NCBI RefSeq assembly: GCF_000956175.1
Contig: NZ_CP011070.1
Location: 1,606,147-1,670,146 of the forward strand
Length of the DNA stretch: 64,000 nt
Source of the DNA: Nitrosopumilus adriaticus
Lineage (GTDB): Archaea; Thermoproteota; Nitrososphaeria; Nitrososphaerales; Nitrosopumilaceae
Direction: 5' to 3'
In this document: piece after piece, positions 1 through 64,000 of the stretch
Layout: each line of letters starts with the position of its first letter
How positions within the stretch are numbered: the stretch's first letter is position 1
Notes under the pieces: generated by a model
The model's database searches: none
Seen by the model: the letters and a program-made list of their open reading frames with translations, nothing else
Told to the model about the DNA's origin: nothing
Program-made: the position numbers and the translations under genes

Positions 1-141
1 ATATTCATGAAAATAATTGATTTAAAATCAAATTTAAAGGATCTTTGTGATTCTTAGAGGTCTTAACCTTTCTTGGGCAGATTAATGACATAAACTTTCA
101 TAATTTTAAAATCATAAATAATTCAGATAAAGAAAGGATTC

Positions 142-1008
142 ATGAAAAATTTACGTAGTATGCTAAAGTCAAAAAAACCACTTGTAATTCCAGGTGTCTA
201 TGATGCTATTGGAGCTAAAATTGCAGAAAAAGTTGGGTTTGATGCAATGTTTCAAACAGGATATGGGACATCAGCAACTCTATTCGGAATGCCAGACTAT
301 GGATTCATTGGTGCAACTGAAACTCTAGATAATGCAAGAAGAATTTGCAGAGCAGTATCAGTTCCAGTTATTGTTGATTCAGATACTGGATATGGTAATG
401 CGCTAAGTGTTTGGAAGCTTGTAAAAGAATTAGAAACAGCTGGAGCATCTGGAATTTTTCTTGAAGATCAAAGATGGCCAAAGAGATGTGGTCATATGAG
501 TGGAAAAGAAGTAATTTCACAAGAAGAATACACAGAAAAGCTTGGAGCCGCAATTGATGCACGAGAAAGTAAAGACTTCATTATAGTTGCACGAACAGAT
601 GCAAGAGCAACAGAAGGATTAGATGCTGCAATTCAGCGAGGCTTGCAAAATAAAAAGACAGGTGCTGATGCCATCTTTGTTGAAGCCCCAAAATCAATTG
701 ATGAGATGCAAATGATTGGAAAATCTATCAAAGCCCCACTTGTTGCTAATATGATAGAAGGTGGCGCCACACCAATTAGTTCTGCTAAGGACTTGCATAA
801 AATGGGATTTAACATAGTTCTTTATCCACTATCAGTGTTGTTTGCAAATACATTTGCAACAATGGAAATATTGCAAGAACTAAAGAAGACAGGTACAACT
901 AAAAAATCAAAACAAAAAGTTGTGAATTTTGATCAGTTCAATGATTTAGTTGAACTTCCAAAGTTTAGAAAGATGGAAAAGAAATACGGATTTTCAAAGA
1001 GAGAATAA
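142..1008 (+). CDS. Isocitrate lyase/PEP mutase superfamily enzyme, methylisocitrate-lyase-like
   Basis: A 288-residue single-domain TIM-barrel enzyme. The metal-binding motif DSDTGYGN is at residues 79-86, LEDQ at 107-110 and KRCGH at 114-118. The Cys in K(K/R)CGH is the general acid of isocitrate and 2-methylisocitrate lyases and is absent from PEP mutases, so a C-C lyase on a 2-methylisocitrate-like substrate is the better guess. The length matches the PrpB class (about 290) rather than full isocitrate lyases. It stands alone: no methylcitrate synthase or dehydratase is adjacent, so the substrate is not settled. The ATG follows an A/G-rich stretch (aaagaaagg). Confidence 0.8.
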   Translation: MKNLRSMLKSKKPLVIPGVYDAIGAKIAEKVGFDAMFQTGYGTSATLFGMPDYGFIGATETLDNARRICRAVSVPVIVDSDTGYGNALSVWKLVKELETAGASGIFLEDQRWPKRCGHMSGKEVISQEEYTEKLGAAIDARESKDFIIVARTDARATEGLDAAIQRGLQNKKTGADAIFVEAPKSIDEMQMIGKSIKAPLVANMIEGGATPISSAKDLHKMGFNIVLYPLSVLFANTFATMEILQELKKTGTTKKSKQKVVNFDQFNDLVELPKFRKMEKKYGFSKRE

Positions 1009-1036
1009 AAGAAAAAATTTCAAGTAAAGTATACAG

Positions 1037-1324
1037 CTATGCTGTATTTCTCTTTACTTCAATTTCTATTGTTGAAACGTTTCTGGTTCTACCGTCTTGT
1101 GACTCTAGTGATTCTGAGCCTATTTTGATTTCTCCGATTGAGTAGCCTGCATTTTCAGTTTTTCTTGCAATGATTTGAGCTACATCTACAGCACGACCTA
1201 TGCTGAGTCCTCTAGCTTTGATGTTGACGGCCGGTAAGTTTGCCAGTTGAATTAGCGTTGATGTAACATATGCCATCAATGGTTTCTTACCAATGAATAT
1301 GGTGTCTCTGGCTTCGTTTGACAT
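1037..1324 (-). CDS. alba: DNA/RNA-binding protein Alba
   Basis: A 95-residue protein with the Alba fold signature: IGKKPLMAYV near the N-terminus (the Lys pair corresponds to the acetylated K16/K17 of Sulfolobus Alba), the central GRAVDVAQIIARK helix and a C-terminal strand pair with a GR-containing loop. Alba is a dimeric chromatin and RNA-binding protein of archaea. It is encoded alone, convergent with the lyase gene, and separated by 114 bp from the divergent HEAT-repeat gene. Identification is firm. Whether its main role here is DNA or RNA binding is not visible. Confidence 0.95.
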   Translation of the reverse strand: MSNEARDTIFIGKKPLMAYVTSTLIQLANLPAVNIKARGLSIGRAVDVAQIIARKTENAGYSIGEIKIGSESLESQDGRTRNVSTIEIEVKRNTA

Positions 1325-1438
1325 AGAAATTTTACTATTTAAGGATAATTTAAAGCTAAAAGTGTTTTTTTGAATTTGTTGAAAAAATATTGAAAAATTT
1401 TAACTAATATTAACCAGAAAGGAGGATTTCTAGCGAAC

Positions 1439-1972
1439 TTGGAAAACATTTCAAAAGTTTTAGAATCAGGAAACAATCAAGAAAAAATCAGAATTTTAGA
1501 AACTATGGATAACATAAACAATCCAATAATTTTGGAAAAAATTATTTCGAAATTAGATGACGACGATATTCAAGTAAGAGGAGAAGCGTTTAGTTCACTT
1601 ATCTTAAATGAAAATGACATTTCTAATTTTTTAATTAAAAGCCTTAATTCCACAAGTAAAAACATTAGAGGTTTTGCATCACTAGTATTAGCAAACAGAA
1701 ACGAAGTAAATTCAATCCCAGAAATAATTAAACTTACAAAAGATAAACGTTCAATGGTTAGATCATGTGCAATAGGCGCATTAGGTCACCTAAAGGCAGA
1801 AAATGCAAAAGAAGTTTTCTTAGAATCACTTTTAGATTCAAATATAGAAGTAAGAAAGAGTGCACTTCATGCAATAATTGATCTAAGAATTTCAGTTTCT
1901 GAAGAGAGAAAAAATGAACTTAAGAAAGAGAAGGATACTGAATTGGAAAAATTACTTTTAAAATTAAAATAG
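1439..1972 (+). CDS. HEAT-repeat protein
   Basis: A 177-residue all-helical protein. Repeated units of about 30 residues carry the HEAT/PBS-lyase pattern (DDDIQVRGEAFSSL, DKRSMVRSCAIGALG, DSNIEVRKSALHAI). Such repeats form right-handed superhelical protein-binding scaffolds; no catalytic motif is seen. The start is TTG, preceded by GGAGG at 1421-1425 (a long 13-nt spacing), one of the few clear Shine-Dalgarno-like sequences here. The stop codon TAG (1970-1972) touches the 3' end of the convergent tRNA-Ala gene. Partner and function are unknown. Confidence 0.75.
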   Translation: MENISKVLESGNNQEKIRILETMDNINNPIILEKIISKLDDDDIQVRGEAFSSLILNENDISNFLIKSLNSTSKNIRGFASLVLANRNEVNSIPEIIKLTKDKRSMVRSCAIGALGHLKAENAKEVFLESLLDSNIEVRKSALHAIIDLRISVSEERKNELKKEKDTELEKLLLKLK

Positions 1973-2046
1973 TGGACCGGAAGGGATTTGAACCCTTGAT
2001 CCGATGCATGCCATGCACCTATCCTACCAGACTAGACGACCGGCCC
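1973..2046 (-). tRNA. tRNA-Ala (anticodon GGC)
   Basis: The reverse complement folds as a full cloverleaf of 74 nt. The acceptor is GGGCCGG/CCGGTCC with the G3:U70 pair that defines alanine tRNA, discriminator A73. The anticodon stem is GGTGC/GCATC, the loop ATGGCAT gives anticodon GGC, and the T-arm has GGTTCAAATCC. No intron. CCA is not encoded (next bases CTA belong to the stop codon of the convergent gene). A TATA-like TTTAAA at about 2077-2083 lies upstream. Confidence 0.95.
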
Positions 2047-2170
2047 AATTATCAGAAATCTGATTGAATAGAATTTTTTAAATTGGTTATTAACGTTTAG
2101 CGGTTTTCTTGTAATCCACCTGTAAAATTAACACAATATATTTAACCTTGATAATGATGGTTCAATCGTT

Positions 2171-3016
2171 ATGGTAGTAGATAACAAAGCAACTGTCACT
2201 TATGTTCAATTACTAAAAGAAGATCTTGTAATAATTAGATTAGTTCCAAAAGATGGACCCGTTCCAGATTATAAAGCAGGTCAATTTATCACGTTAGGAT
2301 TACCAAATCCAGCAGAAGGAGGTAAAATAGTTAGAAGAGCATATTCAATTGCATCTCATCCAGAAAATAGAGATTACATTGAGCTTGTAATTAGATGGGT
2401 TAGAAAGCCACTCCCAGGAAGATTAACTACTCAAATATTTAATACAAAAGAAGGAGATGAAATTCTCTGGTTAAAACCTACTGGCAGAGCATTGTTAATT
2501 AATGAAGAACTTCCAAATGGTGAAAAGGATAATAGAAGAATAATTTGTATTGGTGGTGGAACAGGATTAGCACCATTTGTGAGTTTTGCACAACATCTTC
2601 ATGATGCTGGGGATAAGAGGGAAATCATAGTTTTACACGGTGCAAGTTATGTTGATGAATTAAGTTACAAAGACTTGCTAACAAATCTTGAAAATGAAAG
2701 CATAGCAAAAGGTAAGGATGAATGGAATTTTAAATATAGAGCAGCAATCAGTAGACCTCAAGAATGGTTTAACAGATCATGGGCGGGTCAAATTGGAAGG
2801 GTTGAAACATTTTTGAGACCTAGAGAAAATGGAATGTCACCTCTAGAAGAATTAATTGGAGATACAATTACTAAAGAAAATACCATGTTCTATGTTTGTG
2901 GTTGGCAAGGAACAATTGATGGAGTAATGGACTTTTTAAAACCAAAAGGCTTTGTTACAGAACATGATAAACGTGAAGACGGAAGCTTTGAAGTCAAATA
3001 CGAATCATATGGATGA
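2171..3016 (+). CDS. Ferredoxin/flavodoxin-NADP(+) reductase family protein
   Basis: A 281-residue flavoprotein reductase. It has the FAD-binding RAYS motif at residues 56-59 (RRAYSIAS) and the pyridine-nucleotide motif GGGTGLAPF at 128-136. The C-terminal FYVCGWQGTIDGV segment resembles bacterial-type FNR (Fpr class). It probably moves electrons between NAD(P)H and ferredoxin; two ferredoxin genes lie at 13.6-14.8 kb but are not linked. The ATG is about 30 nt after a TATA-like aatatattta (2136-2145), so the mRNA is probably leaderless. The direction of electron flow cannot be read from sequence. Confidence 0.85.
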   Translation: MVVDNKATVTYVQLLKEDLVIIRLVPKDGPVPDYKAGQFITLGLPNPAEGGKIVRRAYSIASHPENRDYIELVIRWVRKPLPGRLTTQIFNTKEGDEILWLKPTGRALLINEELPNGEKDNRRIICIGGGTGLAPFVSFAQHLHDAGDKREIIVLHGASYVDELSYKDLLTNLENESIAKGKDEWNFKYRAAISRPQEWFNRSWAGQIGRVETFLRPRENGMSPLEELIGDTITKENTMFYVCGWQGTIDGVMDFLKPKGFVTEHDKREDGSFEVKYESYG

Positions 3017-3080
3017 TTTTTTTTTAAAAACAAGTCTAAAAATCAATCATTGAAATAGAAGATTCATTTAGGAAAATCAA

Positions 3081-3692
3081 TTGATTACTGCCCTATATCT
3101 TGCACATCTAAATCCGGTAACAAATGCTCATGTTGAAATAATTTCAGAATTAAAAAAAGAGGCAGATATTGTCAAAGTCATGCCAGTAGTTTTCATAGAT
3201 GGAAAAAAAGAAGTTAACAGTAAAAGTTTTCCATTTAATTTCGAAACTAGAAAGAAGATGCTTTTATCAGTTTTTCGAGATTCAATTCAAATTTCTGATG
3301 ATTACGCTTTTTTCTCCCCGTTTAAGAAATACCTCCCACCATTACTTGCACCTAGATCATGGAAATTAAGAAAACAAATTCTCAGGGGAGTTGAAGGAGA
3401 TTTTTTTTCATACACAGGTGACAAGGCGGAAGGATATATGCTTAGAATTTACAGATTGAAACCCAAAATAGGTGAAAGAAAAGCACTTTCTGCTGCATCT
3501 GTTAAAGAGAAATTGTATGATGCGGCTCTTGGAAAAAAGTCTTCATGGAAAGAGCACGTTCCAGAAAACATTGCCAAAATAATCGAGGATGATTGGGAAA
3601 CAGTTGAGAAATATGCACATATGGACGATTTGACTACCAGAGTTGCAGGAATGAAATTTCCCAAAGAAGGATGGTCAAAAAAATCACCATAA
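3081..3692 (+). CDS. Cytidylyltransferase-like (nucleotidyltransferase fold) protein
   Basis: A 203-residue protein starting at TTG. The N-terminus LYLAHLNPVTNAH (residues 5-17) resembles the HxGH/TxxH nucleotide-binding loop of NMN/pantetheine/glycerol-3-phosphate adenylyl- and cytidylyltransferases. SAASVKEKL near residue 140 resembles the second ISxTxxR-type motif but lacks its Arg. The middle part (SPFKKYLPPLLAPRSWKLRKQ) is not recognisable from standard members. The substrate is unknown. It stands alone between the reductase and an aminotransferase. The family call is moderate and the exact reaction is not assignable. Confidence 0.55.
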   Translation: MITALYLAHLNPVTNAHVEIISELKKEADIVKVMPVVFIDGKKEVNSKSFPFNFETRKKMLLSVFRDSIQISDDYAFFSPFKKYLPPLLAPRSWKLRKQILRGVEGDFFSYTGDKAEGYMLRIYRLKPKIGERKALSAASVKEKLYDAALGKKSSWKEHVPENIAKIIEDDWETVEKYAHMDDLTTRVAGMKFPKEGWSKKSP

Positions 3693-3776
3693 AGCATGAT
3701 TTGATACCTCACTCACGAATATTGTGGATTTGTTAGATTGAAAATAGATTAATACGCAACTGCTAAAAATTTTCCT

Positions 3777-4694
3777 ATGAAACTTCCACTTTCAAAATAT
3801 GTCTGGTTTGATGGAAAGTATGTTATTTCAGAAAAAGCCCAAGTTCCAATTACTACACATGCAATTCATTACGGAACATCAATCTTTGAAGGAATCAGAG
3901 CATACTGGAATGGAAAAAATCTCTTTATCTTTAGACTAGATGAGCATGTTAAACGATTTAGAAGATCTGGGCAGTATTACAATATCTCACTTAATTTTTC
4001 AGATAAAGAAATCACTGATGCAATAATAGGAATTTGTAGAAAAAATAAGATACAAAAATCATGTTACATAAGACCATTTTATTTTGTAGGGGATTACGGA
4101 ATTAATTTACACGTAACTGAAAAGGCACCAACAAATGTTGCAATTTTCACATTTCCTTTTGGGGATTTATTTAATAAAAATGGAATTACAGCAGGAGTTG
4201 TATCTTGGAGAAAATTCTCAGATATGTCTACACCACCACAAGCAAAAATGGGCGGGAATTATCTTAATTCAATTATAGCAACACAAGAAGCAAAAAGAAA
4301 TGGTTTTGATGAGGCAATTTTGCTTGATCATAACGGAAATGTAAGTGAAGCTCCAGGAGAAAATATCTTTATTGTTAGAGAGGGGCAATTGATAACACCG
4401 ACATTATCATCATCCGCACTTGAAGGAATAACCAGAGATGCAATAATAAAAATTGCAAAAGATTTGGACATAGATATACTAGAAAGAGAAATTACCAGAA
4501 GCGAGTTAATTATTTCAGAAGAAATTTTTCTTACAGGAACTGCAGCTGAGATTACACCAATCATATCAATGGATTCAAAAAAGATTGGAAGTGGTAAACC
4601 AGGAGACATTACAAAGAAAATGATGCAAGAGTATACAGATATTGTAATGAACAAAAATATCGATTATTCACATTGGCTGACGGAAGTGTATTAG
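3777..4694 (+). CDS. ilvE: Branched-chain amino acid aminotransferase family protein (copy 1)
   Basis: A 305-residue fold-type IV PLP enzyme, close in length and motifs to bacterial IlvE. It has SIFEGIRAYW (residues 35-44), the catalytic Lys in QAKMGGNY (K157), EAPGENIF for cofactor binding, SSALEGITRDAI, and TGTAAEITPI for the PLP phosphate. Expected role: the last step of Val/Leu/Ile synthesis. The next gene starts one base after the stop, so it is co-transcribed with a Gfo/Idh oxidoreductase, a Trm112-like protein and an acyltransferase. A role in amino-sugar synthesis is conceivable, but the sequence is IlvE-like. A second paralogue is at 62.0-62.9 kb. Confidence 0.9.
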   Translation: MKLPLSKYVWFDGKYVISEKAQVPITTHAIHYGTSIFEGIRAYWNGKNLFIFRLDEHVKRFRRSGQYYNISLNFSDKEITDAIIGICRKNKIQKSCYIRPFYFVGDYGINLHVTEKAPTNVAIFTFPFGDLFNKNGITAGVVSWRKFSDMSTPPQAKMGGNYLNSIIATQEAKRNGFDEAILLDHNGNVSEAPGENIFIVREGQLITPTLSSSALEGITRDAIIKIAKDLDIDILEREITRSELIISEEIFLTGTAAEITPIISMDSKKIGSGKPGDITKKMMQEYTDIVMNKNIDYSHWLTEVY

Positions 4695-5630
4695 ATGAAA
4701 ATTATTCAAATTGGAACTGGTGGATGGGGCAAAAACCATACAAGAATTTTATCCCAATTGGGAGTGCTTTCGGCAATATGTGATACTGATCTTAAAAAAA
4801 GCAAAGAATATGGAGAAAAATATTCTGTAAATTATTATGATTCATTAGATGAATTACTAAAATCTGAAGAATTTGATGGAGCATTTGTAGTAACACCCAC
4901 ATCAACACATACCCAAATTACAAAAAAATTGTTAGAGGCAAAAAAACATGTATTTGTAGAAAAGCCCATGACTTACAAATCTGAGGATGGGGAAGTATTG
5001 GCAAAACTTGCAGAAAAAAACAAAGTGATTCTCACATGTGGGTATATTGAGCGATTTAATCCAGCAGTAGATGTAGTAAAAAAACTTGTCAAGGAAAAAA
5101 AATTTGGCGATTTAGTAATGCTAGAATTTCATCGTGAAAATAGAATGCCTCTCCACATCAAAGATGTTGGAATTATTTACGATACATCGGTTCATGACAT
5201 TGATACTGCAAATTGGTTATTTGATGACATGCCTCATGTTGTATTTGCAAGAGCAGGAAAAATTAGACATGAGCATGAAGATTTTGCAAGCATAATGCTA
5301 GGATACAAAGATGACAAAGTTGCAATTATTTCATCAAATTGGATTACTCCAAAAAAACTAAGAAAATTTAATGCAGTGTGTACTGATGCAATAATTTCAT
5401 CAGATTTTATCTCTCAAGAAATTACTGTAGAAAAAGATGAAGAAAATGAAACGATTCAAAATGAGAAACAAGAGCCATTATTATTAGAAATTAAGAGTTT
5501 CCTTGGAGCAATTGAAGGTAAAAATGAACATATTGTCAAAGCACAAGAAGCAGTAAACGTGACAAAAATAGCAGAAGCGGCACTTTTATCTAGTTTAAAG
5601 GGAATTCCAATTTATCTGGATTTAAAATGA
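4695..5630 (+). CDS. Gfo/Idh/MocA family oxidoreductase
   Basis: A 311-residue NAD(P)-dependent sugar oxidoreductase. It has a Rossmann motif IGTGGWGKNH at residues 6-15, the family signature VEKPMTYK (EKP at 89-91), and YDTSVHDIDTANWLF holding the catalytic His/Asp region. The ATG directly follows the stop of the aminotransferase gene, and the gene overlaps the next by 4 bp. With the downstream hexapeptide acyltransferase it resembles the WlbA/WlbB pair that makes acetylated amino-sugar uronic acids for surface glycans. That pathway assignment is inference. The oxidoreductase family is clear. Confidence 0.85.
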   Translation: MKIIQIGTGGWGKNHTRILSQLGVLSAICDTDLKKSKEYGEKYSVNYYDSLDELLKSEEFDGAFVVTPTSTHTQITKKLLEAKKHVFVEKPMTYKSEDGEVLAKLAEKNKVILTCGYIERFNPAVDVVKKLVKEKKFGDLVMLEFHRENRMPLHIKDVGIIYDTSVHDIDTANWLFDDMPHVVFARAGKIRHEHEDFASIMLGYKDDKVAIISSNWITPKKLRKFNAVCTDAIISSDFISQEITVEKDEENETIQNEKQEPLLLEIKSFLGAIEGKNEHIVKAQEAVNVTKIAEAALLSSLKGIPIYLDLK

Positions 5631-5896
5631 ATAAAACAATGATGGACATATTGGCATGTCCAATTGATAAAAATCACCCATTAGAATTATTTGAGATCAA
5701 AGAAAAAGATGATGTAATTTCAGAAGGCGCATTATTTTGTAAAAAATGTTCAAGATTTTATCCAATCATAGAAGGAATTCCAATCATGCTCCCTGATGAA
5801 CTAAGAGACAAGAAACAGGAGATAGATTTTCTAAAAAATTACAAAGAGGAATTACCTGAAAAAATTATTACACAAGGAAATCCATGGCATTTGTGA
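5627..5896 (+). CDS. Trm112-like zinc protein (UPF0434 type)
   Basis: An 89-residue protein. The start MMDILACPIDKNHPLELF and the CKKCSRFYPIIEGIPIMLPDELR segment (CxxC at 38-41, then the IxGIPxMLP strand) match Trm112/YcaR proteins, small activators of Rossmann-fold methyltransferases of tRNA and release factor in archaea and eukaryotes. The second metal pair is incomplete (a single Cys at 11), as in many UPF0434 members. The gene overlaps its upstream neighbour by 4 bp and is followed at once by the acyltransferase. Its methyltransferase partner is not next to it. Confidence 0.8.
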   Translation: MNKTMMDILACPIDKNHPLELFEIKEKDDVISEGALFCKKCSRFYPIIEGIPIMLPDELRDKKQEIDFLKNYKEELPEKIITQGNPWHL

Positions 5897-5900
5897 GATA

Positions 5901-6377
5901 ATGGTTACAAATTTTGTTTCAGATAAAGCGAAAATTGGTGAGAATGTTCAGATTTGGCATTTCTCATACGTAGGAGACAATGTAGAGATTGGCAATAATG
6001 TCAAAATAGGATCTCTTGCACACATCGATTATGATGTAAAAATTGGTGAGAACACAAAGATAGAAGGACAAGCATACATTCCACCTTTGTCTAGAATTGG
6101 AAAAAATGTTTTCATCGGTCCAGCAGCTGCTCTGACAAATGATCCATTTCCAATGTGTGACAAAATGATAGGAGTTACCATTGAAGATAATGTAATTATT
6201 GGTGCACGTGCAGTAATCAAAGCAGGAGTAACTATAAAAAAAAATAGTGTTGTTGCAATGGGAGCTGTAGTAACAAGAGATGTTCCTGAAAACTCAGTTG
6301 TGATTGGTTCTCCGGCAACCATTAGATATAGCAGGGAAGAATATGACAAGAAACAAAGAAAATGGAAAGAGAGTTAA
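5901..6377 (+). CDS. Left-handed beta-helix (hexapeptide) acyltransferase
   Basis: 158 residues, almost all hexapeptide repeats (IGENVQ, VGDNVEIGNNVKIG, IGENTKIEG, IGKNVFIG, IEDNVIIGARAVIKAGVTIKKNSVV), ending VVIGSPATIRYS. This is the LbH acetyltransferase fold. It is most similar in layout to WbbJ/WlbB N-acetyltransferases that acetylate nucleotide amino sugars with acetyl-CoA. It lies 4 bp after the Trm112-like gene, in the same operon as the Gfo/Idh oxidoreductase, which supports a cell-surface glycan role. Its 3' end overlaps the convergent membrane-protein gene by 4 bp. Confidence 0.85.
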   Translation: MVTNFVSDKAKIGENVQIWHFSYVGDNVEIGNNVKIGSLAHIDYDVKIGENTKIEGQAYIPPLSRIGKNVFIGPAAALTNDPFPMCDKMIGVTIEDNVIIGARAVIKAGVTIKKNSVVAMGAVVTRDVPENSVVIGSPATIRYSREEYDKKQRKWKES

Positions 6378-6604
6378 GATTTAATTTCTTTTCTAAAAAT
6401 CCAGTTTTTCAATTTTGCCAAAATTAGAATCCAAACTACAACAAGCACTATAGCGATAATAGCTTTAATGATTGATGAAATGAATAGATCCAATTGACCA
6501 AATCCAGAAATTGAGATAGGTCCTAAAATTGTAACAAGAATTCCCCCACCAAGCAGAATCAAAATCCACATGCCAAACAAGAATCCATACAGACCAGATT
6601 TCAT
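6374..6604 (-). CDS. Small two-helix membrane protein
   Basis: 76 residues with two strong hydrophobic segments (about 5-28, LYGFLFGMWILILLGGGILV, and 40-63, rich in I/V/L/A) and a basic C-terminal tail (KLKNWIFRKEIKS). It is the last gene of the GINS-mcm-hel308-GT4 transcription unit and its start overlaps the stop of the preceding gene by 4 bp (ATGA), indicating translational coupling. I do not recognise the family. A plausible role is as an accessory to the neighbouring membrane glycosyltransferase, but this is inference from position only. Confidence 0.65.
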   Translation of the reverse strand: MKSGLYGFLFGMWILILLGGGILVTILGPISISGFGQLDLFISSIIKAIIAIVLVVVWILILAKLKNWIFRKEIKS

Positions 6605-7593
6605 ATGTATACTCCCATCAAAAATGCAGTAATAATTGCCAATATTCCTGAAAATACAGTCAACCTGAATATTGCAAACCCAACCTGTTTTTCGGTAAGT
6701 GATCCTCCAGCAAGAATTAATCTAACCAAAGTTACAGGGGCAGTTTTGTCATCAGTTGCTTTTAGCTTAAAGTCATCAGTATGCTCTACAGGCTTACCCT
6801 TGACTTGTCTGTGTTCCACTATTCGTTTTACGCTTGAAAGAAACAAAAATGAGTTGATAACAGCAGGCAGTAGTGCAACAGCTGCAATAATTTCAACACC
6901 CCCTACAATAGCAATTGCACCATACATTGCACCAAGAGTTAATGCACCGGAATCTCCTGGAAATATTTTACTTGGTACTTTATGGTATTTGTAAAATGCC
7001 AAGGAAACAAAGCCTAATGGCAAACTAACAATTGCAATTTCATAATTTTGCATTACAAACAAACATACTGATAATGAAAAACTTGCAATAACCATAAAAC
7101 CACTAGCAACTCCATTTAGAACATCAATTGAATTAATTGTGTTTCCAGTAATTGGAATCATAAAAATAATCAAACCAAGATATAATGCAGGAATTTGAAC
7201 TGTTCCAAATATAGGGAAAGCAAGATCAGAATCATAAACACCAAAAGCTATGATTGGAAGCGCAGCAATTGCAAGTGCTACAGGTTTAAACCAGCCACCC
7301 ATAACTTTTCTGTCATCAACATATCCTATTAGAAAAGCTGCAAATGTTGTAATGATTATTGCTAGAATTTCATTTAGTTGTAAAAATGCATAAAGTACAA
7401 TTTCTGAGGTAATAATTCCCGCAATTATAGATATCCCTCCAGGTCTTACAACCATTACATCTTCTTTTTTATTTACATCCTTGACTGCAAAATTTCTATT
7501 TTTAAGGAATTTGATTAGAGGTGGAGTCATTGCAAAAACTACAAAAAATGCAACAAGACAAGAAACTATTGCTGGAAGTATTAATTCAATCAA
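6601..7593 (-). CDS. Glycosyltransferase family 4 (UDP-GlcNAc:polyprenyl-P GlcNAc-1-P transferase type)
   Basis: A 330-residue polytopic membrane enzyme, about 10 hydrophobic helices. It carries the polyprenyl-phosphate sugar-1-phosphate transferase motifs: GYVDDRKVMGG (catalytic DD), NTINSIDVLNGVASG, and FPGDSGALTLGAMYG. An HRQVKGKPVEHTDD-type cytoplasmic loop follows. The family (MraY/WecA/DPAGT1/AglH) starts lipid-linked glycan assembly; in archaea the expected product is dolichyl-P-linked GlcNAc for N-glycosylation. Its start abuts the stop of hel308, so a cell-surface gene sits inside a replication operon. Exact sugar specificity is not visible. Confidence 0.88.
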   Translation of the reverse strand: MIELILPAIVSCLVAFFVVFAMTPPLIKFLKNRNFAVKDVNKKEDVMVVRPGGISIIAGIITSEIVLYAFLQLNEILAIIITTFAAFLIGYVDDRKVMGGWFKPVALAIAALPIIAFGVYDSDLAFPIFGTVQIPALYLGLIIFMIPITGNTINSIDVLNGVASGFMVIASFSLSVCLFVMQNYEIAIVSLPLGFVSLAFYKYHKVPSKIFPGDSGALTLGAMYGAIAIVGGVEIIAAVALLPAVINSFLFLSSVKRIVEHRQVKGKPVEHTDDFKLKATDDKTAPVTLVRLILAGGSLTEKQVGFAIFRLTVFSGILAIITAFLMGVYI

Positions 7594-9720
7594 TTATCTA
7601 ACCTTTCGTAACTCGGCCTTTATGTTATCCGCAATGGTTGAACCAATTTTATCAATCTCTGCTAATTTATTCACAGGGATTTTTGACAAATCATCTAAAT
7701 TCTTTATCCCATGTTTGTATAGAATTCTGGCTCTGACTCTTCCGATTCCTTTGACTTTAACCAGGTCAAGTAATTCTTTTCTAATTCCATATACAATTCT
7801 TGTTCGTAAATCAGCTAATTCGTCTAGTAAATCAGCTCTCTCGACGTGTTTTGAAATCTCTCTTAAGCAGTATGTAAGCCAATTGGCATTTTCAGCCATC
7901 CTATGCATATCTCCTGACTCTATTCCAAGGCTATCAGAGAGAGACAATTCTGAAGACTCGGTAATCCATGACTGCAAAGCCAAAAGGCTTCTTGAGCAAT
8001 CATATTCAGAAATTGGCTCTAAGAGTTCTGAGGAATTGTTTTCTATCATCAAACTAGCTGATTCATAGTCTTTTTGTCGTAGTGAAAATTTTGGAAAAAA
8101 TTCATCACAATTGGAAATTAAATGTAAAAATCCAAACGTATGATTTCGTTCTTCAGATACATTTTCAATTGCATCTCTAAAATATGTTGCAGTTAAGGGA
8201 TCAATATACAACATTGATGTCTTTTTTCCAAATTCAGTAGCTGCATATCTTTCTCCTTTTTTTATTATCAGATACTTGCTAGAAAGAAAACGTAGAGAGA
8301 TGTCAATTGCAAATTTTAACGTGGGTTTTCTTGATTGTAATCCTCCCAAGGTTTGCAAAAAGAATTCCAAGATCTCTTCTTTTTTAATTCCAGGATGTGT
8401 CACAATTACACTGAGAATATGAGTTCTCAAAGACTTATCATCAGTGATCTTTGAAACAATTGGTTCTGGTTCTCCATTTATGTAATACTCTATAAGATCT
8501 TCAGTGTTTCCATTTCCAACAATTATTGATTCACCAAAATCATCGTATTGAGGTCGTCCTGCTCTGCCACATAGTTGTTTGTACTCTAGAATACTAATCG
8601 GTCTATTTGCCCCAACTTTTGCATTGTATCGATTAATATTTGAAATTACAACTCTTCTTGCGGGAAGATTCACCCCTGCAGCTAAAGTTGGTGTAGACGA
8701 TAATAGTTTGATTGTCCCTTTACGAAATTCAGTCTCTATGATCTCTCTGCATTTTTGATTTAATCCTGCATGATGAAATGCAACTCCTTTTTTAACAAGA
8801 ACAGCCAAAGTTTTTACTAATTCAGTATGTTCATTTTCAGAGAGGATTTTTTTTGATGTTTTTTCCAAATCATGTAATTCATTTTTTTTTAAAATCTGAA
8901 AAATTGCATCAGCAGCTTTTGTTGCTAGAGATTTTGAGCGAGTTCTAGTTTCAGCAAATACTAGTGATTGACCCCCTTGTTGTACTGATTGTACGCCTAA
9001 ATCAATAGGTGTTCCACGGAGACTGCGCTCAACTTCAAAGGTTTTACCATCACTCATAGTCACCTCCCCCCCATCACATACTCCTTCTGAGAGAGGTACT
9101 GGTCGCCAGTCATTTTTTACTAGTTTACAATTTAGCCAATCTGCAATTTCATCAGAATTTGTAATTGTCGCACTAAGACCTACAAGTTGGGGTTTTGTAT
9201 CCAAAAGTTTTAGCTGAGTCAATATCATTTCAAGTGTTGGTCCACGACTTTCGTCTCCTATCAAATGTACTTCATCTGAAATTACTAGGCCAATTTCTTC
9301 AACCCATTCCACACCATGCCTAATTATGGAATCCATCTTTTCATTTGTTAATATCAACACGTTACTTTTCTCTAGGTTTTTCTCAATATTTTCAAAATCA
9401 CCAGTAGATATTCCAATTTTAATTTTTTTTCCTAATGCTACTTTTTCTAATTTTTTAAATTCAGAAAACTTTTCAGCTGCAAGTGCTCGCAATGGACTAA
9501 GATAAACTACTTTTCCATCATTTTTTGAAAGATAACTAATCATTGCAAGCATTGCAATCAAAGTCTTTCCACTTGCAGTAGGGGCAGATACTAGAATACT
9601 TTTACCATCTAATAATCCAGACTTTACACTGTCAGCTTGTGGAGGATATAATTTTTCAAAACCTTGAGATTGTAAAAAATCAATTGCTGATTTTGGAAGA
9701 TCTAGTTTTTCAATTTTCAT
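7594..9720 (-). CDS. hel308: Hel308-type superfamily 2 DNA helicase
   Basis: A 708-residue Ski2/Hel308 helicase. Q-motif region PPQAD; Walker A SAPTASGKT (46-53); DEVH box at 149-152; QSLVFAETRTR (motif IV); TPTLAAGVNLPARRVVI (motif V); QLCGRAGRPQYD (motif VI). A winged-helix and ratchet domain follow. The C-terminus is a helix-hairpin-helix domain (VKGIGRVRARILYKHGIKNLDDL), matching domain V of archaeal Hel308. It works at stalled replication forks and in recombination. It overlaps mcm by 4 bp and abuts the glycosyltransferase. All key residues are present. Confidence 0.95.
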   Translation of the reverse strand: MKIEKLDLPKSAIDFLQSQGFEKLYPPQADSVKSGLLDGKSILVSAPTASGKTLIAMLAMISYLSKNDGKVVYLSPLRALAAEKFSEFKKLEKVALGKKIKIGISTGDFENIEKNLEKSNVLILTNEKMDSIIRHGVEWVEEIGLVISDEVHLIGDESRGPTLEMILTQLKLLDTKPQLVGLSATITNSDEIADWLNCKLVKNDWRPVPLSEGVCDGGEVTMSDGKTFEVERSLRGTPIDLGVQSVQQGGQSLVFAETRTRSKSLATKAADAIFQILKKNELHDLEKTSKKILSENEHTELVKTLAVLVKKGVAFHHAGLNQKCREIIETEFRKGTIKLLSSTPTLAAGVNLPARRVVISNINRYNAKVGANRPISILEYKQLCGRAGRPQYDDFGESIIVGNGNTEDLIEYYINGEPEPIVSKITDDKSLRTHILSVIVTHPGIKKEEILEFFLQTLGGLQSRKPTLKFAIDISLRFLSSKYLIIKKGERYAATEFGKKTSMLYIDPLTATYFRDAIENVSEERNHTFGFLHLISNCDEFFPKFSLRQKDYESASLMIENNSSELLEPISEYDCSRSLLALQSWITESSELSLSDSLGIESGDMHRMAENANWLTYCLREISKHVERADLLDELADLRTRIVYGIRKELLDLVKVKGIGRVRARILYKHGIKNLDDLSKIPVNKLAEIDKIGSTIADNIKAELRKVR

Positions 9721-11804
9721 ACTCGGTTATAGTGACCGGGTTTTGATTCATAAATAGATGCTTCTCTGAGCATTCTTCGGATATAGTTTCGAGCTTCCTC
9801 TTCTGTGAATTTTTCACTCTTTTCAAGTTCTTGGACAAACGTCCTTTCCTCTACTGGGACTTTATTGTCACCTTCTAGACTTTTTAGGATATCCATGAAT
9901 AATTGCATTTTTGATACCTCACTTCTTGGCTTTCCTTGTAAGACACCAAGGTCTACCTTTCCAGTATTGACATCAACTCCTGCATCTTGAAGCATACTCT
10001 GAATTAGGAAGATTGCACGCTCAGCATCCTCTTCTTCTACCTTGTCTTTCATGAGCAATCTTGCTCTAGCAGTAGAGAGTCGAATAATTCCTTCTAATTG
10101 TCTTGGAGTAACGGTAATCATTTCTTCAGATTCTACATTTCTCATCTGGAGATAGTATGATAGAATTTTTTCTTCGGCTTCTTTTGTTAATTCAGGAATT
10201 CCACGTTTTGCATATGATAGGTATTTTGTAAGTAAATCAACTTCAATTACAGATTTTTTATCAGTTCCTTGAGTAGTATTTCTTTGAATAATGTGTCTTG
10301 CAATCTTTTCATCTCGTTCTTTTGTAGGAATGTCTCTTACTACAAAGATCAAATCAAATCTTGTAAGTAACGGAATTGGTAGATTTACATTTTCTGTAAT
10401 ATTTTTGAATGGATCATATTTTCCATACATTGGGTTTGCAGCAGCTAAAATTGAAGTTCTCGCATTTAATGTTGCAACTATACCACCCTTTGCAATACTT
10501 GCTGATTGCTGTTCCATGACTTCGTGTAAAGCACTTCTATCTTCAGGTTTCATCTTGTCAAATTCGTCTATACTTACTAGACCTTGATCACCAAGCACTA
10601 CAGCACCAGCTTCCAACATCATAATTCCTGTTTTATCTCGGACTACTGCAGCAGTAAGTCCTGCAGCAGTTGAACCCCTACCAGAAGTATACAAGCCTCT
10701 TGGTGCAATTCTTGCACAGAATTTTAGCATCTCACTTTTTGCAGTACCAGGATCTCCAACTAGAAATACGTTAATGTCTCCTCGAATCTTACTTCCATCA
10801 CCAAGTAATCTCTGATTAGAACCTACAATTAGTAGCAAAATTGCTTCTTTGATTAATGCTTGTCCCTGAATGTGTGGTGCAAATGAATCAATCAATCTTT
10901 GATAAACATCAGAACTTTGACCAAGAGATTTGATCATCTTTTCTTCTTCAGGTGAAATTTCTTCTCTCCCTATTTTTCTATCAGTTTTAGAACCACGTCC
11001 ACTTAGAAATTCAATATTATTTCCTTCAATTCTTAATCGATATAATCCACTATGACCTCTCTGAATCCCTGCTACAGATTCTTGTTCAACTCTGACAACA
11101 CCTGTAAGAATAATTCTATCACCAGGTCTTGAATTATCTACTAAATCCTGCCTAATTGTGACATCAATATAGTGAGGAAGTTGTCCCGGAGGCAAGTCCT
11201 CAGGGAGTTCTTGTAATCTAAGTATCTGAAAATCAATGAACTTACTAGCTTCAGGTTTTAACTCAAAGTCACGCTGTTTGCAATTTGGATTGTCACATAC
11301 AACTGGAATTTTTACATCCATTCCTTTTAGTTGAATTACTTTGGTTGTATGCTCATCAGGGCATACAAAAACTAGTTCTTTTGCTAGAGGCTTTACTTCG
11401 GATGCTCTAACTACCATTCCTGAAACACTAGTAATGTGTCCAATTGTTTCAGCATTGATTTGTCTTAAGCTTCTTTCAAGTGGAAAATTAATTAACCTTA
11501 CACGAACTTCATCTTTGATTTTTTCAGCATAATCAGGAAATCTTGTTTGAAGAGCTTCTTTGATTGCTCTAGAAAATGCATCAAAGATTCTATCAGGATT
11601 TGAAGAAAAAATTACTTCAATTTGTGGTTCGACTACTAAATCATTATAATCTACTATGATGTATTTAGAATTCTTTGGCATCATCTCGTCGATTGCATCT
11701 ACATACTTGTAATTACCATTCTTATCTTTGAATCTAGTTAGAAATTCTTTTACTTTATCAGATAAAGCAGAATCAGTAAAAGTACTAGTTTGTTTGGTGC
11801 TCAT
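9717..11804 (-). CDS. mcm: Replicative helicase MCM
   Basis: A 695-residue minichromosome maintenance helicase, typical for archaea. The N-terminal domain has an OB fold and a zinc site (C148, H152, C170, C175). The AAA+ domain has Walker A GDPGTAKS (350-357), Walker B VSIDEFDKM and the arginine finger in PLLTRFDLIFV. A C-terminal winged helix (KSEKFTEEEARNYIRRML) ends the protein. It unwinds DNA at the fork with GINS and Cdc45/RecJ. Its start overlaps the GINS-like gene by 20 bp and its stop overlaps hel308, giving a replication operon. No intein. Confidence 0.97.
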   Translation of the reverse strand: MSTKQTSTFTDSALSDKVKEFLTRFKDKNGNYKYVDAIDEMMPKNSKYIIVDYNDLVVEPQIEVIFSSNPDRIFDAFSRAIKEALQTRFPDYAEKIKDEVRVRLINFPLERSLRQINAETIGHITSVSGMVVRASEVKPLAKELVFVCPDEHTTKVIQLKGMDVKIPVVCDNPNCKQRDFELKPEASKFIDFQILRLQELPEDLPPGQLPHYIDVTIRQDLVDNSRPGDRIILTGVVRVEQESVAGIQRGHSGLYRLRIEGNNIEFLSGRGSKTDRKIGREEISPEEEKMIKSLGQSSDVYQRLIDSFAPHIQGQALIKEAILLLIVGSNQRLLGDGSKIRGDINVFLVGDPGTAKSEMLKFCARIAPRGLYTSGRGSTAAGLTAAVVRDKTGIMMLEAGAVVLGDQGLVSIDEFDKMKPEDRSALHEVMEQQSASIAKGGIVATLNARTSILAAANPMYGKYDPFKNITENVNLPIPLLTRFDLIFVVRDIPTKERDEKIARHIIQRNTTQGTDKKSVIEVDLLTKYLSYAKRGIPELTKEAEEKILSYYLQMRNVESEEMITVTPRQLEGIIRLSTARARLLMKDKVEEEDAERAIFLIQSMLQDAGVDVNTGKVDLGVLQGKPRSEVSKMQLFMDILKSLEGDNKVPVEERTFVQELEKSEKFTEEEARNYIRRMLREASIYESKPGHYNRV

Positions 11805-12315
11805 TTATGCCTCCTGTAATTTGTTTTTCAAATTCTTTGCTGTTATCATAGATAGTTTTGTAGAAAATATTTTCTTCAACAGTTAGTTTGTTGTATAATT
11901 CAGAATTTAGTTTGATAGAGTCTGCCATCTTTACAAGTTTACCCCTTCGCATTCTAAACAATTCAAGCATCATGCTTTCAACTTTATCAAAATCATCACG
12001 ATTCAATTCTTTTAGTGATTCTCTTAATTTAATGTAAAAATGCGGATCAAGTGTTGATATTTGATATTCGCCAACCATCTTTTCTTTCGATAGTGCTTGC
12101 TTTAATTCGGTAATCATATCAGGAGAATCCAATACCCCGAGGTTATTCTCAGATAGAATCTTTCCGACCCATTGAGGAATGTTGTTAGTATCACCCTGCG
12201 TTGCTTCAATTTTTACTCCAGCAACATTGAACTTAAAATCTTGATTAACTGTAAATTTAGCATCCTTTAGGCGGTATCCAATAGAATGAACTTTTTCTAC
12301 TTTGTCAATTTCCAT
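11785..12315 (-). CDS. GINS-family replication protein
   Basis: 176 residues directly upstream of mcm and overlapping it by 20 bp, a classic archaeal arrangement. The N-terminal part is beta-rich with NIPQWVGKILSENN (about residues 45-58), like the B domain of Psf2/Psf3. The rest is helical (DPHFYIKLRESLKEL, ELFRMRRGKLVKMA, LTVEENIFYKTI), like the GINS A domain. The B-then-A order points to the Gins23 type, while the helical motif wording also resembles Gins51. The family is likely and the subtype uncertain. GINS bridges MCM and other fork proteins. Confidence 0.75.
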   Translation of the reverse strand: MEIDKVEKVHSIGYRLKDAKFTVNQDFKFNVAGVKIEATQGDTNNIPQWVGKILSENNLGVLDSPDMITELKQALSKEKMVGEYQISTLDPHFYIKLRESLKELNRDDFDKVESMMLELFRMRRGKLVKMADSIKLNSELYNKLTVEENIFYKTIYDNSKEFEKQITGGINEHQTN

Positions 12316-12507
12316 GCGAGATCACTTATCCTCTTTTAGATCCTCAAGTATCGGATCGATCAATTCTGTTAACAATTTGGTGAGATCAATTGATCCTAAT
12401 TAATCTCAGGCTGATCGCAAGGAGATTTTGTTATATTTTGATTTTAAGATATGGTATGATACTATAACCAATTCGGATTTATTAATGGGGTTTAGCCCTT
12501 AGGACTC
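12316..12507. promoter_or_regulatory. Divergent promoter region with seven GATC sites
   Basis: The 192-bp spacer separates the minus-strand GINS-mcm-hel308 operon from plus-strand rfcS. GATC occurs at 12320, 12339, 12354, 12358, 12384, 12392 and 12413. It also holds the palindrome GATCAATTGATC (12384-12395). A TATA-like atttatta (about 12477-12484) lies about 27 nt before the rfcS ATG, giving a leaderless start. Confidence 0.6.
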
Positions 12508-13458
12508 ATGCTGGATAGTGGTATGTGGGTAGAAAAGTATAGGCCAACAAAACTCTCAGAAATTGTAAATCAAACTGAAATTATTGGCAGTTTAGAGGCA
12601 TTAATCAAAGATCCAACAGACATGCCACATTTGATGTTTTCAGGTTCTGCAGGAGTTGGAAAGACAACTGCTGCATTATGTATTGCAAATCAAATTTTAG
12701 GAGTAAATTTCAAAGATTACACATTAGAGCTAAACGCTTCAGATGAGAGAGGGATTGGCATGGTCAGAGAGAAGGTAAAGAAATTTTCAAGATTTGCCGG
12801 AATGGGAGAAGTTCCATTCAAGATCATCATACTAGATGAAGCAGATGAGATGACTGCAGATGCTCAAACAGCACTTAGAAGAATCATAGAAGACACTGCA
12901 AAATATTGCAGGTTTATTTTCATTGCAAATAACATATCAAAAATTATCGACCCAATTCAAAGCAGATGTGCTACCTTCAAGTTTACAACAATTCCAGAAG
13001 AGGATCTCATCAAAAGGTTAGAGGAGATTGCAAAAAAAGAGAAAGTCAAATTTGATAAAAAAGGACTCAAAGCAATTTATGATTATTCTGAAGGAGATAT
13101 GAGACATGCAATTAATCTAATGCAGGCAACTGCAAGTCTGGGAGGAATTACTGAAGAACATGTCAAGGGTTCAGCAGGTCTGACCAAAACCTCTGATGTA
13201 GATGAGGTTCTAAAGATTGCATTAGCAGGCAAGGTTGCAGAAGCAAGAGAGAAGATGATTGAATTAATCAAGGTGTATGGAATGTCAGAATCAGATTTTC
13301 TAAAATATCTCAACTCAGCAGTTTTCAAATCAAAGCATGAAAAGTTATCAGATATTTTAGAGATAATTGCAAAATATGATTATAGAGTTCTAGTTGGAGC
13401 AAATTCTGAAATTCAGCTATCTGCAATGCTAGCAGAACTCGGAAAAATAGAAAATTAA
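12508..13458 (+). CDS. rfcS: Replication factor C small subunit
   Basis: A 316-residue AAA+ clamp loader subunit. It has WVEKYRPTKLSEIV at the N-terminus, Walker A GSAGVGKTT (46-54), DEAD Walker B (110-113), the SRC motif at 152-154 in QSRCATFKF, and a C-terminal helical collar. RfcS oligomerises with RfcL to load PCNA at primer junctions. Length matches archaeal RfcS and there is no intein. It is divergent from the GINS-mcm-hel308 operon, so fork proteins are clustered here. RfcL is not in the window. Confidence 0.96.
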   Translation: MLDSGMWVEKYRPTKLSEIVNQTEIIGSLEALIKDPTDMPHLMFSGSAGVGKTTAALCIANQILGVNFKDYTLELNASDERGIGMVREKVKKFSRFAGMGEVPFKIIILDEADEMTADAQTALRRIIEDTAKYCRFIFIANNISKIIDPIQSRCATFKFTTIPEEDLIKRLEEIAKKEKVKFDKKGLKAIYDYSEGDMRHAINLMQATASLGGITEEHVKGSAGLTKTSDVDEVLKIALAGKVAEAREKMIELIKVYGMSESDFLKYLNSAVFKSKHEKLSDILEIIAKYDYRVLVGANSEIQLSAMLAELGKIEN

Positions 13459-13460
13459 AA

Positions 13461-13544
13461 CGCAGAGAGAGGGATTTGAACCCCCGTATGCTTGCGCACA
13501 CAGGCTCTCAAGGCCCGCGCCCTACCGAGCTAGGCGACCTCTGC
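13461..13544 (-). tRNA. tRNA-Ser (anticodon TGA)
   Basis: The reverse complement is an 84-nt class II tRNA. Acceptor GCAGAGG/TCTCTGC with discriminator G73 (serine identity), anticodon loop CTTGAGA giving TGA, a long variable arm (TGTGCGCAAGCATAC) and T-arm GGGGGTTCAAATCCCTC. No intron and no encoded CCA. Reads UCA and related codons. Confidence 0.95.
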
Positions 13545-13617
13545 GAAAACTGTTCAATAGAAGTGATTAAAATTTGTTGATGTGGAATAGAAAAATAAGA
13601 AAAAAGAAAAAATTTCT

Positions 13618-14166
13618 TTAATCGTGTGCGTGTGGGTTTTCAGAACCAGATTTCATAATTACATATGTTCCGGCTGCTTTCTCGTGCCATTCTTGGTTAG
13701 CTGATTCGATACGAATAGCTCCTTCAGGACAGATTTCTTGACATGCCATACAAACTGTACAATCGTGTTCTCTGATTGGTTGTGATTTGTCTGTATAATC
13801 TAATCTTTCATCTTGTTCTGTTAGGCCAGTTCCTTCAAAAGTTTCTCCCATTACTTTATCTGCTGGAATATCTTTTTCGGTTCTGTACCATTGGAATGTT
13901 TGTACTGGACATACACTCATGCATGAACCAGCGGCTACACAGGAATCCCAATCGACTGCAACAGTAGTTCCATGAATTCCAAGAGGAACTTGTTTTTCTC
14001 CTCTTGCTTCATAGGCTGCTTTTACATCTTCATTTGAGAATGCTGCACCATCAGTTCTTCCCTCACCCCAAATCCAGTGGAAATTCTCACCATCTGCATG
14101 GCTTGTTTTTCCCTTTGGTTTTACATCGTTGTGACAAAAGTCTTCTGGTATTTGTAGATCTGCCAT
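13618..14166 (-). CDS. Zinc-containing 7Fe/8Fe-type ferredoxin (copy 1)
   Basis: A 182-residue dicluster ferredoxin of the thermoacidophile (Sulfolobus) type with an N-terminal extension. Cluster I motif CVAAGSCMSVCP has C76, C82, C86; cluster II CTVCMACQEICP has C136, C139, C142, C146. His at 12, 23 and 30 in the extension are candidate zinc ligands. In Sulfolobus and in copy 2 an Asp sits between the first two cluster I Cys; here it is Ala79. The likely role is as electron carrier for 2-oxoacid oxidoreductases and carbon fixation. A paralogue lies 98 bp upstream on the same strand. Confidence 0.92.
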   Translation of the reverse strand: MADLQIPEDFCHNDVKPKGKTSHADGENFHWIWGEGRTDGAAFSNEDVKAAYEARGEKQVPLGIHGTTVAVDWDSCVAAGSCMSVCPVQTFQWYRTEKDIPADKVMGETFEGTGLTEQDERLDYTDKSQPIREHDCTVCMACQEICPEGAIRIESANQEWHEKAAGTYVIMKSGSENPHAHD

Positions 14167-14264
14167 AATCAGACTACCTCAAAATATTATTTAAATCTAG
14201 ATATAATTAGTCGAGACTAAATAAAAAATAATAAAAATTTCTAGATATAATCGGTCTTGAAATT

Positions 14265-14798
<534 letters not shown>

Positions 14799-14898
14799 TT
14801 AAAGCTAGATAAGCTGAATTATGTATTCATGGTAAAATATCGATCTGCTAGGAATGATTTCCTTACGTTCATAACGCTGAACGATCAATTCTCGGGAT

Positions 14899-15564
14899 AT
14901 GGATATTATCAAATTTGATGTGTATCGTGGCCCTAACATCGGGGTTTACACTAGAGTTAACGATAGTGTAATTTTACTCCCAATGGGATATGCACAATCA
15001 AAAGCAGACAAACTTGCAAAACATCTTGATGTGGAATGTCTATTCATGTCAATTGCAAATACAAGACTAATTGGATCATTATGTGTGATGAATAACAAAG
15101 GAATTCTAATTCCAAAAACAGCTTACCAAGATGAATATGATTTTCTCAAAAATGAAACAGAATTAGAAGTAGGAGTTCTTGATTCAAAATTATCGGCCTT
15201 AGGAAATGTAATTTGTACAAATGATAAAGGAGCAGTTGTTTCCCCATGGTTATCTTCTCAAGACTGCAAAAATATTTCAGATGTTTTAGGAGTAGAAGTA
15301 ATTCAGAAAAAAATTGCAGGTTTTAATCAAACAGGTGCTGTAATGGTTGCAAATAATTCTGGTGCTGCCATCCATCCAGAAGCTGACGAGGAAGATATGA
15401 AGACATTTTCCAATTTATTAGGCGTAAAAATTGAGCAATGCTCCATTAATAATGGAATTCCATATGTTGCATCAGGAATATTGGCAAATAATCATTCCAT
15501 AATTGTTGGATCATTAACTACAGGTCCTGAAATTATGATGCTAACTAGAGCTTTTCTAAATTAA
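14899..15564 (+). CDS. eif6: Translation initiation factor aIF6
   Basis: 221 residues forming the five-fold pseudo-symmetric pentein repeat of eIF6/aIF6: RGPNIGVYTRVND, NTRLIGSLCVMNNKGILIP, GNVICTNDKGAVVSP, TGAVMVANNSGAAIHPEA, VASGILANNHSIIVGSLTTGPEI. aIF6 binds the large ribosomal subunit and blocks subunit joining. Length matches archaeal members. Its last 20 bp overlap the 3' end of the convergent hisS gene. The ATG at 14899 gives the conserved N-terminus. Confidence 0.96.
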   Translation: MDIIKFDVYRGPNIGVYTRVNDSVILLPMGYAQSKADKLAKHLDVECLFMSIANTRLIGSLCVMNNKGILIPKTAYQDEYDFLKNETELEVGVLDSKLSALGNVICTNDKGAVVSPWLSSQDCKNISDVLGVEVIQKKIAGFNQTGAVMVANNSGAAIHPEADEEDMKTFSNLLGVKIEQCSINNGIPYVASGILANNHSIIVGSLTTGPEIMMLTRAFLN

Positions 15565-16828
15565 GAACAGATTTTGGATCTTCAGTTAATTTCTCTAGTG
15601 AAATCGTTCCTTCTGTTCCATTAATCATATCTTTTAGAACAACATTTCCTTCTTCAAGCTCATCAGGTCCAACTATAATTGAAAATTTTGCATTGTTTGC
15701 AATATCCATTTGTTTTTTTAGATTTCTTCCTGCCAAGTCAATATCAGTTGGGATATTATTGAGTCTTAATAGCGAAGCAATTGAATGAGCAACTTTTTGC
15801 ATTTCCTCATTGATGTATAACACAGCAACTCTTTTTTGTAATATTTCTGGAATTATTTTTTGCTCTTGCATTGTAAGAATAATTCTTTCAGCTCCCCCTG
15901 CAACTCCAGTTGCACCAATGTCTTCTCTTCCAAATGCTTTAGTCAGTGTATCATATCTACCACCACCTGCCAATGCTCCTAATGTTGAATTTTTATCAAA
16001 TACTTCAAAAACAATTCCTGAATAATAATCCAATCCTCTAACTATACCAAAATTAATTCTTACATTAGAAACACCACGATTTTCAAGTGAATCAAATAAT
16101 TGTTTTAGTTCATCCCATGATTCTAATTGTGTCGTATCAAATAATTTTTCAACTTCTGAAATTGTTCCTTTAATTTCTGAGAACTCTAGAATCTTTTCTA
16201 TTTTTTCTGTTTCGTATCCTTTTGCTAGAAATTCTTTTAGAATTTCATCTTTGGATTTTTTTGCAATTTTATCTACTGCTCTTAAAATATCAGCGACTAG
16301 TTCAGGTTCTTTTGAATTGAAAATTTTGTTAATGTAAGACTCTACTAGATTTCTATGATTAATGTCAATTGTAATTCCTTTGAGTAATAGTGAATCAAAT
16401 AATCTGGAGGTCAGTTCAATTATTTCAGCTTCTGATTCAATGGAAGATTTCCCATACACCTCGATATCCCATTGGTGAAAATATCGATATCGTCCCTTTT
16501 GTGGTTCGTCATATCTGAATACACCACCAAAACTTGAGAGTTTTGCAGGTAGTTTCATAGATTTTTGAGATGCGGCATATCTTGTCAAACCCATTGTAAA
16601 ATCAAATCTTAATGCAACTTCTCTGTCCCCTTTATCTTTGAAATAGTAAATTTCATCTCTAATTCCTGGACCTGACTTTGTTTCCAAAGTAGATAGCAGT
16701 TCGATTGGAGAAGGATCCATGAACGAGAACCCGTACAAATTGGATAGTTGTTTGAAATGGTATCGGATATGTTCAAGATTTGCATTTTCTGCACCCTCAA
16801 AATCTTTCATTCCGCGCGGTAGTTCCAA
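15545..16828 (-). CDS. hisS: Histidyl-tRNA synthetase
   Basis: A 427-residue class II synthetase. Motif 1 lies near the N-terminus, motif 2 GRYRYFHQWDIEVYG includes the arginine loop, and the HisRS-specific GLDYYSGIVFEV and GGGRYDTL motifs are present. A C-terminal anticodon-binding domain (RVAVLYINEE, then a RNLKKQMDIANNAKFSIIVG segment) completes it. It charges tRNA-His. The N-terminus MELPRGMKDF is typical of the family. It is convergent and overlaps aIF6 by 20 bp. Confidence 0.96.
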   Translation of the reverse strand: MELPRGMKDFEGAENANLEHIRYHFKQLSNLYGFSFMDPSPIELLSTLETKSGPGIRDEIYYFKDKGDREVALRFDFTMGLTRYAASQKSMKLPAKLSSFGGVFRYDEPQKGRYRYFHQWDIEVYGKSSIESEAEIIELTSRLFDSLLLKGITIDINHRNLVESYINKIFNSKEPELVADILRAVDKIAKKSKDEILKEFLAKGYETEKIEKILEFSEIKGTISEVEKLFDTTQLESWDELKQLFDSLENRGVSNVRINFGIVRGLDYYSGIVFEVFDKNSTLGALAGGGRYDTLTKAFGREDIGATGVAGGAERIILTMQEQKIIPEILQKRVAVLYINEEMQKVAHSIASLLRLNNIPTDIDLAGRNLKKQMDIANNAKFSIIVGPDELEEGNVVLKDMINGTEGTISLEKLTEDPKSVLNLEKL

Positions 16829-16910
16829 GATGATTCTTTCTAAGATGGTTGTGATTTAGATATTTCTGTGAGAATGCCAGTTTTTTAAAGAGATTTTTTC
16901 TAAGAAACTT

Positions 16911-17897
16911 GTGTCAATTGAGAAAACTGCTCTTGCAAAGGATTTAGAGATTTGCAGAATTCTAAACGGAATGTGGCAAGTTGCAGGAGGTCATGGTCAG
17001 ATTGAGAAAGATTTAGCGATTACAGACATGATAGAATACCATAATTCAGGATTTACAACTTGGGATTTGGCAGACATTTACGGTCCTGCAGAGTCATTGG
17101 TAGGGGAATTTAGAGAAAAAATCGACAGTACTCAATCACAAGCACTAACTAAATTTGTTCCAAATCCAGGTCCAATGAGCAATAGTATTGTTACACACTA
17201 CATTGAGCAATCATTGAAAAAAATGAATACTGATTGTATTGACTTACTTCAATTTCATTGGTGGGACTATAATGATACAAGTTATCTTGATGCACTTCAC
17301 CACTTGTCAAAATTGCAGAGTGAACAAAAAATAAAACATTTGGGTTTGACAAACTTTGATACTGAAAGAGTTAGAATAATGATTGAAAATGGTTTTCATA
17401 TAGTATCAAACCAAGTTCAGTTTTCTATTTTAGATCAAAGACCAGAAAAAATAATGACGCCGTTTTTTGTAAAAAATGGAATAAAGATTCTAGCATATGG
17501 GACACTGTTAGGGGGATTCTTTTCTGAAAAATATTTGGGGTTAGATGAACCACACAGAGGTGAATTGACGACAGCTAGTTTGCAAAAATACAAGAATATG
17601 ATAGATGTTTGGGGAGGGTGGCAGTTATTTCAAGAATTACTTTGTACCATGGATGAAATTGCAAAAAAGCATCAATGCAGTATTGCAAATGTTGCTACCA
17701 GATTTGTACTTGATAAATCTCAAGTTGCAGGAGTAATTATTGGGGCGAGATTAGGAATTACTAATCACAGAAATGACAATGCCAAAGTTTTTGATGTGAA
17801 ATTAGATAATGATGATATTTCATTGATTAATTCAGTTACTGCAAAATCAAATGATTTGTTTGAGAAAATCGGGGATTGTGGGGACGAATATAGATAG
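16911..17897 (+). CDS. Aldo/keto reductase family protein
   Basis: A 328-residue NADPH-linked TIM-barrel oxidoreductase. WDLADIYGPAESLVGEF carries the catalytic Asp/Tyr (DxxxxY). LLQFHWWDYNDTSYLDAL corresponds to the usual L(Q)xHW segment, and IIGARLGITNHRNDNAKVF is the C-terminal cofactor-binding IxGxR..H..N motif. The GTG start follows a T-rich stretch after an AT-rich promoter, close to the divergent hisS start. Substrate unknown; no adjacent pathway genes. Confidence 0.85.
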   Translation: MSIEKTALAKDLEICRILNGMWQVAGGHGQIEKDLAITDMIEYHNSGFTTWDLADIYGPAESLVGEFREKIDSTQSQALTKFVPNPGPMSNSIVTHYIEQSLKKMNTDCIDLLQFHWWDYNDTSYLDALHHLSKLQSEQKIKHLGLTNFDTERVRIMIENGFHIVSNQVQFSILDQRPEKIMTPFFVKNGIKILAYGTLLGGFFSEKYLGLDEPHRGELTTASLQKYKNMIDVWGGWQLFQELLCTMDEIAKKHQCSIANVATRFVLDKSQVAGVIIGARLGITNHRNDNAKVFDVKLDNDDISLINSVTAKSNDLFEKIGDCGDEYR

Positions 17898-17954
17898 GAA
17901 AAGTCATCATAAACTATGCAAAACTAGGCAGTTTTTTTAAAACTTTATTTTAAT

Positions 17955-18728
17955 ATGCTTGAGTTACAGAATTACTTTAGAAATATGCGAAAAGAACTCA
18001 TAATTGGTGCAGGTGTTGGAATTCCCCTCGTAATTTTAATGATTTTCATAGGCGGAGATGGTCATTCATCATTTGATTTTGCAGAGTCAGAGAGTACTAC
18101 TGGAGATTCAAAAGAAATAGAATTAGAAACATCTCGAAAGAATTTACAATCTTCATTAAATTGTTCTGGAAGTGCTCAGTGCTTTGAGGGAACAGTTACT
18201 AAAATTATTGATGGAGATACTATCATAGTTGATGATCAATCAGTTAGATTTGCATTATCTTCAGCTCCTGAATTAAAGATGTTTGAAGGGGTGGATTCAA
18301 GAGAGTTTATAGAAACGATTTGTCCAGTAGGCTCTAAAGTTTTGGTAGATGAAGATGATGGACAAATACTGGGAAGTTATGGAAGAATGGTTGGTGTGAT
18401 AACGTGTAATGGTGTGAATCTCAATTCAGAATTGCTAGATGCTAATTTAGGATATCTACAAGACAGATTTTGTGATTCAAGTGAATTCGGAAAAGAATCT
18501 TGGGCTCAAAAACATGGATGTTCAAACTCTGTTTCAGAATTGGAGAATTCAAATAAAAATCCAGAGCCTATCAAAGATGATTGTGATACGTCATATCCAG
18601 ACTTTTGTATTCCTTCCAGTCCACCTGACTTGGATTGCAAAGATATCGGGCAAAAGAAATTCACAGTATTACAACCGGATCCACACAGATTTGATTCAGA
18701 CAAAGACGGTATTGGTTGTGAATCCTAA
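17955..18728 (+). CDS. Membrane-anchored staphylococcal-nuclease-like protein with excalibur-type tail
   Basis: 257 residues. One N-terminal transmembrane segment (about 15-31, IIGAGVGIPLVILMIF) faces the rest outward. A nuclease-like OB domain follows, with KIIDGDTIIVDD, Arg of VRFA, Glu of APELK and the YGR Arg, matching the R35/E43/R87 triad of staphylococcal nuclease. The C-terminus ends DSDKDGIGCES, an excalibur calcium-binding motif. Extra Cys pairs suggest disulfides. The likely job is extracellular nucleic-acid degradation. The gene stands alone. Confidence 0.75.
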   Translation: MLELQNYFRNMRKELIIGAGVGIPLVILMIFIGGDGHSSFDFAESESTTGDSKEIELETSRKNLQSSLNCSGSAQCFEGTVTKIIDGDTIIVDDQSVRFALSSAPELKMFEGVDSREFIETICPVGSKVLVDEDDGQILGSYGRMVGVITCNGVNLNSELLDANLGYLQDRFCDSSEFGKESWAQKHGCSNSVSELENSNKNPEPIKDDCDTSYPDFCIPSSPPDLDCKDIGQKKFTVLQPDPHRFDSDKDGIGCES

Positions 18729-18924
18729 GGGATTGTAAAATTACCATACTTCCAAAATTTCTGTATGGATATATATCAGAAAATGCAATGAAGTGATATC
18801 CTTCAAGAATCCTGTTAAGAGAAATCTTTGTAGGCTTGAAGAAAATTAATTTTAAAATTTTATTTTCAATTAAATGGGATTAAATGGTACAAAATAGAAT
18901 TTTTTTAAAAATAAAAAAGAAAGA
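18729..18924. other. Intergenic region with consecutive inverted repeats
   Basis: A 196-bp spacer between convergent genes. Visible inverted repeats: CCATAC (18744-18749) with GTATGG (18763-18768); GGATAT (18767-18772) with ATATCC (18796-18801), sharing two bases with the first; CTTCAAG (18801-18807) with CTTGAAG (18835-18841). No TATA box in phase with them. They may be 3' UTR hairpins or termination signals. No gene seen. Confidence 0.35.
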
Positions 18925-20568
18925 TTAGTTAGCAGGAATAACAATTCCTCTATCTATCATCTTAAGAGCAGTGTTTGCTTTGAGACACATCGGTACTCCG
19001 TTTGATGCTTTCATTACAAGACTGAATCCTTCACGACATTCTACTTCTGCAGCATCAATGCCTGCAACAATTTGTGTACGTGGGGAAATCCATGCTAATT
19101 GCATGTCTTTAGCCTTTTGAATGAAATCTTCTCTAAGTTGTTGTTTTTCTTCATCAGTCATTTCAGATGCTCGTTCACGAAGTTCTTCCTTGAATGCTTT
19201 CATGTCCGATAATCTGTCATGAATTGCTGATCTTCGTTCATCAGACATTTTGATTTTGACTTTTTTCATGTGATCTTTGAATTTCATCTTTAGTTCTGAC
19301 TTTTGCTCAACAGTTAGTTCACCGTGTTTTTCTCTGTATTTCATCTTGATTTCTTCACGTTTCTCATCAGAAATGTCATGTTTTTCCATGATCATTGCCT
19401 TGAGTCGTGGAGACATATCAGACATTCTGATTCTTTCAGAAACTTTGTCTTTCATGTGATCTTTGGCATAGTCCTCTCGTTCTTCTGGTGTCATATTACA
19501 CCATTTTGAGGCCTTTTCTACAAATTCTGTATCAAATGTTGCAGTTGCAAGATCAGTATTTGTCATTGAACAGTATTTCTCAAAATCCATATGAGAGAAT
19601 TTATCCATCATACGATCTTTGACAGTATCTTTCATATGATCAGTTTTGTAGTCAGCTCTCTCTTTAGGTGTCATTTCACACCATTTAGAGATTTTATCAA
19701 GTTTTTCAGAGTCTCTGATTTCAGTTGCTCTATCAGTTGAGGACATTGCACATAATCTGTCATAGTTCATGTGATGTTTGTCAGTTATTTTGTCATGAAT
19801 TTTGTCTTTCATGTAATCACGTATGATATCTTTGTGTTCTACAACAAATTTGTCAATTGCATCATCTCGATCATCTTCAGATAAATCACAGTAATTTTCT
19901 AATCTATCAGAAAATTGTGCTAATCTTGGATGGTCTGCAAAGAATTGACGTTTTTCATCTGTAGTCATATCACAGAAGTACTCTAGTCTGTCATCAAGAT
20001 CAATTGCTTCACGAACATGCTCTCGAATAAATGCATCAATTTTATCTTCTCGATCATCTTCAGATAAATCACAGTAATTTTCTAATCTATCAGAAAATTG
20101 TGCTAATCTTGGATGGTCTGCAAAGAATTGACGTTTTTCATCTGTAGTCATATCACAGAAGTACTCTAGTCTGTCATCAAGATCTGCATGTCTGTCATAC
20201 TTGTCGTCTCTATCGTCTTCTACTTCTGTTCCATCATCATTGAACTCATCGTCAAGTTCCTCAAACTCGGAATCAAAGTCGTCTTCAACATCGTCTCTAG
20301 CTAGAACAACATCGAAAATGAAATCATCAAGTGTATCATCACGCTCTTCTTCATCTATAATATCACAAATCACAGAAAGTTTTTCATCATATTCTGCCAT
20401 ATCTGGATAATCAGTGAAAAAGTCACGTTGCTGCTCGATGTTCATTTCACAAAAGTCTTCTAGTCTATCTTCAAGATCATCTGTATCAGCAAAAGCTGTA
20501 CTACCGGCAGTTACTCCAGTAAGCATGATCAGTGAAAAAACAACGCTTAGAAGTTGTGTACTTTTCAT
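18925..20568 (-). CDS. Secreted acidic repeat protein
   Basis: 547 residues with a signal peptide (about 1-27, ending TAFA). The body is highly charged (Asp/Glu/Lys/Arg) and helical. It is built from repeats with a FCDMTxDEKRQFF-DHPRLAQFSDRLE-YCDLSEDDR pattern and later degenerate units (KWCNMTPEERxDY). Two 61-residue units are identical over 138 bp of DNA. The C-terminal 45 residues (AEVECREGFSLVMKASNG, then VPMCLKANTALKMIDRG) match a domain also seen at the N-terminus of the Met/His-rich secreted protein at 44059. Function unknown. Paired Cys in each unit may form disulfides or bind metal. Confidence 0.75.
   Translation of the reverse strand: MKSTQLLSVVFSLIMLTGVTAGSTAFADTDDLEDRLEDFCEMNIEQQRDFFTDYPDMAEYDEKLSVICDIIDEEERDDTLDDFIFDVVLARDDVEDDFDSEFEELDDEFNDDGTEVEDDRDDKYDRHADLDDRLEYFCDMTTDEKRQFFADHPRLAQFSDRLENYCDLSEDDREDKIDAFIREHVREAIDLDDRLEYFCDMTTDEKRQFFADHPRLAQFSDRLENYCDLSEDDRDDAIDKFVVEHKDIIRDYMKDKIHDKITDKHHMNYDRLCAMSSTDRATEIRDSEKLDKISKWCEMTPKERADYKTDHMKDTVKDRMMDKFSHMDFEKYCSMTNTDLATATFDTEFVEKASKWCNMTPEEREDYAKDHMKDKVSERIRMSDMSPRLKAMIMEKHDISDEKREEIKMKYREKHGELTVEQKSELKMKFKDHMKKVKIKMSDERRSAIHDRLSDMKAFKEELRERASEMTDEEKQQLREDFIQKAKDMQLAWISPRTQIVAGIDAAEVECREGFSLVMKASNGVPMCLKANTALKMIDRGIVIPAN
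19865..20002 (-). repeat. 138-bp tandem repeat, copy B
   Basis: By eye identical to 20048-20185, offset 183 bp (61 codons). Inside the acidic secreted-protein gene; codes for the end of one 61-residue unit. Identity at silent positions indicates a recent duplication or conversion. Confidence 0.85.
20048..20185 (-). repeat. 138-bp tandem repeat, copy A
   Basis: Partner of 19865-20002. In the protein it gives LDDRLEYFCDMTTDEKRQFF onward through the YCDLSEDDR segment, repeated exactly. Confidence 0.85.
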
Positions 20569-20761
20569 TACGCAAATTCTTTATTTTTGTATATAAAGGA
20601 TATCGGTCAAGATCATAGTAAGTATTATTACAAATGAGACAATTTTTGAGTAATTCACGCCTAGCAAATACAGATTTGATTTTATAGAAAAATGAAATAC
20701 TCTAAACTCAAATTAGTTATGAAAAAAGATTAATTTTTAAAAATTTCTTCTATTGGTTTGA

Positions 20762-20816
20762 TGATAATTTCCTTATGCCTACACAAAAAGAAAATGATTT
20801 TGTAGAGGAATTATCA
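20762..20816 (+). ncRNA. Candidate hairpin RNA
   Basis: TGATAATTTCC (20762-20772) pairs with GGAATTATCA (20807-20816) with one bulged T. Nested inside, CTACACAAAA (20779-20788) pairs with TTTTGTAG (20798-20805) with one bulged C. The start lies about 24 nt after the TATA-like tttttaaaaa centred at 20738. It overlaps the small frameshifted reading frame above. Function unknown. Confidence 0.3.
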
Positions 20817-20871
20817 ATGTGGGCTTAAATCTACTGGAATTAATACAGATAGAGATCCAAAGCGGGTGTAG
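20775..20871 (+). pseudogene. Possible small gene with a one-base frameshift
   Basis: ATG at 20775 opens a 17-codon frame ending at TAA 20826-20828 (MPTQKENDFVEELSMWA). Ignoring one T at 20825/20826 lets it continue as KSTGINTDRDPKRV to TAG at 20869-20871, a hydrophilic 31-residue peptide. The site reads GCT TAA A, so a +1 shift is formally possible. The same DNA forms a strong hairpin (20762-20816) about 25 nt after a TATA-like tttttaaaaa (20733-20742), so it may instead be a small RNA. Low confidence either way. Confidence 0.25.
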
Positions 20872-20918
20872 TTTTTGAACACGCATTTTGTTAAGTAAAA
20901 AAATTTTAAGGTAAAATC

Positions 20919-21023
20919 ATGAAATTAATTGGACAAACAAAACTACCACATGGAATTGTGTATCACTATTCAAACAGCAGCGGATACATAGAATCTTGTT
21001 TTATTGAAAAAAATACCCAGTAG
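20919..21023 (+). CDS. Putative 34-residue small protein
   Basis: ATG at 20919 to TAG at 21021-21023 encodes a 34-residue peptide beginning MKLIGQTKLPHGIVYHYSNS, with one Cys. It lies between the hairpin element and the uracil-DNA glycosylase gene. The upstream gttaag/aattttaag could be a weak promoter or leader. No family recognised. The mixed polar and aromatic composition looks protein-like, but the frame is too short to be sure. Confidence 0.35.
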   Translation: MKLIGQTKLPHGIVYHYSNSSGYIESCFIEKNTQ

Positions 21024-21056
21024 AATTTTTAATACAACAAATTCAATTCAATACTA

Positions 21057-21716
21057 TTGAAATCAATTGAATCACTAAACAAAAAGATTGCAAGCTGCAA
21101 AAAGTGTCCAAGACTATCAGTCTACATTAGAGATGTTGCAAAAAATAAGGTTCGACGATTCAAAGATGAAAAATACTATGGTAAGCCACTATCTGGATTT
21201 GGTGATGTAAATGGGAAATTACTCATTGTCGGTTTGGCACCAGCTGCACACGGTGGAAATAGAACAGGTAGAATGTTCACAGGTGATTCATCGGGAGACT
21301 GGGTGGCAAAAGTAATGCACAAACATGGATTTGCGTCAATTCCTACTAGTCAAAATATTGATGACGGATTGATACTCAAAAATGCGTATATCACTGCAGC
21401 AGTAAGGTGTGCACCACCACAAAACAAACCAACCCGAGAAGAGATGGACACTTGTTTTAGTTTTTTGGAGCAAGAAAGAAAGATTCTAAAAAACATTACA
21501 ACAGTTCTCTGTCTTGGAAAAATTGCATATGATGCAACTTGTAAATTATACAAGGTAAAACCCGATAAATTTGGGCACAATAAATTATTCAAATACGATA
21601 CCATAAAGATCATCACATCATATCATCCTTCAAAGCAAAATACACAGACAGGAAGATTAACTTGGGTTCAATGGTCTGCAGTACTTGCAAGGGCAAAAAA
21701 ACTTGTAATTTCTTGA
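21057..21716 (+). CDS. Uracil-DNA glycosylase, family 5 (UDGb) type
   Basis: 219 residues. Motif GLAPAAHGGNRTGRMFTGD is the family 5 active-site motif, with Ala where other UDG families have a catalytic Asp/Asn. The second motif YHPSKQNTQTGRLTW is also family 5. C14 and C17 (CKKCPR), with Cys in VRCAPP and VLCLG, would bind the 4Fe-4S cluster. Removes uracil and hypoxanthine-like damage from DNA. Starts at TTG (21057). No repair partner next to it. Confidence 0.9.
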   Translation: MKSIESLNKKIASCKKCPRLSVYIRDVAKNKVRRFKDEKYYGKPLSGFGDVNGKLLIVGLAPAAHGGNRTGRMFTGDSSGDWVAKVMHKHGFASIPTSQNIDDGLILKNAYITAAVRCAPPQNKPTREEMDTCFSFLEQERKILKNITTVLCLGKIAYDATCKLYKVKPDKFGHNKLFKYDTIKIITSYHPSKQNTQTGRLTWVQWSAVLARAKKLVIS

Positions 21717-21768
21717 ATTAATATTCCTAGCAAAAAATTAAAATATTCAAAATTCCCTTACAGTAAAA

Positions 21769-21879
21769 ATGGCATCAGGTAATGGGTGTTCAAGTTGCAA
21801 TCCAGAGCATGATGGTGATTTTTACAGAATTTGTAAGTGCACTTGTCATGATAAAATTGCAAGAGAAATAGTAGACTAG
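21769..21879 (+). CDS. 36-residue Cys-rich microprotein
   Basis: ATG to TAG encodes a peptide starting MASGNGCSSCNPEHDGDFYR and continuing ICKCTCHDK. The CxxC plus CxCxC and His residues form an evident metal-binding set. It follows the glycosylase gene by 53 bp. It is one of several Cys-rich microproteins in this window. Zinc binding is inferred; function unknown. Confidence 0.6.
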   Translation: MASGNGCSSCNPEHDGDFYRICKCTCHDKIAREIVD

Positions 21880-21915
21880 AAATAAATTAAATAAAAATCA
21901 CAACTTTAGATTTTT

Positions 21916-22026
21916 TTAATCAGTATTTTCATAGAGTTTTTGAATTTGCTCGATAGTTTTAGGATCTAATTTCTCAAATATCTTTTCTAATTCTTTTTCA
22001 TTTAACTCTTCATCATGATATAACAT
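21916..22026 (-). CDS. 36-residue acidic helical microprotein
   Basis: Minus-strand ATG at 22026 to TAA encodes MLYHDEELNEKELEKIFEKL followed by DPKTIEQIQKLYENTD. The heptad-like pattern and charge suggest a single amphipathic helix pair. It is transcribed towards the Cys-rich microprotein. Family not recognised. Codon use looks like neighbouring genes. Confidence 0.5.
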   Translation of the reverse strand: MLYHDEELNEKELEKIFEKLDPKTIEQIQKLYENTD

Positions 22027-22121
22027 CTATGTTCTGATATAATTTTGGAATTTAGCTGATTATAATTATAGATTACAAACAATGTACTAAATACTCAAAA
22101 AATTATAGTTTTTACAATACT

Positions 22122-22517
22122 CTACAGCCCATGAAATTCAGACCACTGATGCTCTAGCTTGTAAATAACTTTCCAACCAAGCCTATCGATGTTTACACTT
22201 GGCTCTGCAATAACTAGTAAGATGTATCTTCCAAATGGAAAACTCATCATTACAACTTTTTCTCGCCTTGAAGAAGAATATTTGACTCTGCCTAAATTTG
22301 CATCAAATCCCTTTCTATTTGCAACTCTGTGTGCTAGTTCTTGAAATGTCTGTCTTCGTCTTGCATCATTTTCAAAAGGGATTATGCCTTCCTTAAAATC
22401 ACCTGCGATTAATTCTCCTTTGCAATCAATTAAACCACAATATCGAATTTCAGGTTCAGCCAAAATATCTTTGATTTTATTTTTGATATCCTCAATTGAA
22501 AATTTCTCATTTGTCAT
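22122..22517 (-). CDS. Conserved-looking hypothetical protein, profilin/roadblock-like
   Basis: 131 residues. IRYCGLIDCKGELIAGDFKEG followed by later strands VVMMSFPFGRYILLVIAEP gives the alternating strand-helix pattern of roadblock/longin sensor folds (a self-described guess). A basic segment (RRRQTF, SSSRREK) lies between them. No catalytic motif is seen. Many thaumarchaeal genomes carry families of such short proteins, possibly linked to small GTPases or signalling. Single gene; start ATG at 22517. Confidence 0.6.
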   Translation of the reverse strand: MTNEKFSIEDIKNKIKDILAEPEIRYCGLIDCKGELIAGDFKEGIIPFENDARRRQTFQELAHRVANRKGFDANLGRVKYSSSRREKVVMMSFPFGRYILLVIAEPSVNIDRLGWKVIYKLEHQWSEFHGL

Positions 22518-22705
22518 ATTGGATTAGATGTGGTTTTGTGTATTTAACACAATTAGGCAATTAGCAAAAATGATTCTAAAATTGATTATGGGAGATAATA
22601 GAAATCATGAATTAATGTACATCTGTATGATTAAAAAATTAATAATAAACAAATGTTAAGATTTTATACAGAACTCTTTAAATTTTATTTTTGCACAACT
22701 AGAAT

Positions 22706-22832
22706 AACGAGGTCTATCATATCTGCCGAAATTCAAAAGGAGAAATTTGAGGAGGTGGACAGGTAGTAAAAAAGGAAAACACGAAAAAAGATGGAAGCAT
22801 CTAGAATTCGTAGTTTTCCAGTATACCTCGTT
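22706..22832 (+). ncRNA. Structured RNA element A (three-helix junction)
   Basis: AACGAGGT (22706-22713) pairs with ACCTCGTT (22825-22832). Inside, CTGCC (22723-22727) pairs with GG-A-CAG (22757-22762) above a 5-bp AAATT/AATTT stem. A second arm pairs GGAAAAC (22774-22780) with GTTTTCC (22813-22819), ACGAA with TTCGT and AGATG with CATCT around a GAAG loop. A TATA box (ctttaaatttta, 22676-22687) sits 25 nt before the first paired base. Closely resembles element B at 58765. Function unknown. Confidence 0.6.
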
Positions 22833-22904
22833 TCCTATTTCGTAATAAATCACCTTATAGATTTTAAAGCAAATACTTAGATTTGTTGTAGAATCCAAAA
22901 TAAT

Positions 22905-23093
22905 GTGAAAAAATGTCAATGCAACAAATGTGATTGTCCAAGTAAAATCAAGGAGTTTGGTCACAGATATGAAGAAGAGAATGCTATTGTCGAAGCCAAA
23001 TTTGAAAATGACGAAGATAAAGTCAAATCAATAATCAAAGAGATTTGTAATTTTTGTGAGAAAGGTCAACATCAAGGCCAGCCAATTTCCTAA
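22905..23093 (+). CDS. 62-residue Cys-rich small protein
   Basis: GTG start; KKCQCNKCDCPSKIKEFG at the N-terminus carries a dense Cys cluster (CxCxxCxC), an acidic helical middle follows, and a second CNFCEKGQHQG motif with His closes it. A two-half zinc site is likely. It begins 72 bp after RNA element A; a nearer TATA-like ttttaaag (22863-22870) could serve it. The overlapping minus-strand frame looks unnatural (Phe/Leu/Cys-rich), supporting this strand. Function unknown. Confidence 0.65.
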   Translation: MKKCQCNKCDCPSKIKEFGHRYEEENAIVEAKFENDEDKVKSIIKEICNFCEKGQHQGQPIS

Positions 23094-23134
23094 GCAATGT
23101 CTAATTATTTATCTACGTTTAATGTAAGAGTTGC

Positions 23135-24607
23135 ATGAATGGTTTATTGTATGGAGTAATTTTTATAATTTTTTTGTTTTCAATACCTGTAGCACTTGCT
23201 CAAGAATATCATGATCTTGGAGTGAAAGTGGACATAGTAGCTGACAACCTCACTATCCCATGGAGTATTGATTGGTTACCTGATGGGACCGTCATATTTA
23301 CAGAAAGAAACGGACACATCAGAATTATTGAAAATGGAACACTGTTGGATGAGCCCATATTGTCACTTGGTGTTGGAGGAGTTGAAGGAGGAATGTTAGG
23401 AATTGCAGTGGATCCAAAATTTGAAGAAAATAATTTCATCTATATCTATTATACATACAATGAATTTTTATCAACAATAAACAAACTTGTTAGATTTCAA
23501 TTTACAGATGGAGAATTAACAGAAGATAAAATATTACTTGATGGAATTCCTGGCGGGCCATTTCATGATGGAGGAAGAATTCAATTTGGCCCAGATGGAA
23601 AATTATACATTACAACAGGGGAAGCAGGAGATCCAAAATTAGCTCAAGATCTGAATTCGTTAGGCGGAAAGATTCTAAGAATTAATTCTGACGGAACAAT
23701 TCCTAATGATAACCCATGGAAGAATTCTCCGATTTATTCAATTGGCCATAGAAATCCTCAAGGGATTGATTGGGATGAATCTGGGAATTTGGTTGCAACA
23801 GAACATGGACCATCAGGATGGAGAGGAGTAGCCCATGATGAGATTAATGTGATAATTTCAGGTACAAATTATGGCTGGCCAGACATAATTGGTGATGAAA
23901 CATCAGAGGGATTGCAAAATCCTATCCTGCACACAGGTGATGATACATGGGCACCATCAGGTGCAGAGTTCTACTCTGGAGATAAAATCCCTGACTGGAA
24001 AGGGAAATATTTTGTGGCTACACTCAGAGGAAGTCATCTTCACATGATAGAGTTTGATTTAGAAAATAACTTGGTTGTCTTACACCAAAAACTATTCCAA
24101 GATGAATTTGGAAGACTACGTGATGTGCAAACTGGACCTGATGGGTTTTTGTACATCCTTACAAGCAATCAGGATGGTAGAGGATTTCCAAATCCTAATG
24201 ATGATAAAATTTTGAGAATATCTCCATTAGATACAATCAATAGTTTTGAGGAGTGTGCCGAATCTGGAAATCCTATAATGGAATCATATCCAAGACAGTG
24301 TAGAACTGAAGATGGTAAACATTTTGTCGAAATAATTTCTAAAATTCCTGAATGGGTTAGAAATACTGCAAAGTGGTGGTCATTAAATCAAATATCAGAT
24401 AACGACTATTCATCAGGACTCCAATATCTTTTAGAAAATAATATCATTTCAATGCCATTTGGAACAACATTTGAAGGAGACTCTGAAGAGGAATTACCAT
24501 CATGGTTACGAAAAGATGCTGGATGGTGGAGCCAGGGATTAATATCAGATGAAGAGTTTTTCAAAAACATTCAATGGATGATAAATAACGGATTCATCAA
24601 AATCTAG
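23135..24607 (+). CDS. Secreted PQQ-type sugar dehydrogenase with two C-terminal Trp repeats
   Basis: 490 residues. Signal peptide (1-22, ending ALAQ). A six-bladed beta-propeller of the soluble aldose/glucose dehydrogenase (GSDH) class follows: LTIPWSIDWLPDG, FHDGGRIQFGPDGKLY, GHRNPQGIDW, TEHGPSGWRG, DEINVIISGTNYGWP. Known relatives oxidise sugars with pyrroloquinoline quinone and Ca. The C-terminus adds two units of the pattern PxWxRxxAxWWxxxxISDxxF (IPEWVRNTAKWWSLNQISDN and LPSWLRKDAGWWSQGLISDE). No PQQ synthesis genes are adjacent, so the cofactor source is open. Confidence 0.85.
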   Translation: MNGLLYGVIFIIFLFSIPVALAQEYHDLGVKVDIVADNLTIPWSIDWLPDGTVIFTERNGHIRIIENGTLLDEPILSLGVGGVEGGMLGIAVDPKFEENNFIYIYYTYNEFLSTINKLVRFQFTDGELTEDKILLDGIPGGPFHDGGRIQFGPDGKLYITTGEAGDPKLAQDLNSLGGKILRINSDGTIPNDNPWKNSPIYSIGHRNPQGIDWDESGNLVATEHGPSGWRGVAHDEINVIISGTNYGWPDIIGDETSEGLQNPILHTGDDTWAPSGAEFYSGDKIPDWKGKYFVATLRGSHLHMIEFDLENNLVVLHQKLFQDEFGRLRDVQTGPDGFLYILTSNQDGRGFPNPNDDKILRISPLDTINSFEECAESGNPIMESYPRQCRTEDGKHFVEIISKIPEWVRNTAKWWSLNQISDNDYSSGLQYLLENNIISMPFGTTFEGDSEEELPSWLRKDAGWWSQGLISDEEFFKNIQWMINNGFIKI

Positions 24608-24830
24608 TCTTTAGGGATTTTACTTGATGGGATTGAAGGAATACGAATAAATACAAATTCTCTTTTCTTTCTGAAATTAAACACATCTTTCATATTTTGG
24701 AATTTTAATATAAACATCAAGTAGAAATTATTCTTAAATTAATTTGGAGAAGAAATTTCTTACAAATCCAATTAACACTAGTTGAGATTTGGGATCTACT
24801 TTTTATTTAATGAATGCCCAATGTATATCA
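24608..24830. other. Gene-free AT-rich spacer
   Basis: Between the sugar dehydrogenase stop and the cloverleaf-like element. I see only the TATA-like box for that element (24800-24809) and no supportable reading frame. Confidence 0.5.
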
Positions 24831-24932
24831 GAAAGCTGACACAATAACCTATTGTCCAAATGCTGGTGATTGTTTACCGGTCTATGCATACAGCAAGGCT
24901 GAGTAAAGATTAATCCGCAACAGTCAGCTTTC
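24831..24932 (+). ncRNA. Candidate cloverleaf-like structured RNA
   Basis: A perfect 10-bp outer helix, GAAAGCTGAC (24831-24840) with GTCAGCTTTC (24923-24932), encloses three hairpins: CAATA/TATTG (24842-24854, loop ACC), CTGGT/ACCGG (about 24864-24881) and CAGC/GCTG (about 24890-24900). A TATA-like tttttattta (24800-24809) lies about 25 nt before the first paired base, and a T-rich stretch follows. It is not a tRNA (no T-loop or acceptor lengths). A 30-codon frame (24814-24906) overlaps it and looks less likely. Confidence 0.5.
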
Positions 24933-24967
24933 AAATTTTTAAAAATACCACATAATCAACCATTATT

Positions 24968-25759
24968 ATGAATATCAAAATAGGATGTACTGGGTGGAGC
25001 TATCAAGGATGGTCAGGTACATTTTATCCAAGAAATCTAAAGAGTCAAGATTGGCTAAGGTATTATTCACAAATTTTTGAAATTACTGAAATAAACTCTA
25101 CATTTTACAAAATTCCCTCTCAAGAGATTGTAAGAAGATGGAATGCAGACACTCCACGGCATTTTAGATTTACAGCCAAATTTCCATCACTTATTACGCA
25201 TGAAAAGAGGTTAGAAAATGTAAATTCCGAAGTTTTTTCATTTTTGTCTTCTCTCATTCCAATTCACGAAAAGGTGTCAGCCCTGGTTTTGCAATTACCG
25301 CCATCCCTGTCATTTGATGAGGCAAAACCAAGACTAGAAGAGTTATTTGATATTTTGCCTGATGATTTTTTGTATCCAATTGAAGGAAGACATGAATCAT
25401 GGTTTTCAGATGACGCATTGTCATATCTAAAACAAAACAAACACTGCCTAGTATGGAATGATGTTGCAGGAATAAACAACCCATTTCCAGTAACAGCAAA
25501 TTATCTTTACGTTAGATTAATTGGAGATCGTTCCATTCCAGACTCAGAATTTGGCAAAGTTACAAAAGATAGAAAAGAAAAGATTACAGACTGGGCAAAG
25601 AAACTAGAAAGCATTCAAGACATTCCAGTTGCAATGGTAATGACAAATAATCATTTTGAAGGATTTGGTCCTGCTACTGCAAATTCTTTGCGGATGCAAT
25701 TAGGAATGAGTGAATTGATTTGGGAAGAGAAAAGACAAAAAACATTAGGTAATTTTTAA
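24968..25759 (+). CDS. DUF72 family protein
   Basis: 263 residues matching DUF72 (YecE family, TIM-barrel-like): IGCTGWSYQGWSGTFYP at the start, EINSTFYKIPS, RFTAKFPSLITHEKRL, LVLQLPPSLSFD, EGRHESWF, and YLYVRLIGDR near the end. The family is widespread and its biochemical role is not established. The ATG is about 27 nt after a T/A-rich box that also forms the 3' flank of the cloverleaf-like element, so the transcript is probably leaderless. Confidence 0.88.
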   Translation: MNIKIGCTGWSYQGWSGTFYPRNLKSQDWLRYYSQIFEITEINSTFYKIPSQEIVRRWNADTPRHFRFTAKFPSLITHEKRLENVNSEVFSFLSSLIPIHEKVSALVLQLPPSLSFDEAKPRLEELFDILPDDFLYPIEGRHESWFSDDALSYLKQNKHCLVWNDVAGINNPFPVTANYLYVRLIGDRSIPDSEFGKVTKDRKEKITDWAKKLESIQDIPVAMVMTNNHFEGFGPATANSLRMQLGMSELIWEEKRQKTLGNF

Positions 25760-25765
25760 ACAGAA

Positions 25766-25830
25766 ATTCTTCAATAACTAGGGGAGCATTGAAGAATCTC
25801 TGCTATGCATCCAGCCAAACAGTAGGATGT
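25766..25830. terminator. Paired hairpins between convergent genes
   Basis: ATTCTTCAAT (25766-25775) pairs perfectly with ATTGAAGAAT (25788-25797) around a 12-nt loop. GCATCC (25807-25812) pairs with GGATGT (25825-25830). A T-run follows at about 25847-25851. Located just after the DUF72 stop and before the convergent DedA stop, so a termination or 3' UTR role is likely. Confidence 0.4.
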
Positions 25831-25856
25831 TACAAGTTATAGTACCTTTTTGATAT

Positions 25857-26405
25857 TTAAGGCAATGATGCCATAGTGCTAGTGCCAAGTCCAATTGCCT
25901 CTCCAAAATAATATCCGGATAGAATTGTTCCAGTAGACCAAACACATGAACCTCCAAATGTGTAAATAACAAATTTTGGAATTCTCATTTTTAGTAATCC
26001 AGCTGGAACTGAAATCATTTCTCTCATTACTGGAACCATTCTTCCTAAAAATACAGCCTTGTCACCATATTTTTCAAACCAAATCTCTACTCGCTCTAAT
26101 TTTTTTTCAGATACTCTAACATATCGAAGATAACGGATTAAAACAACTCTACCTAGTTTTAATGCAATTAGGTATATTGCAGATGTACCTATTGTAGCAC
26201 CTATTCCCCCAAGTAGAATCATAGGAATAAGACCAATTAGAGAGATACCTTGTTGAGATGCCAAGAATCCAGCAGTAGGAAATACTGCAAGAGTGGGAAT
26301 TGGAGGAACAATAGTCTCAAGTAATGCGGCCAAGAAGATTCCTTCGTATAGATGCTCTCCTAAAAACTCTGCAATCCAAATAAGGAATGAATCAAATGGT
26401 TCCAA
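25857..26405 (-). CDS. DedA family membrane protein
   Basis: 182 residues with about four to five hydrophobic segments. It has the DedA/SNARE-associated pattern: LLETIVPPIPTLAVFPTAGFLA, a GGIGATIGTSAIYLIALKLGR segment and FLGRMVPVMREMISVPAGLLKMRIPKF with the conserved FxGRxxPxxR. DedA proteins act in membrane lipid scrambling and homeostasis. Slightly shorter than bacterial members (about 200). No operon partner. Confidence 0.88.
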   Translation of the reverse strand: MEPFDSFLIWIAEFLGEHLYEGIFLAALLETIVPPIPTLAVFPTAGFLASQQGISLIGLIPMILLGGIGATIGTSAIYLIALKLGRVVLIRYLRYVRVSEKKLERVEIWFEKYGDKAVFLGRMVPVMREMISVPAGLLKMRIPKFVIYTFGGSCVWSTGTILSGYYFGEAIGLGTSTMASLP

Positions 26406-26729
26406 TTGCTTCTGGAAATGAAATCTTACTAAATTACTTTCCGAGTGAAAACTATGATAGACTTAGTCACTTTACATGACAATTATGGGAATTTTCGTAA
26501 AGTCAAAAACCTATTTTTCAATCTTGTGAGAAAATATCAAAATAAGCATTTTAAAAAAATCTGTGATCGATTTTTTCATAAATTGCTTTTAAAAAATTTG
26601 ACAGTTTATTTTTTCAAGTTTAAATTTCTAAAATAAACAAAATTGATCGATCATAAAATAGATCCATTAAATGGAATATTTCAAAATAAGAGATTTATAA
26701 TTTAAAAAAATTCGAATTTTAGGGGAGTA
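26406..26729. other. Gene-poor spacer
   Basis: A 324-bp AT-rich region between DedA and a microprotein gene. A 63-codon plus frame (26445-26636) is Phe/Lys/Leu-rich and has no promoter or family match, so it is not called. The palindrome TGATCGATCA is at 26643-26652. Confidence 0.5.
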
Positions 26730-26858
26730 ATGGAAGAAAAGGAATTTCGCATAATGGTAGACATGTTAAAAATAGCAATCAAACAAGAAAGGGAGCTTAC
26801 ATCTGACGAGGTGTATGGATTGATGGCCTGCTTTAAACAATTAGCCATATTGAAATAA
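26730..26858 (+). CDS. 42-residue microprotein
   Basis: ATG preceded by AGGGGAG (26721-26727), a good ribosome-binding sequence, which is rare here. Encodes MEEKEFRIMVDMLKIAIKQE then RELTSDEVYGLMACFKQLAILK. Helical, with SDEVYGLMACFKQL resembling the tail of a regulator or docking helix. Not recognised. Upstream AT-rich box ttataattta (26695-26704). Confidence 0.55.
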   Translation: MEEKEFRIMVDMLKIAIKQERELTSDEVYGLMACFKQLAILK

Positions 26859-26980
26859 TATTTTATAATTTAATTCATTTTTTTATTTTTGAGATTTGGA
26901 TGCTTCCAAATGTTCTGGTTCATATTTTTCATTAAGAAAATTTACATCATAAATAAAAACTATGAAAAGCATCTATTAGC

Positions 26981-27109
26981 GTGAAAGAGCAAAATGAAAA
27001 AATCACATGTTGGGTATGCAGTACAGAGATTATCGAATATTTTGAAATACGTTACAAAGGTAAAAGAGGGAAATGTACTTGTTGTAACATTGATTTTCCT
27101 TTAGAATAA
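26981..27109 (+). CDS. 42-residue zinc-ribbon microprotein
   Basis: GTG start; KEQNEKITCWVCSTEIIEYF then EIRYKGKRGKCTCCNIDFPLE. Four or five Cys as CxxC...CxCC with intervening basic residues give a minimal zinc ribbon. It stands alone before the convergent dehydrogenase gene. Possibly nucleic-acid or protein binding; not known. Confidence 0.6.
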   Translation: MKEQNEKITCWVCSTEIIEYFEIRYKGKRGKCTCCNIDFPLE

Positions 27110-27136
27110 TCAATTCATATGTAAAAATAATTCAAA

Positions 27137-28087
27137 TCATGGTTTAAGGAATACCTTTAGTGTATCAGGCTTTTTTGCATGAATAATTGCATCTTGAAAT
27201 TTCTCAAGAGGGAATGTAGAATCAATCAGATCATCAACTGTGATTATTCCAGTGGCTAGTGCATCAATTGCCGGTTTAAACAATCCACAACGAGAACCAA
27301 TTAGAGTTATTTCATTGACTACTGTAGGAGTCAAATCTAAATTTTCTCTAGAAGCAATAGTTGATTTTAAGATTACAATTCCACGTGGTCTTGTTAATTT
27401 CATAGTATCAGAGAATCCTGAATTACTACCTGTAGCTTCTATCACTAAATCAAAAGTAAATTCATCTGAGGGTTCAATTCCAATCTTTGTTTTGATTCCT
27501 AGTTTCTCTAAACTTTGTAGTTTATTTTTGTGTCTACCAAAACAGGTGATATTCTTACAAGATAATTTCAATACTCTTGCAATTAATTGTGCTAGTCTTC
27601 CATCACCTATCACTGCTACATTCCATAAAGGATCAAGTTTTACTTGTTCTTTGATTTCAAATGCTGCTGCCAGTGGTTCAATAAACACAGCTTGCTCATC
27701 ACTAATTGAATCAGGTAAAACATGCAAGTTTTTTTCTGGTAGTGAAACAAATTCTGCAAATGCTCCATCTCTTTTTAAAATTCCAAGAACTGTTCTGTTT
27801 GGACAATGACGAAACATTCCGATTTTACAAGTTTCACAAGATCCACATCCAGCATTAATTTCACCTACAACTCTTTTTCCAATTAGTTCAGAATTTTTTG
27901 ATTTTTCTACAGTTCCAACAAATTCATGACCCAATATTCCATTGTACTTCATGTATCCATCAAGGATCTCCAAGTCAGTTCCACAAATTCCTGCCAAATT
28001 TACTCTAACAAGTGATTCAGAAGAAAGTGGTTTTGGATAGTTTTGATCAAAAATCATTTTTTCGCCATCAAAATAAGCAGCTTTCAT
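27137..28087 (-). CDS. Zinc-dependent alcohol/threonine-type dehydrogenase (MDR family)
   Basis: 316 residues. The catalytic zinc ligands are in GICGTD (Cys) and GHEFVG (His-Glu). The structural zinc loop is CGSCETCKIGMFRHC. A Rossmann segment VAVIGDGRLAQLIARVL follows. It resembles glucose/threonine/sorbitol dehydrogenases of the medium-chain family. The dinucleotide preference and substrate cannot be read. The N-terminus MKAAYFDGEKM is typical. Gene is single and divergent from the VOC protein gene. Confidence 0.88.
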   Translation of the reverse strand: MKAAYFDGEKMIFDQNYPKPLSSESLVRVNLAGICGTDLEILDGYMKYNGILGHEFVGTVEKSKNSELIGKRVVGEINAGCGSCETCKIGMFRHCPNRTVLGILKRDGAFAEFVSLPEKNLHVLPDSISDEQAVFIEPLAAAFEIKEQVKLDPLWNVAVIGDGRLAQLIARVLKLSCKNITCFGRHKNKLQSLEKLGIKTKIGIEPSDEFTFDLVIEATGSNSGFSDTMKLTRPRGIVILKSTIASRENLDLTPTVVNEITLIGSRCGLFKPAIDALATGIITVDDLIDSTFPLEKFQDAIIHAKKPDTLKVFLKP

Positions 28088-28178
28088 AAAATAATTTCAT
28101 AAAGTATCCAATTTTAAAATACTGAAATTTTTCAAAATTAAAAGCTCAGTTTTAAATAATTCAGTGAGATCAAAAATT

Positions 28179-28544
28179 ATGCCAAGAATTTCTCATTTTG
28201 ATATACCCGCAGATGATCCTGAAAGGGCACAAAAATTCTACAAAGAAGTGTTTGATTGGAAATTTGAGAAATGGGATGGACCAATGGACTATTGGATGGC
28301 TACCACAGGAACAGAAGAGCCCGGAATTAATGGAGGTTTATCAAAAAGAATGACAGGACAAATAGGAATATCAAATACCATTAATGTTCCATCACTTGAT
28401 GACTATTCTAAAAAAATTATAGAAAAAGGTGGGCAGTTAATTGTTCCAAAAATGGCAATTCCAAAAATAGGGTGGTTTGCACAATGTACTGACACTGAAG
28501 GGAATATGTTTGGAATTATTGAAATGGATGAGAAAGCACAATAG
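28179..28544 (+). CDS. VOC (glyoxalase/bleomycin-resistance fold) family protein
   Basis: About 121 residues from ATG 28179 (MPRISHFDIPADDPERAQKF). An upstream in-frame GTG at 28164 exists, but the ATG gives the standard family start. Typical segments: HFDIPADDPERAQKFYKEVF, DYWMATTG, GGLSKRM, GWFAQCTDTEGNMFGI. This matches the short single-domain glyoxalase-like proteins in which metal ligands come from two half-sites; enzymatic role unknown. Confidence 0.85.
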   Translation: MPRISHFDIPADDPERAQKFYKEVFDWKFEKWDGPMDYWMATTGTEEPGINGGLSKRMTGQIGISNTINVPSLDDYSKKIIEKGGQLIVPKMAIPKIGWFAQCTDTEGNMFGIIEMDEKAQ

Positions 28545-28591
28545 TCCATGCAATTATGAAAATACAAATTTTACCACATCAGAAATAAATC

Positions 28592-29131
28592 TTGGAATTA
28601 GTAAAAAGTGCAGAATTTCTTGCAAAAAAGAAACATGCGGTACATTTGAGAAAGGATGGCAGTACTTTCTCAAAGCATCTAGAAGATGTAGTGAATAGAC
28701 TCAAGGGTTTAGGTGTTATTGACGAAGAACTTCTAAGTGCAGGATGGCTTCATGAGATTATTGAGGATACTGATGTCAGTTTTGATGATTTGTATGAACA
28801 ATTTGGAAATAGAATTTCAGTAATTGTATCATCTTTAACTGAAGATAAAACACTACCCAGAAAGCAAAGAGAAAAAGCATACAGATTACAACTAAAAGAT
28901 GCGTCATTTGATGCCAAGCTAATCAAACTTTGCGATATTTCAGCAAACTTGAGTGATTTGAAAAATTCTGATGCATCAAAATCAAAAAAACTACGAGAGA
29001 TAAAACAAAATAGATATCATTTGTCTATCATTAGAAAGGATTTAATGAGTTCAGATTTTCCTAAAATAACAACATTACTAGAAACAATAAATCATATCTT
29101 AAGACGATACGGTCAAAGAGTAATTAACTAG
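28592..29131 (+). CDS. RelA/SpoT-like HD-domain protein (MESH1-like)
   Basis: 179 residues starting at TTG. It follows the SpoT/MESH1 hydrolase layout: H29 in FSKHLEDV, then WLHEIIEDT (residues 52-60) and KLCDISANLSDL with D115. In the family the second motif is HD; here it is H54-E55, so one metal ligand is Glu. The E58-D59 pair is kept. MESH1 hydrolyses (p)ppGpp or NADPH. There is no synthetase domain, so this would be hydrolase-only. Activity is uncertain because of the D to E change. Confidence 0.75.
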   Translation: MELVKSAEFLAKKKHAVHLRKDGSTFSKHLEDVVNRLKGLGVIDEELLSAGWLHEIIEDTDVSFDDLYEQFGNRISVIVSSLTEDKTLPRKQREKAYRLQLKDASFDAKLIKLCDISANLSDLKNSDASKSKKLREIKQNRYHLSIIRKDLMSSDFPKITTLLETINHILRRYGQRVIN

Positions 29132-29206
29132 AATCATGAAAAACATTTTTTGCCCATATTGCATATAGACTAGATTAATAATCAGAAAGTTTTCTAAAAA
29201 ATACTA

Positions 29207-29623
29207 TTGAGTTACAAGTTTTTAGATCATGCAACAGATGCAATTATCGAAATTACTGCAAAAGATATCAAAGAAGCATTTGCTCTAGCCGCAGAAGCAG
29301 AAATTAATCTAACACTTGATCAAGACAAAGTTGAAGAAAAAGGCAAAATGGATTTCAATGCAAATGGAAAAGATTTACGTTATCTTCTGTTTAGCTGGCT
29401 TGAAGAGATCCCATTTCTTTTGATAACTGAAGGATTTGCAATAAAACGAATTGAGTTTAATATTGAGGAAAATGACGGCTATACCATCAAGGCAACAGCA
29501 TATGGGGAGCCACTTGATGTTCAAAAACACAATTTCAAGGTGGAGATAAAGGCCCCAACATTTTATGACATGGAAATTAGAACAAATGGTAAAGTCTACA
29601 TGAGATTTTTACTTGATTTGTGA
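29207..29623 (+). CDS. Archease
   Basis: 138 residues from a TTG start. Archease signature: YKFLDHATDAIIEI at the N-terminus with the metal-binding Asp, a LLFSWLEEIPFLL helix, KAPTFYDMEI, and the C-terminal LLDL with the conserved Asp. Archease activates the RNA ligase RtcB by promoting its guanylylation in tRNA splicing. RtcB is not in the window. Length is normal for the family. Confidence 0.92.
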   Translation: MSYKFLDHATDAIIEITAKDIKEAFALAAEAEINLTLDQDKVEEKGKMDFNANGKDLRYLLFSWLEEIPFLLITEGFAIKRIEFNIEENDGYTIKATAYGEPLDVQKHNFKVEIKAPTFYDMEIRTNGKVYMRFLLDL

Positions 29624-29701
29624 GGGTGGTGAAAATTTATTCGCTCAAAGCAAGAAGAAATTATACGTGTTTTTTAAAAATAAACTATTTCAAGCATCAT
29701 T

Positions 29702-31336
29702 GTGCTCATTAAATTATCGGGATTAACGGCATTATTGTTATTGCTAGTTGTAATTACACCAGCTTATGCAAATGTAACTTCTATGTCCCTAGAAAAGGGG
29801 TTTTACACAACTGATGAAAATTTTACTTTTATTGGAAATCAGGAGGGTAAAGAGCAAGTCTTTGTCATAATTTATGATTGGTCAGGAACATACATAGGAA
29901 TGTTATCAGATATTAATCCAAGTCAAGGGGAATTTTCTGTAATTCCAAGACCAGTAACAATGTTCTTTGAAGATGAAGGGATCTATAATGCCACAGCATT
30001 TACTAATAATCAAACACAGAATAACGGAATTACAATTCAATTAGAGTTTGATGGAAAAAAATTATTTCAGGTTCCAGACTTTGTATTACAACTAAAAACT
30101 ATTGCAGATAGATCAGTTGAAGTAGAAAAAACTATTTCATTCACTGCTGGGCTTATTGATAGTTCAATCACAGATGCAGTTTTTAGTTTAGAGGGAGAAC
30201 CAACTGGTGCTACAATTGATCCAAGTACGGGTAAGTTTGTTTGGACACCATCAAAATCTCAAGGAAACATCCAAGATGTATTTTACACATTTGATATTGT
30301 TGTAAATAAAGGAAGCCAAGAAGACAAGGAAAAAATTACAATTACTGTAAAAAAGGCATATGAAGAACCTGCTCCAAAACCAAAACAAACCACACCTGAA
30401 CCGGAGCCAGAACCTAAAGAATTACAAATTCCAGCTTCATTTGTTGATGAATCAAAAGATCCACAGAGTTATGTTGACAGGTACAACAATGAGGCAAGCT
30501 ACAAGAAATGGTTTGATGATAATTTTTCAGAGTATGAATCAATTTATCAGGCTGTAGGTTTGGATGAACCATTACAAATTCCAGCTTCATTTGTTGATGA
30601 AGCAAAAGATCCACAGAGTTATGTTGACAGGTACAACAATGAGGCAAGCTACAAGAAATGGTTTGATGATAATTTTTCAGAGTATGAATCAATTTATCAG
30701 GCTGTAGGAATTGAAGAGCCTAAAGAGTTAGCAGCATTTGTTGATCCAAATTTAGATCCTCAATACTATATTGACAGATACAATAAAGAAGTCACATACA
30801 AAAAGTGGTTTGATGAGACATATCCAGACATTACAATTTACGATGCTGTAGGTATTCAAAAACCAGTAATGGAAGAACCAGAAATGGAAGAACCAGAAAG
30901 TGGCGAGTGTGGTGAAGGAACTGATTTGGTAGATGGAGTATGTGTGATTGTAGATAATTCTGAAGGAGGGGGTTGCCTCATTGCAACAGCAACATATGGT
31001 ACTGAGATGGCTCCACAAGTTCAATTACTCAGAGAAATTCGTGATAATCAGTTAATGAATACTGATTCAGGTGCATCATTTATGACAGGATTCAACCAAC
31101 TCTACTATTCATTCTCACCAACAATCGCAGATATTGAAAGAGAAAATCCAGTATTTAGAGAAGCAGTAAAGATTGGAATCACCCCATTATTATCATCATT
31201 GTCAATCCTATCATTTGCCGAATCAGAATCAGAGGTTTTAGGTTATGGTATAGGTGTTATTATGATGAATATAGGAGTGTATTTTGTGGCACCCGCAATC
31301 ATAATTTTGAAATCAAGAAAATACATCAAAATTTAA
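29702..31336 (+). CDS. Secreted repeat protein with CFI-box C-terminal domain
   Basis: 544 residues. Signal peptide (to about 22, PAYA). Beta-sandwich region, then an Ig-like putative cadherin-type unit (GATIDPSTGKFVWTPSKSQG). A Pro/Glu linker precedes 50-residue repeats (ASFVDESKDPQSYVDRYNNE... KWFDDNFSEYESIYQAVG), two nearly identical and one degenerate. The C-terminus has GGGCLIATATYGTEMAPQVQ, a CFI-box-like processing domain, and a final hydrophobic segment. Probably surface-anchored. The repeats are shared with the next gene. Confidence 0.75.
   Translation: MLIKLSGLTALLLLLVVITPAYANVTSMSLEKGFYTTDENFTFIGNQEGKEQVFVIIYDWSGTYIGMLSDINPSQGEFSVIPRPVTMFFEDEGIYNATAFTNNQTQNNGITIQLEFDGKKLFQVPDFVLQLKTIADRSVEVEKTISFTAGLIDSSITDAVFSLEGEPTGATIDPSTGKFVWTPSKSQGNIQDVFYTFDIVVNKGSQEDKEKITITVKKAYEEPAPKPKQTTPEPEPEPKELQIPASFVDESKDPQSYVDRYNNEASYKKWFDDNFSEYESIYQAVGLDEPLQIPASFVDEAKDPQSYVDRYNNEASYKKWFDDNFSEYESIYQAVGIEEPKELAAFVDPNLDPQYYIDRYNKEVTYKKWFDETYPDITIYDAVGIQKPVMEEPEMEEPESGECGEGTDLVDGVCVIVDNSEGGGCLIATATYGTEMAPQVQLLREIRDNQLMNTDSGASFMTGFNQLYYSFSPTIADIERENPVFREAVKIGITPLLSSLSILSFAESESEVLGYGIGVIMMNIGVYFVAPAIIILKSRKYIKI
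30433..30708 (+). repeat. 276-bp repeat, copy 1
   Basis: Identical by eye to 33790-34065 in the neighbouring gene. Contains one full 150-bp unit and 126 bp of a second, the units differing by a few bases. Confidence 0.85.
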
Positions 31337-31438
31337 AAAATCTTGTAAATAGTGTAAACCTCAATTGATCAAATGAGTAGTGAAATTAATTATCCAGTTT
31401 AATAAATTTCCAATTAAGGAAATAATTACAACTTGAAG

Positions 31439-34189
31439 ATGAAAATAATTTTTAGCATACTATTTCTGCTTTGCATAGCATCAATTCAAAGTGGATATGC
31501 CCAACCAGAGTTTGCCTTCAACTTTGGAACAACAGGCTCAGACAATGATGAGCTTGATACACCAACTGATGTAATTATGGATAAAAATGGAAAAAACCTC
31601 TATGTGGTAGATAACAAGAATAATAGAATTAATGTGTTTGAAGATGATGGAGATGATGATTTTCTGTATGGGTCATTTTGTGATATTGTGGAAATTCAGA
31701 ATTGTAATAGTGATGCTGATGGGGCAAATGAAGACGGGGATGGTCAATTCAACGATCCAATCAGTATTGCAAGGGACGCATTAGGAAAATTCTTTGTAGT
31801 AGATTCAGATAACTCTAGAATTCAGGTATTTGATGATGATGGAGAATTTCAATTTAAATTTGGATCATCAGATAGTGGTATTGATGAATATCTTGGGTCA
31901 GCCATAGGAATTACAATACAAGAATCAACGAATAATATTCTAGTTTCTGATATTGAAAGGGATTCAATTTCCGTTTTTGACTCTACAGGGGATTTTCTGT
32001 TTAAATTTGATTCATTTGATGGTAACAATGATTTTCAAAATCCAACAAACATGGTAATTGATAACTCTGAAGATATGTTATATGTTACAGATTCAGGAAA
32101 TGACAGAATTATAATTTTTGAACTAGTTGATGGTACAACTTGCCCTAGTGGAACTGAGGAATCAGTTGGTGGTGTTTGTTTTGTAAAACAGTTTGGAACT
32201 TCAGGAGATGATAATGGTGAATTTGATGATCCTTCAGGTCTAGCATTTGATTCTACAAACAATCTTCTTTACGTTTCAGATACCGACAATAACAGAATCC
32301 AGATATTTGAAATAATTGATGATACAACTTGCCCTAGTGGAACTGAGGAAATTGTTGATGGTGTTTGTTTTGTAGAAGAATTCGGTACTTTGGGAACAAG
32401 TGATGAAAATTTTGATTCCCCTATGGGAATAGCACTTAATCCAACAAATGATTTATTGTTTGTAGCTGATTCAGATAATGATAGAATACAAGCATTTAAT
32501 GTAAATCCAGAACCAGTTGCATTAATTCCAGATAAGCCAGATAATGTGAAGGCATTTCCAATATCACCAACATCAGTAATGATTTCTTGGAACAAGCCTA
32601 TTATGGATGAAAGCGTGCCTGAAATCACCGGATATAAGATAGAATACAAAATTAGTTCAGGAGATTTCATAATAATTACTGCAAACACTGCAAGCAAATC
32701 TACATCATTTATTCATCAAGGACTGGATTCAGATGAAGTTTATTTTTATCGTGTATATTCTATTAATTCAGAGGGCACAAGTGTTTCATCATCAATTGTT
32801 TCTGTAAAGCCAGAACATACCACAACTCCTGCGGCATTAACTGCAACAGCAATTTCTCCCAGCCAGATAAAGCTTTCATGGTTACCACCATCAGAAACAT
32901 TTGGTCAAACAATAAAAGGATATGAAATTAAACGAGAAATTATTCCAGGAGTCTATGACAACGTTGGTGAGACAAGCGGTAGTACTAGAACATTAATTGT
33001 TAGTAATTTAGCAACTGACAAAACATACTCTTTTGCAGTAAGTGCAAAGATTGGGTTTGGTTCTACACAAGAATCAAACACAGCATCGGCAACTCCAAGA
33101 GATGATTCTGTAGATACATCAGAAGAACCCATAGAATCTACTGCAGTTCAAATGACAGTTTCTTCACCACCAATTAAATTAACAGCAACAGTTGTTTCAG
33201 GAACTCAAATCAATTTATCATGGAGTCCACCAGTTGAGGATGGAAATACGCCAATCACAGGTTATAAAATTGAAATGAAAAAAGACAGTAATCCCTATAC
33301 AACACTAGTTGAAGATTCTGAAAGTACAACTAGAACATACGCACATACAAACCTAATTACAAATACAAAGTATACCTATAAGGTTTCAGCAATTAATAAT
33401 GTTGGAATAAGTGAACCATCAAATGAATTTTCTGCCACACCAAAATCAACAAATGTCCAAATTAGCCCTCTAGGGAAACTTACAATTGACGAAGGGAAAT
33501 TCCTATCTTTCACTGTTAAACTCGTAGATAAATCAGTAAAAGACGTAGTGTTTAGCTTAGAGAAAAATCCACCAGCGGGTGCAAAAATTATTTCAAATAC
33601 AGGCATGTTTTCATGGACTCCATCAACATCAGATGGTGGGAAAACATACACATTTGATGTTGTAGCAAAAAAGGATGGATTATCAGATAGAAAAGCAATT
33701 ACAATTACTGTAAATGATGTTATAGGTAATTCAGAACCTGAAACAGAGCTAGAACCTGAACCTAAAACAGATCCTGAAGAACTTGGATTAGCTTCATTTG
33801 TTGATGAATCAAAAGATCCACAGAGTTATGTTGACAGGTACAACAATGAGGCAAGCTACAAGAAATGGTTTGATGATAATTTTTCAGAGTATGAATCAAT
33901 TTATCAGGCTGTAGGTTTGGATGAACCATTACAAATTCCAGCTTCATTTGTTGATGAAGCAAAAGATCCACAGAGTTATGTTGACAGGTACAACAATGAG
34001 GCAAGCTACAAGAAATGGTTTGATGATAATTTTTCAGAGTATGAATCAATTTATCAGGCTGTAGGTTTGGATGAACCTAAAGTAGTAGAGAAAAAGTTTG
34101 GAATATGTGGTCCTGGAACAAAACTTATCGAAGGTGTATGTACAATTATTGAAAAACAAGTTGTAAAACCTTGGTGGCAATTTTGGTAA
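31439..34189 (+). CDS. Large secreted protein: NHL propeller, fibronectin type III, Ig-like and 50-residue repeats
   Basis: About 916 residues from ATG 31439 (an upstream TTG at 31433 is in frame). Signal peptide to about 20 (QSGYA). Residues about 25-360 are NHL beta-propeller repeats (LYVSDTDNNRIQIF, LFVADSDNDRIQAF). Three fibronectin III domains follow (SWNKPIMDESVPEITGYKIE, SWLPPSETFGQTIKGYEIK, SWSPPVEDGNTPITGYKIE), then an Ig-like unit (SNTGMFSWTPSTSDGGKTYT). Then come the same 50-residue repeats as the upstream gene and a Cys-containing tail. An adhesin or surface-layer-associated role is likely. Confidence 0.8.
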   Translation: MKIIFSILFLLCIASIQSGYAQPEFAFNFGTTGSDNDELDTPTDVIMDKNGKNLYVVDNKNNRINVFEDDGDDDFLYGSFCDIVEIQNCNSDADGANEDGDGQFNDPISIARDALGKFFVVDSDNSRIQVFDDDGEFQFKFGSSDSGIDEYLGSAIGITIQESTNNILVSDIERDSISVFDSTGDFLFKFDSFDGNNDFQNPTNMVIDNSEDMLYVTDSGNDRIIIFELVDGTTCPSGTEESVGGVCFVKQFGTSGDDNGEFDDPSGLAFDSTNNLLYVSDTDNNRIQIFEIIDDTTCPSGTEEIVDGVCFVEEFGTLGTSDENFDSPMGIALNPTNDLLFVADSDNDRIQAFNVNPEPVALIPDKPDNVKAFPISPTSVMISWNKPIMDESVPEITGYKIEYKISSGDFIIITANTASKSTSFIHQGLDSDEVYFYRVYSINSEGTSVSSSIVSVKPEHTTTPAALTATAISPSQIKLSWLPPSETFGQTIKGYEIKREIIPGVYDNVGETSGSTRTLIVSNLATDKTYSFAVSAKIGFGSTQESNTASATPRDDSVDTSEEPIESTAVQMTVSSPPIKLTATVVSGTQINLSWSPPVEDGNTPITGYKIEMKKDSNPYTTLVEDSESTTRTYAHTNLITNTKYTYKVSAINNVGISEPSNEFSATPKSTNVQISPLGKLTIDEGKFLSFTVKLVDKSVKDVVFSLEKNPPAGAKIISNTGMFSWTPSTSDGGKTYTFDVVAKKDGLSDRKAITITVNDVIGNSEPETELEPEPKTDPEELGLASFVDESKDPQSYVDRYNNEASYKKWFDDNFSEYESIYQAVGLDEPLQIPASFVDEAKDPQSYVDRYNNEASYKKWFDDNFSEYESIYQAVGLDEPKVVEKKFGICGPGTKLIEGVCTIIEKQVVKPWWQFW
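33790..34065 (+). repeat. 276-bp repeat, copy 2
   Basis: Matches 30433-30708 base for base by eye, 3357 bp away, direct orientation. Confidence 0.85.
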
Positions 34190-34237
34190 CTCATAAAAAA
34201 GGTTAAGTTTTAATCATAATGTTTTATGAGAATTAGC

Positions 34238-34384
34238 ATGGGTAAGCTAAGTCGAAATCTTAGAATTTGTGGTGATTGTGGTATTGCATATACTTCGGTC
34301 AGCTTTACAAAATACATAGACCAATGTCCTATTTGTAAATCAAGGAGATTTGAAGCAATCCCTATTAAAACAGAAAAGGATTAG
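34238..34384 (+). CDS. 48-residue zinc-ribbon protein
   Basis: ATG 34238 (an in-frame ATG at 34226 would add MRIS). MGKLSRNLRICGDCGIAYTS then VSFTKYIDQCPICKSRRFEA: two CxxC knuckles, a complete zinc ribbon. The basic surface suggests nucleic acid or ribosome contact. It begins 48 bp after the large secreted gene and probably has its own promoter (aaaggttaagttttaatc). Not in any recognised family. Confidence 0.7.
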   Translation: MGKLSRNLRICGDCGIAYTSVSFTKYIDQCPICKSRRFEAIPIKTEKD

Positions 34385-34390
34385 TTGAAA

Positions 34391-34531
34391 TCAATCAGCA
34401 TAAATTTGATCATCATTTGATTGTTGACTTAGGATTAAACTTTGGGTATAATCCATAGAACAAGATTGAGAACAAAAATCACTATACCTATTCTCAAATT
34501 CAGTATTGCAATGTTTGCAAGTTCTTTTCAT
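34391..34531 (-). CDS. 46-residue zinc-finger protein
   Basis: Minus-strand ATG at 34531. MKRTCKHCNTEFENRYSDFC then SQSCSMDYTQSL: CxxC...CxxxC arrangement typical of small archaeal zinc-finger proteins (FCSxSCSxxY-like). It is convergent with the 48-residue zinc ribbon, 6 bp apart. Function unknown. Confidence 0.65.
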   Translation of the reverse strand: MKRTCKHCNTEFENRYSDFCSQSCSMDYTQSLILSQQSNDDQIYAD

Positions 34532-34642
34532 AATGAAAATTGTTCTATTTAGCATATAACCAAAAAGTAATTTTTTTCATAGTGCTAATTTATGATTAAA
34601 TGTGAGGCTAGATTTTTTAGTAGAAGTATATTCTTGTAATCT

Positions 34643-35044
34643 GTGTCTGAAGATCCAGAAATTCAAAAAATAATGCAAAAAAAACTAGCAGAAATGCTCA
34701 ACCAAAAAAATCAGCCCAAAATTGAGCCTGGAATCATAGATTTGAATGGCTCTAATTTCGATCAGGTGGTTTCAGCTGAGAATCCAACATTGGTAGATTT
34801 TTGGGCTGAATGGTGTGGTCCATGCAAATCTATGCATCCAATATTTGAGAGCCTTTCAAAAAAATATCCTAATGTAAAATTTGCTAGAGTAAATGTGGAT
34901 CAAAATCAAAATATCTCAATGAAGTTTGGCGTACAATCAATTCCAACATTTATCATGTTCAAGTCAGGCCAGATTGTAGATAAAATGATGGGCGCAGTAG
35001 GGGCTCCTGGAATTCATATGATCTGTAAAAAGCACTCTCAATAA
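34643..35044 (+). CDS. trxA: Thioredoxin (copy 1)
   Basis: 133 residues from GTG. The thioredoxin fold has the redox motif WAEWCGPCKSMHP, preceded by LVDFW, the cis-Pro segment QSIPTFIMFKSGQ and the C-terminal GAPGIHMICKKH. The N-terminal extension of about 30 residues (EIQKIMQKKLAEMLN) is typical of archaeal Trx with an added helix. Its stop abuts the stop of the convergent aIF5B gene (35044/35045). A second thioredoxin is at 48388. Confidence 0.94.
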   Translation: MSEDPEIQKIMQKKLAEMLNQKNQPKIEPGIIDLNGSNFDQVVSAENPTLVDFWAEWCGPCKSMHPIFESLSKKYPNVKFARVNVDQNQNISMKFGVQSIPTFIMFKSGQIVDKMMGAVGAPGIHMICKKHSQ

Positions 35045-36826
35045 TTAATAACCATAAATTGGTTCTTTTTCTCTTTGAATTCTAACTATATCATTTAGAA
35101 CTTCTTGTTCTTCGGGACTTAGCTTATGCATATACTTGGTGAGTAATTTTTTAGCTTCTGGTGATGGAGGAAATGTATAGAAAACTTCTTCTTCGAAAAT
35201 TTGTCTTCCAATTGTTACATCATTAACAGAGCACGCAACTTCATCCCCTGCCTTTGCAGAAGATACTGTTTTTTTATCAAGCTGTAGTTGGTGAATTGTT
35301 CCAACTTTCCGTCCAGACATATTCATAAATGGAACTTTATGTTTTAGATTTCCAACATCCACGCGAACCCCAAATACTGCAGGATTATTATTTCTAAAGA
35401 TCATTCCTTTTAGAAAACTAAATTTTGCTATTGGAGTTAGTTCTGCAAACATTGCATCTTCTTCATTTGCAGTATCTTCTTCAACCCAAGCATTGTAATT
35501 ATCAATCAAGCTGTAGATTACTCGGTCTTCGAAAATTTTGATGTGACTATCCTCTGATTCCTCTTTTGCATCAGGTAAAATCTTTACATTAAATGCCAAA
35601 ATTATTCCAAGATGCCTATCGTTTTCTTTGATTGCTTTTGCTTCCATTACATCTCGTCTATTTACAGGACCAATGTCGGCTTTCGCCACAGGCACTTGTG
35701 AGCGTCTAAGCATCTCAATAATCGCTTCAAGTGAGCCTATAGTATCACATTTGAGGATTATTCCATTTGTTTCAGTATCAATAAAGACAGATTTCATTTC
35801 AGCCTCAATTAGTTTAGTGAATTTTTCAATCTCAGCATCATTTGTAGCAACATAGAGAGTACTTCCAGGAAGCACACCTTCAAGATCTGGAGATGCAATT
35901 TTCAGTCCTGCTGCTGCATCAACTTGTGGTACTGGTTTGAATTTATCTCGAGGATCTCGCATCTCATCAAGAGGTTTTGGTAATAATATGGCCTTGGGTT
36001 TTGTAACGATTACAGAATCTCTTTTTGCTACCACAATGCTATTTTCTTTTTTTATTGATCCATCAATTAAAATAATATTGGCAGTTTGTCCTAATCCTAC
36101 TTCATCATTTACTTCCAAAACAATTCCACGTGGTTCTTTTTCTTCCTGATTGAGCCTTTTCTGGAGATATTGTTGAGTTAATCCCACTAAAACACTCAAA
36201 AGTTCTGGTATTCCAACACCAGATCTTGCAGAGATTGGAACAATAGCTATTTCGGATTTAAAGTCTTTAACACGATAGAATGCCTCTGATTGATATCCAA
36301 GAATTGACAGAGTACCTACAACATCATAGATTTTTTGATCAAGATCTGTCTGAATTGAAGCGTCTTGTTCTTTGATTGCTTGAGAAATGAATTTTGTATC
36401 TGATTTTCTCCAACCAGAAATTTGATCACATTTGTTAAGGGCTACAACAAAAGGAACTTTTCTGCTCTGTAAGATTTTTAAGCTTTCATTTGTTTGTGGT
36501 TGAAATCCACGATTAACATCAACCACTAAAATTGCTATGTCAGCTGCTGAACCACCACGTGAACGAAGATTTGTAAAAACTTCGTGTCCAGGTGTGTCTA
36601 TAACTAAAATTCCTGGTACCTTGTGTTCGGCCTGTTCAAGTTTTTTGTATAGTATTCCACATGTCTCTTTGATTGTCTCAGACGGAAGAAAGCTTGCACC
36701 AATATGTTGAGTGATACCTCCTGCTTCTCTACCTTGAACCCCAGTTCCACGAATTCTATCTAAGAGAGATGTTTTTCCAGAGTCTACGTGACCAAGAACT
36801 GCCACTATGGGCTGACGAATTTGCAA
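35045..36826 (-). CDS. infB: Translation initiation factor aIF5B (IF-2 homologue)
   Basis: 593 residues. GTPase motifs: G1 GHVDSGKTS at 12-20, the G2/G3 switch with DTPGHE, and G4 NKCD. Domains II-IV follow, including the C-terminal TFPPSPEAKKLLTKY region. aIF5B promotes ribosomal subunit joining and initiator tRNA positioning. Length is normal for archaea with no intein. It is the last gene of the L7Ae-S28e-L24e-Ndk-aIF5B operon, 6 bp from ndk. Confidence 0.96.
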   Translation of the reverse strand: MQIRQPIVAVLGHVDSGKTSLLDRIRGTGVQGREAGGITQHIGASFLPSETIKETCGILYKKLEQAEHKVPGILVIDTPGHEVFTNLRSRGGSAADIAILVVDVNRGFQPQTNESLKILQSRKVPFVVALNKCDQISGWRKSDTKFISQAIKEQDASIQTDLDQKIYDVVGTLSILGYQSEAFYRVKDFKSEIAIVPISARSGVGIPELLSVLVGLTQQYLQKRLNQEEKEPRGIVLEVNDEVGLGQTANIILIDGSIKKENSIVVAKRDSVIVTKPKAILLPKPLDEMRDPRDKFKPVPQVDAAAGLKIASPDLEGVLPGSTLYVATNDAEIEKFTKLIEAEMKSVFIDTETNGIILKCDTIGSLEAIIEMLRRSQVPVAKADIGPVNRRDVMEAKAIKENDRHLGIILAFNVKILPDAKEESEDSHIKIFEDRVIYSLIDNYNAWVEEDTANEEDAMFAELTPIAKFSFLKGMIFRNNNPAVFGVRVDVGNLKHKVPFMNMSGRKVGTIHQLQLDKKTVSSAKAGDEVACSVNDVTIGRQIFEEEVFYTFPPSPEAKKLLTKYMHKLSPEEQEVLNDIVRIQREKEPIYGY

Positions 36827-36832
36827 ATCAGA

Positions 36833-37234
36833 TCACTCAAATGCTACCCTCGATTCGTGATCAAAACTTTCTTGTGAATCTGATGCGTGAATAATGTTTT
36901 CACTAAATCCTAAACCATAATCTCCTCGGATAGAACCAGGTTCAGCTTCAAATGATTTTGTAGCGCCAATCATAATTCTAGTAGTTGCAATTGCATTATT
37001 TCCTTCAATAATTGCTGCAACAACAGGTCCTGAAGTAATAAAGGATGTTAATTCACCAAAAAATGGTTTGTCTTTATGTACACCGTAAAAGTTCTCTGCT
37101 TGTTGTTGAGAAAATGTAAACATCTTTAATTTCAATAGTTTGAATCCTTTTTTTTCAAATCTTGATATTACTTCACCGACTAGATTTCTAGCTACTGCAT
37201 CTGGCTTTACAATGAAAAGAGATTGTTCAGTCAA
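36833..37234 (-). CDS. ndk: Nucleoside diphosphate kinase
   Basis: 133 residues. The family signature NIIHASDS contains the phosphorylated His (H116); ATP-binding FIVKPDAV is at the N-terminus, and GVHKDKPFFGEL, RIMIGAT and SIRGDYG are conserved. Equilibrates nucleoside triphosphates. It sits between L24e and aIF5B, two or six bases from each, a common archaeal arrangement. Confidence 0.97.
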   Translation of the reverse strand: MTEQSLFIVKPDAVARNLVGEVISRFEKKGFKLLKLKMFTFSQQQAENFYGVHKDKPFFGELTSFITSGPVVAAIIEGNNAIATTRIMIGATKSFEAEPGSIRGDYGLGFSENIIHASDSQESFDHESRVAFE

Positions 37235-37236
37235 TT

Positions 37237-37437
37237 CTACTTCTTTCTAATGCCGCCTTTGACGTATTTCTTTGTCCACTTTAATTTTCTTGGATCACGT
37301 TTTAGTTCCAGCATATTCTTTTTGCATTTTGAAGAGCAAAACCATAGAACAGTTCCATCGTTTTTGGCAAGCATTGTACCAGAACCTTTGGCTACAGGTC
37401 TGTCACAGAAATTACATGGTTTAACTAAAAGACTCAT
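37237..37437 (-). CDS. rpl24e: Ribosomal protein L24e
   Basis: 66 residues, CNFCDRPVAKGSGTMLAKNDG with CxxC and a second FCSSKCKKNM zinc pair, then the basic tail KRDPRKLKWTKKYVKGGIRKK. Large-subunit protein of archaea and eukaryotes. Second-to-third gene of the operon. Confidence 0.96.
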   Translation of the reverse strand: MSLLVKPCNFCDRPVAKGSGTMLAKNDGTVLWFCSSKCKKNMLELKRDPRKLKWTKKYVKGGIRKK

Positions 37438-37447
37438 ATCATATCAC

Positions 37448-37660
37448 CTATTTGATTTTCTTTGCTTCTCTCTCTGTTTCTCTTAGCATTAGAATTTCTC
37501 CTGCTCTAACAGAACCTTTGACGTTTCTTGTAAGTATTCGACCTTTATCTTTACCAGTAAGAACTTTCACTCTAACTTGAATAACTTCACCAGCAATGCC
37601 AGTTCTACCAACAATTTGAATAATTTCAGATTGAACTACTTCTTCAGCGTTTTGACTCAT
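37448..37660 (-). CDS. rps28e: Ribosomal protein S28e
   Basis: 70 residues; [39 protein letters not shown] and the terminal [12 protein letters not shown] are diagnostic of S28e. The gene overlaps L7Ae by 4 bp. Small-subunit protein. Confidence 0.96.
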
Positions 37661-38043
37661 TCTTCAGTCTTACCGCCTTTAATTTTAGCAATTGATGATA
37701 CAACTTGGTCTACGATGTGTTGTGCATCACCAGCATCCAAAATTGCTGCAGCGGCAGAAGTGATATCAATACCCAAAGACTTGCCTAATTCTTGTTTGCT
37801 TGGTACAAATGCATATGCTGCACCTTGTTCCTCACATAGAATTGGAAGATGTGCTACTACCTCAGGTGGTTCTACATCTTCAGCGATAACAATTAGTTTG
37901 CTAGTACCACGTTCGATTGCCTTTGTGGCTTCGTTAGTTCCTTTCTTTACTTTACCGCTAGTTGATGCTACTCTAACTGCCTCTAAGATTGGATTTACGA
38001 GGTCCTCTGGTGTTTCAAATTTAACATAATATGATTTTCCCAT
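37657..38043 (-). CDS. rpl7ae: Ribosomal protein L7Ae
   Basis: 128 residues; [45 protein letters not shown] region (the NExTK RNA-binding loop) identifies L7Ae. It binds kink-turns in 23S rRNA, box C/D and H/ACA guide RNAs and RNase P. First gene of the L7Ae-S28e-L24e-Ndk-aIF5B operon. Confidence 0.96.
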
Positions 38044-38105
38044 ACTTCGTCACCCTTAGGGTTCATTCTCCATTCTCTCAAAACGTTGGAATGGTTTTAA
38101 AAGTG

Positions 38106-39455
38106 TTATCGGGAAATGATTGTCTTGACTTTTTCGAGATATTCCGTCATCAAAGAGTCTAGTTTCTCTTGACTTTCAGCTTCTGCATATACTCTAACTA
38201 TTGGTTCTGTTCCACTAGGTCTAATCATTACCCAGTTTTTGGGATCATCTGAAATTTTGATTCCATCTGCGGTATCGGAGTTTGGGAACTCTCCTTTTAG
38301 AGAAGAGATCAATTCATCTACTTTTTCAGAAGGACACGATACCTTGTCCTTGGTAGTAAAGGAAGGGGGTAAAAGTGAAATCTCATCAGACAGTGATTTT
38401 CCAGAAGTTGCCAAAAGATCAAGCATTAATCCTAACGTCATACAGCCATCTCTTACTTGATTATGCTTGCCATACATGAATCCACCATTTTCTTCAAATC
38501 CAATTAGCGCATTAGTTGGAACCATCTTCCGGGACACTTCAACACTTCCAACTTTAGTTCGGAGAACTTTGGAATTAAACTTCTCAGAAATGTTTTCAAT
38601 GTTAGAGCCTGAATTCAAACAAGTCACAACCAAAGAATTTGGATTCTTCTTTAGGATATGTTGGGTTAGTAAAAGTGCAGACTTGTCACCAGTTAAAATA
38701 TTACCTTTATCATCACAAAAAATACTTCTATCCCCATCACCATCAAAAGCAATTCCAACATCTGCTTTTTTTTCAAGAACTGTCTGTGAAAGTGTAGAGA
38801 GGTTTTGCGGTGTTGGCTCTGAACCACGACCTGGAAAATTGCCATCAATGCTTTGATTTACCAAAAAGGTTTCACATTGTAACTTTTTACAAAAATCTGG
38901 TGCAGATACTGCCTGTGCACCATTTCCTAAATCTAAAACAACTCTAAACTTTTTTGATTCTATAAGGCTAGAATCAATATGAGATAAAATTCCATTCAAG
39001 TAGGTCTCAATTGTCCTCTCTTCAGTTCCTGTAGTACCCCATTTGGATGGATTCGTAATCCAATTTTTTTTAAAGTAAATGTCTTCAATGATTAATTCAT
39101 CATCTCGGGAAATCTCTACACCATCTTTTGCAGCAGGCTTGATTCCATTGTATTGGGATGGGTTGTGCGATGCAGTGATCATAATACCACCAGAATACCC
39201 TAAACTCTTTACACCAAATTCGAGACACGGTGTTGGAACAATTCCTGCAACATTGCAGTCAATACCAATTGAGTTAAGAGCTGAGCTTACAACCTTGCAA
39301 ATGATCGGACTTGATTCTCTTCCATCATATCCAATTAAAATAGGTCCTCTCTCAAAATAAGTTCCAATAGCCAAAGTCATATCATGTACAAATTCTAAAG
39401 TAAAATCTTCTGAGAAAACACCACGTATTCCATTAGTTCCAAAAAATTTTGCCAT
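38106..39455 (-). CDS. glmM: Phosphoglucosamine/phosphomannomutase
   Basis: About 449 residues from the internal ATG at 39455 (MAKFFGTNGIRG); an upstream ATG at 39467 adds MNTF. Alpha-D-phosphohexomutase motifs: TASHNPSQYNG with the phosphoserine (S96), the metal loop FDGDGDRS, the sugar-binding GFEENGGFM, and the phosphate-binding RPSGTEPIVRVY. Converts glucosamine-6-P to glucosamine-1-P or the mannose equivalents. It is divergent from tRNA-Leu, with the two promoters in about 50 bp. Substrate choice among GlmM/ManB is not certain. Confidence 0.93.
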   Translation of the reverse strand: MAKFFGTNGIRGVFSEDFTLEFVHDMTLAIGTYFERGPILIGYDGRESSPIICKVVSSALNSIGIDCNVAGIVPTPCLEFGVKSLGYSGGIMITASHNPSQYNGIKPAAKDGVEISRDDELIIEDIYFKKNWITNPSKWGTTGTEERTIETYLNGILSHIDSSLIESKKFRVVLDLGNGAQAVSAPDFCKKLQCETFLVNQSIDGNFPGRGSEPTPQNLSTLSQTVLEKKADVGIAFDGDGDRSIFCDDKGNILTGDKSALLLTQHILKKNPNSLVVTCLNSGSNIENISEKFNSKVLRTKVGSVEVSRKMVPTNALIGFEENGGFMYGKHNQVRDGCMTLGLMLDLLATSGKSLSDEISLLPPSFTTKDKVSCPSEKVDELISSLKGEFPNSDTADGIKISDDPKNWVMIRPSGTEPIVRVYAEAESQEKLDSLMTEYLEKVKTIISR

Positions 39456-39502
39456 GAAAGTATTCAATAATAGATAAATTTGTGTTTAATGGCAAAATCG
39501 TT

Positions 39503-39587
39503 GCGGGAGTCGCCCAGCCTGGTCAAAGGCGTAGGGCTTAGGACCCTATCTCTTAGGAGTTCGTGGGTTCAAATCCCACCTCCCGCA
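39503..39587 (+). tRNA. tRNA-Leu (anticodon TAG), with encoded CCA
   Basis: An 85-nt class II tRNA. Acceptor GCGGGAG/CTCCCGC, discriminator A73, anticodon stem TAGGG/CCCTA with loop CTTAGGA (anticodon TAG), a variable arm and T-arm GTGGGTTCAAATCCCAC. CCA is encoded at 39588-39590. No intron. Confidence 0.95.
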
Positions 39588-39641
39588 CCATTTTATTTCT
39601 GTGAATGATTAATAATGAGAAAATATTCATGAAACAAAGTC

Positions 39642-40484
39642 ATGAAAAAGACAGTAGTTGGAATTACAGTTGTTGGTAAAGACAGAGAGGGAATTGTTGC
39701 TGCATTTACTAATTTTGCATTTTCAAAAGGCGGTAACATTGAGAAAGTAAATCAGAATGTAATCAAAGGTCTTTTTGGAATGTATTTGGAAGTATCATTC
39801 TCAAAATCATTGGATGTAAAGAAATTTGATTCAGAGATTCAAAGTTTGGGTAAAAAAGAAAAGATGGATGTAAGCACACATCATGAAACTAATTCTCAAA
39901 AAAATATTGCAGTATTTGTAACAAAAGAACCATTATGCCTTGAAACTATTCTTAAAAATGCAAAGTCTCTAAAAGGAAAAATATCAGTCATAGTTGGTAC
40001 TGAAAAAACATTAGAACCACTAGCAAAAAAAGCAAATATTCCATTTGTATCAGTAGAAGAAAAAAATCAAGATAAAGCAGAAGAGAAAATTATTCAAATT
40101 TGTAAAAAATACAACATTGATTTGATAGCACTTGCAAGATACATGAGAATTCTTAGCCCCAACTTTGTTTGGAGATATCCAAATAGAATCATCAATATCC
40201 ATCCTTCATTGCTACCGGCATTTCCAGGTGCATTAGCATATGCACAAGCTTTTGAGAGAGGCACAAAAATTGTTGGTGTAACTTCACATTACGTTACGGA
40301 AAACTTGGATCAAGGACCAATTATATTCCAAGATTCTTTCAAGGTTAATCCTAATGATACTCTTGAAAAAATAAAGGCAAAGGGACAAAAACTAGAGGCA
40401 GATACTCTACTAAAAGCAACAAAGATGCATCTAGAAAACAAACTAGAAGTTCGTTGGAGAAAGGTTCACATTAAATCTAAGTGA
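39642..40484 (+). CDS. purU: Formyltetrahydrofolate deformylase-like protein (PurU/PurN family)
   Basis: 280 residues: an ACT domain (VVGITVVGKDREGIVAAFTNF) followed by a formyltransferase-fold domain. The catalytic triad region is INIHPSLLPAF (N185, H187) and ENLDQGPI (Asp). ACT plus hydrolase is the PurU layout, releasing formate from 10-formyl-THF. A PurN (transformylase) role cannot be excluded. The stop overlaps the start of the creatininase-family gene by 4 bp, so the two are co-translated. Confidence 0.88.
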   Translation: MKKTVVGITVVGKDREGIVAAFTNFAFSKGGNIEKVNQNVIKGLFGMYLEVSFSKSLDVKKFDSEIQSLGKKEKMDVSTHHETNSQKNIAVFVTKEPLCLETILKNAKSLKGKISVIVGTEKTLEPLAKKANIPFVSVEEKNQDKAEEKIIQICKKYNIDLIALARYMRILSPNFVWRYPNRIINIHPSLLPAFPGALAYAQAFERGTKIVGVTSHYVTENLDQGPIIFQDSFKVNPNDTLEKIKAKGQKLEADTLLKATKMHLENKLEVRWRKVHIKSK

Positions 40485-41212
40485 ATCAGATGGTAGAAAT
40501 CAAATCTCAGTTTGATCCAAATCTTAGAAGATCAATTTTAAAGAAAAAACAGATTGCAATAATTCCAGTAGGTTCAATTGAACAACATGGTCCACACTTA
40601 CCCATATCAACTGATACAGATATTGTAACGGAGGTTGCAAAAAGAATTTCTGAGAAAAATAGGTTTCTTCTACTTCCAACCATTACATACGGAGTATCAT
40701 TTGAGCACGCACCATTTTTCAATCTAAGTATTAAAGAATCAACTCTCCGTACAGTTCTTTCTGATTTGTGTATGTCATTACTATCAAATGGCGTTAAAAC
40801 AGTTTTCATAATTAATGGGCATCATGGTAATCTAAAGCCAATAAAAAACATAGATGTCAAACTAAAGAAACTCTCAAAAAACAAGCTAAAGGTTTTCTCG
40901 TTATCTTATTGGCATTTTATGAAAAGAGAGTTTGATCATGCAGGATTTGTTGAAACATCACTAATGCTTGCAATCTCAAAAAATATCAAAATGGGTTCAG
41001 CCAAAAAAGGGCTAATTACAGACAAAATGACAAAAAAGGAAATTCAAGAACTTGGAAAATTAGCAAATAAATCATTTCCAAAAGCTACCAAAAACGGAAT
41101 TTGGGGAGATCCAACTAAAGCAACAAAGAAAGATGGACAAGCAATTTTAGCTGAAATCATCAATAATCTATCAAAAAGGTGTCAAACTTGCCTTACTGGG
41201 CATAGCTCATAG
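40481..41212 (+). CDS. Creatininase family amidohydrolase
   Basis: 243 residues from GTG. Metal-binding motifs PVGSIEQHGPHLPISTDTDI (Glu, His, Asp) and INGHHGNLKPI are clear, with the third site in HAGFVETSL. Archaeal members of this family include ArfB, the Fe-dependent formamide hydrolase of riboflavin/F420 synthesis, so a formyl-pyrimidine hydrolase role is attractive beside a one-carbon gene. This is inference; other family members are creatininases or peptidases. Confidence 0.85.
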   Translation: MNQMVEIKSQFDPNLRRSILKKKQIAIIPVGSIEQHGPHLPISTDTDIVTEVAKRISEKNRFLLLPTITYGVSFEHAPFFNLSIKESTLRTVLSDLCMSLLSNGVKTVFIINGHHGNLKPIKNIDVKLKKLSKNKLKVFSLSYWHFMKREFDHAGFVETSLMLAISKNIKMGSAKKGLITDKMTKKEIQELGKLANKSFPKATKNGIWGDPTKATKKDGQAILAEIINNLSKRCQTCLTGHSS

Positions 41213-41270
41213 TTTCACCAATGGAAATTTAATATAACGCCTCAATATCCAAGTCAATAAGTGATTATAG

Positions 41271-41507
41271 ATGTCCGTTGATATGGCAGTAAAAGTATTG
41301 GATGAGAGTATCAATCAAGTCGTATTGATAAAGCTCAAAGGAAACAAAACCATTAGAGGCATGCTTCTTGGTTTTGACCAACACATGAACCTGCTACTCG
41401 ATTCTTCAGAGGAAATTCCTGCTGAAGGCGATTCTAAAAGCCTTGGAAGCATTGTAGTTAGAGGAGACAATGTCGTTATGATATCTCCTCCACCAGCACA
41501 GCATTAG
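41271..41507 (+). CDS. LSm (Sm-like) RNA-binding protein
   Basis: 78 residues with both Sm motifs: [28 protein letters not shown] (Sm1) and [14 protein letters not shown] (Sm2). Forms a heptameric ring that binds U-rich RNA. The neighbouring L37e gene (10 bp away) is its classic partner in archaea. Confidence 0.95.
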
Positions 41508-41517
41508 GTGATTTGAG

Positions 41518-41685
41518 ATGACTAAAGGCACAACTTCTATGGGTGGTTTTACAAAGAAAAAAGTTCACATCAGATGTAGACGATGTGGTAAAAACTCACT
41601 CCATAAGCGTCACCACGAATGTGCAAGTTGTGGATTCCCAGAGGCTAAACGCAGAAAGTATTCCTGGATTAAATGGTATACATAG
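41518..41685 (+). CDS. rpl37e: Ribosomal protein L37e
   Basis: 55 residues, [20 protein letters not shown] then [21 protein letters not shown]. Zinc site of four Cys (CRRC ... CASC), basic throughout. Follows LSm by 10 bp and its stop abuts the next gene. Strong family match despite its short length. Confidence 0.95.
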
Positions 41686-42651
41686 ATGCAAGAAATTGTT
41701 TTAATTCTTAGTTCATTAGCAGGTGTTGCAACTGCTGCTGCAGTACGAAAAATGCCTAGAGACAAAAATCAATTACTCAGTTTAGGTGCTAGCTCTCACA
41801 TTAAAAGTCAAATTAATTCTCTAAAAATAGAAAAAGATATTCTAACCAAAACAATTTCAAGATTATATCAAGCAGATACAGAGTTTTCTAAAATTCAAAA
41901 AGACAAACTATTACTCAAATATCAACATCAATTGGGAATTGTTTTAGCAAAGTTAGAAAAACTAGATCAGGCAAGCAAGCATCCTGACTTGGGACCAGTA
42001 GGAGATGGTTTGATTACTTTGATGGATCAGAAACTATCAAAATTAGATGATAGATTGTATGAGCTATCATCAAAGATTGTAACTTCTAAAGCTGAGACAG
42101 AAAGTAAAGAGAAAGAAGTAAAGAAAGAATCAAAACAAGATATTTCAAAGTCTTTCAAAAATACATTCAACTTTGATATTCCAAAGAAGATAGAGTCAAA
42201 ACCAATTGAAATTCCTTCTACAAAATCAAGACAATCATTTGAATTAACTACGCTAACAAACATTTCAAAAAGTGAACCAAAATTTCCACTCTTTGAAAAA
42301 GAAGAAAAACAAGTTGTCAAACCAATGCCAGAACCAAGAGTAATTCAAACTGAACTAATCAAACCTAAGGAAGAGATTGTTGAAGAAATAATTCAACCAA
42401 AACCAAAAGTTGAAGACAAAATAGAGATTATTCAATCAGTAACACCAAAACAAGAAACAAGTATTGAAACTAAACCAGACATAAACAAAGAAGTAGCAAA
42501 AATTACAGAACACAAAGCATTACCAGGACCAGAAAAACCAAAGACTACAACAATAGATGATGACTTTGATGATGATACTGATGATTTAGATAAAATCAAA
42601 GGAAACATCATGAGAGTTTTATCAAAGCTCGATCAAGCTGAGGTAGAGTAA
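41686..42651 (+). CDS. Coiled-coil/low-complexity protein with N-terminal hydrophobic segment
   Basis: 321 residues. A hydrophobic start (IVLILSSLAGVATAAAV) may be a membrane anchor. A coiled-coil region (about 25-140) and a long Lys/Glu/Pro-rich linker follow. The acidic tail is DDDFDDDTDDLDKIKGNIM. Its ATG is immediately after the L37e stop and it directly precedes rpiA, so it belongs to the LSm-L37e-rpiA operon. Not recognised outside this lineage; function unknown. Confidence 0.7.
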   Translation: MQEIVLILSSLAGVATAAAVRKMPRDKNQLLSLGASSHIKSQINSLKIEKDILTKTISRLYQADTEFSKIQKDKLLLKYQHQLGIVLAKLEKLDQASKHPDLGPVGDGLITLMDQKLSKLDDRLYELSSKIVTSKAETESKEKEVKKESKQDISKSFKNTFNFDIPKKIESKPIEIPSTKSRQSFELTTLTNISKSEPKFPLFEKEEKQVVKPMPEPRVIQTELIKPKEEIVEEIIQPKPKVEDKIEIIQSVTPKQETSIETKPDINKEVAKITEHKALPGPEKPKTTTIDDDFDDDTDDLDKIKGNIMRVLSKLDQAEVE

Positions 42652-43326
42652 TTGTCCTTCGATAATGCCATCGTGGCATTGTCAAATGATGCATTAAAGT
42701 TAGTTAAAGACAATTATGTCATTGGATTAGGCAGTGGAAGGGCAGCTACTACACTGGTAAAATCACTTGGAAAATTAATCAAATTAAAAAATTATAGCAT
42801 CATAGGAATTCCAACATCATTGCAAATCAAATTGATTGCAGAAAAAGTTGGTATTCCATTAGCAGAGGCTGATCAGGTTAATCATATTGATATCGTATTT
42901 GATGGGGCAGATCAAATTGATTCTCAAAAATATGTTATCAAAGGAGGAGGAGGTGCATTATTACGAGAAAATATTTTGTTTAGTCTTGCAAAAAAAGTTG
43001 TAGTAATGGCAGACAAGTCAAAGTTTGTAAAAAATTTCACCAGAACTGTTCCAGTAGAAATTCATCCACTTGCAAGAAATTCAGTACTCAGATCTATTGA
43101 GAAATTAGGAGGAAAGGCAGAATTACGCTCACTAGATAGAGGATACCCATTCTTTACAGAAAATGGCAACATAATCTTAGATTGTGATTTTGGAACAATT
43201 AAGAATCCTAAAGTTCTGACTCAAAAAATCAAACAAACTACAGGAGTTTTAGAGTCAGGTATTTTTCTAAGAAAACCAGATGTCATTTACAGAGCTAAAA
43301 CAAATGGCAAATTCGATATTATATAA
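42652..43326 (+). CDS. rpiA: Ribose-5-phosphate isomerase A
   Basis: 224 residues from TTG. YVIGLGSGRAATTLVKSL, IDIVFDGADQID (catalytic Asp), IKGGGGALLRENI and VVMADKSKFV are diagnostic RpiA motifs. Interconverts ribose-5-P and ribulose-5-P. Last gene of the operon; the stop is 6 bp before the convergent pcm. Confidence 0.96.
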   Translation: MSFDNAIVALSNDALKLVKDNYVIGLGSGRAATTLVKSLGKLIKLKNYSIIGIPTSLQIKLIAEKVGIPLAEADQVNHIDIVFDGADQIDSQKYVIKGGGGALLRENILFSLAKKVVVMADKSKFVKNFTRTVPVEIHPLARNSVLRSIEKLGGKAELRSLDRGYPFFTENGNIILDCDFGTIKNPKVLTQKIKQTTGVLESGIFLRKPDVIYRAKTNGKFDII

Positions 43327-43332
43327 AAAATA

Positions 43333-44001
43333 TCATCTATTTTTCCCAAATTTTCCACGTAATGGAACAAATACATAATGTGATTCGTTTTTAATTTCAA
43401 TAATTCCTTTGAATGTTTTTTGTAGTAAAACTAATGATTGTGTTGAATTACCAACGGGTGCAATAATGAGTCCACCTTCTTTTAGTTGATCAATTATTGG
43501 TAAAGGAATTGCAGTACATGCTGCAGTGATTATAATTCTATCATAAGGTGATCCTTTTTCATATCCAACACTACCATCACCAAGAATTACATGAACATTA
43601 TCTATGTCGAATTTTTTTAGATTTTCTTCTGCAAATTTTACGAGTTGTGTATGTCTTTCAACAGAATAAACAGTTCCTCCACCGACCAAGTAAGAAAGGA
43701 TTGCACTTTGCCATCCAGAACCAGTACCAATCTCGAGGATTTTTTGTCCTTTCTTAACATCTAGCCATTCTGTCATTCTTGAAACTACACCTGGTTGAGA
43801 AATAGTTTGGTTTTTCATAATTTGGAGAGGTTCATTGTTATACGCATAGTCTAATTCAGATACTGGGACAAATTCATGTCTAGGAATATTTCTAAAAGCA
43901 TCTTCAATTTTTTTATCATTTAGAAATCGTGAATTTTTTAAATAATCAATTAAATCATTTAATGCTGTTTGGTATTTTTTTTCTATTGGTATTTTTCTCA
44001 A
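43333..44001 (-). CDS. pcm: Protein-L-isoaspartate O-methyltransferase
   Basis: 222 residues. SQPGVVSRMTEWLDVKKGQKILEIGTGSGWQSAIL is the PCMT signature (SAM-binding EIGTGSG). Other motifs: VYSVERHTQLVKFA, HVILGDGSVGY and APYDRIIITAA-like (PYDRIIITAACTAIP). Repairs isomerised Asp residues in aged proteins. Length normal. Confidence 0.95.
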   Translation of the reverse strand: MRKIPIEKKYQTALNDLIDYLKNSRFLNDKKIEDAFRNIPRHEFVPVSELDYAYNNEPLQIMKNQTISQPGVVSRMTEWLDVKKGQKILEIGTGSGWQSAILSYLVGGGTVYSVERHTQLVKFAEENLKKFDIDNVHVILGDGSVGYEKGSPYDRIIITAACTAIPLPIIDQLKEGGLIIAPVGNSTQSLVLLQKTFKGIIEIKNESHYVFVPLRGKFGKNR

Positions 44002-44058
44002 TTAATTTAATGGGTATTTTTTCCAATTAAAACACTCTGCAAATTATCCTAAATGATT

Positions 44059-44931
44059 TTAATGATCAGTGTTTGTTTCAGAATGTCTTATAGAATTCAT
44101 AAATTCAGGATGTTCTAACAATAATTCTATCATTTGTCGACGTAAATCTTCATCATCCATTATTGAATCAAGTATAGGATTCATCATTTGTTCAGACATC
44201 TTTGACATGTGTGAGGGATTTTGGATCATTAATTGGTGAATCTCATAACTTATTCCAGAATTAACCCACAACTCATGCATAACATCCATAATTCTATCTG
44301 AATTTGAAAATCCGGTAGAAGGAGAACTAGAATCCATCTTGTAACTAGGACACCATGAACATGAAGAACTATGCATTCCAGATTTCATCATTGGGTGATG
44401 TACTGAATCCATCCATGCCGAATGCATTTTTAGAGAGTTTTCCATGTGAGAGTGTTTTTTCATTGCTTGAATCATTTTTTCACGTAATTGAGGATCACTT
44501 GCCATAGGACCCAAGATATTTTTCATAAATTCAGGATTCACCTTCATTTGAGATATCCAATCATTCATAGTATTCATCATAATAATGGGGTTTTTCTGCA
44601 TCATCTCATGCCAATGATGCATTAGTTTTTCATTTGATACCATATTTTGCATTAGTTGATTCATCATCTCAGGACGTTTACTCATAATTGATGAATCATA
44701 GTTGCCAAATCCTCTATCAATCAGTATTAGATATGTGGAAGGCATCACACAAGTAGGAGTACCATCATTTTTTTGCAATAACAAATGACCAGATTTACAG
44801 GTAATAGTATCTGGATCTGCCATATTCTTCCATTGATGATGCGGAGACATATTTTGTGCAAAAGAATTTTCAAAAGATACAATAGAAATGCTAAAAACAA
44901 TCAAAATTAAAAAAGCTAAATAAAAATTCAA
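44059..44931 (-). CDS. Secreted Met/His-rich protein
   Basis: 290 residues. Signal peptide (about 1-25, FENSFA). A first domain (TITCKSGHLLLQKNDGTPTC, continuing to LILIDRG) is the same kind of CxxG...P.C...IDRG unit as at the C-terminus of the acidic secreted protein (18925). The rest is rich in Met and His (e.g. MHHWHEMMQKNPIIMMN, MHSSSCSWCPSYKMD). Met/His-rich extracellular proteins often bind copper, and copper is central to thaumarchaeal respiration; that role is inferred. Not a recognised family. Confidence 0.7.
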   Translation of the reverse strand: MNFYLAFLILIVFSISIVSFENSFAQNMSPHHQWKNMADPDTITCKSGHLLLQKNDGTPTCVMPSTYLILIDRGFGNYDSSIMSKRPEMMNQLMQNMVSNEKLMHHWHEMMQKNPIIMMNTMNDWISQMKVNPEFMKNILGPMASDPQLREKMIQAMKKHSHMENSLKMHSAWMDSVHHPMMKSGMHSSSCSWCPSYKMDSSSPSTGFSNSDRIMDVMHELWVNSGISYEIHQLMIQNPSHMSKMSEQMMNPILDSIMDDEDLRRQMIELLLEHPEFMNSIRHSETNTDH

Positions 44932-44988
44932 CAGAATAAATTTAATTTTTATTCATAAAAAGTCATCGCATAAAATTAGCGGTAAAAT

Positions 44989-46380
44989 TTAATTTATTTT
45001 TCTTTCAACTAGTTTGCCGTGTCCAAGTTTACCAATGACTTCAAAGTTATCAGCAATAATTTCTCCACGCACAAGTGTTTTTACGGGCCATCCTTTTAGA
45101 ATTCTTCCCTCATATACAATATAATCAGAGAACCCTCCAAACAAATCAGATGTAACTTTTTTTTCTTTTTTCAAATCAATCATAGTAATATCTGCATCAG
45201 AATTCTTTTCAAGAGTTCCTTTTTGTGGATACATTCCAAAGATTTGAGCAGCATTTTGACTAGTAAACTTCACAAATTGCTCTAGAGTAATTCTATTTTG
45301 ATTTACTCCATCATTGAGCAGGATTGGAAGTACAGTTCCAATTCCCGGAAAACCTGCTAGGGCCCCCCAAACATCATCTCCACCAAGTTTGAGTTTTAAT
45401 TGATTAGCAACATGATCTGTACCAATTGTGTTTATCAAATTGTTTGATAAAGCACTCCAAACAGCTTTGGAGTCTTTTTCTGTTCTGATTGGAGGCATTA
45501 CTTTAGCTAAATACCCTTGTTGTTTCTCATAAGATAGTGTAAGATAGTGAGGGCAAGTTTCAACAAAAATTTTAGTGCCAAGTTTTCTTTCTTCTTCAAT
45601 CTGTGCAAGAGCCCTCTCAGAACCAATATGCACAAAATATATCACACAATTGTAATCTCGTCCAAATTTAGAAACTGTCTTGATTGCTTTTGCCTCAAAT
45701 TCAGGAGAGCGACTTTCAGACCAGGCATGCAATCCATCTTGGTTTTTCTCTTTTGCAGTTTTAATTCCACAACCACATGACTCATAGTCTTCAGCATGAA
45801 CTAGTACTGGACAACCAAGTGATGCTGCAGTCTTTACTGTCTGTTCAACTATTTCATCAGTTACATCAACTTGGGCTGCAACAAGATCAAATGAATCAGG
45901 CGGCATATCCATGTAAACATGGCCAATTTCACCGCCTAGATTCATGTAAATCTTAAAAGATGTGATTCCTTTATCAACACAAAAATTCATTTCATTGATT
46001 TGAGTTTTAGTAAAAATTGAAGCGTGTATTGCATAATCAACATAATGATACTTTGATGCCGCATCAAGTTGGGCTTGTAATGATTTTGTAAATGGATCTC
46101 CCAATCGCAGCATTCTCATCATTGTTGTAATTCCTCCAATTGCAGCTGCATGTGATTCGGTTTTTGCCGCTTCATTAATTGGAGAATATACCCCATAGTG
46201 AACATGAGTATCAATTGGACCTGGGACAGAGATCAAACCATTTCCATTAATTTTATTGTCACATGCAGGAGTATCATGTGTTAATCCAACTATTTTCCCC
46301 TCATCAATAATTATATTTTTGTCAACCATCCCTTGAGGAAGAATAACGTGTGAATCAATTATCACAGTATCATACGTCAT
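44989..46380 (-). CDS. Dihydroorotase-like amidohydrolase
   Basis: 463 residues, amidohydrolase fold. Metal ligands DTHVHYGV (HxH) near residue 60, the carbamylatable Lys in SFKIYMNLGG, LVHAEDYES and GTDHVANQ with the catalytic Asp. The C-terminus has DITMIDLKKEKKV and VRGEIIADN. This is the dihydroorotase/dihydropyrimidinase (type I) group. Pyrimidine synthesis is the usual role. Hydantoinase cannot be excluded because no other pyrimidine gene is adjacent. Confidence 0.85.
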   Translation of the reverse strand: MTYDTVIIDSHVILPQGMVDKNIIIDEGKIVGLTHDTPACDNKINGNGLISVPGPIDTHVHYGVYSPINEAAKTESHAAAIGGITTMMRMLRLGDPFTKSLQAQLDAASKYHYVDYAIHASIFTKTQINEMNFCVDKGITSFKIYMNLGGEIGHVYMDMPPDSFDLVAAQVDVTDEIVEQTVKTAASLGCPVLVHAEDYESCGCGIKTAKEKNQDGLHAWSESRSPEFEAKAIKTVSKFGRDYNCVIYFVHIGSERALAQIEEERKLGTKIFVETCPHYLTLSYEKQQGYLAKVMPPIRTEKDSKAVWSALSNNLINTIGTDHVANQLKLKLGGDDVWGALAGFPGIGTVLPILLNDGVNQNRITLEQFVKFTSQNAAQIFGMYPQKGTLEKNSDADITMIDLKKEKKVTSDLFGGFSDYIVYEGRILKGWPVKTLVRGEIIADNFEVIGKLGHGKLVERKIN

Positions 46381-46455
46381 ATCAAAACATTATGCTTGCA
46401 GTCTATTATGCGTTGAGAAAATGAATAAAAGCGCAACTCTAAGAGATAGTTCATT

Positions 46456-46527
46456 GGGCCGGTGATTTAGGGGTATAATGCCTCGTTCGCAACGAGGATG
46501 TCGAGGGTTCGATTCTCTCCCGGTCCA
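46456..46527 (+). tRNA. tRNA-Ala (anticodon CGC), with encoded CCA
   Basis: 72 nt. Acceptor GGGCCGG/CCGGTCC with G3:U70 and A73, anticodon stem CCTCG/CGAGG and loop TTCGCAA (anticodon CGC), T-arm GAGGGTTCGATTCTCTC. CCA encoded at 46528-46530. The upstream gaataaaag (about 46421-46429) may be the promoter TATA. Confidence 0.95.
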
Positions 46528-46574
46528 CCATAACTTTTGAAATTAATGTAACATTAGTTTAATTTTTAATTTAT

Positions 46575-46652
46575 TTACCATTCATCTAGGTCATCATCAG
46601 TATCTTCAGAAATATTTTTTCTTGAAGGCCTAATTGGAATATAGATTCTCAC
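46575..46652 (-). CDS. Possible 25-residue microprotein
   Basis: GTG 46652 to TAA encodes VRIYIPIRPSRKNISEDTDD then DLDEW, ending in an acidic Trp tail. Upstream in-frame codons run to a stop five codons earlier (46667-46669). Too short to be sure. Confidence 0.25.
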   Translation of the reverse strand: MRIYIPIRPSRKNISEDTDDDLDEW

Positions 46653-46692
46653 AAATATCTCACAGAATTATTACACTTAGTATGGTGTTTGG

Positions 46693-47385
46693 TTAATCTG
46701 AAAACTGTGTATGTGTTGAAATAATTGGTCTAGAATAGATACGACAAAAGAGGAAAATACCTAAAATTTCAACTTGTTCTACAAGTAAAATGAAATACAA
46801 GTGCTCTAACCACCCACCAGAAAACTCATTCATTATAGCATATGTAATTGAAAATGCATAATCAAATGTAGAGTATATTCGGTTCTCAGAATCATAGACA
46901 ATCTGAATATTTTTTAGATTGTTTGGATTAATTTGATTCAAATCATTGTTTGAAACTATAGCATCATAAAACATTGCCTTGTCCTCAGAAAAAATAGATT
47001 CGCCTCTCTCCATGAAAAATATAGAACTACCAAAATAAAGCAAGGATAGAGCAGAGATTCCTATTACAAATTTTCCAGTCTTTCCAAAAATAGTCTTTTT
47101 CATTTGCTTTTCTAAGATACTTCCAATTTTTCCCAGTCTTTCTTTTCTGGCTAAAATCAAAATTACAATACCTAATCCAGTAATTAGACCGAAATTGCCT
47201 AGCCAGTGATCAGAGACATATTCCACGAAAATTAATCTCAGAGGCAAAAATACCCCTACAAGGAATCCGATCACAATTAGCTTTTCTAGAACGTCATTTT
47301 TTCCCATGCCCCTTAACCCAAACATAATAGCTCCCCATTTAGTTAAAACATTTCGAATGAATGCTATCCAGAAACTATTATACAT
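46693..47385 (-). CDS. Multi-pass membrane protein of unknown function
   Basis: 230 residues with about five hydrophobic segments (VIGFLVGVFLPLRLIFV, NFGLITGLGIVILIL, FVIGISALSLLYFG, C-terminal ILLVEQVEILGIFLF). A soluble loop contains RIYSTFDYAFSITYAIMNEFSGG. No family recognised. It starts close to the divergent zinc-ribbon gene (20 bp), so they may share a promoter region. Confidence 0.65.
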   Translation of the reverse strand: MYNSFWIAFIRNVLTKWGAIMFGLRGMGKNDVLEKLIVIGFLVGVFLPLRLIFVEYVSDHWLGNFGLITGLGIVILILARKERLGKIGSILEKQMKKTIFGKTGKFVIGISALSLLYFGSSIFFMERGESIFSEDKAMFYDAIVSNNDLNQINPNNLKNIQIVYDSENRIYSTFDYAFSITYAIMNEFSGGWLEHLYFILLVEQVEILGIFLFCRIYSRPIISTHTQFSD

Positions 47386-47405
47386 AAATAAAAAATATAA
47401 TCTTC

Positions 47406-47762
47406 ATGGAAGTTTTTGACGGAAAAAAGGCTGCACAAGATTACATGTCAAAACATACTTTAGCATTCTCTACACCTGAATTAACTCTAATGAGATTTGC
47501 ATTTTGGCTAGGTGATTCAGTGCCAGATCCAAAAAATGAGGGAGAGGGAATTCCAAGAATGATGACTTATTTGACAGAGCAGGACTTTCAACCAGTCTTA
47601 ATTGATGATGATAAATATGAACCATCAGGAGCTGTAAGAAGTTCAGCAGTTGTAGGAAATGCATACAATGAAGTACAGTCAGATGGAAAGTTTTGTTCAG
47701 AATGCGGATCTAGTTTATCTGCCACAGCAAAGTTTTGTCCTGAATGCGGTACAACACAATAA
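47406..47762 (+). CDS. Zinc-ribbon C-terminal protein A
   Basis: 118 residues. A compact N-terminal domain (EVFDGKKAAQDYMSKHTLAF) with no known match precedes a Ser/Val linker. The C-terminal zinc ribbon is FCSECGSSLSATAKFCPECG (CxxC-x11-CxxC pattern). The same ribbon type ends the next two zinc-ribbon proteins nearby (47789, 48830). Probably a protein-interaction or RNA-contact module; function unknown. Confidence 0.7.
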   Translation: MEVFDGKKAAQDYMSKHTLAFSTPELTLMRFAFWLGDSVPDPKNEGEGIPRMMTYLTEQDFQPVLIDDDKYEPSGAVRSSAVVGNAYNEVQSDGKFCSECGSSLSATAKFCPECGTTQ

Positions 47763-47788
47763 AATAATTAAAAATTTTTCAAAAAATT

Positions 47789-48322
47789 TTATGCTTTAGC
47801 GCCACATTTTGTACAAAATTTTGCATTGGCCCTTAATGCAGCACCACATGAAGAGCATCCACCGTCACTAGTTTGTGGAGCGGTTTGTCTTGGCATCAAA
47901 GATGGATCAGGTGATGGTAAAGTTCCAACATCTCCAAATGCTTCTTGTGCAGAAACAATTCCTGGTGGACCTCCGCCAACTGGATTTTGTGCAGTTCCTG
48001 CTCTAGGTGGTGCACCCATACCTCCAGCCATCATTCCAGGATTGGCCATTCCAGGCATCAAACCTGGAGACTGAGTATTTCCAGAACCAGAACCCATTGA
48101 TTTTTTCATTTCAAATATTACTTTGATTGCAAGAAATTCTAATGCGGAATATGCCACAGTATAATCACCTAATTTTTGGAAGAATTCTTTGTCACTGATT
48201 TGACCCTTTTTGTACATGTTGTTAGTATCTAGAAAAGATTCATAGTAGCCTTGAGATTCATCAAACAAACTCTGTAGTTTATCAAATAACATGTTGAGTG
48301 TATCTACTTCGCCAAATGACAT
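47789..48322 (-). CDS. Zinc-ribbon C-terminal protein B
   Basis: 177 residues. An N-terminal helical domain (LFDKLQSLFDESQGYYESFL) is followed by a Gly/Pro/Met-rich linker (GLMPGMANPGMMAGGMGAPP). The C-terminal ribbon is CSSCGAALRANAKFCTKCG. The domain layout (helical part, flexible linker, ribbon) resembles membrane-associated or regulatory archaeal proteins, but no family is recognised. Convergent with zinc-ribbon protein A. Confidence 0.7.
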   Translation of the reverse strand: MSFGEVDTLNMLFDKLQSLFDESQGYYESFLDTNNMYKKGQISDKEFFQKLGDYTVAYSALEFLAIKVIFEMKKSMGSGSGNTQSPGLMPGMANPGMMAGGMGAPPRAGTAQNPVGGGPPGIVSAQEAFGDVGTLPSPDPSLMPRQTAPQTSDGGCSSCGAALRANAKFCTKCGAKA

Positions 48323-48387
48323 ATTCTCACTAAAGTTTTGGAATATTAATTACTTTAGGATCAAAAAAGAGGAAAACGTGTTTGAGT

Positions 48388-48714
48388 TTACGCAAGTGCT
48401 CTATCAATCATATTTTTGTATGATTCTTTTGAAGCTGCACCTACTTGTTGGCTAACTATTTCTCCTTTGTTAAGGAGGATTAAGGTTGGAATACTAAAGA
48501 CATTGTATTTAGATGCCAATTCATTGGCTTCATCAACATTAACCTTGACAAATTTTACTTTGCCATCATAGTCATTAGCCAATTCTTCAACTACTGGACC
48601 TACCATTCTACATGGACCACACCATTCGGCCCAAAAGTCTACAAATACAGGAACGTCAGAATTTATCACATCGACTTCCCATGACTTTGCATCTGAAATT
48701 TGAGTAATTCCCAT
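48388..48714 (-). CDS. trxA: Thioredoxin (copy 2)
   Basis: 108 residues, a standard-length thioredoxin: FVDFWAEWCGPCRMVGPVVEEL and cis-Pro segment SIPTLILLNKGE. It lies in a zinc-ribbon cluster, 65 bp from protein B (same strand). It lacks the N-terminal extension of copy 1. Disulfide reductase role expected. Confidence 0.95.
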   Translation of the reverse strand: MGITQISDAKSWEVDVINSDVPVFVDFWAEWCGPCRMVGPVVEELANDYDGKVKFVKVNVDEANELASKYNVFSIPTLILLNKGEIVSQQVGAASKESYKNMIDRALA

Positions 48715-48829
48715 TCTAATATTATTGAGTTAAACGTACCTAAAAATGTTCACCAGAATTAACACCATATTTTTTGTTGTACAATAAAATTTCATATATA
48801 CTTAAATGACGTTTTGACAAAACCCAGAC

Positions 48830-49567
48830 ATGAGTTCAGAGCTTAGATTAAAGAAATTACGGGGTTCTGGAGGCTATGTTATGGCTACAGTTTCAGATGA
48901 ACAACAGATGAAAGGCAACCTAGGCGGTCCAGATCTATTTTTAGCACCAATTGGAAGACTAGAAGCTGAAAGAATTACTAAACATTTTTGCAATACTTGT
49001 GAAAAAGAATTTGAGGGCTCTCCAAAGATAGAGTTTGAAAATCCCAATGAAGAAGTTGCAGAAAATTTAATCTTATATGAAAAAGGTCAATACATTTGCA
49101 ATTCATGTAATGCATCAATTGCAGAATATAGAGAATTTAGAAAACAAGATGAAGCTGGGGATGTAGGAGTTGCAAAGCCATTAGAGCCTTCAGTTGAAAG
49201 TACACCACAACAAGTTGTAGAACCTACAGTAGAACCTACAATACAAACTCCACAAGAAACAGTTACACAACCAGGTCCAGCAACATCAGTTAGCTCCATT
49301 GAAGGAAGAGGAGTGTATGATGAAAATGCAAATAAGATTGGAACTGCAAAACAAGTTGGAATTGATTCTACACAATCAATGGTTTTAGTTATTACTAAAA
49401 ATGACGGTTCTGAAGGCAGTATTCCATGGAGTAATATCAAAAAAGTTGGAGAAGTAATTCTTTTAGGAAATCCAGAAGAGATAGCTCAACCCGGAAAATG
49501 CTCAAATTGTGGATTTGGAAATAAGGAAGGTTCCAAGTTCTGTGAAGAGTGTGGAACTAAGATTTAG
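48830..49567 (+). CDS. PRC-barrel-like protein with two zinc sites
   Basis: 245 residues. N-terminal zinc knuckle CNTCEKEFEG and CNSCNASIAEYREF. A Pro/Thr/Glu-rich linker follows (about 120-160). Then comes a PRC-barrel-like segment (GRGVYDENANKIGTAKQVGI, GSIPWSNIKKVGEVILLG). The C-terminal ribbon is CSNCGFGNKEGSKFCEECG. PRC barrels act in RNA processing (RimM) and in cell-division CdvA. Here the combination is unusual; function unknown. Divergent from trxA. Confidence 0.7.
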   Translation: MSSELRLKKLRGSGGYVMATVSDEQQMKGNLGGPDLFLAPIGRLEAERITKHFCNTCEKEFEGSPKIEFENPNEEVAENLILYEKGQYICNSCNASIAEYREFRKQDEAGDVGVAKPLEPSVESTPQQVVEPTVEPTIQTPQETVTQPGPATSVSSIEGRGVYDENANKIGTAKQVGIDSTQSMVLVITKNDGSEGSIPWSNIKKVGEVILLGNPEEIAQPGKCSNCGFGNKEGSKFCEECGTKI

Positions 49568-49606
49568 TTAGAAAATTTAATCAATGACACTAAGGCGATA
49601 ATGTAA

Positions 49607-50368
49607 TTGGCAAAAAAATCCATCTCCAAAGGTGTTATCAAAGATATTGTCATTGTAGGCGTTGGAGTTTTAGTAATTTGGATAGGATTGCAGGTTGCTT
49701 TTGGAACCCAAAATCCATTTTATGTAGTTGCAAGTGGAAGCATGATTCCAGTTTTAGAAGTTTATGATGTACTAGTTGTACAGGGACATGAACCTTTTGA
49801 GGATATTGAAGTTGGTGATATTATTGTGTTTAATCGGCCATCTGATCATAATAGAGTGATTGTGCATAGAGTAGCGTCAATTATTGATGATGATCCAAAA
49901 ACAATTAGAACAAAAGGGGATGCAAATCCAGCATCAATTCCAGGAACTGATTTTCCAATTACTGAAAAAGAGTACATTGGCAAAGTAGCGTATACAGTTC
50001 CCCAGGTTGGTTATGTAACACAGCTACTAAAACCACCAATCAACTATGTAATCATTGCAGTTGTGATAGGAATAATGGTTGTAAAACAGATGGCAAAGAA
50101 GAAAAATGAAAAAGAACTTCCACTTTCAGATCCACTAAATTCAGAAAACTCTGAAACTATTGATGAATTATCTGATATTAATAAAATAGAGAAAGACACT
50201 GAATATTCTGAGCATACAGAAAAATCTAAAGAACTTGATGAGTTAGGTGATGTTGATGATTCTGAATATTTAGAAAAAATGGAAGAAATGAAAAAAGAGA
50301 TGCAAGACATAGATGAATCCATTGAAAAATCAGTTGATGACGATAAAACTGATGAGGAAAAGAAATAG
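49607..50368 (+). CDS. Signal peptidase I (archaeal/ER type) with acidic tail
   Basis: 253 residues from TTG. N-terminal transmembrane helix (about 12-31). Catalytic S45 in ASGSMIPVL, H87 in VIVHRVAS (the ER/archaeal Ser-His arrangement) and the Asp of TKGDANPAS. A second hydrophobic segment (INYVIIAVVIGIMVV) follows, then an acidic Glu/Asp/Ser-rich tail of about 75 residues that most family members lack. Cleaves signal peptides of the exported proteins in this window. Confidence 0.9.
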   Translation: MAKKSISKGVIKDIVIVGVGVLVIWIGLQVAFGTQNPFYVVASGSMIPVLEVYDVLVVQGHEPFEDIEVGDIIVFNRPSDHNRVIVHRVASIIDDDPKTIRTKGDANPASIPGTDFPITEKEYIGKVAYTVPQVGYVTQLLKPPINYVIIAVVIGIMVVKQMAKKKNEKELPLSDPLNSENSETIDELSDINKIEKDTEYSEHTEKSKELDELGDVDDSEYLEKMEEMKKEMQDIDESIEKSVDDDKTDEEKK

Positions 50369-50386
50369 ACAAAATTTGATAAAAAT

Positions 50387-50446
50387 CAGGCAAACAGGTT
50401 CACATATGCTCTTTAGATTCAAGCAATAGATCGTCCTGTTTGCTTG
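50387..50446 (+). repeat. 12-bp stem inverted repeat after signal peptidase
   Basis: CAGGCAAACAGG (50387-50398) pairs with CCTGTTTGCTTG (50435-50446), one G-U. A smaller TGCT/AGCA hairpin lies inside. It begins 18 nt after the signal peptidase stop. Probably a 3' UTR hairpin or termination element. Confidence 0.5.
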
Positions 50447-50576
50447 GTAGTATTATTATGAGAAATTTACTAAAAAAGGATACTCAGAAATTGTAAGTTT
50501 CAAGAGTAGGATCATTTATGAATTAGTAAAAATTACAAGTTGAGCATCAATTTGTTAAATTGAATTTGAAATTATT

Positions 50577-52103
50577 CTAAAGAACTGATTCTTTAGTTTT
50601 GAAAACTCGCTTAAAGTATTCTGATGGCTCACGTGGTTCTTCAACATCATTTGTAATTCCAGCCAAATGTTTTGCAAGATTCTTTTTGTATCCTACTTGC
50701 ATTTGTCTTTGAATTTGAATTCTTTGTGCTTGTGGAGAACCTGCGCCATGCATTGACTCTGTTAGATAGCCAACTGCGTTTCTACCAAGAGTCATATTTT
50801 CAATTAATCTTAATATTCTCATCCTATTTTCAATATCAACACCTTTTCTTCCTGCCAGATATTTTTTCAACAGTGGCCCTGCTTCTGGATGTCTAAAGTC
50901 CTTTTCAGATGGAAGAGTTACTACTAATCCGCCTGCAATGTCTTGTGCAAGTCTACTAATTTCATATGGGAAGCGTGTCACATTATGTTTGCAAACTTGA
51001 GCAAGCATATCATCATTTAGATAAACACCAGATTTCATCTTATGTCCTTGATGAGAGGATGCAAGTCCTGCAGCAAAGATTGTTTCATTTAGGTGAGTCA
51101 TCTCAATTATTTTGTCTTTGATGTGTGATACCTTTGGAACTCCATTGTAATCAGCAATAGTTGCTGCTGCACCAATTAGTACATCTCCAAGTCCAGTTTT
51201 ACAGACATAACTTCGTCTATGATAACAAGTAAAACGCTCTATGAGCATTGATGCAAATTCATATTCTCCATTCATGAAAACTTTTTCCCATGGAATAAAC
51301 ACTCTATCTAAAATTATTAATGCCTCTTGCCCACCATATTTTGCATTACCATCATCAATATCACCTTCTTCCATACTACGAGTGTCACATGACTGTCTAC
51401 CGTAGATGTAAGTGACACCTTTGGCATCAGCTGGAATTGCTCCAACAATTGCCCAGTCTTTATCATTTTCTGTTAGTCTAACTGTTGGCATTAAGATAAT
51501 CCAATGTGAGTTGATACAACCAGTTTGATGCGCTTTTGCACCAGAAACATAGATTCCTTTCTCATCTTTATCGACAATTCTTGTAAATAGATCTGGATCA
51601 TCTTGCTCTGCAGGTCCCTTACTTCTATCACCTTTAGGATCTGTCATGGCACCACCAATGACAAGATTTTCTTTTTGAACCATCTTTACAAATTCTAAAA
51701 ATCTTTTATGATAATCTGTTCCATGTTTCTCATCAATCTCAAATGTAGTAGAGTGTAAAGAATTCAATGCATCCATTCCAACACATCTCTGGAAACATGT
51801 ACCAGTATTTTGTCCTAGTTTTCTTTGCATTTTATTTTGTAAAACTAAATCCTGAGCACTTTCTGCAATGTGTAAAAATCTATTTACCTTCAATCCAGTA
51901 AGAGATGAATTTGCAGAAGCTAGTTCTTCCTCTCTAACTGCTAGATCATAAGTTTCTGCAACTGCGTTAATTGATGGTCTAATCATTGGATGGTCTACTG
52001 GTTCTTTTACAAGTTCTCCAAAGAGGTAGATTTTGAGATCCCTTCCTCTGAGACTTTCAATATAATCATCGCCTGTTCTAATTGTCTTCAAGACATTAGC
52101 CAT
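50577..52103 (-). CDS. abfD: 4-hydroxybutyryl-CoA dehydratase
   Basis: 508 residues. FAD/4Fe-4S radical enzyme of the HpaB-like family. CFQRCVGMDAL (two Cys) with CYHRRSYVC (His and Cys) form the 4Fe-4S ligand set seen in the clostridial enzyme; the MTDPKGDRSKGP segment is conserved. Dehydrates 4-hydroxybutyryl-CoA to crotonyl-CoA, the signature step of the thaumarchaeal 3-hydroxypropionate/4-hydroxybutyrate cycle. It lies downstream of the ADP-forming acyl-CoA synthetase gene on the same strand. Confidence 0.95.
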   Translation of the reverse strand: MANVLKTIRTGDDYIESLRGRDLKIYLFGELVKEPVDHPMIRPSINAVAETYDLAVREEELASANSSLTGLKVNRFLHIAESAQDLVLQNKMQRKLGQNTGTCFQRCVGMDALNSLHSTTFEIDEKHGTDYHKRFLEFVKMVQKENLVIGGAMTDPKGDRSKGPAEQDDPDLFTRIVDKDEKGIYVSGAKAHQTGCINSHWIILMPTVRLTENDKDWAIVGAIPADAKGVTYIYGRQSCDTRSMEEGDIDDGNAKYGGQEALIILDRVFIPWEKVFMNGEYEFASMLIERFTCYHRRSYVCKTGLGDVLIGAAATIADYNGVPKVSHIKDKIIEMTHLNETIFAAGLASSHQGHKMKSGVYLNDDMLAQVCKHNVTRFPYEISRLAQDIAGGLVVTLPSEKDFRHPEAGPLLKKYLAGRKGVDIENRMRILRLIENMTLGRNAVGYLTESMHGAGSPQAQRIQIQRQMQVGYKKNLAKHLAGITNDVEEPREPSEYFKRVFKTKESVL

Positions 52104-52175
52104 CTAACATTATAGGTTTTGATGCTGTATAAATATTCTAAAAGTACATGAATGAATTTTAGGAATGAATTGCGA

Positions 52176-54272
52176 TCAGAGCCCTATTCGTACATCAAGT
52201 ATACGACAGCCTTTACCCTTTTCCATGACAAGTACTGGATTCATGTCTAATTCTTTGATTTCTTTAAAGTCAGAAACTAGTTGTGATAATCTCTGAATAC
52301 ATTCAGAAAGTTTTACAATATCAGATGGTTTCTCACCCCTTACACCCTGAAGAAGTTTTTGAGTCTTAATTGAGGCTATCATATCATCAGCTTCAAGGTT
52401 AGTAACTGGTGCAAGTTTGAATGTAACATCTTTTAGAACTTCCACATAGATTCCTCCCATTCCAAGCATGATTACTGGTCCAAAACCAGGTTCAAGTTTT
52501 GAGCCGATGATTAGTTCCTTGCCACCTTTTACCATCTCTACAATCAAAACTCCCTTAATCTCTGCTTTCTTGTTGTATTTTTTAGCATTTTTGATAATTG
52601 TTTTGAATGCATCTTTAATCTCTGCATCATTTGTAAGATTCACTTTAACACCACCTGCATCAGATTTATGAATAATCTGAGGTGATGCAATTTTCATTAC
52701 AACAGGATAGCCGATTTTCTTTGCAATCTTTACTGCTTCTGCTTCATTTTTAGCAAGTGCACTTTGAGGTAATGGTAACCCATATGCTTTGAGAACTTCT
52801 TGCCCTTCTTCTTCTAAAAGATTTGGTCTCTTTTCCTTTTTGACTTTATCAAAAATCTTTTTTGCTTTTGCCTTGTTTACTTTGAATTTGGTAATGTTTC
52901 CATCTGGAGATTTGATCCAGTTTGAAAATCTAATCATTGCCGAAAGTGTTCGGATGGCACCTTCTGCATATGTATAGTATGGAACATTTCCATCTGCTAA
53001 AATTTCCCTGTTTGTAATTCCTTCATCGAGTCCCATTAGACTTGCAAGCATTGTTTTTTTGTATTTTTTTGACATTTCAACAATTACTTCGGCAAGTTTG
53101 TCATAGTTGAGAGTTCCAGACGGAGTACACATAGAAATTACAGACCCAACTTTTGGATGTTTTAGTACTCTATCTAGAACATTATGGAATCTATTAAAAT
53201 CAGCATCACCTACAATATCAACTGGATTTCTAGAACTCCCCCAAGGTGGAATAACTTCATCAATTTTTTTTCTGACACTAGTAATGTCAGCCATTTTAAT
53301 TTTCATTTTTGAACATGCATCAGTGGAAATTATTGCAGGGCCGCCAGCATTTGATACAATAACTAGATCACCGCCTGTTGGTAACGGTTGTTTTGAAAAT
53401 GCAGTTGCATAATCGAAGAGCTCTTCCATAGTATCTACTCTAATTGCACCTGATTGTTTTAGTAATGCATCATAGATTTCATCTGAACCCATCAAAGCAC
53501 CTGTATGAGACATTGCAGCCTTTGCACCCTCTGGACTACGTCCAGATTTGAGCACAAGAACTGGTTTTTTGAGTTTTTTAGTAATATTTTTACAAACTTT
53601 AAGAAATTCCTGACCATCACCCATATCTTCAAGATACATTACGATTACCTCGGTTTGTTTGTGATTTGCTAGAATTTTTAGAACATCAACTTCACTCATT
53701 ACTGCCTTATTTCCAAGACTTACAACTGCTGAGAAGCCAATTCCTTGTGCACTAGCATCTTCAACTAGCGCAGCACATATTGCACCGCTTTGAGATACAA
53801 GTGCAATTTTTCCAGACTTTGGTGTAACTTTAAGAAATGTAGAATTCATCATTGTTTTTGGATCAAGATTCATCACACCAAGACAGTTTGGTCCAATAAC
53901 ATGGATATTGTATTTCTTGGCAATATCTTTTATTTCTTGTTCTCGTTTTGCACCTTCTTCATCAACTTCTTTGAAACCTGCAGTGATGATTATTACTCCT
54001 TTGATTTTCTTTTTACCACATTCTTCTAAGACAGGTGCAACTAGAGTATTTTTGATTACTACAACAGCAAGATCAATTGGTTTTGGAACATCTAAAACGC
54101 TCTTGTATGCTTTTTTGTAAAAAACTGTGTCGCGTGTTGGACTAATTGGATAAACTGAACCCTTGAAACCATTCATAATATTAGACGTAATTGTAGCACC
54201 AACGCTTCCTCTTTTATCAGAGGCCCCTATCACAGCAATTGATTTGGGGGATAAAATTACAGAATCTGCCAT
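52176..54272 (-). CDS. ADP-forming acyl-CoA synthetase (probable 4-hydroxybutyryl-CoA synthetase)
   Basis: 698 residues. N-terminal CoA-binding/ligase half (IGASDKRGSVGATI, VIGPNCLGVMNL, VSQSGAICAAL) and C-terminal ATP-grasp half (GYPVVMKIASPQIIHKSDAGGV), the fused alpha-beta NDP-forming acyl-CoA synthetase layout. MSHTGALMGSDEIYDAL carries the phosphoryl-transfer His. In Nitrosopumilus maritimus the homologous pair beside abfD is assigned to 4-hydroxybutyrate activation, so that is the best guess here. 3-hydroxypropionate activation is the alternative. Confidence 0.88.
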   Translation of the reverse strand: MADSVILSPKSIAVIGASDKRGSVGATITSNIMNGFKGSVYPISPTRDTVFYKKAYKSVLDVPKPIDLAVVVIKNTLVAPVLEECGKKKIKGVIIITAGFKEVDEEGAKREQEIKDIAKKYNIHVIGPNCLGVMNLDPKTMMNSTFLKVTPKSGKIALVSQSGAICAALVEDASAQGIGFSAVVSLGNKAVMSEVDVLKILANHKQTEVIVMYLEDMGDGQEFLKVCKNITKKLKKPVLVLKSGRSPEGAKAAMSHTGALMGSDEIYDALLKQSGAIRVDTMEELFDYATAFSKQPLPTGGDLVIVSNAGGPAIISTDACSKMKIKMADITSVRKKIDEVIPPWGSSRNPVDIVGDADFNRFHNVLDRVLKHPKVGSVISMCTPSGTLNYDKLAEVIVEMSKKYKKTMLASLMGLDEGITNREILADGNVPYYTYAEGAIRTLSAMIRFSNWIKSPDGNITKFKVNKAKAKKIFDKVKKEKRPNLLEEEGQEVLKAYGLPLPQSALAKNEAEAVKIAKKIGYPVVMKIASPQIIHKSDAGGVKVNLTNDAEIKDAFKTIIKNAKKYNKKAEIKGVLIVEMVKGGKELIIGSKLEPGFGPVIMLGMGGIYVEVLKDVTFKLAPVTNLEADDMIASIKTQKLLQGVRGEKPSDIVKLSECIQRLSQLVSDFKEIKELDMNPVLVMEKGKGCRILDVRIGL

Positions 54273-54337
54273 GATTAATTGAATCTAAGGATTTTGTATA
54301 ATAAAGTTATTCATAGAAATTTCTGATCTCTAAGTTT

Positions 54338-54694
54338 TTAGCTTCCCAACATCTTTCCTGCCAGATTCTCTTTTCGTGGAATCCAAATGATTGAAAGATT
54401 TGAAAATTTGCCTATTACATTCCAAGCTTCACGTGCGAGATCTCGAAGTTGTTCATTATTTATTGCAAATTCATGATTGAGTTGATTTACGGTATTTTTA
54501 GAATCACTGTAAATTGTAATTTCATCATCGGAATTAACAAATTTGTTCAACGCAGAAATTATTGCCATGTATTCAGCCTGATTGTTTGTAATGTCTGGTT
54601 TTTTTTCATAAAATGATTCTCCAGTTTCTTTTACGAAAAATCCAAAACCACCATTTGGGCCTCCAGAGCCATCTACGTAAACACTAATTCCCAT
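54338..54694 (-). CDS. rnhA: Ribonuclease H-fold protein (RNase HI type)
   Basis: 118 residues. Catalytic acidic residues: D8 in YVDGSGGPNGG, E of NNQAEYMAI, D of IYSDSKNTVNQL and a C-terminal RKENLAGKMLG in place of the usual DxxAD-like end. A compact single domain, as in archaeal RNase HI that removes RNA primers or R-loops. It overlaps the upstream membrane-protein gene by 11 bp. The C-terminal Asp is not obvious, so activity is likely but not certain. Confidence 0.85.
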   Translation of the reverse strand: MGISVYVDGSGGPNGGFGFFVKETGESFYEKKPDITNNQAEYMAIISALNKFVNSDDEITIYSDSKNTVNQLNHEFAINNEQLRDLAREAWNVIGKFSNLSIIWIPRKENLAGKMLGS

Positions 54695-55127
54695 CTTTGT
54701 ACAACCTCGTAATCTTCACACTAAGATTAACTACTACCATGTAAATTATTGTTGATATTCCTTGTGATGCAATTGATGCAATATATGGATCATAGTTTAT
54801 GGTCAAAAAATAATACTGGAAAACCCATCTAACAACTGTATATACAATTTCTGCTATTCCTAATGATGTAACTAATTTTTTTAGATCTGCCTTTAGTTTT
54901 GCATTATCAGTTCCTCCAGATACTAAACGATATTTTTTCCTATTATCAAAATAAAACAATCCACTAAAAACTGAAAAATAAATCACATAATCAGCAATTG
55001 TGGTATAAGTTGTATTTAGATAATCTGTTTGGTCAGATAAAATTTGTGCAATTAATGCAGAAATAATTATGGAGGCTGCAAATGCAATTAGAATATTTTT
55101 GTTAAGTTTCAGATATTCTTGTAACAC
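54684..55127 (-). CDS. Four-helix membrane protein
   Basis: 147 residues with about four hydrophobic helices (NILIAFAASIIISALIAQIL, IADYVIYFSVFSGLFYF, IAEIVYTVVRWVF, ASQGISTIIYMVVVNL). No motif recognised. Its 3' end overlaps the start of the RNase H gene by 11 bp, suggesting co-transcription. Function unknown. Confidence 0.65.
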   Translation of the reverse strand: MLQEYLKLNKNILIAFAASIIISALIAQILSDQTDYLNTTYTTIADYVIYFSVFSGLFYFDNRKKYRLVSGGTDNAKLKADLKKLVTSLGIAEIVYTVVRWVFQYYFLTINYDPYIASIASQGISTIIYMVVVNLSVKITRLYKDGN

Positions 55128-55157
55128 ATTTTTTGATTCTGTTTGTTACAATTAAAC

Positions 55158-55442
55158 TCAATCTAAAGTAATCTTAAGGAAAATTAATAATCCTGCTAGC
55201 TCTGCAATCCCCACTCCCAACATGTATGGGAATATCTCATGAGAGAAAATTTCTTCCATTGAGAAATATGCAAGAGAGCCAATTACATTATGCAAAAATA
55301 ACATACCTGCAACAACAATCATTCCCAATGGAAGCTGTGCACGTGTCTTAGTATACATGTTACCAAATATCGCAATTAAAATTCCTAATATTCCCATATT
55401 TGCAATTGAGACAATAGATAAGATCAGAGAAGTAGTTTCCAT
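55158..55442 (-). CDS. Three-helix membrane protein
   Basis: 94 residues; hydrophobic segments at about 3-25, 36-55 and 70-93 (LILSIVSIANMGILGILIAI and a C-terminal LGVGIAELAGLLIFLKI). It is next to an ArsR-type regulator (25 bp) on the same strand, so it may be its target or partner. Not recognised. Confidence 0.65.
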   Translation of the reverse strand: METTSLILSIVSIANMGILGILIAIFGNMYTKTRAQLPLGMIVVAGMLFLHNVIGSLAYFSMEEIFSHEIFPYMLGVGIAELAGLLIFLKITLD

Positions 55443-55467
55443 TTAGTCAAAAACACCTTTTGAGCTT

Positions 55468-55770
55468 TTATTTACTTTTGTCCAATTTTGCTTCAATTTC
55501 TTCAAATGTCTCCATATTTACTTCAAGAAAGTTAGAGATAAAGTATGCAACACCATATTTTTCCCCAACTTTTGTAACCATGTTATTCTTTTCAAGAACC
55601 CTAATGTGATGCTGAATAGCTTTGTAATCTAAATTCATCTCTTTAGCTAGTTGATTAGTATTGAATGGTTTTTCCTTTAATTTTGAAATAATTTTTAATC
55701 GATTTAATCCGCCTCGAGATCCTGCAAAAACAAACCAAAGTAGTCTTTTTGCATCAGGATCATTTGCCAT
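55468..55770 (-). CDS. ArsR-family winged-helix regulator
   Basis: 100 residues. RLKIISKLKEKPFNTNQLAKEMNLDYKAIQHHIRVLEKNNMV is the ArsR/HTH-20 type winged helix (helix-turn-helix at about 33-55). No metal-binding Cys are seen, so ligand sensing is not metal-type. It begins 40 bp from the divergent radical SAM start, and leads a transcription unit of two membrane proteins and RNase H, which it may control. Confidence 0.85.
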   Translation of the reverse strand: MANDPDAKRLLWFVFAGSRGGLNRLKIISKLKEKPFNTNQLAKEMNLDYKAIQHHIRVLEKNNMVTKVGEKYGVAYFISNFLEVNMETFEEIEAKLDKSK

Positions 55771-55809
55771 AAGTTATGAAATTCTTCTGAATTACCACTA
55801 AAAGGTATT

Positions 55810-56751
55810 TTGGGATTAAAAGAAAATGGAAACTATAAAAACAGAAAAAAACAAATTTCTTTGAAAAGTAAGATGTTAAATTATGATGCACCTTTATACA
55901 GACCACCATCAGAAGCTAGATCGTTAATTTTTCAGGTAACACTAGGTTGTTCATTTAATGAATGTTCATTTTGTGATATGTATAGATCAAAAGAATATTC
56001 AGAAAGGCCATGGGAAGATGTCAAAGCTGAAATTGACATGATGGCAAATTATCTTCCAGATACTAGAAGAGTTTTTCTTGCAGATGGTGATGCGCTAAAT
56101 CTTGATTCTGAGTATATGATAAAAATTGTAAAATACATTAAAGAAAAATTTGCAAATCTTGAAAGGATTTCATGCTATGCAATGCCAATGAACATTCTAA
56201 AAAAATCATCTGAAGAATTAAAGAAAATGAATGAGGCGGGATTAGACATGTTTTATTTGGGAATAGAGAGTGGTTCAGATATTGTTTTAAAAAAAGTTAC
56301 AAAAGGAGCAATTGGAAAAACAATCATCAAGTCTGTTAACAAAGCAAAAGAAGCAGGTTACATCATGTCATGCATGGTGATTTTGGGACTTGGAGGAAAA
56401 AAATATTCTAAAGAGCACATCAAAGGAACTGCCGAAGTCATAAGCGCATGTTCTCCAAATTATGTAGGTGCGCTAACACTCTATTTAGAAAATGGAATCA
56501 AACAAGAATTTCTTGACAAGTATAATGGAGAGTTTGTCAGAATTAATGATGATGAATCATTAGATGAACTTCATGATTTGATAAGTCAGATTGATACAAA
56601 AGAAGAGATTGTTTTTAGAGCAAATCATGGTTCAAATGCATATACAATCAAGGGTACTTTTCCTCAAGATAAACAAGAGATGTTAGAAAAAATAGAATGG
56701 ATGAAGCAGCATCCAGAAATTATGCGTCCACAAGGTCTACGTGGATTCTAA
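55810..56751 (+). CDS. Radical SAM protein
   Basis: 313 residues from a TTG at 55810; an internal ATG at 55873 (MLNYDAPLYRPPSEARSL) is an alternative start with a more family-like N-terminus. The 4Fe-4S motif is CSFNECSFC (Cx4Cx2C), followed by DMYRSKEY; the SAM-binding GIESGSD and the C-terminal RANHGSNAYTIKGTFP complete the core. This subgroup is widespread in archaea and bacteria without an established reaction. Its 3' end overlaps the convergent His-rich secreted protein by 4 bp. Confidence 0.88.
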   Translation: MGLKENGNYKNRKKQISLKSKMLNYDAPLYRPPSEARSLIFQVTLGCSFNECSFCDMYRSKEYSERPWEDVKAEIDMMANYLPDTRRVFLADGDALNLDSEYMIKIVKYIKEKFANLERISCYAMPMNILKKSSEELKKMNEAGLDMFYLGIESGSDIVLKKVTKGAIGKTIIKSVNKAKEAGYIMSCMVILGLGGKKYSKEHIKGTAEVISACSPNYVGALTLYLENGIKQEFLDKYNGEFVRINDDESLDELHDLISQIDTKEEIVFRANHGSNAYTIKGTFPQDKQEMLEKIEWMKQHPEIMRPQGLRGF

Positions 56752-57200
56752 ATCATATTTTCTTGATTAAGATATACAACTTTGAAAATCTTTACTGAAT
56801 AATCCCCTTCAAATATTTTGGTGGTGTGGTTTTTGTCAGAATTAAGTATTCTAAATTTGTATTCATAAACACCATCTTCTCCAATATCGGTTTGAGCAAA
56901 GTGAACAGCATCATTATTTTTGAAGATTTGAATTATAACAGGATATCCTTCAACATGATTTGCAACTTTTCCTTCAACAAATCCCCATGGCAATGTATTT
57001 CCTGAAGGAGCATGGAAGAAAACAGTTGATTTTTCAAGTCCAATCATTGAATTAATTGGAGTAATCTCTGTTAATGGTTCATGAGTGTGATTATTGATCA
57101 AAATATTTCCGTGATGTGGATGAGCAAAAGCTGAATCAACAGAAAAAGACAAAAGAATTGTCATAGTCAAAATGCTTGAAAATAAAATGAACTTTTTCAT
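56748..57200 (-). CDS. Secreted protein with His-rich N-terminus and Ig-like domain
   Basis: 150 residues. Signal peptide ending SAFA (about 26), then AHPHHGNILINNHTHEPL, a dense His cluster suited to metal binding. The rest is an Ig-like or carboxypeptidase-regulatory-like fold (VEGYPVIIQIFKNNDAVHF, YEYKFRILN). Copper or zinc handling is possible; no family recognised. It overlaps the convergent radical SAM gene by 4 bp. Confidence 0.7.
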   Translation of the reverse strand: MKKFILFSSILTMTILLSFSVDSAFAHPHHGNILINNHTHEPLTEITPINSMIGLEKSTVFFHAPSGNTLPWGFVEGKVANHVEGYPVIIQIFKNNDAVHFAQTDIGEDGVYEYKFRILNSDKNHTTKIFEGDYSVKIFKVVYLNQENMI

Positions 57201-57238
57201 GATAAATCTATAATTAGAGTGATTTAAGAATTTATAGA

Positions 57239-57490
57239 TTAAAGATTTTCAATTATAGATTGTAAGTTTTCTGGAAGTTCAGGAAGCTCAGTATGACTTT
57301 CATTATTTTGAATATTTTCTGGACCAATTCGTCTTACTTTTTGAGTTCCAATTAGAGTATCAATATTTCTTTGAATGTCTTTTTCAGGTAAGATATTTTT
57401 TAATTTTTCAAGTACTATTTCCTCATTTTCAAATTTTTTAATTGCATATTGAACAAGGATAGTTTTCTCTTCAAAAGTGAAATCAGTCAT
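57239..57490 (-). CDS. Small acidic hypothetical protein
   Basis: 83 residues, starting MTDFTFEEKTILVQYAIKKF. Mixed helix with Glu/Lys; a Pro-rich LPELPENLQSIIENL tail. No recognised domain. Start is in an AT-rich region 54 bp from the divergent membrane protein gene at 57545. Confidence 0.55.
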   Translation of the reverse strand: MTDFTFEEKTILVQYAIKKFENEEIVLEKLKNILPEKDIQRNIDTLIGTQKVRRIGPENIQNNESHTELPELPENLQSIIENL

Positions 57491-57544
57491 GTATTTTCTA
57501 TATCTTTTGTGGCTAAGAATCTTTGGTTGTTAGATAGTTAAAAT

Positions 57545-58060
57545 ATGATGAATTGTAAATTATCCTACTTGGTAAGCAAATTACAGTTAATTTCAAATGT
57601 TCTTACAACAAGAAGGTATGCTACAATTGCTATAATTAGTGGTCTTGGATTGGGAATAATCTATTATTTTTTGACAATGTCAATGCTAGTATCTCATTTG
57701 GAGACCACAATGGAATTGATGCCATCGTATATCATTACGACAGTTGTATTAACAATTATAATTTCAGCTTTGGCTGGGATCAATTTTGCACTAATGGCTT
57801 TTAAGATGAAAAGAATGAAGATGATGAATTCCGTCAAGGGTAACTCATCAGCTGTCTTAGGGGGTGCATTTGCAGCGTTTACTCCAGGATGTCCTGCATG
57901 TACTGCTCCATTAGCTGTAATTTTAGGAGCGGTTGGAGGATTATCATTATTTCCAATGCAGGGATTAGAATTAAAATTTATTTCAGTAGGGGTTTTGATT
58001 TTTTCTATTTTTTGGATTACAAGAGGCCTTCAGAGTAAAAGTTGTTGTAAGATAGGATGA
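57545..58060 (+). CDS. Membrane protein with CPAC motif
   Basis: 171 residues, about four to five hydrophobic helices. A conserved-looking GAFAAFTPGCPACTAPLAVILGAVGG segment places a CPAC motif inside or beside a helix, and a CC pair ends the protein (SKSCCKIG). A CxxC in a membrane helix suggests redox or metal binding, as in DsbD/CcdA-like proteins, but the fold is not recognisable. Unknown function. Confidence 0.7.
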   Translation: MMNCKLSYLVSKLQLISNVLTTRRYATIAIISGLGLGIIYYFLTMSMLVSHLETTMELMPSYIITTVVLTIIISALAGINFALMAFKMKRMKMMNSVKGNSSAVLGGAFAAFTPGCPACTAPLAVILGAVGGLSLFPMQGLELKFISVGVLIFSIFWITRGLQSKSCCKIG

Positions 58061-58099
58061 ACGAATCCAATATTTCACCATATTAAAGACTAGATTATT

Positions 58100-58552
58100 C
58101 TAATTCAAAGAAATTGTAAAAGATAGACCAGATTGATCAAATCCTAATTTTTTATAAAACTGATGTGATTCTTTTCGTCGATTTCCAGATTCAAGCCTAA
58201 TTCTATGACACTTTTTCTCTCTCCCAATAGATATGCAGTAATTGATTAGTTTTTTACCTACTCCCTTATGCTGAAATTTTTCACGTACAATTAATTCGGG
58301 AATGTATAACTCTAAAGAATTTTGATTAAGTCTTGTCATAAAAATAATACTTACCATCGCAATTATTTCAGTTTCATTATATTGCACAAGAATGATTTTT
58401 TTATCATTATCTGTGATGTATTTTTTTACTAGTTTTCTAAAAGAATCTACGTCTAAGTCTGTTTCTGGTTTTGGACGACCAAGTTCATATAGCAATCCAA
58501 GAATAATAGGAATGTCGTTATTTGTGGCCTCTCGTAAATCAATATTTTCCAT
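58100..58552 (-). CDS. GNAT family N-acetyltransferase
   Basis: 150 residues. LREATNNDIPIILGLL at the start and the acetyl-CoA loop VREKFQHKGVGKKLINYCI (Q/RxxGxG/A), with LESGNRRKESHQFYKKLGF at the end. Substrate unknown. Small single-domain GNAT. Confidence 0.9.
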   Translation of the reverse strand: MENIDLREATNNDIPIILGLLYELGRPKPETDLDVDSFRKLVKKYITDNDKKIILVQYNETEIIAMVSIIFMTRLNQNSLELYIPELIVREKFQHKGVGKKLINYCISIGREKKCHRIRLESGNRRKESHQFYKKLGFDQSGLSFTISLN

Positions 58553-58602
58553 GTAGATCTTATTTCATTATACTTTAAGAACTGCCTGATACTAATAGAA
58601 TC

Positions 58603-58698
58603 ATGGAAGACGTTGGGCAAATAGTTATGATTGCCTTAATAATAGGAGCTGTTGGGATTTTTGTTGGTTCTAGAATTTGGATGCTTTTTAGAAAATAG
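58603..58698 (+). CDS. 31-residue single-helix membrane microprotein
   Basis: ATG to TAG encodes MEDVGQIVMIALIIGAVGIF then VGSRIWMLFRK. One hydrophobic helix flanked by acidic and basic ends. It lies 66 bp before RNA element B on the same strand. Unknown function. Confidence 0.5.
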   Translation: MEDVGQIVMIALIIGAVGIFVGSRIWMLFRK

Positions 58699-58764
58699 TT
58701 TGACGTGTTAGCATCAGGTAAAAATTCTGAACAAAGTTAAATATTATTTTGACGTATATATCAT

Positions 58765-58866
58765 AACGAGAAACCGTCATTCTGCGTAGTAGAATGGCAG
58801 GTTTGGAAAACAATTCATGTTATAGAAATCGTTCCTAGATTCTATGTTTTCCAAGAATTTCTCGTT
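58765..58866 (+). ncRNA. Structured RNA element B (three-helix junction)
   Basis: AACGAGAAA (58765-58773) pairs perfectly with TTTCTCGTT (58858-58866). The first inner arm pairs CCGTCATTCT (58774-58783) with AGAATGGC-A-GG (58791-58801). The second arm pairs TTGGAAAACA (58803-58812) with TGTTTTCCAA (58845-58854) and continues as ATAG-A-AATC/GATTCTAT around a 7-nt loop. A TATA box (gttaaatatta, 58736-58746) sits about 25 nt before the first paired base. Sister of element A at 22706. Confidence 0.65.
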
Positions 58867-58882
58867 GTTTTAATTTAAAAAA

Positions 58883-59260
58883 TTATGGCTTTATTTTAGC
58901 TTCAGTGTACTGTTGTGCAAGAGCAATTAATTCATCTACACCTAATGGTTTTGAAATTATTTTGATTAATCCTTCTTTTACAGCCTCTTGATTTTTTGGA
59001 TCAAGTTGTGAATAACCAGTTACCATAACAACTTTAGCATTTTTATCAATTTGTTTAATTTGTTTGAATGCCTCATATCCATCAAGTACTGGCATATCAC
59101 CATCCATAATCACTAAAGATGGATTTGCATTTTTGAATTTTTCAACCGCTTCTTCCCCATTAACTGCTGTTTGAAGTTCAAATCCATGTAATTCTAGAAT
59201 TTCTTTATAAATAGAAATTAGGTCTTCATCATCTTCAACTAGCAGAATGACACTATTCAT
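58883..59260 (-). CDS. CheY-like response regulator
   Basis: 125 residues, a receiver domain only. D10, D11, D13 acidic pocket in LVEDDED, phosphoacceptor D53 in LVIMDGDMPVLDG, Thr of VTGYS and the Lys of IISKPLG. Phosphorylated by a histidine kinase, probably the one encoded divergently 161 bp away. No output domain, so it acts by protein contact. Confidence 0.93.
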   Translation of the reverse strand: MNSVILLVEDDEDLISIYKEILELHGFELQTAVNGEEAVEKFKNANPSLVIMDGDMPVLDGYEAFKQIKQIDKNAKVVMVTGYSQLDPKNQEAVKEGLIKIISKPLGVDELIALAQQYTEAKIKP

Positions 59261-59421
59261 GATACATCATATACTCATACTTTACTATTAAATACTATGT
59301 TTGTTATAATTGGCACATACCAAAATATCTTTGAAAAAAAATCAAGCCTAGAAACCATCGTTGTATAAAAAATACATCTTTATACATTCTCAAATTTAGG
59401 TGATTTGGAAGGGCTTAATAG

Positions 59422-61215
59422 TTGAGTAGTGGTGTTTTATCAAAATCAAGTATAAACCATAAACAAATTTTAATTTTATTAATTTTAGTTTTAGTAGTAA
59501 TTACTACAATCTATCAATTAAGACCATTTCTTGATGATGAGCAATTTAGTTGGATATCAATTCCAACATATTCAATTCTTCCAGGATTACTCACGGTTTA
59601 TTCTAGCGTTCTTGCAATAAAATTACACAAGCAAAAACACTTTCAAGCAAAAGCATTTTTTTTCTTCGCACTAGGAAATGTATGTTGGTTTATAGCTGAA
59701 CAAATTTGGCAAGCATATGATCATCTTTGGAATGAAGACCCATTTCCATCTGAAGCTGATGTTTTTTTTATTGCGTCTTACCCATTTATGATAATTTTTC
59801 TATTTCTCTCCATCAAACCCATCCTTAAATCAATTAGTAGAAATGTTTGGTTGTTTTCACTTGCTTTATCTTTCTCATTTTTGATACCATCTGTTTTAGC
59901 TGCGTATGATGATATGGTAGGTGAACAAGCATTTGCAACATCTATTGCTCTAACATATCCTATATTATCATCAATTCAATTAATTCCAGCAATTATTGGT
60001 TTACTGTTTCTTAGTAAAAAAGGGATAAATTTTTCATGGATGTTGTTATTATCTGGATTTATAATTAATAGCATAGCTGATTCTTTTTTCCTCTTTGTAG
60101 AACTTGATGGCTCCTATTATGATGGGCATCCAGTTGATTTGATCTTTGTATATGGTTTCATTTTGTTAATTTTTTCCCTTCACACCCGCTTAAAAATTTC
60201 GAACATTCCTAATTCTGAAAATTATGGAATGCTATTTCATGAAAATTTGCAATATGACACAATTCATAAATTTGGAATTCCATTAACTTTATCCATTATT
60301 TGCTTGATTGTTACAACAATTTTAGTTCATTCAGTTTTCATTGAATCCGAAGAAAGTATTTCTGCTCAGAGTATTACATTTGGAATTGTTGTAATGCTTG
60401 TTGTTTTTGTAACAATTATTTTAACAATCAATAGAAATCTATCAAAATTAGTCAAAATTAGAACTAACGAGCTTGAAAAGCAAAAAAATAATCTAGAACA
60501 TCTTGTTGAGGAAAAAACTCAAGAATTATTGAAATCCGAACGCCTATCTGCAATTGGGGAGTTATCTGGTCGTCTAGCACATGACATGAGAAATCCATTG
60601 TCAGTAATGAAAATGTCTGTAGATTTGATAAATCAGAGTGATGGTGAAACGAAGATTTCTGATGTTAAAGTAGTAGAACGATTAGATTTAATCAAAAAAA
60701 GTATTGATAGGATTTCTCATCAAGTAGATGATGTTTTGAGTTATGTAAGAAGATCTCCATTAAAATTAATTTCAGTGTCTTTATCAGAATTGATACAAGA
60801 TTGTATAAAAAAAATTAATCTACCAGATAATATAAAATTGAAATTTATTAAAAATGATTTACAAATTAAATGTGATCCAGTAAAACTAGAAGCTGTTATC
60901 ATTAATCTTATTGTAAATGCAATTCAGGAAATTCCAAATGGCGGTAATATCGAGATAAGATCATTTGAAAATGATGAATTTATGGTAATTGAATTCATTG
61001 ATTCAGGAAAAGGAATATCAAATGAAAGTATTGACAAGGTATTTGAACCTCTATTCACTACTAAACAAAAAGGAACTGGTTTGGGATTGGCTAGTTGTAA
61101 AAATATTGTAGAGCAACATCTAGGCAAAATTTCTGTGAGAAATAACCCGACAACATTTACTATAATGATTCCAAAGGAATTACAACAAATTTCTAAAGGT
61201 TCAAAGCAATCATAA
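59422..61215 (+). CDS. Multi-pass membrane sensor histidine kinase
   Basis: 597 residues from TTG. About ten hydrophobic segments occupy residues 15-350 (an integral-membrane sensor without a large extracellular loop). A coiled coil follows (LEKQKNNLEHLVEEKTQEL), then HisKA with the phosphorylated His in GRLAHDMRNPLSVMKM and a HATPase domain (N-box LIVNAIQEIPNG, IDSGKGIS, FTTKQKGTGLGLASCK). Probably phosphorylates the divergent receiver protein. The stimulus is unknown; a membrane-property sensor is plausible. Confidence 0.92.
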   Translation: MSSGVLSKSSINHKQILILLILVLVVITTIYQLRPFLDDEQFSWISIPTYSILPGLLTVYSSVLAIKLHKQKHFQAKAFFFFALGNVCWFIAEQIWQAYDHLWNEDPFPSEADVFFIASYPFMIIFLFLSIKPILKSISRNVWLFSLALSFSFLIPSVLAAYDDMVGEQAFATSIALTYPILSSIQLIPAIIGLLFLSKKGINFSWMLLLSGFIINSIADSFFLFVELDGSYYDGHPVDLIFVYGFILLIFSLHTRLKISNIPNSENYGMLFHENLQYDTIHKFGIPLTLSIICLIVTTILVHSVFIESEESISAQSITFGIVVMLVVFVTIILTINRNLSKLVKIRTNELEKQKNNLEHLVEEKTQELLKSERLSAIGELSGRLAHDMRNPLSVMKMSVDLINQSDGETKISDVKVVERLDLIKKSIDRISHQVDDVLSYVRRSPLKLISVSLSELIQDCIKKINLPDNIKLKFIKNDLQIKCDPVKLEAVIINLIVNAIQEIPNGGNIEIRSFENDEFMVIEFIDSGKGISNESIDKVFEPLFTTKQKGTGLGLASCKNIVEQHLGKISVRNNPTTFTIMIPKELQQISKGSKQS

Positions 61216-61764
61216 TTTCTTTAGTAAAGTAAATCTTGATTTATCAGGATCTATATCTTCATGCATGTCCACATTACTTACAATTCTTACATTGTAATTT
61301 AACCACCTTTTGTAGACATTTCGAAATTTGTGATTTTCATCTATCTGTTTTTCTGTTTCTTCAAATTTTTCACAATTCATAATGTATTTTCCGGCAACCC
61401 GATGCATTTCTGCAATTCCTTTATCAAGTGTGTCATCATCTAAATAATTCAATAATTGATGTGTGAAAACAAAATCAATTGAGGAATCCTCAAATGGCAA
61501 ATCAGTAATACTTGATTTCTTAAAATTTGCAAAGGGTATCTTTAGTTTTGCAATTTCTAATGCATTATCATTTAGATCAACTCCATGAATTTGAAAATCT
61601 TTTGTAAATAGTCTCAAATCTATTCCAGTGCCACACCCTATCTCAAGTATGCTGGTGCAATGCAAGGATGTAGCCAAATCTCGAGTAAATTTTGAAAATT
61701 CTTCATTGTATCTTGCCTCATTGTCATTAGCATATTTGTCCCAAAATTCCTTTTTGTAACTCAT
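61210..61764 (-). CDS. SAM-dependent methyltransferase
   Basis: 184 residues. LEIGCGTGIDLRLF is the SAM-binding motif I, followed by IHGVDLNDNALEIAK, FEDSSIDFVFTHQLLNYL and the C-terminal RWLNYNVRIVS. Class I methyltransferase of the UbiE-like shape; substrate unknown. Overlaps the end of the histidine kinase by 6 bp, convergent. Confidence 0.9.
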   Translation of the reverse strand: MSYKKEFWDKYANDNEARYNEEFSKFTRDLATSLHCTSILEIGCGTGIDLRLFTKDFQIHGVDLNDNALEIAKLKIPFANFKKSSITDLPFEDSSIDFVFTHQLLNYLDDDTLDKGIAEMHRVAGKYIMNCEKFEETEKQIDENHKFRNVYKRWLNYNVRIVSNVDMHEDIDPDKSRFTLLKKL

Positions 61765-61802
61765 AAAATTATTGATTAAAAGCCGTATTTGATATTAATT
61801 AT

Positions 61803-61964
61803 TCAATGCTGGCATTTACACGGAATTAGTTTTGTATCAAAAGTGCAATCATGTGGTCCATCTGATTTGCCTTGAGTGGGAATTTCTTTCATGCAGTCTT
61901 CATGACGCCCTTTTCTACAAAACCAGCAAATATCATGAGTTTCTCCAGGTGTGCATGAATCCAT
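61803..61964 (-). CDS. 53-residue Cys/His-rich microprotein
   Basis: Minus-strand ATG 61964. MDSCTPGETHDICWFCRKGR then HEDCMKEIPTQGKSDGPHDC. Seven Cys and several His (CWFC, HEDC, HDC, CKCQH) make a clear metal-binding protein. It lies between the methyltransferase and the aminotransferase, on the same strand. Unknown function. Confidence 0.65.
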   Translation of the reverse strand: MDSCTPGETHDICWFCRKGRHEDCMKEIPTQGKSDGPHDCTFDTKLIPCKCQH

Positions 61965-62005
61965 AATTTTTTATCAATTTTGAAGGTAAAAAACTTCGTG
62001 ATAAA

Positions 62006-62920
62006 TTAGATAAATGTCAACCATGGCAAAAATCTCTCATCTTTACCCATTACCACATCAGAAAATGATTTTTGTAGTGCTTTTGTTATGTTGCCCATCT
62101 TTCCATTTCCAATTTTTACTTTATCTACCTGAGTCACAGATTTTACTTCAGCTGCAGTGCCAGTCATAAAAATTTCATCAGCTGAATAAAGATCATCTCT
62201 TTCAAGATCTCGCTCTATAACAAAACCACTATTCTCTTCAATGATTTGAATAACACTGTCTCTAGTAATTCCTTCTAAACCACCCGCTGAAAGAGGAGGT
62301 GTTTGAATAATGTCATCTTTTACTACGAATATGTTTTCAGCACTTCCTTCTGCAACGTTTCCATGTGAATTTAACATTATAGCTTCATCATATCCATTTT
62401 CTAATGCTTCCATTCTTGCAAGTGCAGCATTTGCATAGTTTGATGCAGCTTTTGCTTGCATTGGTTGAGATCTTGAATCAATTTTCATCCAGCTTGACAT
62501 TTTACATTTTGCTCCAGAGAATTTACCTGCTTTTGACTCACCCATTTTCCATTCCCAACATGCAATGGAAACATCTACTTTATTTTCAGTAGGAGTAAGC
62601 CCCATTGTTCCGTATCCATAATATGCTAGTGGTCTAATGTATGATTCTTTTAGTCCGCTTGCTTTGACAGTTTTAATTATTGCATCTGAAATTTCTTTTT
62701 TTGTAAATTGCATTTTCATTGAATATAGTTTTGCAGATTTGAAGAATCTATCAAGATGTTCAGGTAATCGAAATATTGCTGAACCGCTAGGAGTATCATA
62801 GCAACGAATACCCTCAAAGATAGATGTGGAATAGTGTAATGCGTGAGTCAGTACATGGACTTTGGCATCTTTGAACGGTACCAATTTTCCATTCATCCAT
62901 ATTTTACCAACTTCTTTCAT
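62006..62920 (-). CDS. ilvE: Branched-chain amino acid aminotransferase family protein (copy 2)
   Basis: About 304 residues from ATG 62920 (MKEVGKIWMNG); an upstream ATG at 62938 adds six residues, but a TATA box at 62941-62950 lies about 25 nt before 62920, favouring the internal start as a leaderless one. PLP motifs: STSIFEGIRCYD, QAKAASNYANA (Lys), GNVAEGSAENIF, GGLEGITRDSVI, TGTAAEVKSV. Full-length, same length as copy 1 but clearly divergent. Likely true IlvE; copy 1 may have a different job. Confidence 0.92.
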   Translation of the reverse strand: MKEVGKIWMNGKLVPFKDAKVHVLTHALHYSTSIFEGIRCYDTPSGSAIFRLPEHLDRFFKSAKLYSMKMQFTKKEISDAIIKTVKASGLKESYIRPLAYYGYGTMGLTPTENKVDVSIACWEWKMGESKAGKFSGAKCKMSSWMKIDSRSQPMQAKAASNYANAALARMEALENGYDEAIMLNSHGNVAEGSAENIFVVKDDIIQTPPLSAGGLEGITRDSVIQIIEENSGFVIERDLERDDLYSADEIFMTGTAAEVKSVTQVDKVKIGNGKMGNITKALQKSFSDVVMGKDERFLPWLTFI

Positions 62921-63017
62921 AGGAGTCGAAAAAAACAATGCTAATTTAAAGAATTATCTTTTAATGGTATTTTGAGTGAATATGAAACTAAATATCTGAT
63001 GAAATACAAATAATTCT

Positions 63018-63224
63018 ATGAACTGGACTCTAGGCTTTGTATCAATTGTGCTTTTAGTAGTAGGCTTAGTAGGACAGGCTTTTGAAATGAGAAAAATTCG
63101 TTTGACTACATACAAGGATGAAGATGCAGGCTCGGCCAATATTTTCATGAATAAAAGAAATCTAAAATGGTATGCTATTTTGGGGGTTGGAATAATTTTG
63201 TGGTATATTTCTGAGCGTATGTAG
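63018..63224 (+). CDS. Small two-helix membrane protein
   Basis: 68 residues; hydrophobic segments at about 5-22 (LGFVSIVLLVVGLVGQAF) and 50-64 (WYAILGVGIILWYI), a Lys-rich loop between them. ATG start with AT-rich upstream shared with the divergent ilvE. Unknown function. Confidence 0.7.
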   Translation: MNWTLGFVSIVLLVVGLVGQAFEMRKIRLTTYKDEDAGSANIFMNKRNLKWYAILGVGIILWYISERM

Positions 63225-63275
63225 ATTATCTATATAGATCAGCTCTATATACTAGAAATTGTAAGTTATAGTATC

Positions 63276-63370
63276 GCGTGTTTAGGGTAACGCCCGGACT
63301 GAATCTAGATAATGGTCCAAGAACAAACCCTCGATGGCGCTTACAGGTGTAAAAACCCGTACGCCACACT
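63276..63370 (+). ncRNA. Candidate structured RNA before the aspartate kinase end
   Basis: Helices visible: GTG(T) (63278-63281) with (A)CAC (63366-63369); AGGGT (63284-63288) with ACCCT (63327-63331); GGACT (63296-63300) with GGTCC (63314-63318); TGGCG (63335-63339) with CGCCA (63362-63366), continuing as TAC/GTA and GGT/ACC. A TATA box (ctatatac, 63245-63252) sits about 25 nt upstream; a T-run follows at 63370-63373. Not 5S rRNA or tRNA. It is unusually GC-rich for this genome, which supports RNA. Confidence 0.5.
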
Positions 63371-63374
63371 TTTA

Positions 63375-64000
63375 CTAAATAAAATTAATATTTGAAATCT
63401 CTTGGTGTATTGCTTTGATTGCATTTTTTATATTGTCGCCAGCATCTTCTACAACAATAATAATTCGTGAAGTCTCTTCTTGTGCATCCATATTCAATAT
63501 GTTTAATCCAGCATCGCCAATCTTTGCACTTGTCCTTGATGCAACTTGCTGTACTCTCCACATCTCATCACCAATTAGCGTAATAACTCCTCGGTTGTAT
63601 GTAATTGTTGCAAGAGAATCAAATCCTAAAAGATATTTTTCATTTCTCTTAACATAATCTCCATCTAAAAATAAAATTCTAGAAAATTCAATTCCATCTT
63701 TTGTAAATGGAGATAATATTACAAACTCACTGTATCGCTTGTCTTTTTCTAATGAGATTAGTAATTTTTGAATGGAGCTAGTCTCAATTCTAAATATTGC
63801 GCAATTTTCTTTTCCAGTAACAATTTTGATGGGATGACCTTTTTGCTCATCCAATATTCTCTTTATGGTAGTAATTTTTTCAGGATTTTTCATATTTGTG
63901 ATTGTTATCGGAAGATCAACACCATTTTCTACAATTTCTTTAATTGCAATTGGATCTAATATTTTCATTCCAAACATTCCTGCAAGTCTTGCTTCATTGT
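63375..64000 (-). CDS. Aspartate kinase, C-terminal part (gene cut by window edge)
   Basis: At least 208 residues visible; the reading frame continues past the window end, upstream codons reading NEARLAG before MFGMKILDPIAIKEIVENG. The tail carries two ACT-domain units (YNRGVITLIGDEMWRVQQVA; NMDAQEETSRIIIVV) typical of feedback-regulated aspartate kinases (LysC/ThrA). Catalyses the first step of the Lys/Thr/Met branch. The N-terminal kinase domain is not visible, so subtype and inhibition are not assignable. Confidence 0.85.
   Translation of the reverse strand, partial: NEARLAGMFGMKILDPIAIKEIVENGVDLPITITNMKNPEKITTIKRILDEQKGHPIKIVTGKENCAIFRIETSSIQKLLISLEKDKRYSEFVILSPFTKDGIEFSRILFLDGDYVKRNEKYLLGFDSLATITYNRGVITLIGDEMWRVQQVASRTSAKIGDAGLNILNMDAQEETSRIIIVVEDAGDNIKNAIKAIHQEISNINFI

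Follow-up and report, generated by a model that had tools for sequence, protein, structure and literature searches.

Nitrosopumilus and its relatives are among the most abundant marine ammonia oxidizers, and no published trans-acting RNA regulator was found for them in the open-access literature searched. In bacteria or eukaryotes, small structured RNAs such as 6S, Y RNA and CsrB serve as scaffolds or decoys. Among archaeal small RNAs, sRNA162 of Methanosarcina mazei contacts mRNAs via two separate domains (PMC3510493). Here we describe two elements, A and B, of the marine ammonia-oxidizing archaeon Nitrosopumilus adriaticus; they are apparently paralogues, each a stand-alone gene whose product is a small, structured, non-coding RNA. 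Both lie in a stretch of 64,000 nucleotides (contig NZ_CP011070.1, positions 1,606,147 to 1,670,146), hereafter the window, to which all coordinates refer.

Comparison with catalogued RNA classes

When 4227 Rfam 15 families were compared with the window, only four tRNAs reached the gathering score, and neither ARAGORN nor Rfam placed a tRNA or tmRNA at A or B. With E values up to 5 admitted, the regions of A and B gave weak matches only, far below gathering; 5S rRNA matched at neither setting. Fourteen homologous loci of several types were also without a match at the gathering score. A first-pass annotation of the sequence had held that neither element is a tRNA, a 5S rRNA or a known riboswitch, and at the Rfam gathering score no such match exists. 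The open-access literature searched yielded no description of this RNA family which, being absent from Rfam, standard annotation would miss.

Fold and promoters of the two elements

A and B each form a three-way junction composed of a closing helix (P1) and two arms (P2 and P3; Table 1). Their fold energies are -40.4 kcal/mol for A (shuffled mean -20.3, z -6.6) and -35.4 kcal/mol for B (shuffled mean -17.6, z -5.7), and no shuffled sequence equalled either. The closing helix AACGAG/CTCGTT, remarked upon in the first-pass annotation, is present in both elements, and its positions 7 and 8 do differ in a compensatory manner (A has G-C at position 7 and T-A at position 8, B has A-T at both). The pattern AACGAGN{80,110}CTCGTT, expected 0.01 times in the window, was found once, at B; the P1 spacing of A, 115, lies beyond the range of the pattern. 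The GGAAAAC/GTTTTCC arm was likewise located in both elements, and a third hairpin of this kind in the same genome, at 47271, lacks P1 and is not a member. The CAGGT-like string noted in front of this arm does occur in A and B. As a conserved unit it did not hold up, since it is merely the 3' strand of P2 and reads AGATAG or GATAGGT in relatives, and a functional CAGGT motif was dropped for this reason.

Table 1 Features of RNA genes A and B and their promoters in the window
Feature	Position	Strand	Sequence	Evidence or remark
Box A (TATA-like) of A	22678-22685	+	TTAAATTT	First T 28 nt before P1
RNA A, A type, three-way junction	22706-22832	+		Fold, covariation, homologues, scaffold-model match
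A, P1 5' strand	22706-22713	+	AACGAGGT	Partner 22825-22832; fold, covariation
A, arm P2	22714-22766	+	CTATC...GGTAG	Internal loop, distal helix TTCAAA/TTTGAG; fold, covariation
A, arm P3	22774-22819	+	GGAAAACACGAA...TTCGT.GTTTTCC	Fold, GGAAAAC/GTTTTCC search, covariation
A, P3 tip hairpin	22789-22802	+	AGATG-GAAG-CATCT	Innermost pair covaries (A-U 10, G-C 9)
A, P1 3' strand	22825-22832	+	ACCTCGTT	Fold, covariation
A, T/C-rich 3' tail	22833-22845	+	TCCTATTTCGT	Conserved in many A-type relatives; putative function
Promoter of B	58729-58756	+	GAACAAAGTTAAATATTATTTTGACGTA	Consensus GATCAttgTTAAATATnATTTTGACGTA; first T of box at 58737, 28 nt before P1
RNA B, B type, three-way junction	58765-58866	+		Fold, covariation, homologues, scaffold-model match
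B, P1 5' strand	58765-58772	+	AACGAGAA	Partner 58859-58866; fold, covariation
B, arm P2	58773-58802	+		Covariation
B, P2 tip	58781-58793	+	TCTGCGTAGTAGA	Nearly invariant over several genera; alignment
B, arm P3	58805-58852	+	GGAAAAC...GTTTTCC	GGAAAAC/GTTTTCC search, covariation
B, P3 internal loop	58816-58822	+	CATGTTA	Invariant; alignment
B, P1 3' strand	58859-58866	+	TTCTCGTT	Fold, covariation

According to fold prediction the CATGTTA of B is only partly unpaired, with mean probabilities of 0.43-0.74 across the motif. Its AUG, invariant in the B-type RNAs, might start a small peptide, making B a very short mRNA or a dual-function RNA. This is highly improbable given that the frame closes after two codons in the B of the window (ATG TTA TAG) and varies in length between relatives, and that A has no counterpart of this AUG.

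The TATA box claimed earlier for each element is present, the first T of TTAAAT lying 28 nt ahead of the first P1 base in A and B alike. Of 132 distinct elements, 117 have their best upstream match to TTAAATA at exactly this distance; for 95% it falls within 27-29 nt, as compared to 6% in shuffled upstream sequence. For two leaderless protein genes of N. adriaticus that carry a similar box, the distance to the start codon is 28-29 nt; these genes lie behind near matches to the B promoter pattern and were used solely as a calibration of the spacing. Archaeal box A elements are situated approximately 26 nt before the start site, so the spacing places the predicted start of transcription at about the first base of P1, and the fixed distance, as in leaderless mRNAs, indicates that A and B are probably each a transcription unit of their own. 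The T/C-rich tail that follows P1, conserved in most A-type RNAs, is probably the 3' end or a termination region.

Conservation of the B promoter reaches well past the box. Its use as a regulon marker was rejected, the pattern with up to three mismatches being no commoner than in the control. A B-like promoter, TTAAATAATATTTTGAGGTA, was seen at 14175-14194 on the minus strand before the leaderless gene 13618-14166, whose product is probably a 4Fe-4S ferredoxin-like protein and which adjoins a paralogue at 14265-14774.

Covariation and coding strand

In the alignment of 19 A-type sequences, 97.6% of the 756 paired cells hold standard pairs, a fraction that falls to 40-47% when the partner strand is slid by 1-3 columns. 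Changes on both sides occur in 8 pairs (shuffled mean 4.0); for instance, the pair that tops the lower helix of P2 is U-A in 11 sequences and C-G in 8. The 30 aligned B-type sequences show 97.8% standard pairs and both-sided changes in 8 pairs, against a shuffled mean of 1.2. Across the paired cells G-U was counted 239 times and A-C 6 times, from which it follows that the product is an RNA read from the plus strand.

The same excess bears on the idea that A and B are DNA elements, either miniature transposons or palindromic repeats, bounded by terminal inverted repeats. Their ends are inverted repeats, and a genome can hold as many as four copies at separate sites. However, helices that keep G-U 40 times more often than A-C are not what a palindromic DNA element would display, and the conserved promoter lies outside the element, on one side only, at a fixed 28 nt. 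Near-identical dispersed copies, as expected of a MITE, were not found; the genome of N. adriaticus holds only two divergent elements, which have no DNA-level match to each other. Viral contigs contained neither of two exact B patterns, and a single A-motif match in a tailed-phage contig, being without covariance-model support, is a chance hit and not a member, so that viral spread was dropped. We regard the DNA-element explanation as effectively refuted.

Homologues and distribution

A DNA-level search of 95 genomes of the genus gave A matches in 47 and B matches in 68, some of them short. Covariance models made from the aligned homologues and run on 250 genomes of the family detected B-type RNAs in 88, including 67 of the 95 Nitrosopumilus genomes. 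The corresponding counts for A-type RNAs are 64 and 42. One of the 88, with an E value of 0.058, was judged by inspection not to be a member. In a set of 350 genomes from the order, matches were confined to 76 genomes of this one family, spread over 5 of 65 genera. Records bearing the B hairpin come from Nitrosopumilus and Nitrosarchaeum. Where present, the RNAs number 1-4 per genome, with up to four B copies, similar to each other, in some species. The B type was undetected in about 30% of Nitrosopumilus genomes, some of which are incomplete.

Homologues with compensatory changes had been set beforehand as the test of the earlier proposal; more than 100 related elements were found, with double-sided changes in eight pairs each for A and B.

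A and B as members of one family

A BLAST search with either element does not return the other, nor, in this genome, does the covariance model of either type recover the other. Two sister genera carry further types, several of which are matched by both the A and the B model. Besides an A-like type whose P2 is short, they comprise the provisional types C, D and E; P1 is the same in all of them, and the P3 base and the P2 base (CTGTC/GACAG or close) are similar. The sequence CTnTCATAnCTGC on the 5' side of P2 is common to A and B. A scaffold model (R3) was built from a seed of 17 sequences that included the A of the window and no Nitrosopumilus B. In the window it recovered A (E 2.3e-15) and B (E 4.4e-10), the next best match having an E value of 0.31, and it found no further members in the genome. 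Recovery of both elements by a model whose seed holds no Nitrosopumilus B shows that they belong to one family, as had been proposed from the two copies. In addition, the change at P1 position 7 is fixed by type across genera, with G-C in 11 of 17 sequences (A-like) and A-U in 6 of 17 (B-like). We are in very little doubt that this is a genuine RNA family that had not been catalogued.

Counting a provisional type F, the types that share the scaffold and differ in their arm tips were seen at eight loci of the two sister genera, and up to three RNA types occur in one sister-genus genome.

Genomic neighbourhood

The content of the flanking genes varies between species, gene names being read from translations with no family search. 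By such names, A is often near a uracil-DNA-glycosylase-like gene and B near several unrelated genes. A riboswitch, attenuator or other cis-acting leader is recognized by a constant position ahead of one class of gene, on the strand of that gene. For 135 elements, the next downstream gene is on the same strand in 72 cases and convergent in 63, and its identity changes. In the window, a response-regulator gene convergent with B ends 16 nt beyond it. The changing neighbours and the mixture of strands point to action in trans rather than as a cis leader. The placement that could suggest a leader is that of an A-type RNA about 35 nt before a same-strand gene for a PQQ-dependent sugar dehydrogenase (genomes G071 and G008). 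Considering also that no Rfam riboswitch matched, a leader function is largely refuted and, in our estimation, very unlikely.

Several relatives have the A-type RNA ending at this short distance from the sugar dehydrogenase gene, whose product is predicted to be secreted. The PQQ-type sugar dehydrogenase gene starts at 23135 in the window; elsewhere the neighbour of A differs. In G008, G071 and G044, the A and B genes are divergent and about 2-3.5 kb apart. Four A/B pair loci were noted, including that of G053, where A and B stand in tandem at a distance of about 340 bp; in the window 36 kb separates them. A possible gene for a 31-residue membrane peptide (58602-58697, MEDVGQIVMIALIIGAVGIFVGSRIWMLFRK) closely precedes B on the same strand.

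Target searches

Guide RNAs of the H/ACA and C/D kinds are numerous in archaea, and a guide that acts on rRNA was considered for A and B. Complementarity to rRNA did not exceed chance in nine of ten segments. The exception is the A-type tail (22833-22848, consensus TTTCCTATTTCGTTT), which can pair over 15 nt with 23S rRNA around position 360 at -17.9 kcal/mol (-17 to -18 kcal/mol for tails of A-type RNAs). As this is one of 20 tests and the tail varies between species, we do not claim the pairing as a function. Neither box C (RUGAUGA) nor box D (CUGA) was seen in the sequences or alignments, no canonical K-turn was apparent by eye, and no H/ACA or C/D family of Rfam matched at the gathering score. 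An H/ACA identity is unlikely, and we see very little prospect that A and B are guide RNAs of either kind acting on rRNA.

For the conserved loop of B, a search of its own genome for extended antisense targets returned only the element itself (29 matches versus 29 in the control); short seeds are beyond the reach of this search.

Proposed mode of action

The observed family, fold, strand and independence from neighbouring genes are best explained by trans-acting small RNAs built on a shared protein-binding scaffold, a reading that we favour with moderate confidence. The RNAs, about 102-140 nt long, would be transcribed from an archaeal box A promoter starting at the first base of P1. They adopt a three-way junction consisting of P1 (RACGAGR/YCTCGTY), a P2 with a CTGTC-type base and a P3 with a GGAAAAC/GTTTTCC base. 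P1 together with the bases of P2 and P3 would provide a constant scaffold, most likely bound by a putative common protein. The arm tips differ by paralogue, the sister genera adding at least three types to A and B. Each type has conserved loops of its own, such as CAUGUUA and UCUGCGUMGUAGA in B. When exposed, these loops may contact an RNA or protein target in trans and so adjust gene expression. This reading is preferred because the genes stand alone, are patchily present, have paralogues and have diversified arms. The patchy presence, the 1-4 copies per genome, the diversified arms and the restriction to a single archaeal family also suggest a regulatory rather than a housekeeping role.

The main rival is a scaffold or decoy RNA comparable to 6S, Y RNA or CsrB, whose junction binds a single protein, either to sequester or to position it, and which does not base-pair with targets. 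It is in accord with the negative antisense search, with the several similar B copies in some species, and with the structured nature of the most conserved parts, namely P1, the base of P3 and, above all, the hairpin UCUGCGUMGUAGA at the P2 tip of B, which is near-invariant in several genera. That the RNAs went undetected in other families, and in some 30% of the Nitrosopumilus genomes, speaks against an essential general factor, and the arms diversify between types; we consider this alternative rather unlikely. The loops of B, near-identical in all copies, are no less compatible with a single target or a protein ligand than with base-pairing.

It is also conceivable that the family constitutes a lineage-specific RNA-protein system with a constant scaffold, a dedicated RNA-binding protein and exchangeable tips, each type having its own target. 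If true, this would be an archaeal counterpart of chaperone-dependent small RNA networks, and nothing similar was found for ammonia-oxidizing archaea in the open-access literature searched. The defined promoters, strand, start point and conserved loops make RNA-based regulation in Nitrosopumilus and its relatives directly testable.

Comparison with known systems

A and B resemble 5S rRNA in size and in overall topology, with two arms and a closing helix meeting in a three-way junction; they differ from it in having no Rfam 5S match and in being present in zero to four copies per genome. With the H/ACA and C/D guides they have in common that they appear to be small stand-alone archaeal RNA genes, but they show no C/D boxes, no canonical K-turn by eye, no Rfam match and no convincing complementarity to rRNA. 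The likeness to 6S, Y RNA and CsrB consists in a compact structure whose closing stem and structured loops are conserved, as would suit a protein ligand, although A and B match none of the three in Rfam at the gathering score. Archaeal small RNAs of the sRNA162 kind (PMC3510493) are similar in that they are transcribed from their own genes, as A and B putatively are, and in that action is thought to occur away from the locus of origin; the tips of P2 and P3 might contact targets in the way that the two domains of sRNA162 do. In contrast, Methanosarcina belongs to another phylum, and A and B share a common three-way-junction scaffold that occurs in several paralogous types.

Follow-up and report, generated by a model that had tools for sequence, protein, structure and literature searches.

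The 64,000-nt stretch of the Nitrosopumilus adriaticus genome analysed here (the window) contains a short element that is almost certainly a genuine stand-alone RNA gene. This conserved, structured gene has no Rfam family, carries an elaborate promoter of its own and most likely specifies a trans-acting regulator. The predicted unit begins with a conserved promoter that carries two further conserved elements, continues into a three-way-junction RNA whose P2 cap and apical CAUGUUA are near-invariant, and closes with a T-run. The gene was placed at 58765-58866 on the plus strand; with the T-run, to which the RNA probably extends, better limits are 58765-58871. An initial annotation had described a compact RNA with its own promoter at this locus, a reading borne out by covariation, promoter conservation, varied neighbours and an excess of G-U over A-C cells on the plus strand. 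The features of the locus are as follows.

58100-58552, minus strand: GNAT acetyltransferase
58603-58698, plus strand: 31-residue membrane microprotein, upstream neighbour, outside the RNA gene
58729-58733, plus strand: GAACA, -36 to -32, an upstream element of the promoter that reads GATCA in the family consensus, from column conservation
58737-58744, plus strand: TATA box TTAAATAT, -28 to -21, from column conservation
58750-58756, plus strand: TGACGTA, -15 to -9, conserved in the TATA-to-start spacer, from column conservation
58765-58871, plus strand: small structured RNA, predicted to start at 58765 and to finish in the T-run 58867-58871
58765-58771 (to 58773 in this 9-bp copy), plus strand: 5′ strand of helix P1, from covariation
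58773-58802, plus strand: arm P2, cap UCUGC-GUA-GUAGA at 58781-58793, one bulge, from covariation
58803-58812, plus strand: 5′ strand of helix P3, UUGGAAAACA, from covariation
58814-58822, plus strand: near-invariant UUCAUGUUA at the P3 tip, candidate binding site, from conservation; mostly unpaired in free folds
58830-58838, plus strand: apical loop CGUUCCUAG, moderately conserved, from motif counts in 87 copies
58845-58854, plus strand: 3′ strand of helix P3, UGUUUUCCAA, from covariation
58860-58866, plus strand: 3′ strand of helix P1, from covariation
58883-59260, minus strand: response regulator (PF00072, E 1.1e-25), convergent downstream neighbour, outside the RNA gene
59422-61215, plus strand: histidine kinase

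Folding of 58765-58866 on the plus strand gives a minimum free energy of -34.7 kcal/mol, against -17.0 +/- 3.1 in 200 dinucleotide shuffles (z = -5.68; none of the 200 as low), so that the comparison with shuffled sequence proposed in the initial annotation comes out well beyond its controls. The reverse strand is the weaker of the two (-26.2 kcal/mol, z = -4.17), its low z being what the helices themselves produce. Sequence and fold agree with the arrangement first noted, comprising an outer helix AACGAGAAA/UUUCUCGUU of 9 pairs in this copy, a first arm with one bulge and the tip UCUGC-GUA-GUAGA, and a second arm formed by UUGGAAAACA/UGUUUUCCAA. The 8-bp inner helix that had been added to this arm is found in the fold of the window copy and of a few relatives; as a conserved family feature around the apical loop it was rejected, other members pairing that region differently. 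Pairing between the 5′ end and the apical CGUU/CGUC, assessed by eye, fails in some members.

Relatives were sought by blastn with 58725-58880. Of 60 genomes from the genus, 56 gave matches at E <= 1, many of these matches being chance-like; 56 places were kept after a local blast at E 1e-3. Leaving out one very divergent place (L062) and one cut by a contig end (L063), 54 copies were aligned by sequence alone (alignment A1). A larger set (A3) holds 87 selected copies fitted to a covariance model, and is hence biased towards the model structure; loci fetched twice and weak, class C and class D loci (L099-L101, L114-L120, L122, L125, L126) were excluded. Some genomes contribute several copies, and the copies are therefore not independent.

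RNAalifold on A1 recovers a three-way junction formed by P1, P2 and P3. On this alignment, 94.4% of 1614 cells of the named structure pair, against 39.7-54.6% when the helices are slid, and 11 of the 30 pairs are altered on both sides; cells with both sides altered number 45, compared with a shuffled mean of 14.2. The model-fitted A3 gives standard pairs in 92.8% of 2597 cells, with 17 of 30 pairs altered on both sides and 128 such cells, compared with 31.1 after shuffling and at most 55 in slid versions. The shuffle control overstates significance among related sequences; neither the comparison with slid helices nor the folding z-scores rely on that control. Those z-scores average -4.08 over 85 A3 homologues (two copies with N were dropped) and lie below -2 in 83; equal-length flanks average 0.04 (n = 82, three more being too short or containing N). 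By helix, A3 shows 98.0% of P1 cells paired, with both-sided changes in two pairs, and such changes in 8 of 13 pairs of P2 and 7 of 10 modelled pairs of P3. Read on the plus strand, the 87 copies contain 292 G-U and 39 A-C cells; setting aside one fixed G-U pair leaves a ratio of 206 to 39, and we therefore take the plus strand to be the RNA.

Sequence is conserved alongside pairing. The P2 cap TGCGTNGTA occurs in 81 of the 87 copies, CATGTTA at the P3 tip in 84 and TCATGTTA in 78; the CAUGUUA is mostly unpaired in free folds. CGTY is found somewhere in the RNA in 82 copies and GTCCT in 45, while the stem sequences GGAAAAC and GTTTTCC are each present in 72. The 3′ end reads CUCGUUGUUUU or similar in most of the 54 copies, by eye.

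Promoter columns were counted in the 54 genus copies with 90 bases upstream. Per-column conservation is 91-100% for GATCA at -36 to -32, 87-100% for TTAAATAT at -28 to -21 and 69-100% for ACGTA at -13 to -9; the full TGACGTA ranges over 56-100%, with its minimum at the G of -14, and ATTTT at -19 to -15 is also kept. No column upstream of -45 exceeds 0.5 bits in these copies, and there is little conservation past the T-run. The initial annotation had rightly placed a TATA box at promoter spacing, and only its limits needed correction, from 58736-58746 to 58737-58744. This spacing predicts a start at 58765, with a conserved T adjoining at -1. GATCA is present in 76 of the 87 A3 copies, the window copy having GAACA; among the 17 A3 copies from other genera, 14 have GATCA and 15 have TTAAATA. 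By eye, the GATCA/TATA/ACGTA arrangement is absent upstream of the SRP RNA gene, the 16S rRNA gene and eight tRNA genes in the same genome, which argues against a general promoter of stable RNAs. The extended motif matches the element with 0 mismatches and no other place in the genome with fewer than two; we therefore found no regulon there. At up to two mismatches it gives 11 matches against 22 for the reversed control, so a wide regulon sharing this promoter in the genome was rejected.

A covariance model of the RNA (R1) finds the element in the window at 103.6 bits (E 9.7e-26) and a single copy in the whole genome, one contig of 1.80 Mb (E 2.7e-24). Copies at E <= 0.01 are present in 88 of 250 Nitrosopumilaceae genomes, namely 67 of 95 in Nitrosopumilus, the genus of the window, 13 in g16, 5 in g11, 2 in g13 and 1 in g5; part of the places in this table was retrieved for alignment. 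Several genomes carry two to four copies. In a class-wide sample of 300 genomes, 74 match at E <= 0.1, and the one weak match outside the family (G261, E 0.019), whose flank (L118) has no such promoter, was counted as probably due to chance. An exact pattern of both cores occurs in 48 stretches among named genomes of Thaumarchaeota/Nitrososphaeria, mostly Nitrosopumilus and also Nitrosarchaeum, Nitrosotenuis and Nitrosomarinus, as well as one 'uncultured archaeon' bin. Several nearly complete genomes (for example G059 and G164) gave no R1 match, and the RNA is thus not essential to the genus.

R1 also weakly matches a second type of RNA, class C, an 81-nt three-way junction represented by L115:1981-2061 (minus strand), L116:1993-2073 (plus strand), L119, L145, L146, L117 and L158. 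The AACRAGRA/UYCUYGUU outer helix is common to the RNA of the window and all seven of these copies, and GATCA-N3-TTAAATAT precedes five, L117 and L158 differing upstream; the loops are not those of the window class. A model built from the seven copies (R2) detects class C in 21 of the 250 family genomes, each belonging to the window's genus, and finds none in the genome of the window. Six genomes (G001, G052, G159, G160, G166 and G167) have class C without the window class, as scored by R1 at E <= 0.01. Cross-recognition is weak in both directions, R2 reaching E 0.016 on the element (its best match in the window) and R1 E 0.00065-0.0071 on four class C copies. Searches with both models revealed no second element of this type in the window; the second-best weak match, 991-1055 on the minus strand (E 0.098 with R1, 0.47 with R2), is probably chance. 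Two divergent g13 copies, L099:2354-2462 (minus strand) and L100:2377-2485 (plus strand), keep P1 and P3 and have lost both invariant loops. L121 holds two tandem RNAs on the minus strand (2042-2149 and 2542-2636), the second much diverged, each preceded by a TATA-like box. Common descent of the window class, class C and the g13 forms is likely. More tentatively, these three, the ~107-nt class, the 81-nt class and the divergent g13 forms, may make up a lineage-specific set of modular Nitrosopumilaceae riboregulators, with a common outer helix, usually a dedicated promoter and target-meeting loops that are exchanged, some genomes carrying several siblings.

The surroundings of the gene bear on whether it stands alone. 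Gene neighbours vary among copies, without any protein being kept next to the RNA; because neighbours differ and both flanks are unconserved, we regard the gene as a self-contained transcription unit rather than a leader. Judged by sequence, it is thus a unit separate from neighbouring mRNA, as is asked of a trans-encoded archaeal sRNA. The microprotein gene upstream has a conserved AVGIFVG-RIW-FRK end and no Pfam match. Relatives of it exist in 68 of the 95 genomes of the genus, for the most part at a distance from the RNA, so a link beyond the local one was discarded; it adjoins the RNA in near relatives of the window and also in L012, where the orientation differs. Further upstream, 57545-58060 (plus strand) encodes an apparent membrane protein of 171 residues, which contains a PGCPAC motif and matches nothing in Pfam at E 0.001. 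The only ARAGORN and Rfam matches in the window are four tRNAs.

We considered several other accounts of the element. It could act in cis as a leader, or belong to the minus-strand response-regulator mRNA as its 3′ end or terminator; in favour, the T-run stops 12 bases short of where that convergent gene ends. Against this, the RNA and its promoter adjoin unrelated genes in other genomes, the G-U cells favour the plus strand and the conserved promoter lies on that strand. With both neighbours known in 71 of the 87 copies (ORFs of at least 80 aa), the next downstream gene is on the opposite strand in 40, and at most 13 have a same-strand gene start within 150 nt downstream; an ORF prediction overlaps the RNA in five of the 87. 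At the window locus the next large same-strand ORF begins at 59422, so the view in the initial annotation that the element does not lead a same-strand gene holds, and we rate both the leader and the terminator as very improbable. Varied neighbours and the two to four copies in several genomes could also point to selfish or mobile DNA that has inverted ends and folds by accident. However, the genome of the window has a single copy, neither viral contigs (searched with the exact pattern) nor phages and plasmids (searched by blastn) yielded any, the interior arms covary, and the promoter, itself conserved, is situated beyond the inverted ends; such an origin is quite unlikely. That the RNA is a very short mRNA encoding a small peptide, for which a 14-codon ATG frame seen by eye in the window copy might speak, is the least credible reading, since reading frames are not kept among the 87 copies: 17 have no complete ATG ORF and the remainder encode 2 to 23 residues. 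Many C/D and H/ACA guide RNAs of archaea are of about this size, yet a guide for RNA modification of either type is hardly to be expected here. None of 4227 Rfam 15 families matches at gathering score at the element or at the loci of six relatives, a loose scan gives a best E of 3.5, and there is no ACA-like box near the 3′ end (GUUGUUUU). Complementarity to rRNA, assessed in one genome with its rRNA operon and SRP RNA, is no better than that of the reverse-complement control, and a role as rRNA guide was dropped.

The main rival is that the RNA serves an RNA-binding protein as scaffold or sponge, with the invariant loops and stem sequences as protein contacts. Conservation of the stems in sequence besides pairing fits such contacts, as does the sharing of the outer helix, and not the loops, with class C. 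In a search of 464 kb, about a quarter of the genome, with few motifs, none of the 428 start regions contains the complement of the 8-nt loop sequence UCAUGUUA, where 0.65 would be expected; start-codon antisense action through CAUGUUA was therefore set aside within these regions, a base-pairing regulator is still unsupported, and the scaffold was kept. The start-region and rRNA searches thus provided no base-pairing target. On the other side, no partner protein is known and none is conserved beside the gene, and we think a scaffold or sponge a real but distinctly less probable role. Overall, the account that we find best, and hold with some confidence, is a self-contained ~107-nt non-coding RNA gene of Nitrosopumilaceae that acts as a regulator in trans.

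Among described archaeal RNAs, one of the closest in character is sRNA154 of Methanosarcina mazei, a trans-encoded sRNA that is expressed and affects protein levels (PMC3177094). Both are intergenic, with their own promoter and a likely regulator site, at ~130 nt for sRNA154 and ~107 nt here. The proposed sRNA154 operator is GGTA-N6-TACC, whereas GATCA and ACGTA flank the TATA box here; expression and protein effect are demonstrated for sRNA154 (PMC3177094), while the present RNA is predicted from sequence. Tan1, an abundant non-coding RNA of marine group II Euryarchaeota, is by description also a structured orphan from a lineage of marine archaea (PMC5069720). Tan1 differs in being 229 nt long, in belonging to another phylum and in having been found by expression rather than by conservation. 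Of the archaeal families, only HgcG (RF00064) came up in the loose Rfam scan, at 7.3 bits against a cut-off of 77 (E 5); this partial match covers 55 of 276 positions and is at chance level. A 2012 review states that no thaumarchaeon had yet been studied for small RNAs (PMC3432209). We found no description of this RNA in the accessible text of open-licence literature, including PMC5069720, PMC2864571, PMC3432209 and PMC3177094, and an earlier report elsewhere is possible. Retention of the putative fold and promoter across relatives suggests a regulatory RNA that has not been described.

Regulation of expression in trans is, on balance, the function that we would assign. The extra promoter elements would be the site of a regulator, and the RNA would be produced under a particular condition. 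The predicted junction may shield the RNA and display both invariant loops, which would bind a partner in trans, either an mRNA or an RNA-binding protein. By such binding the RNA could control genes elsewhere.

Ammonia-oxidizing archaea are among the commonest cells of the sea and drive nitrification. An RNA that 67 of 95 Nitrosopumilus genomes keep along with its promoter offers a defined point of entry to the question of riboregulation in these organisms, and to what triggers it.
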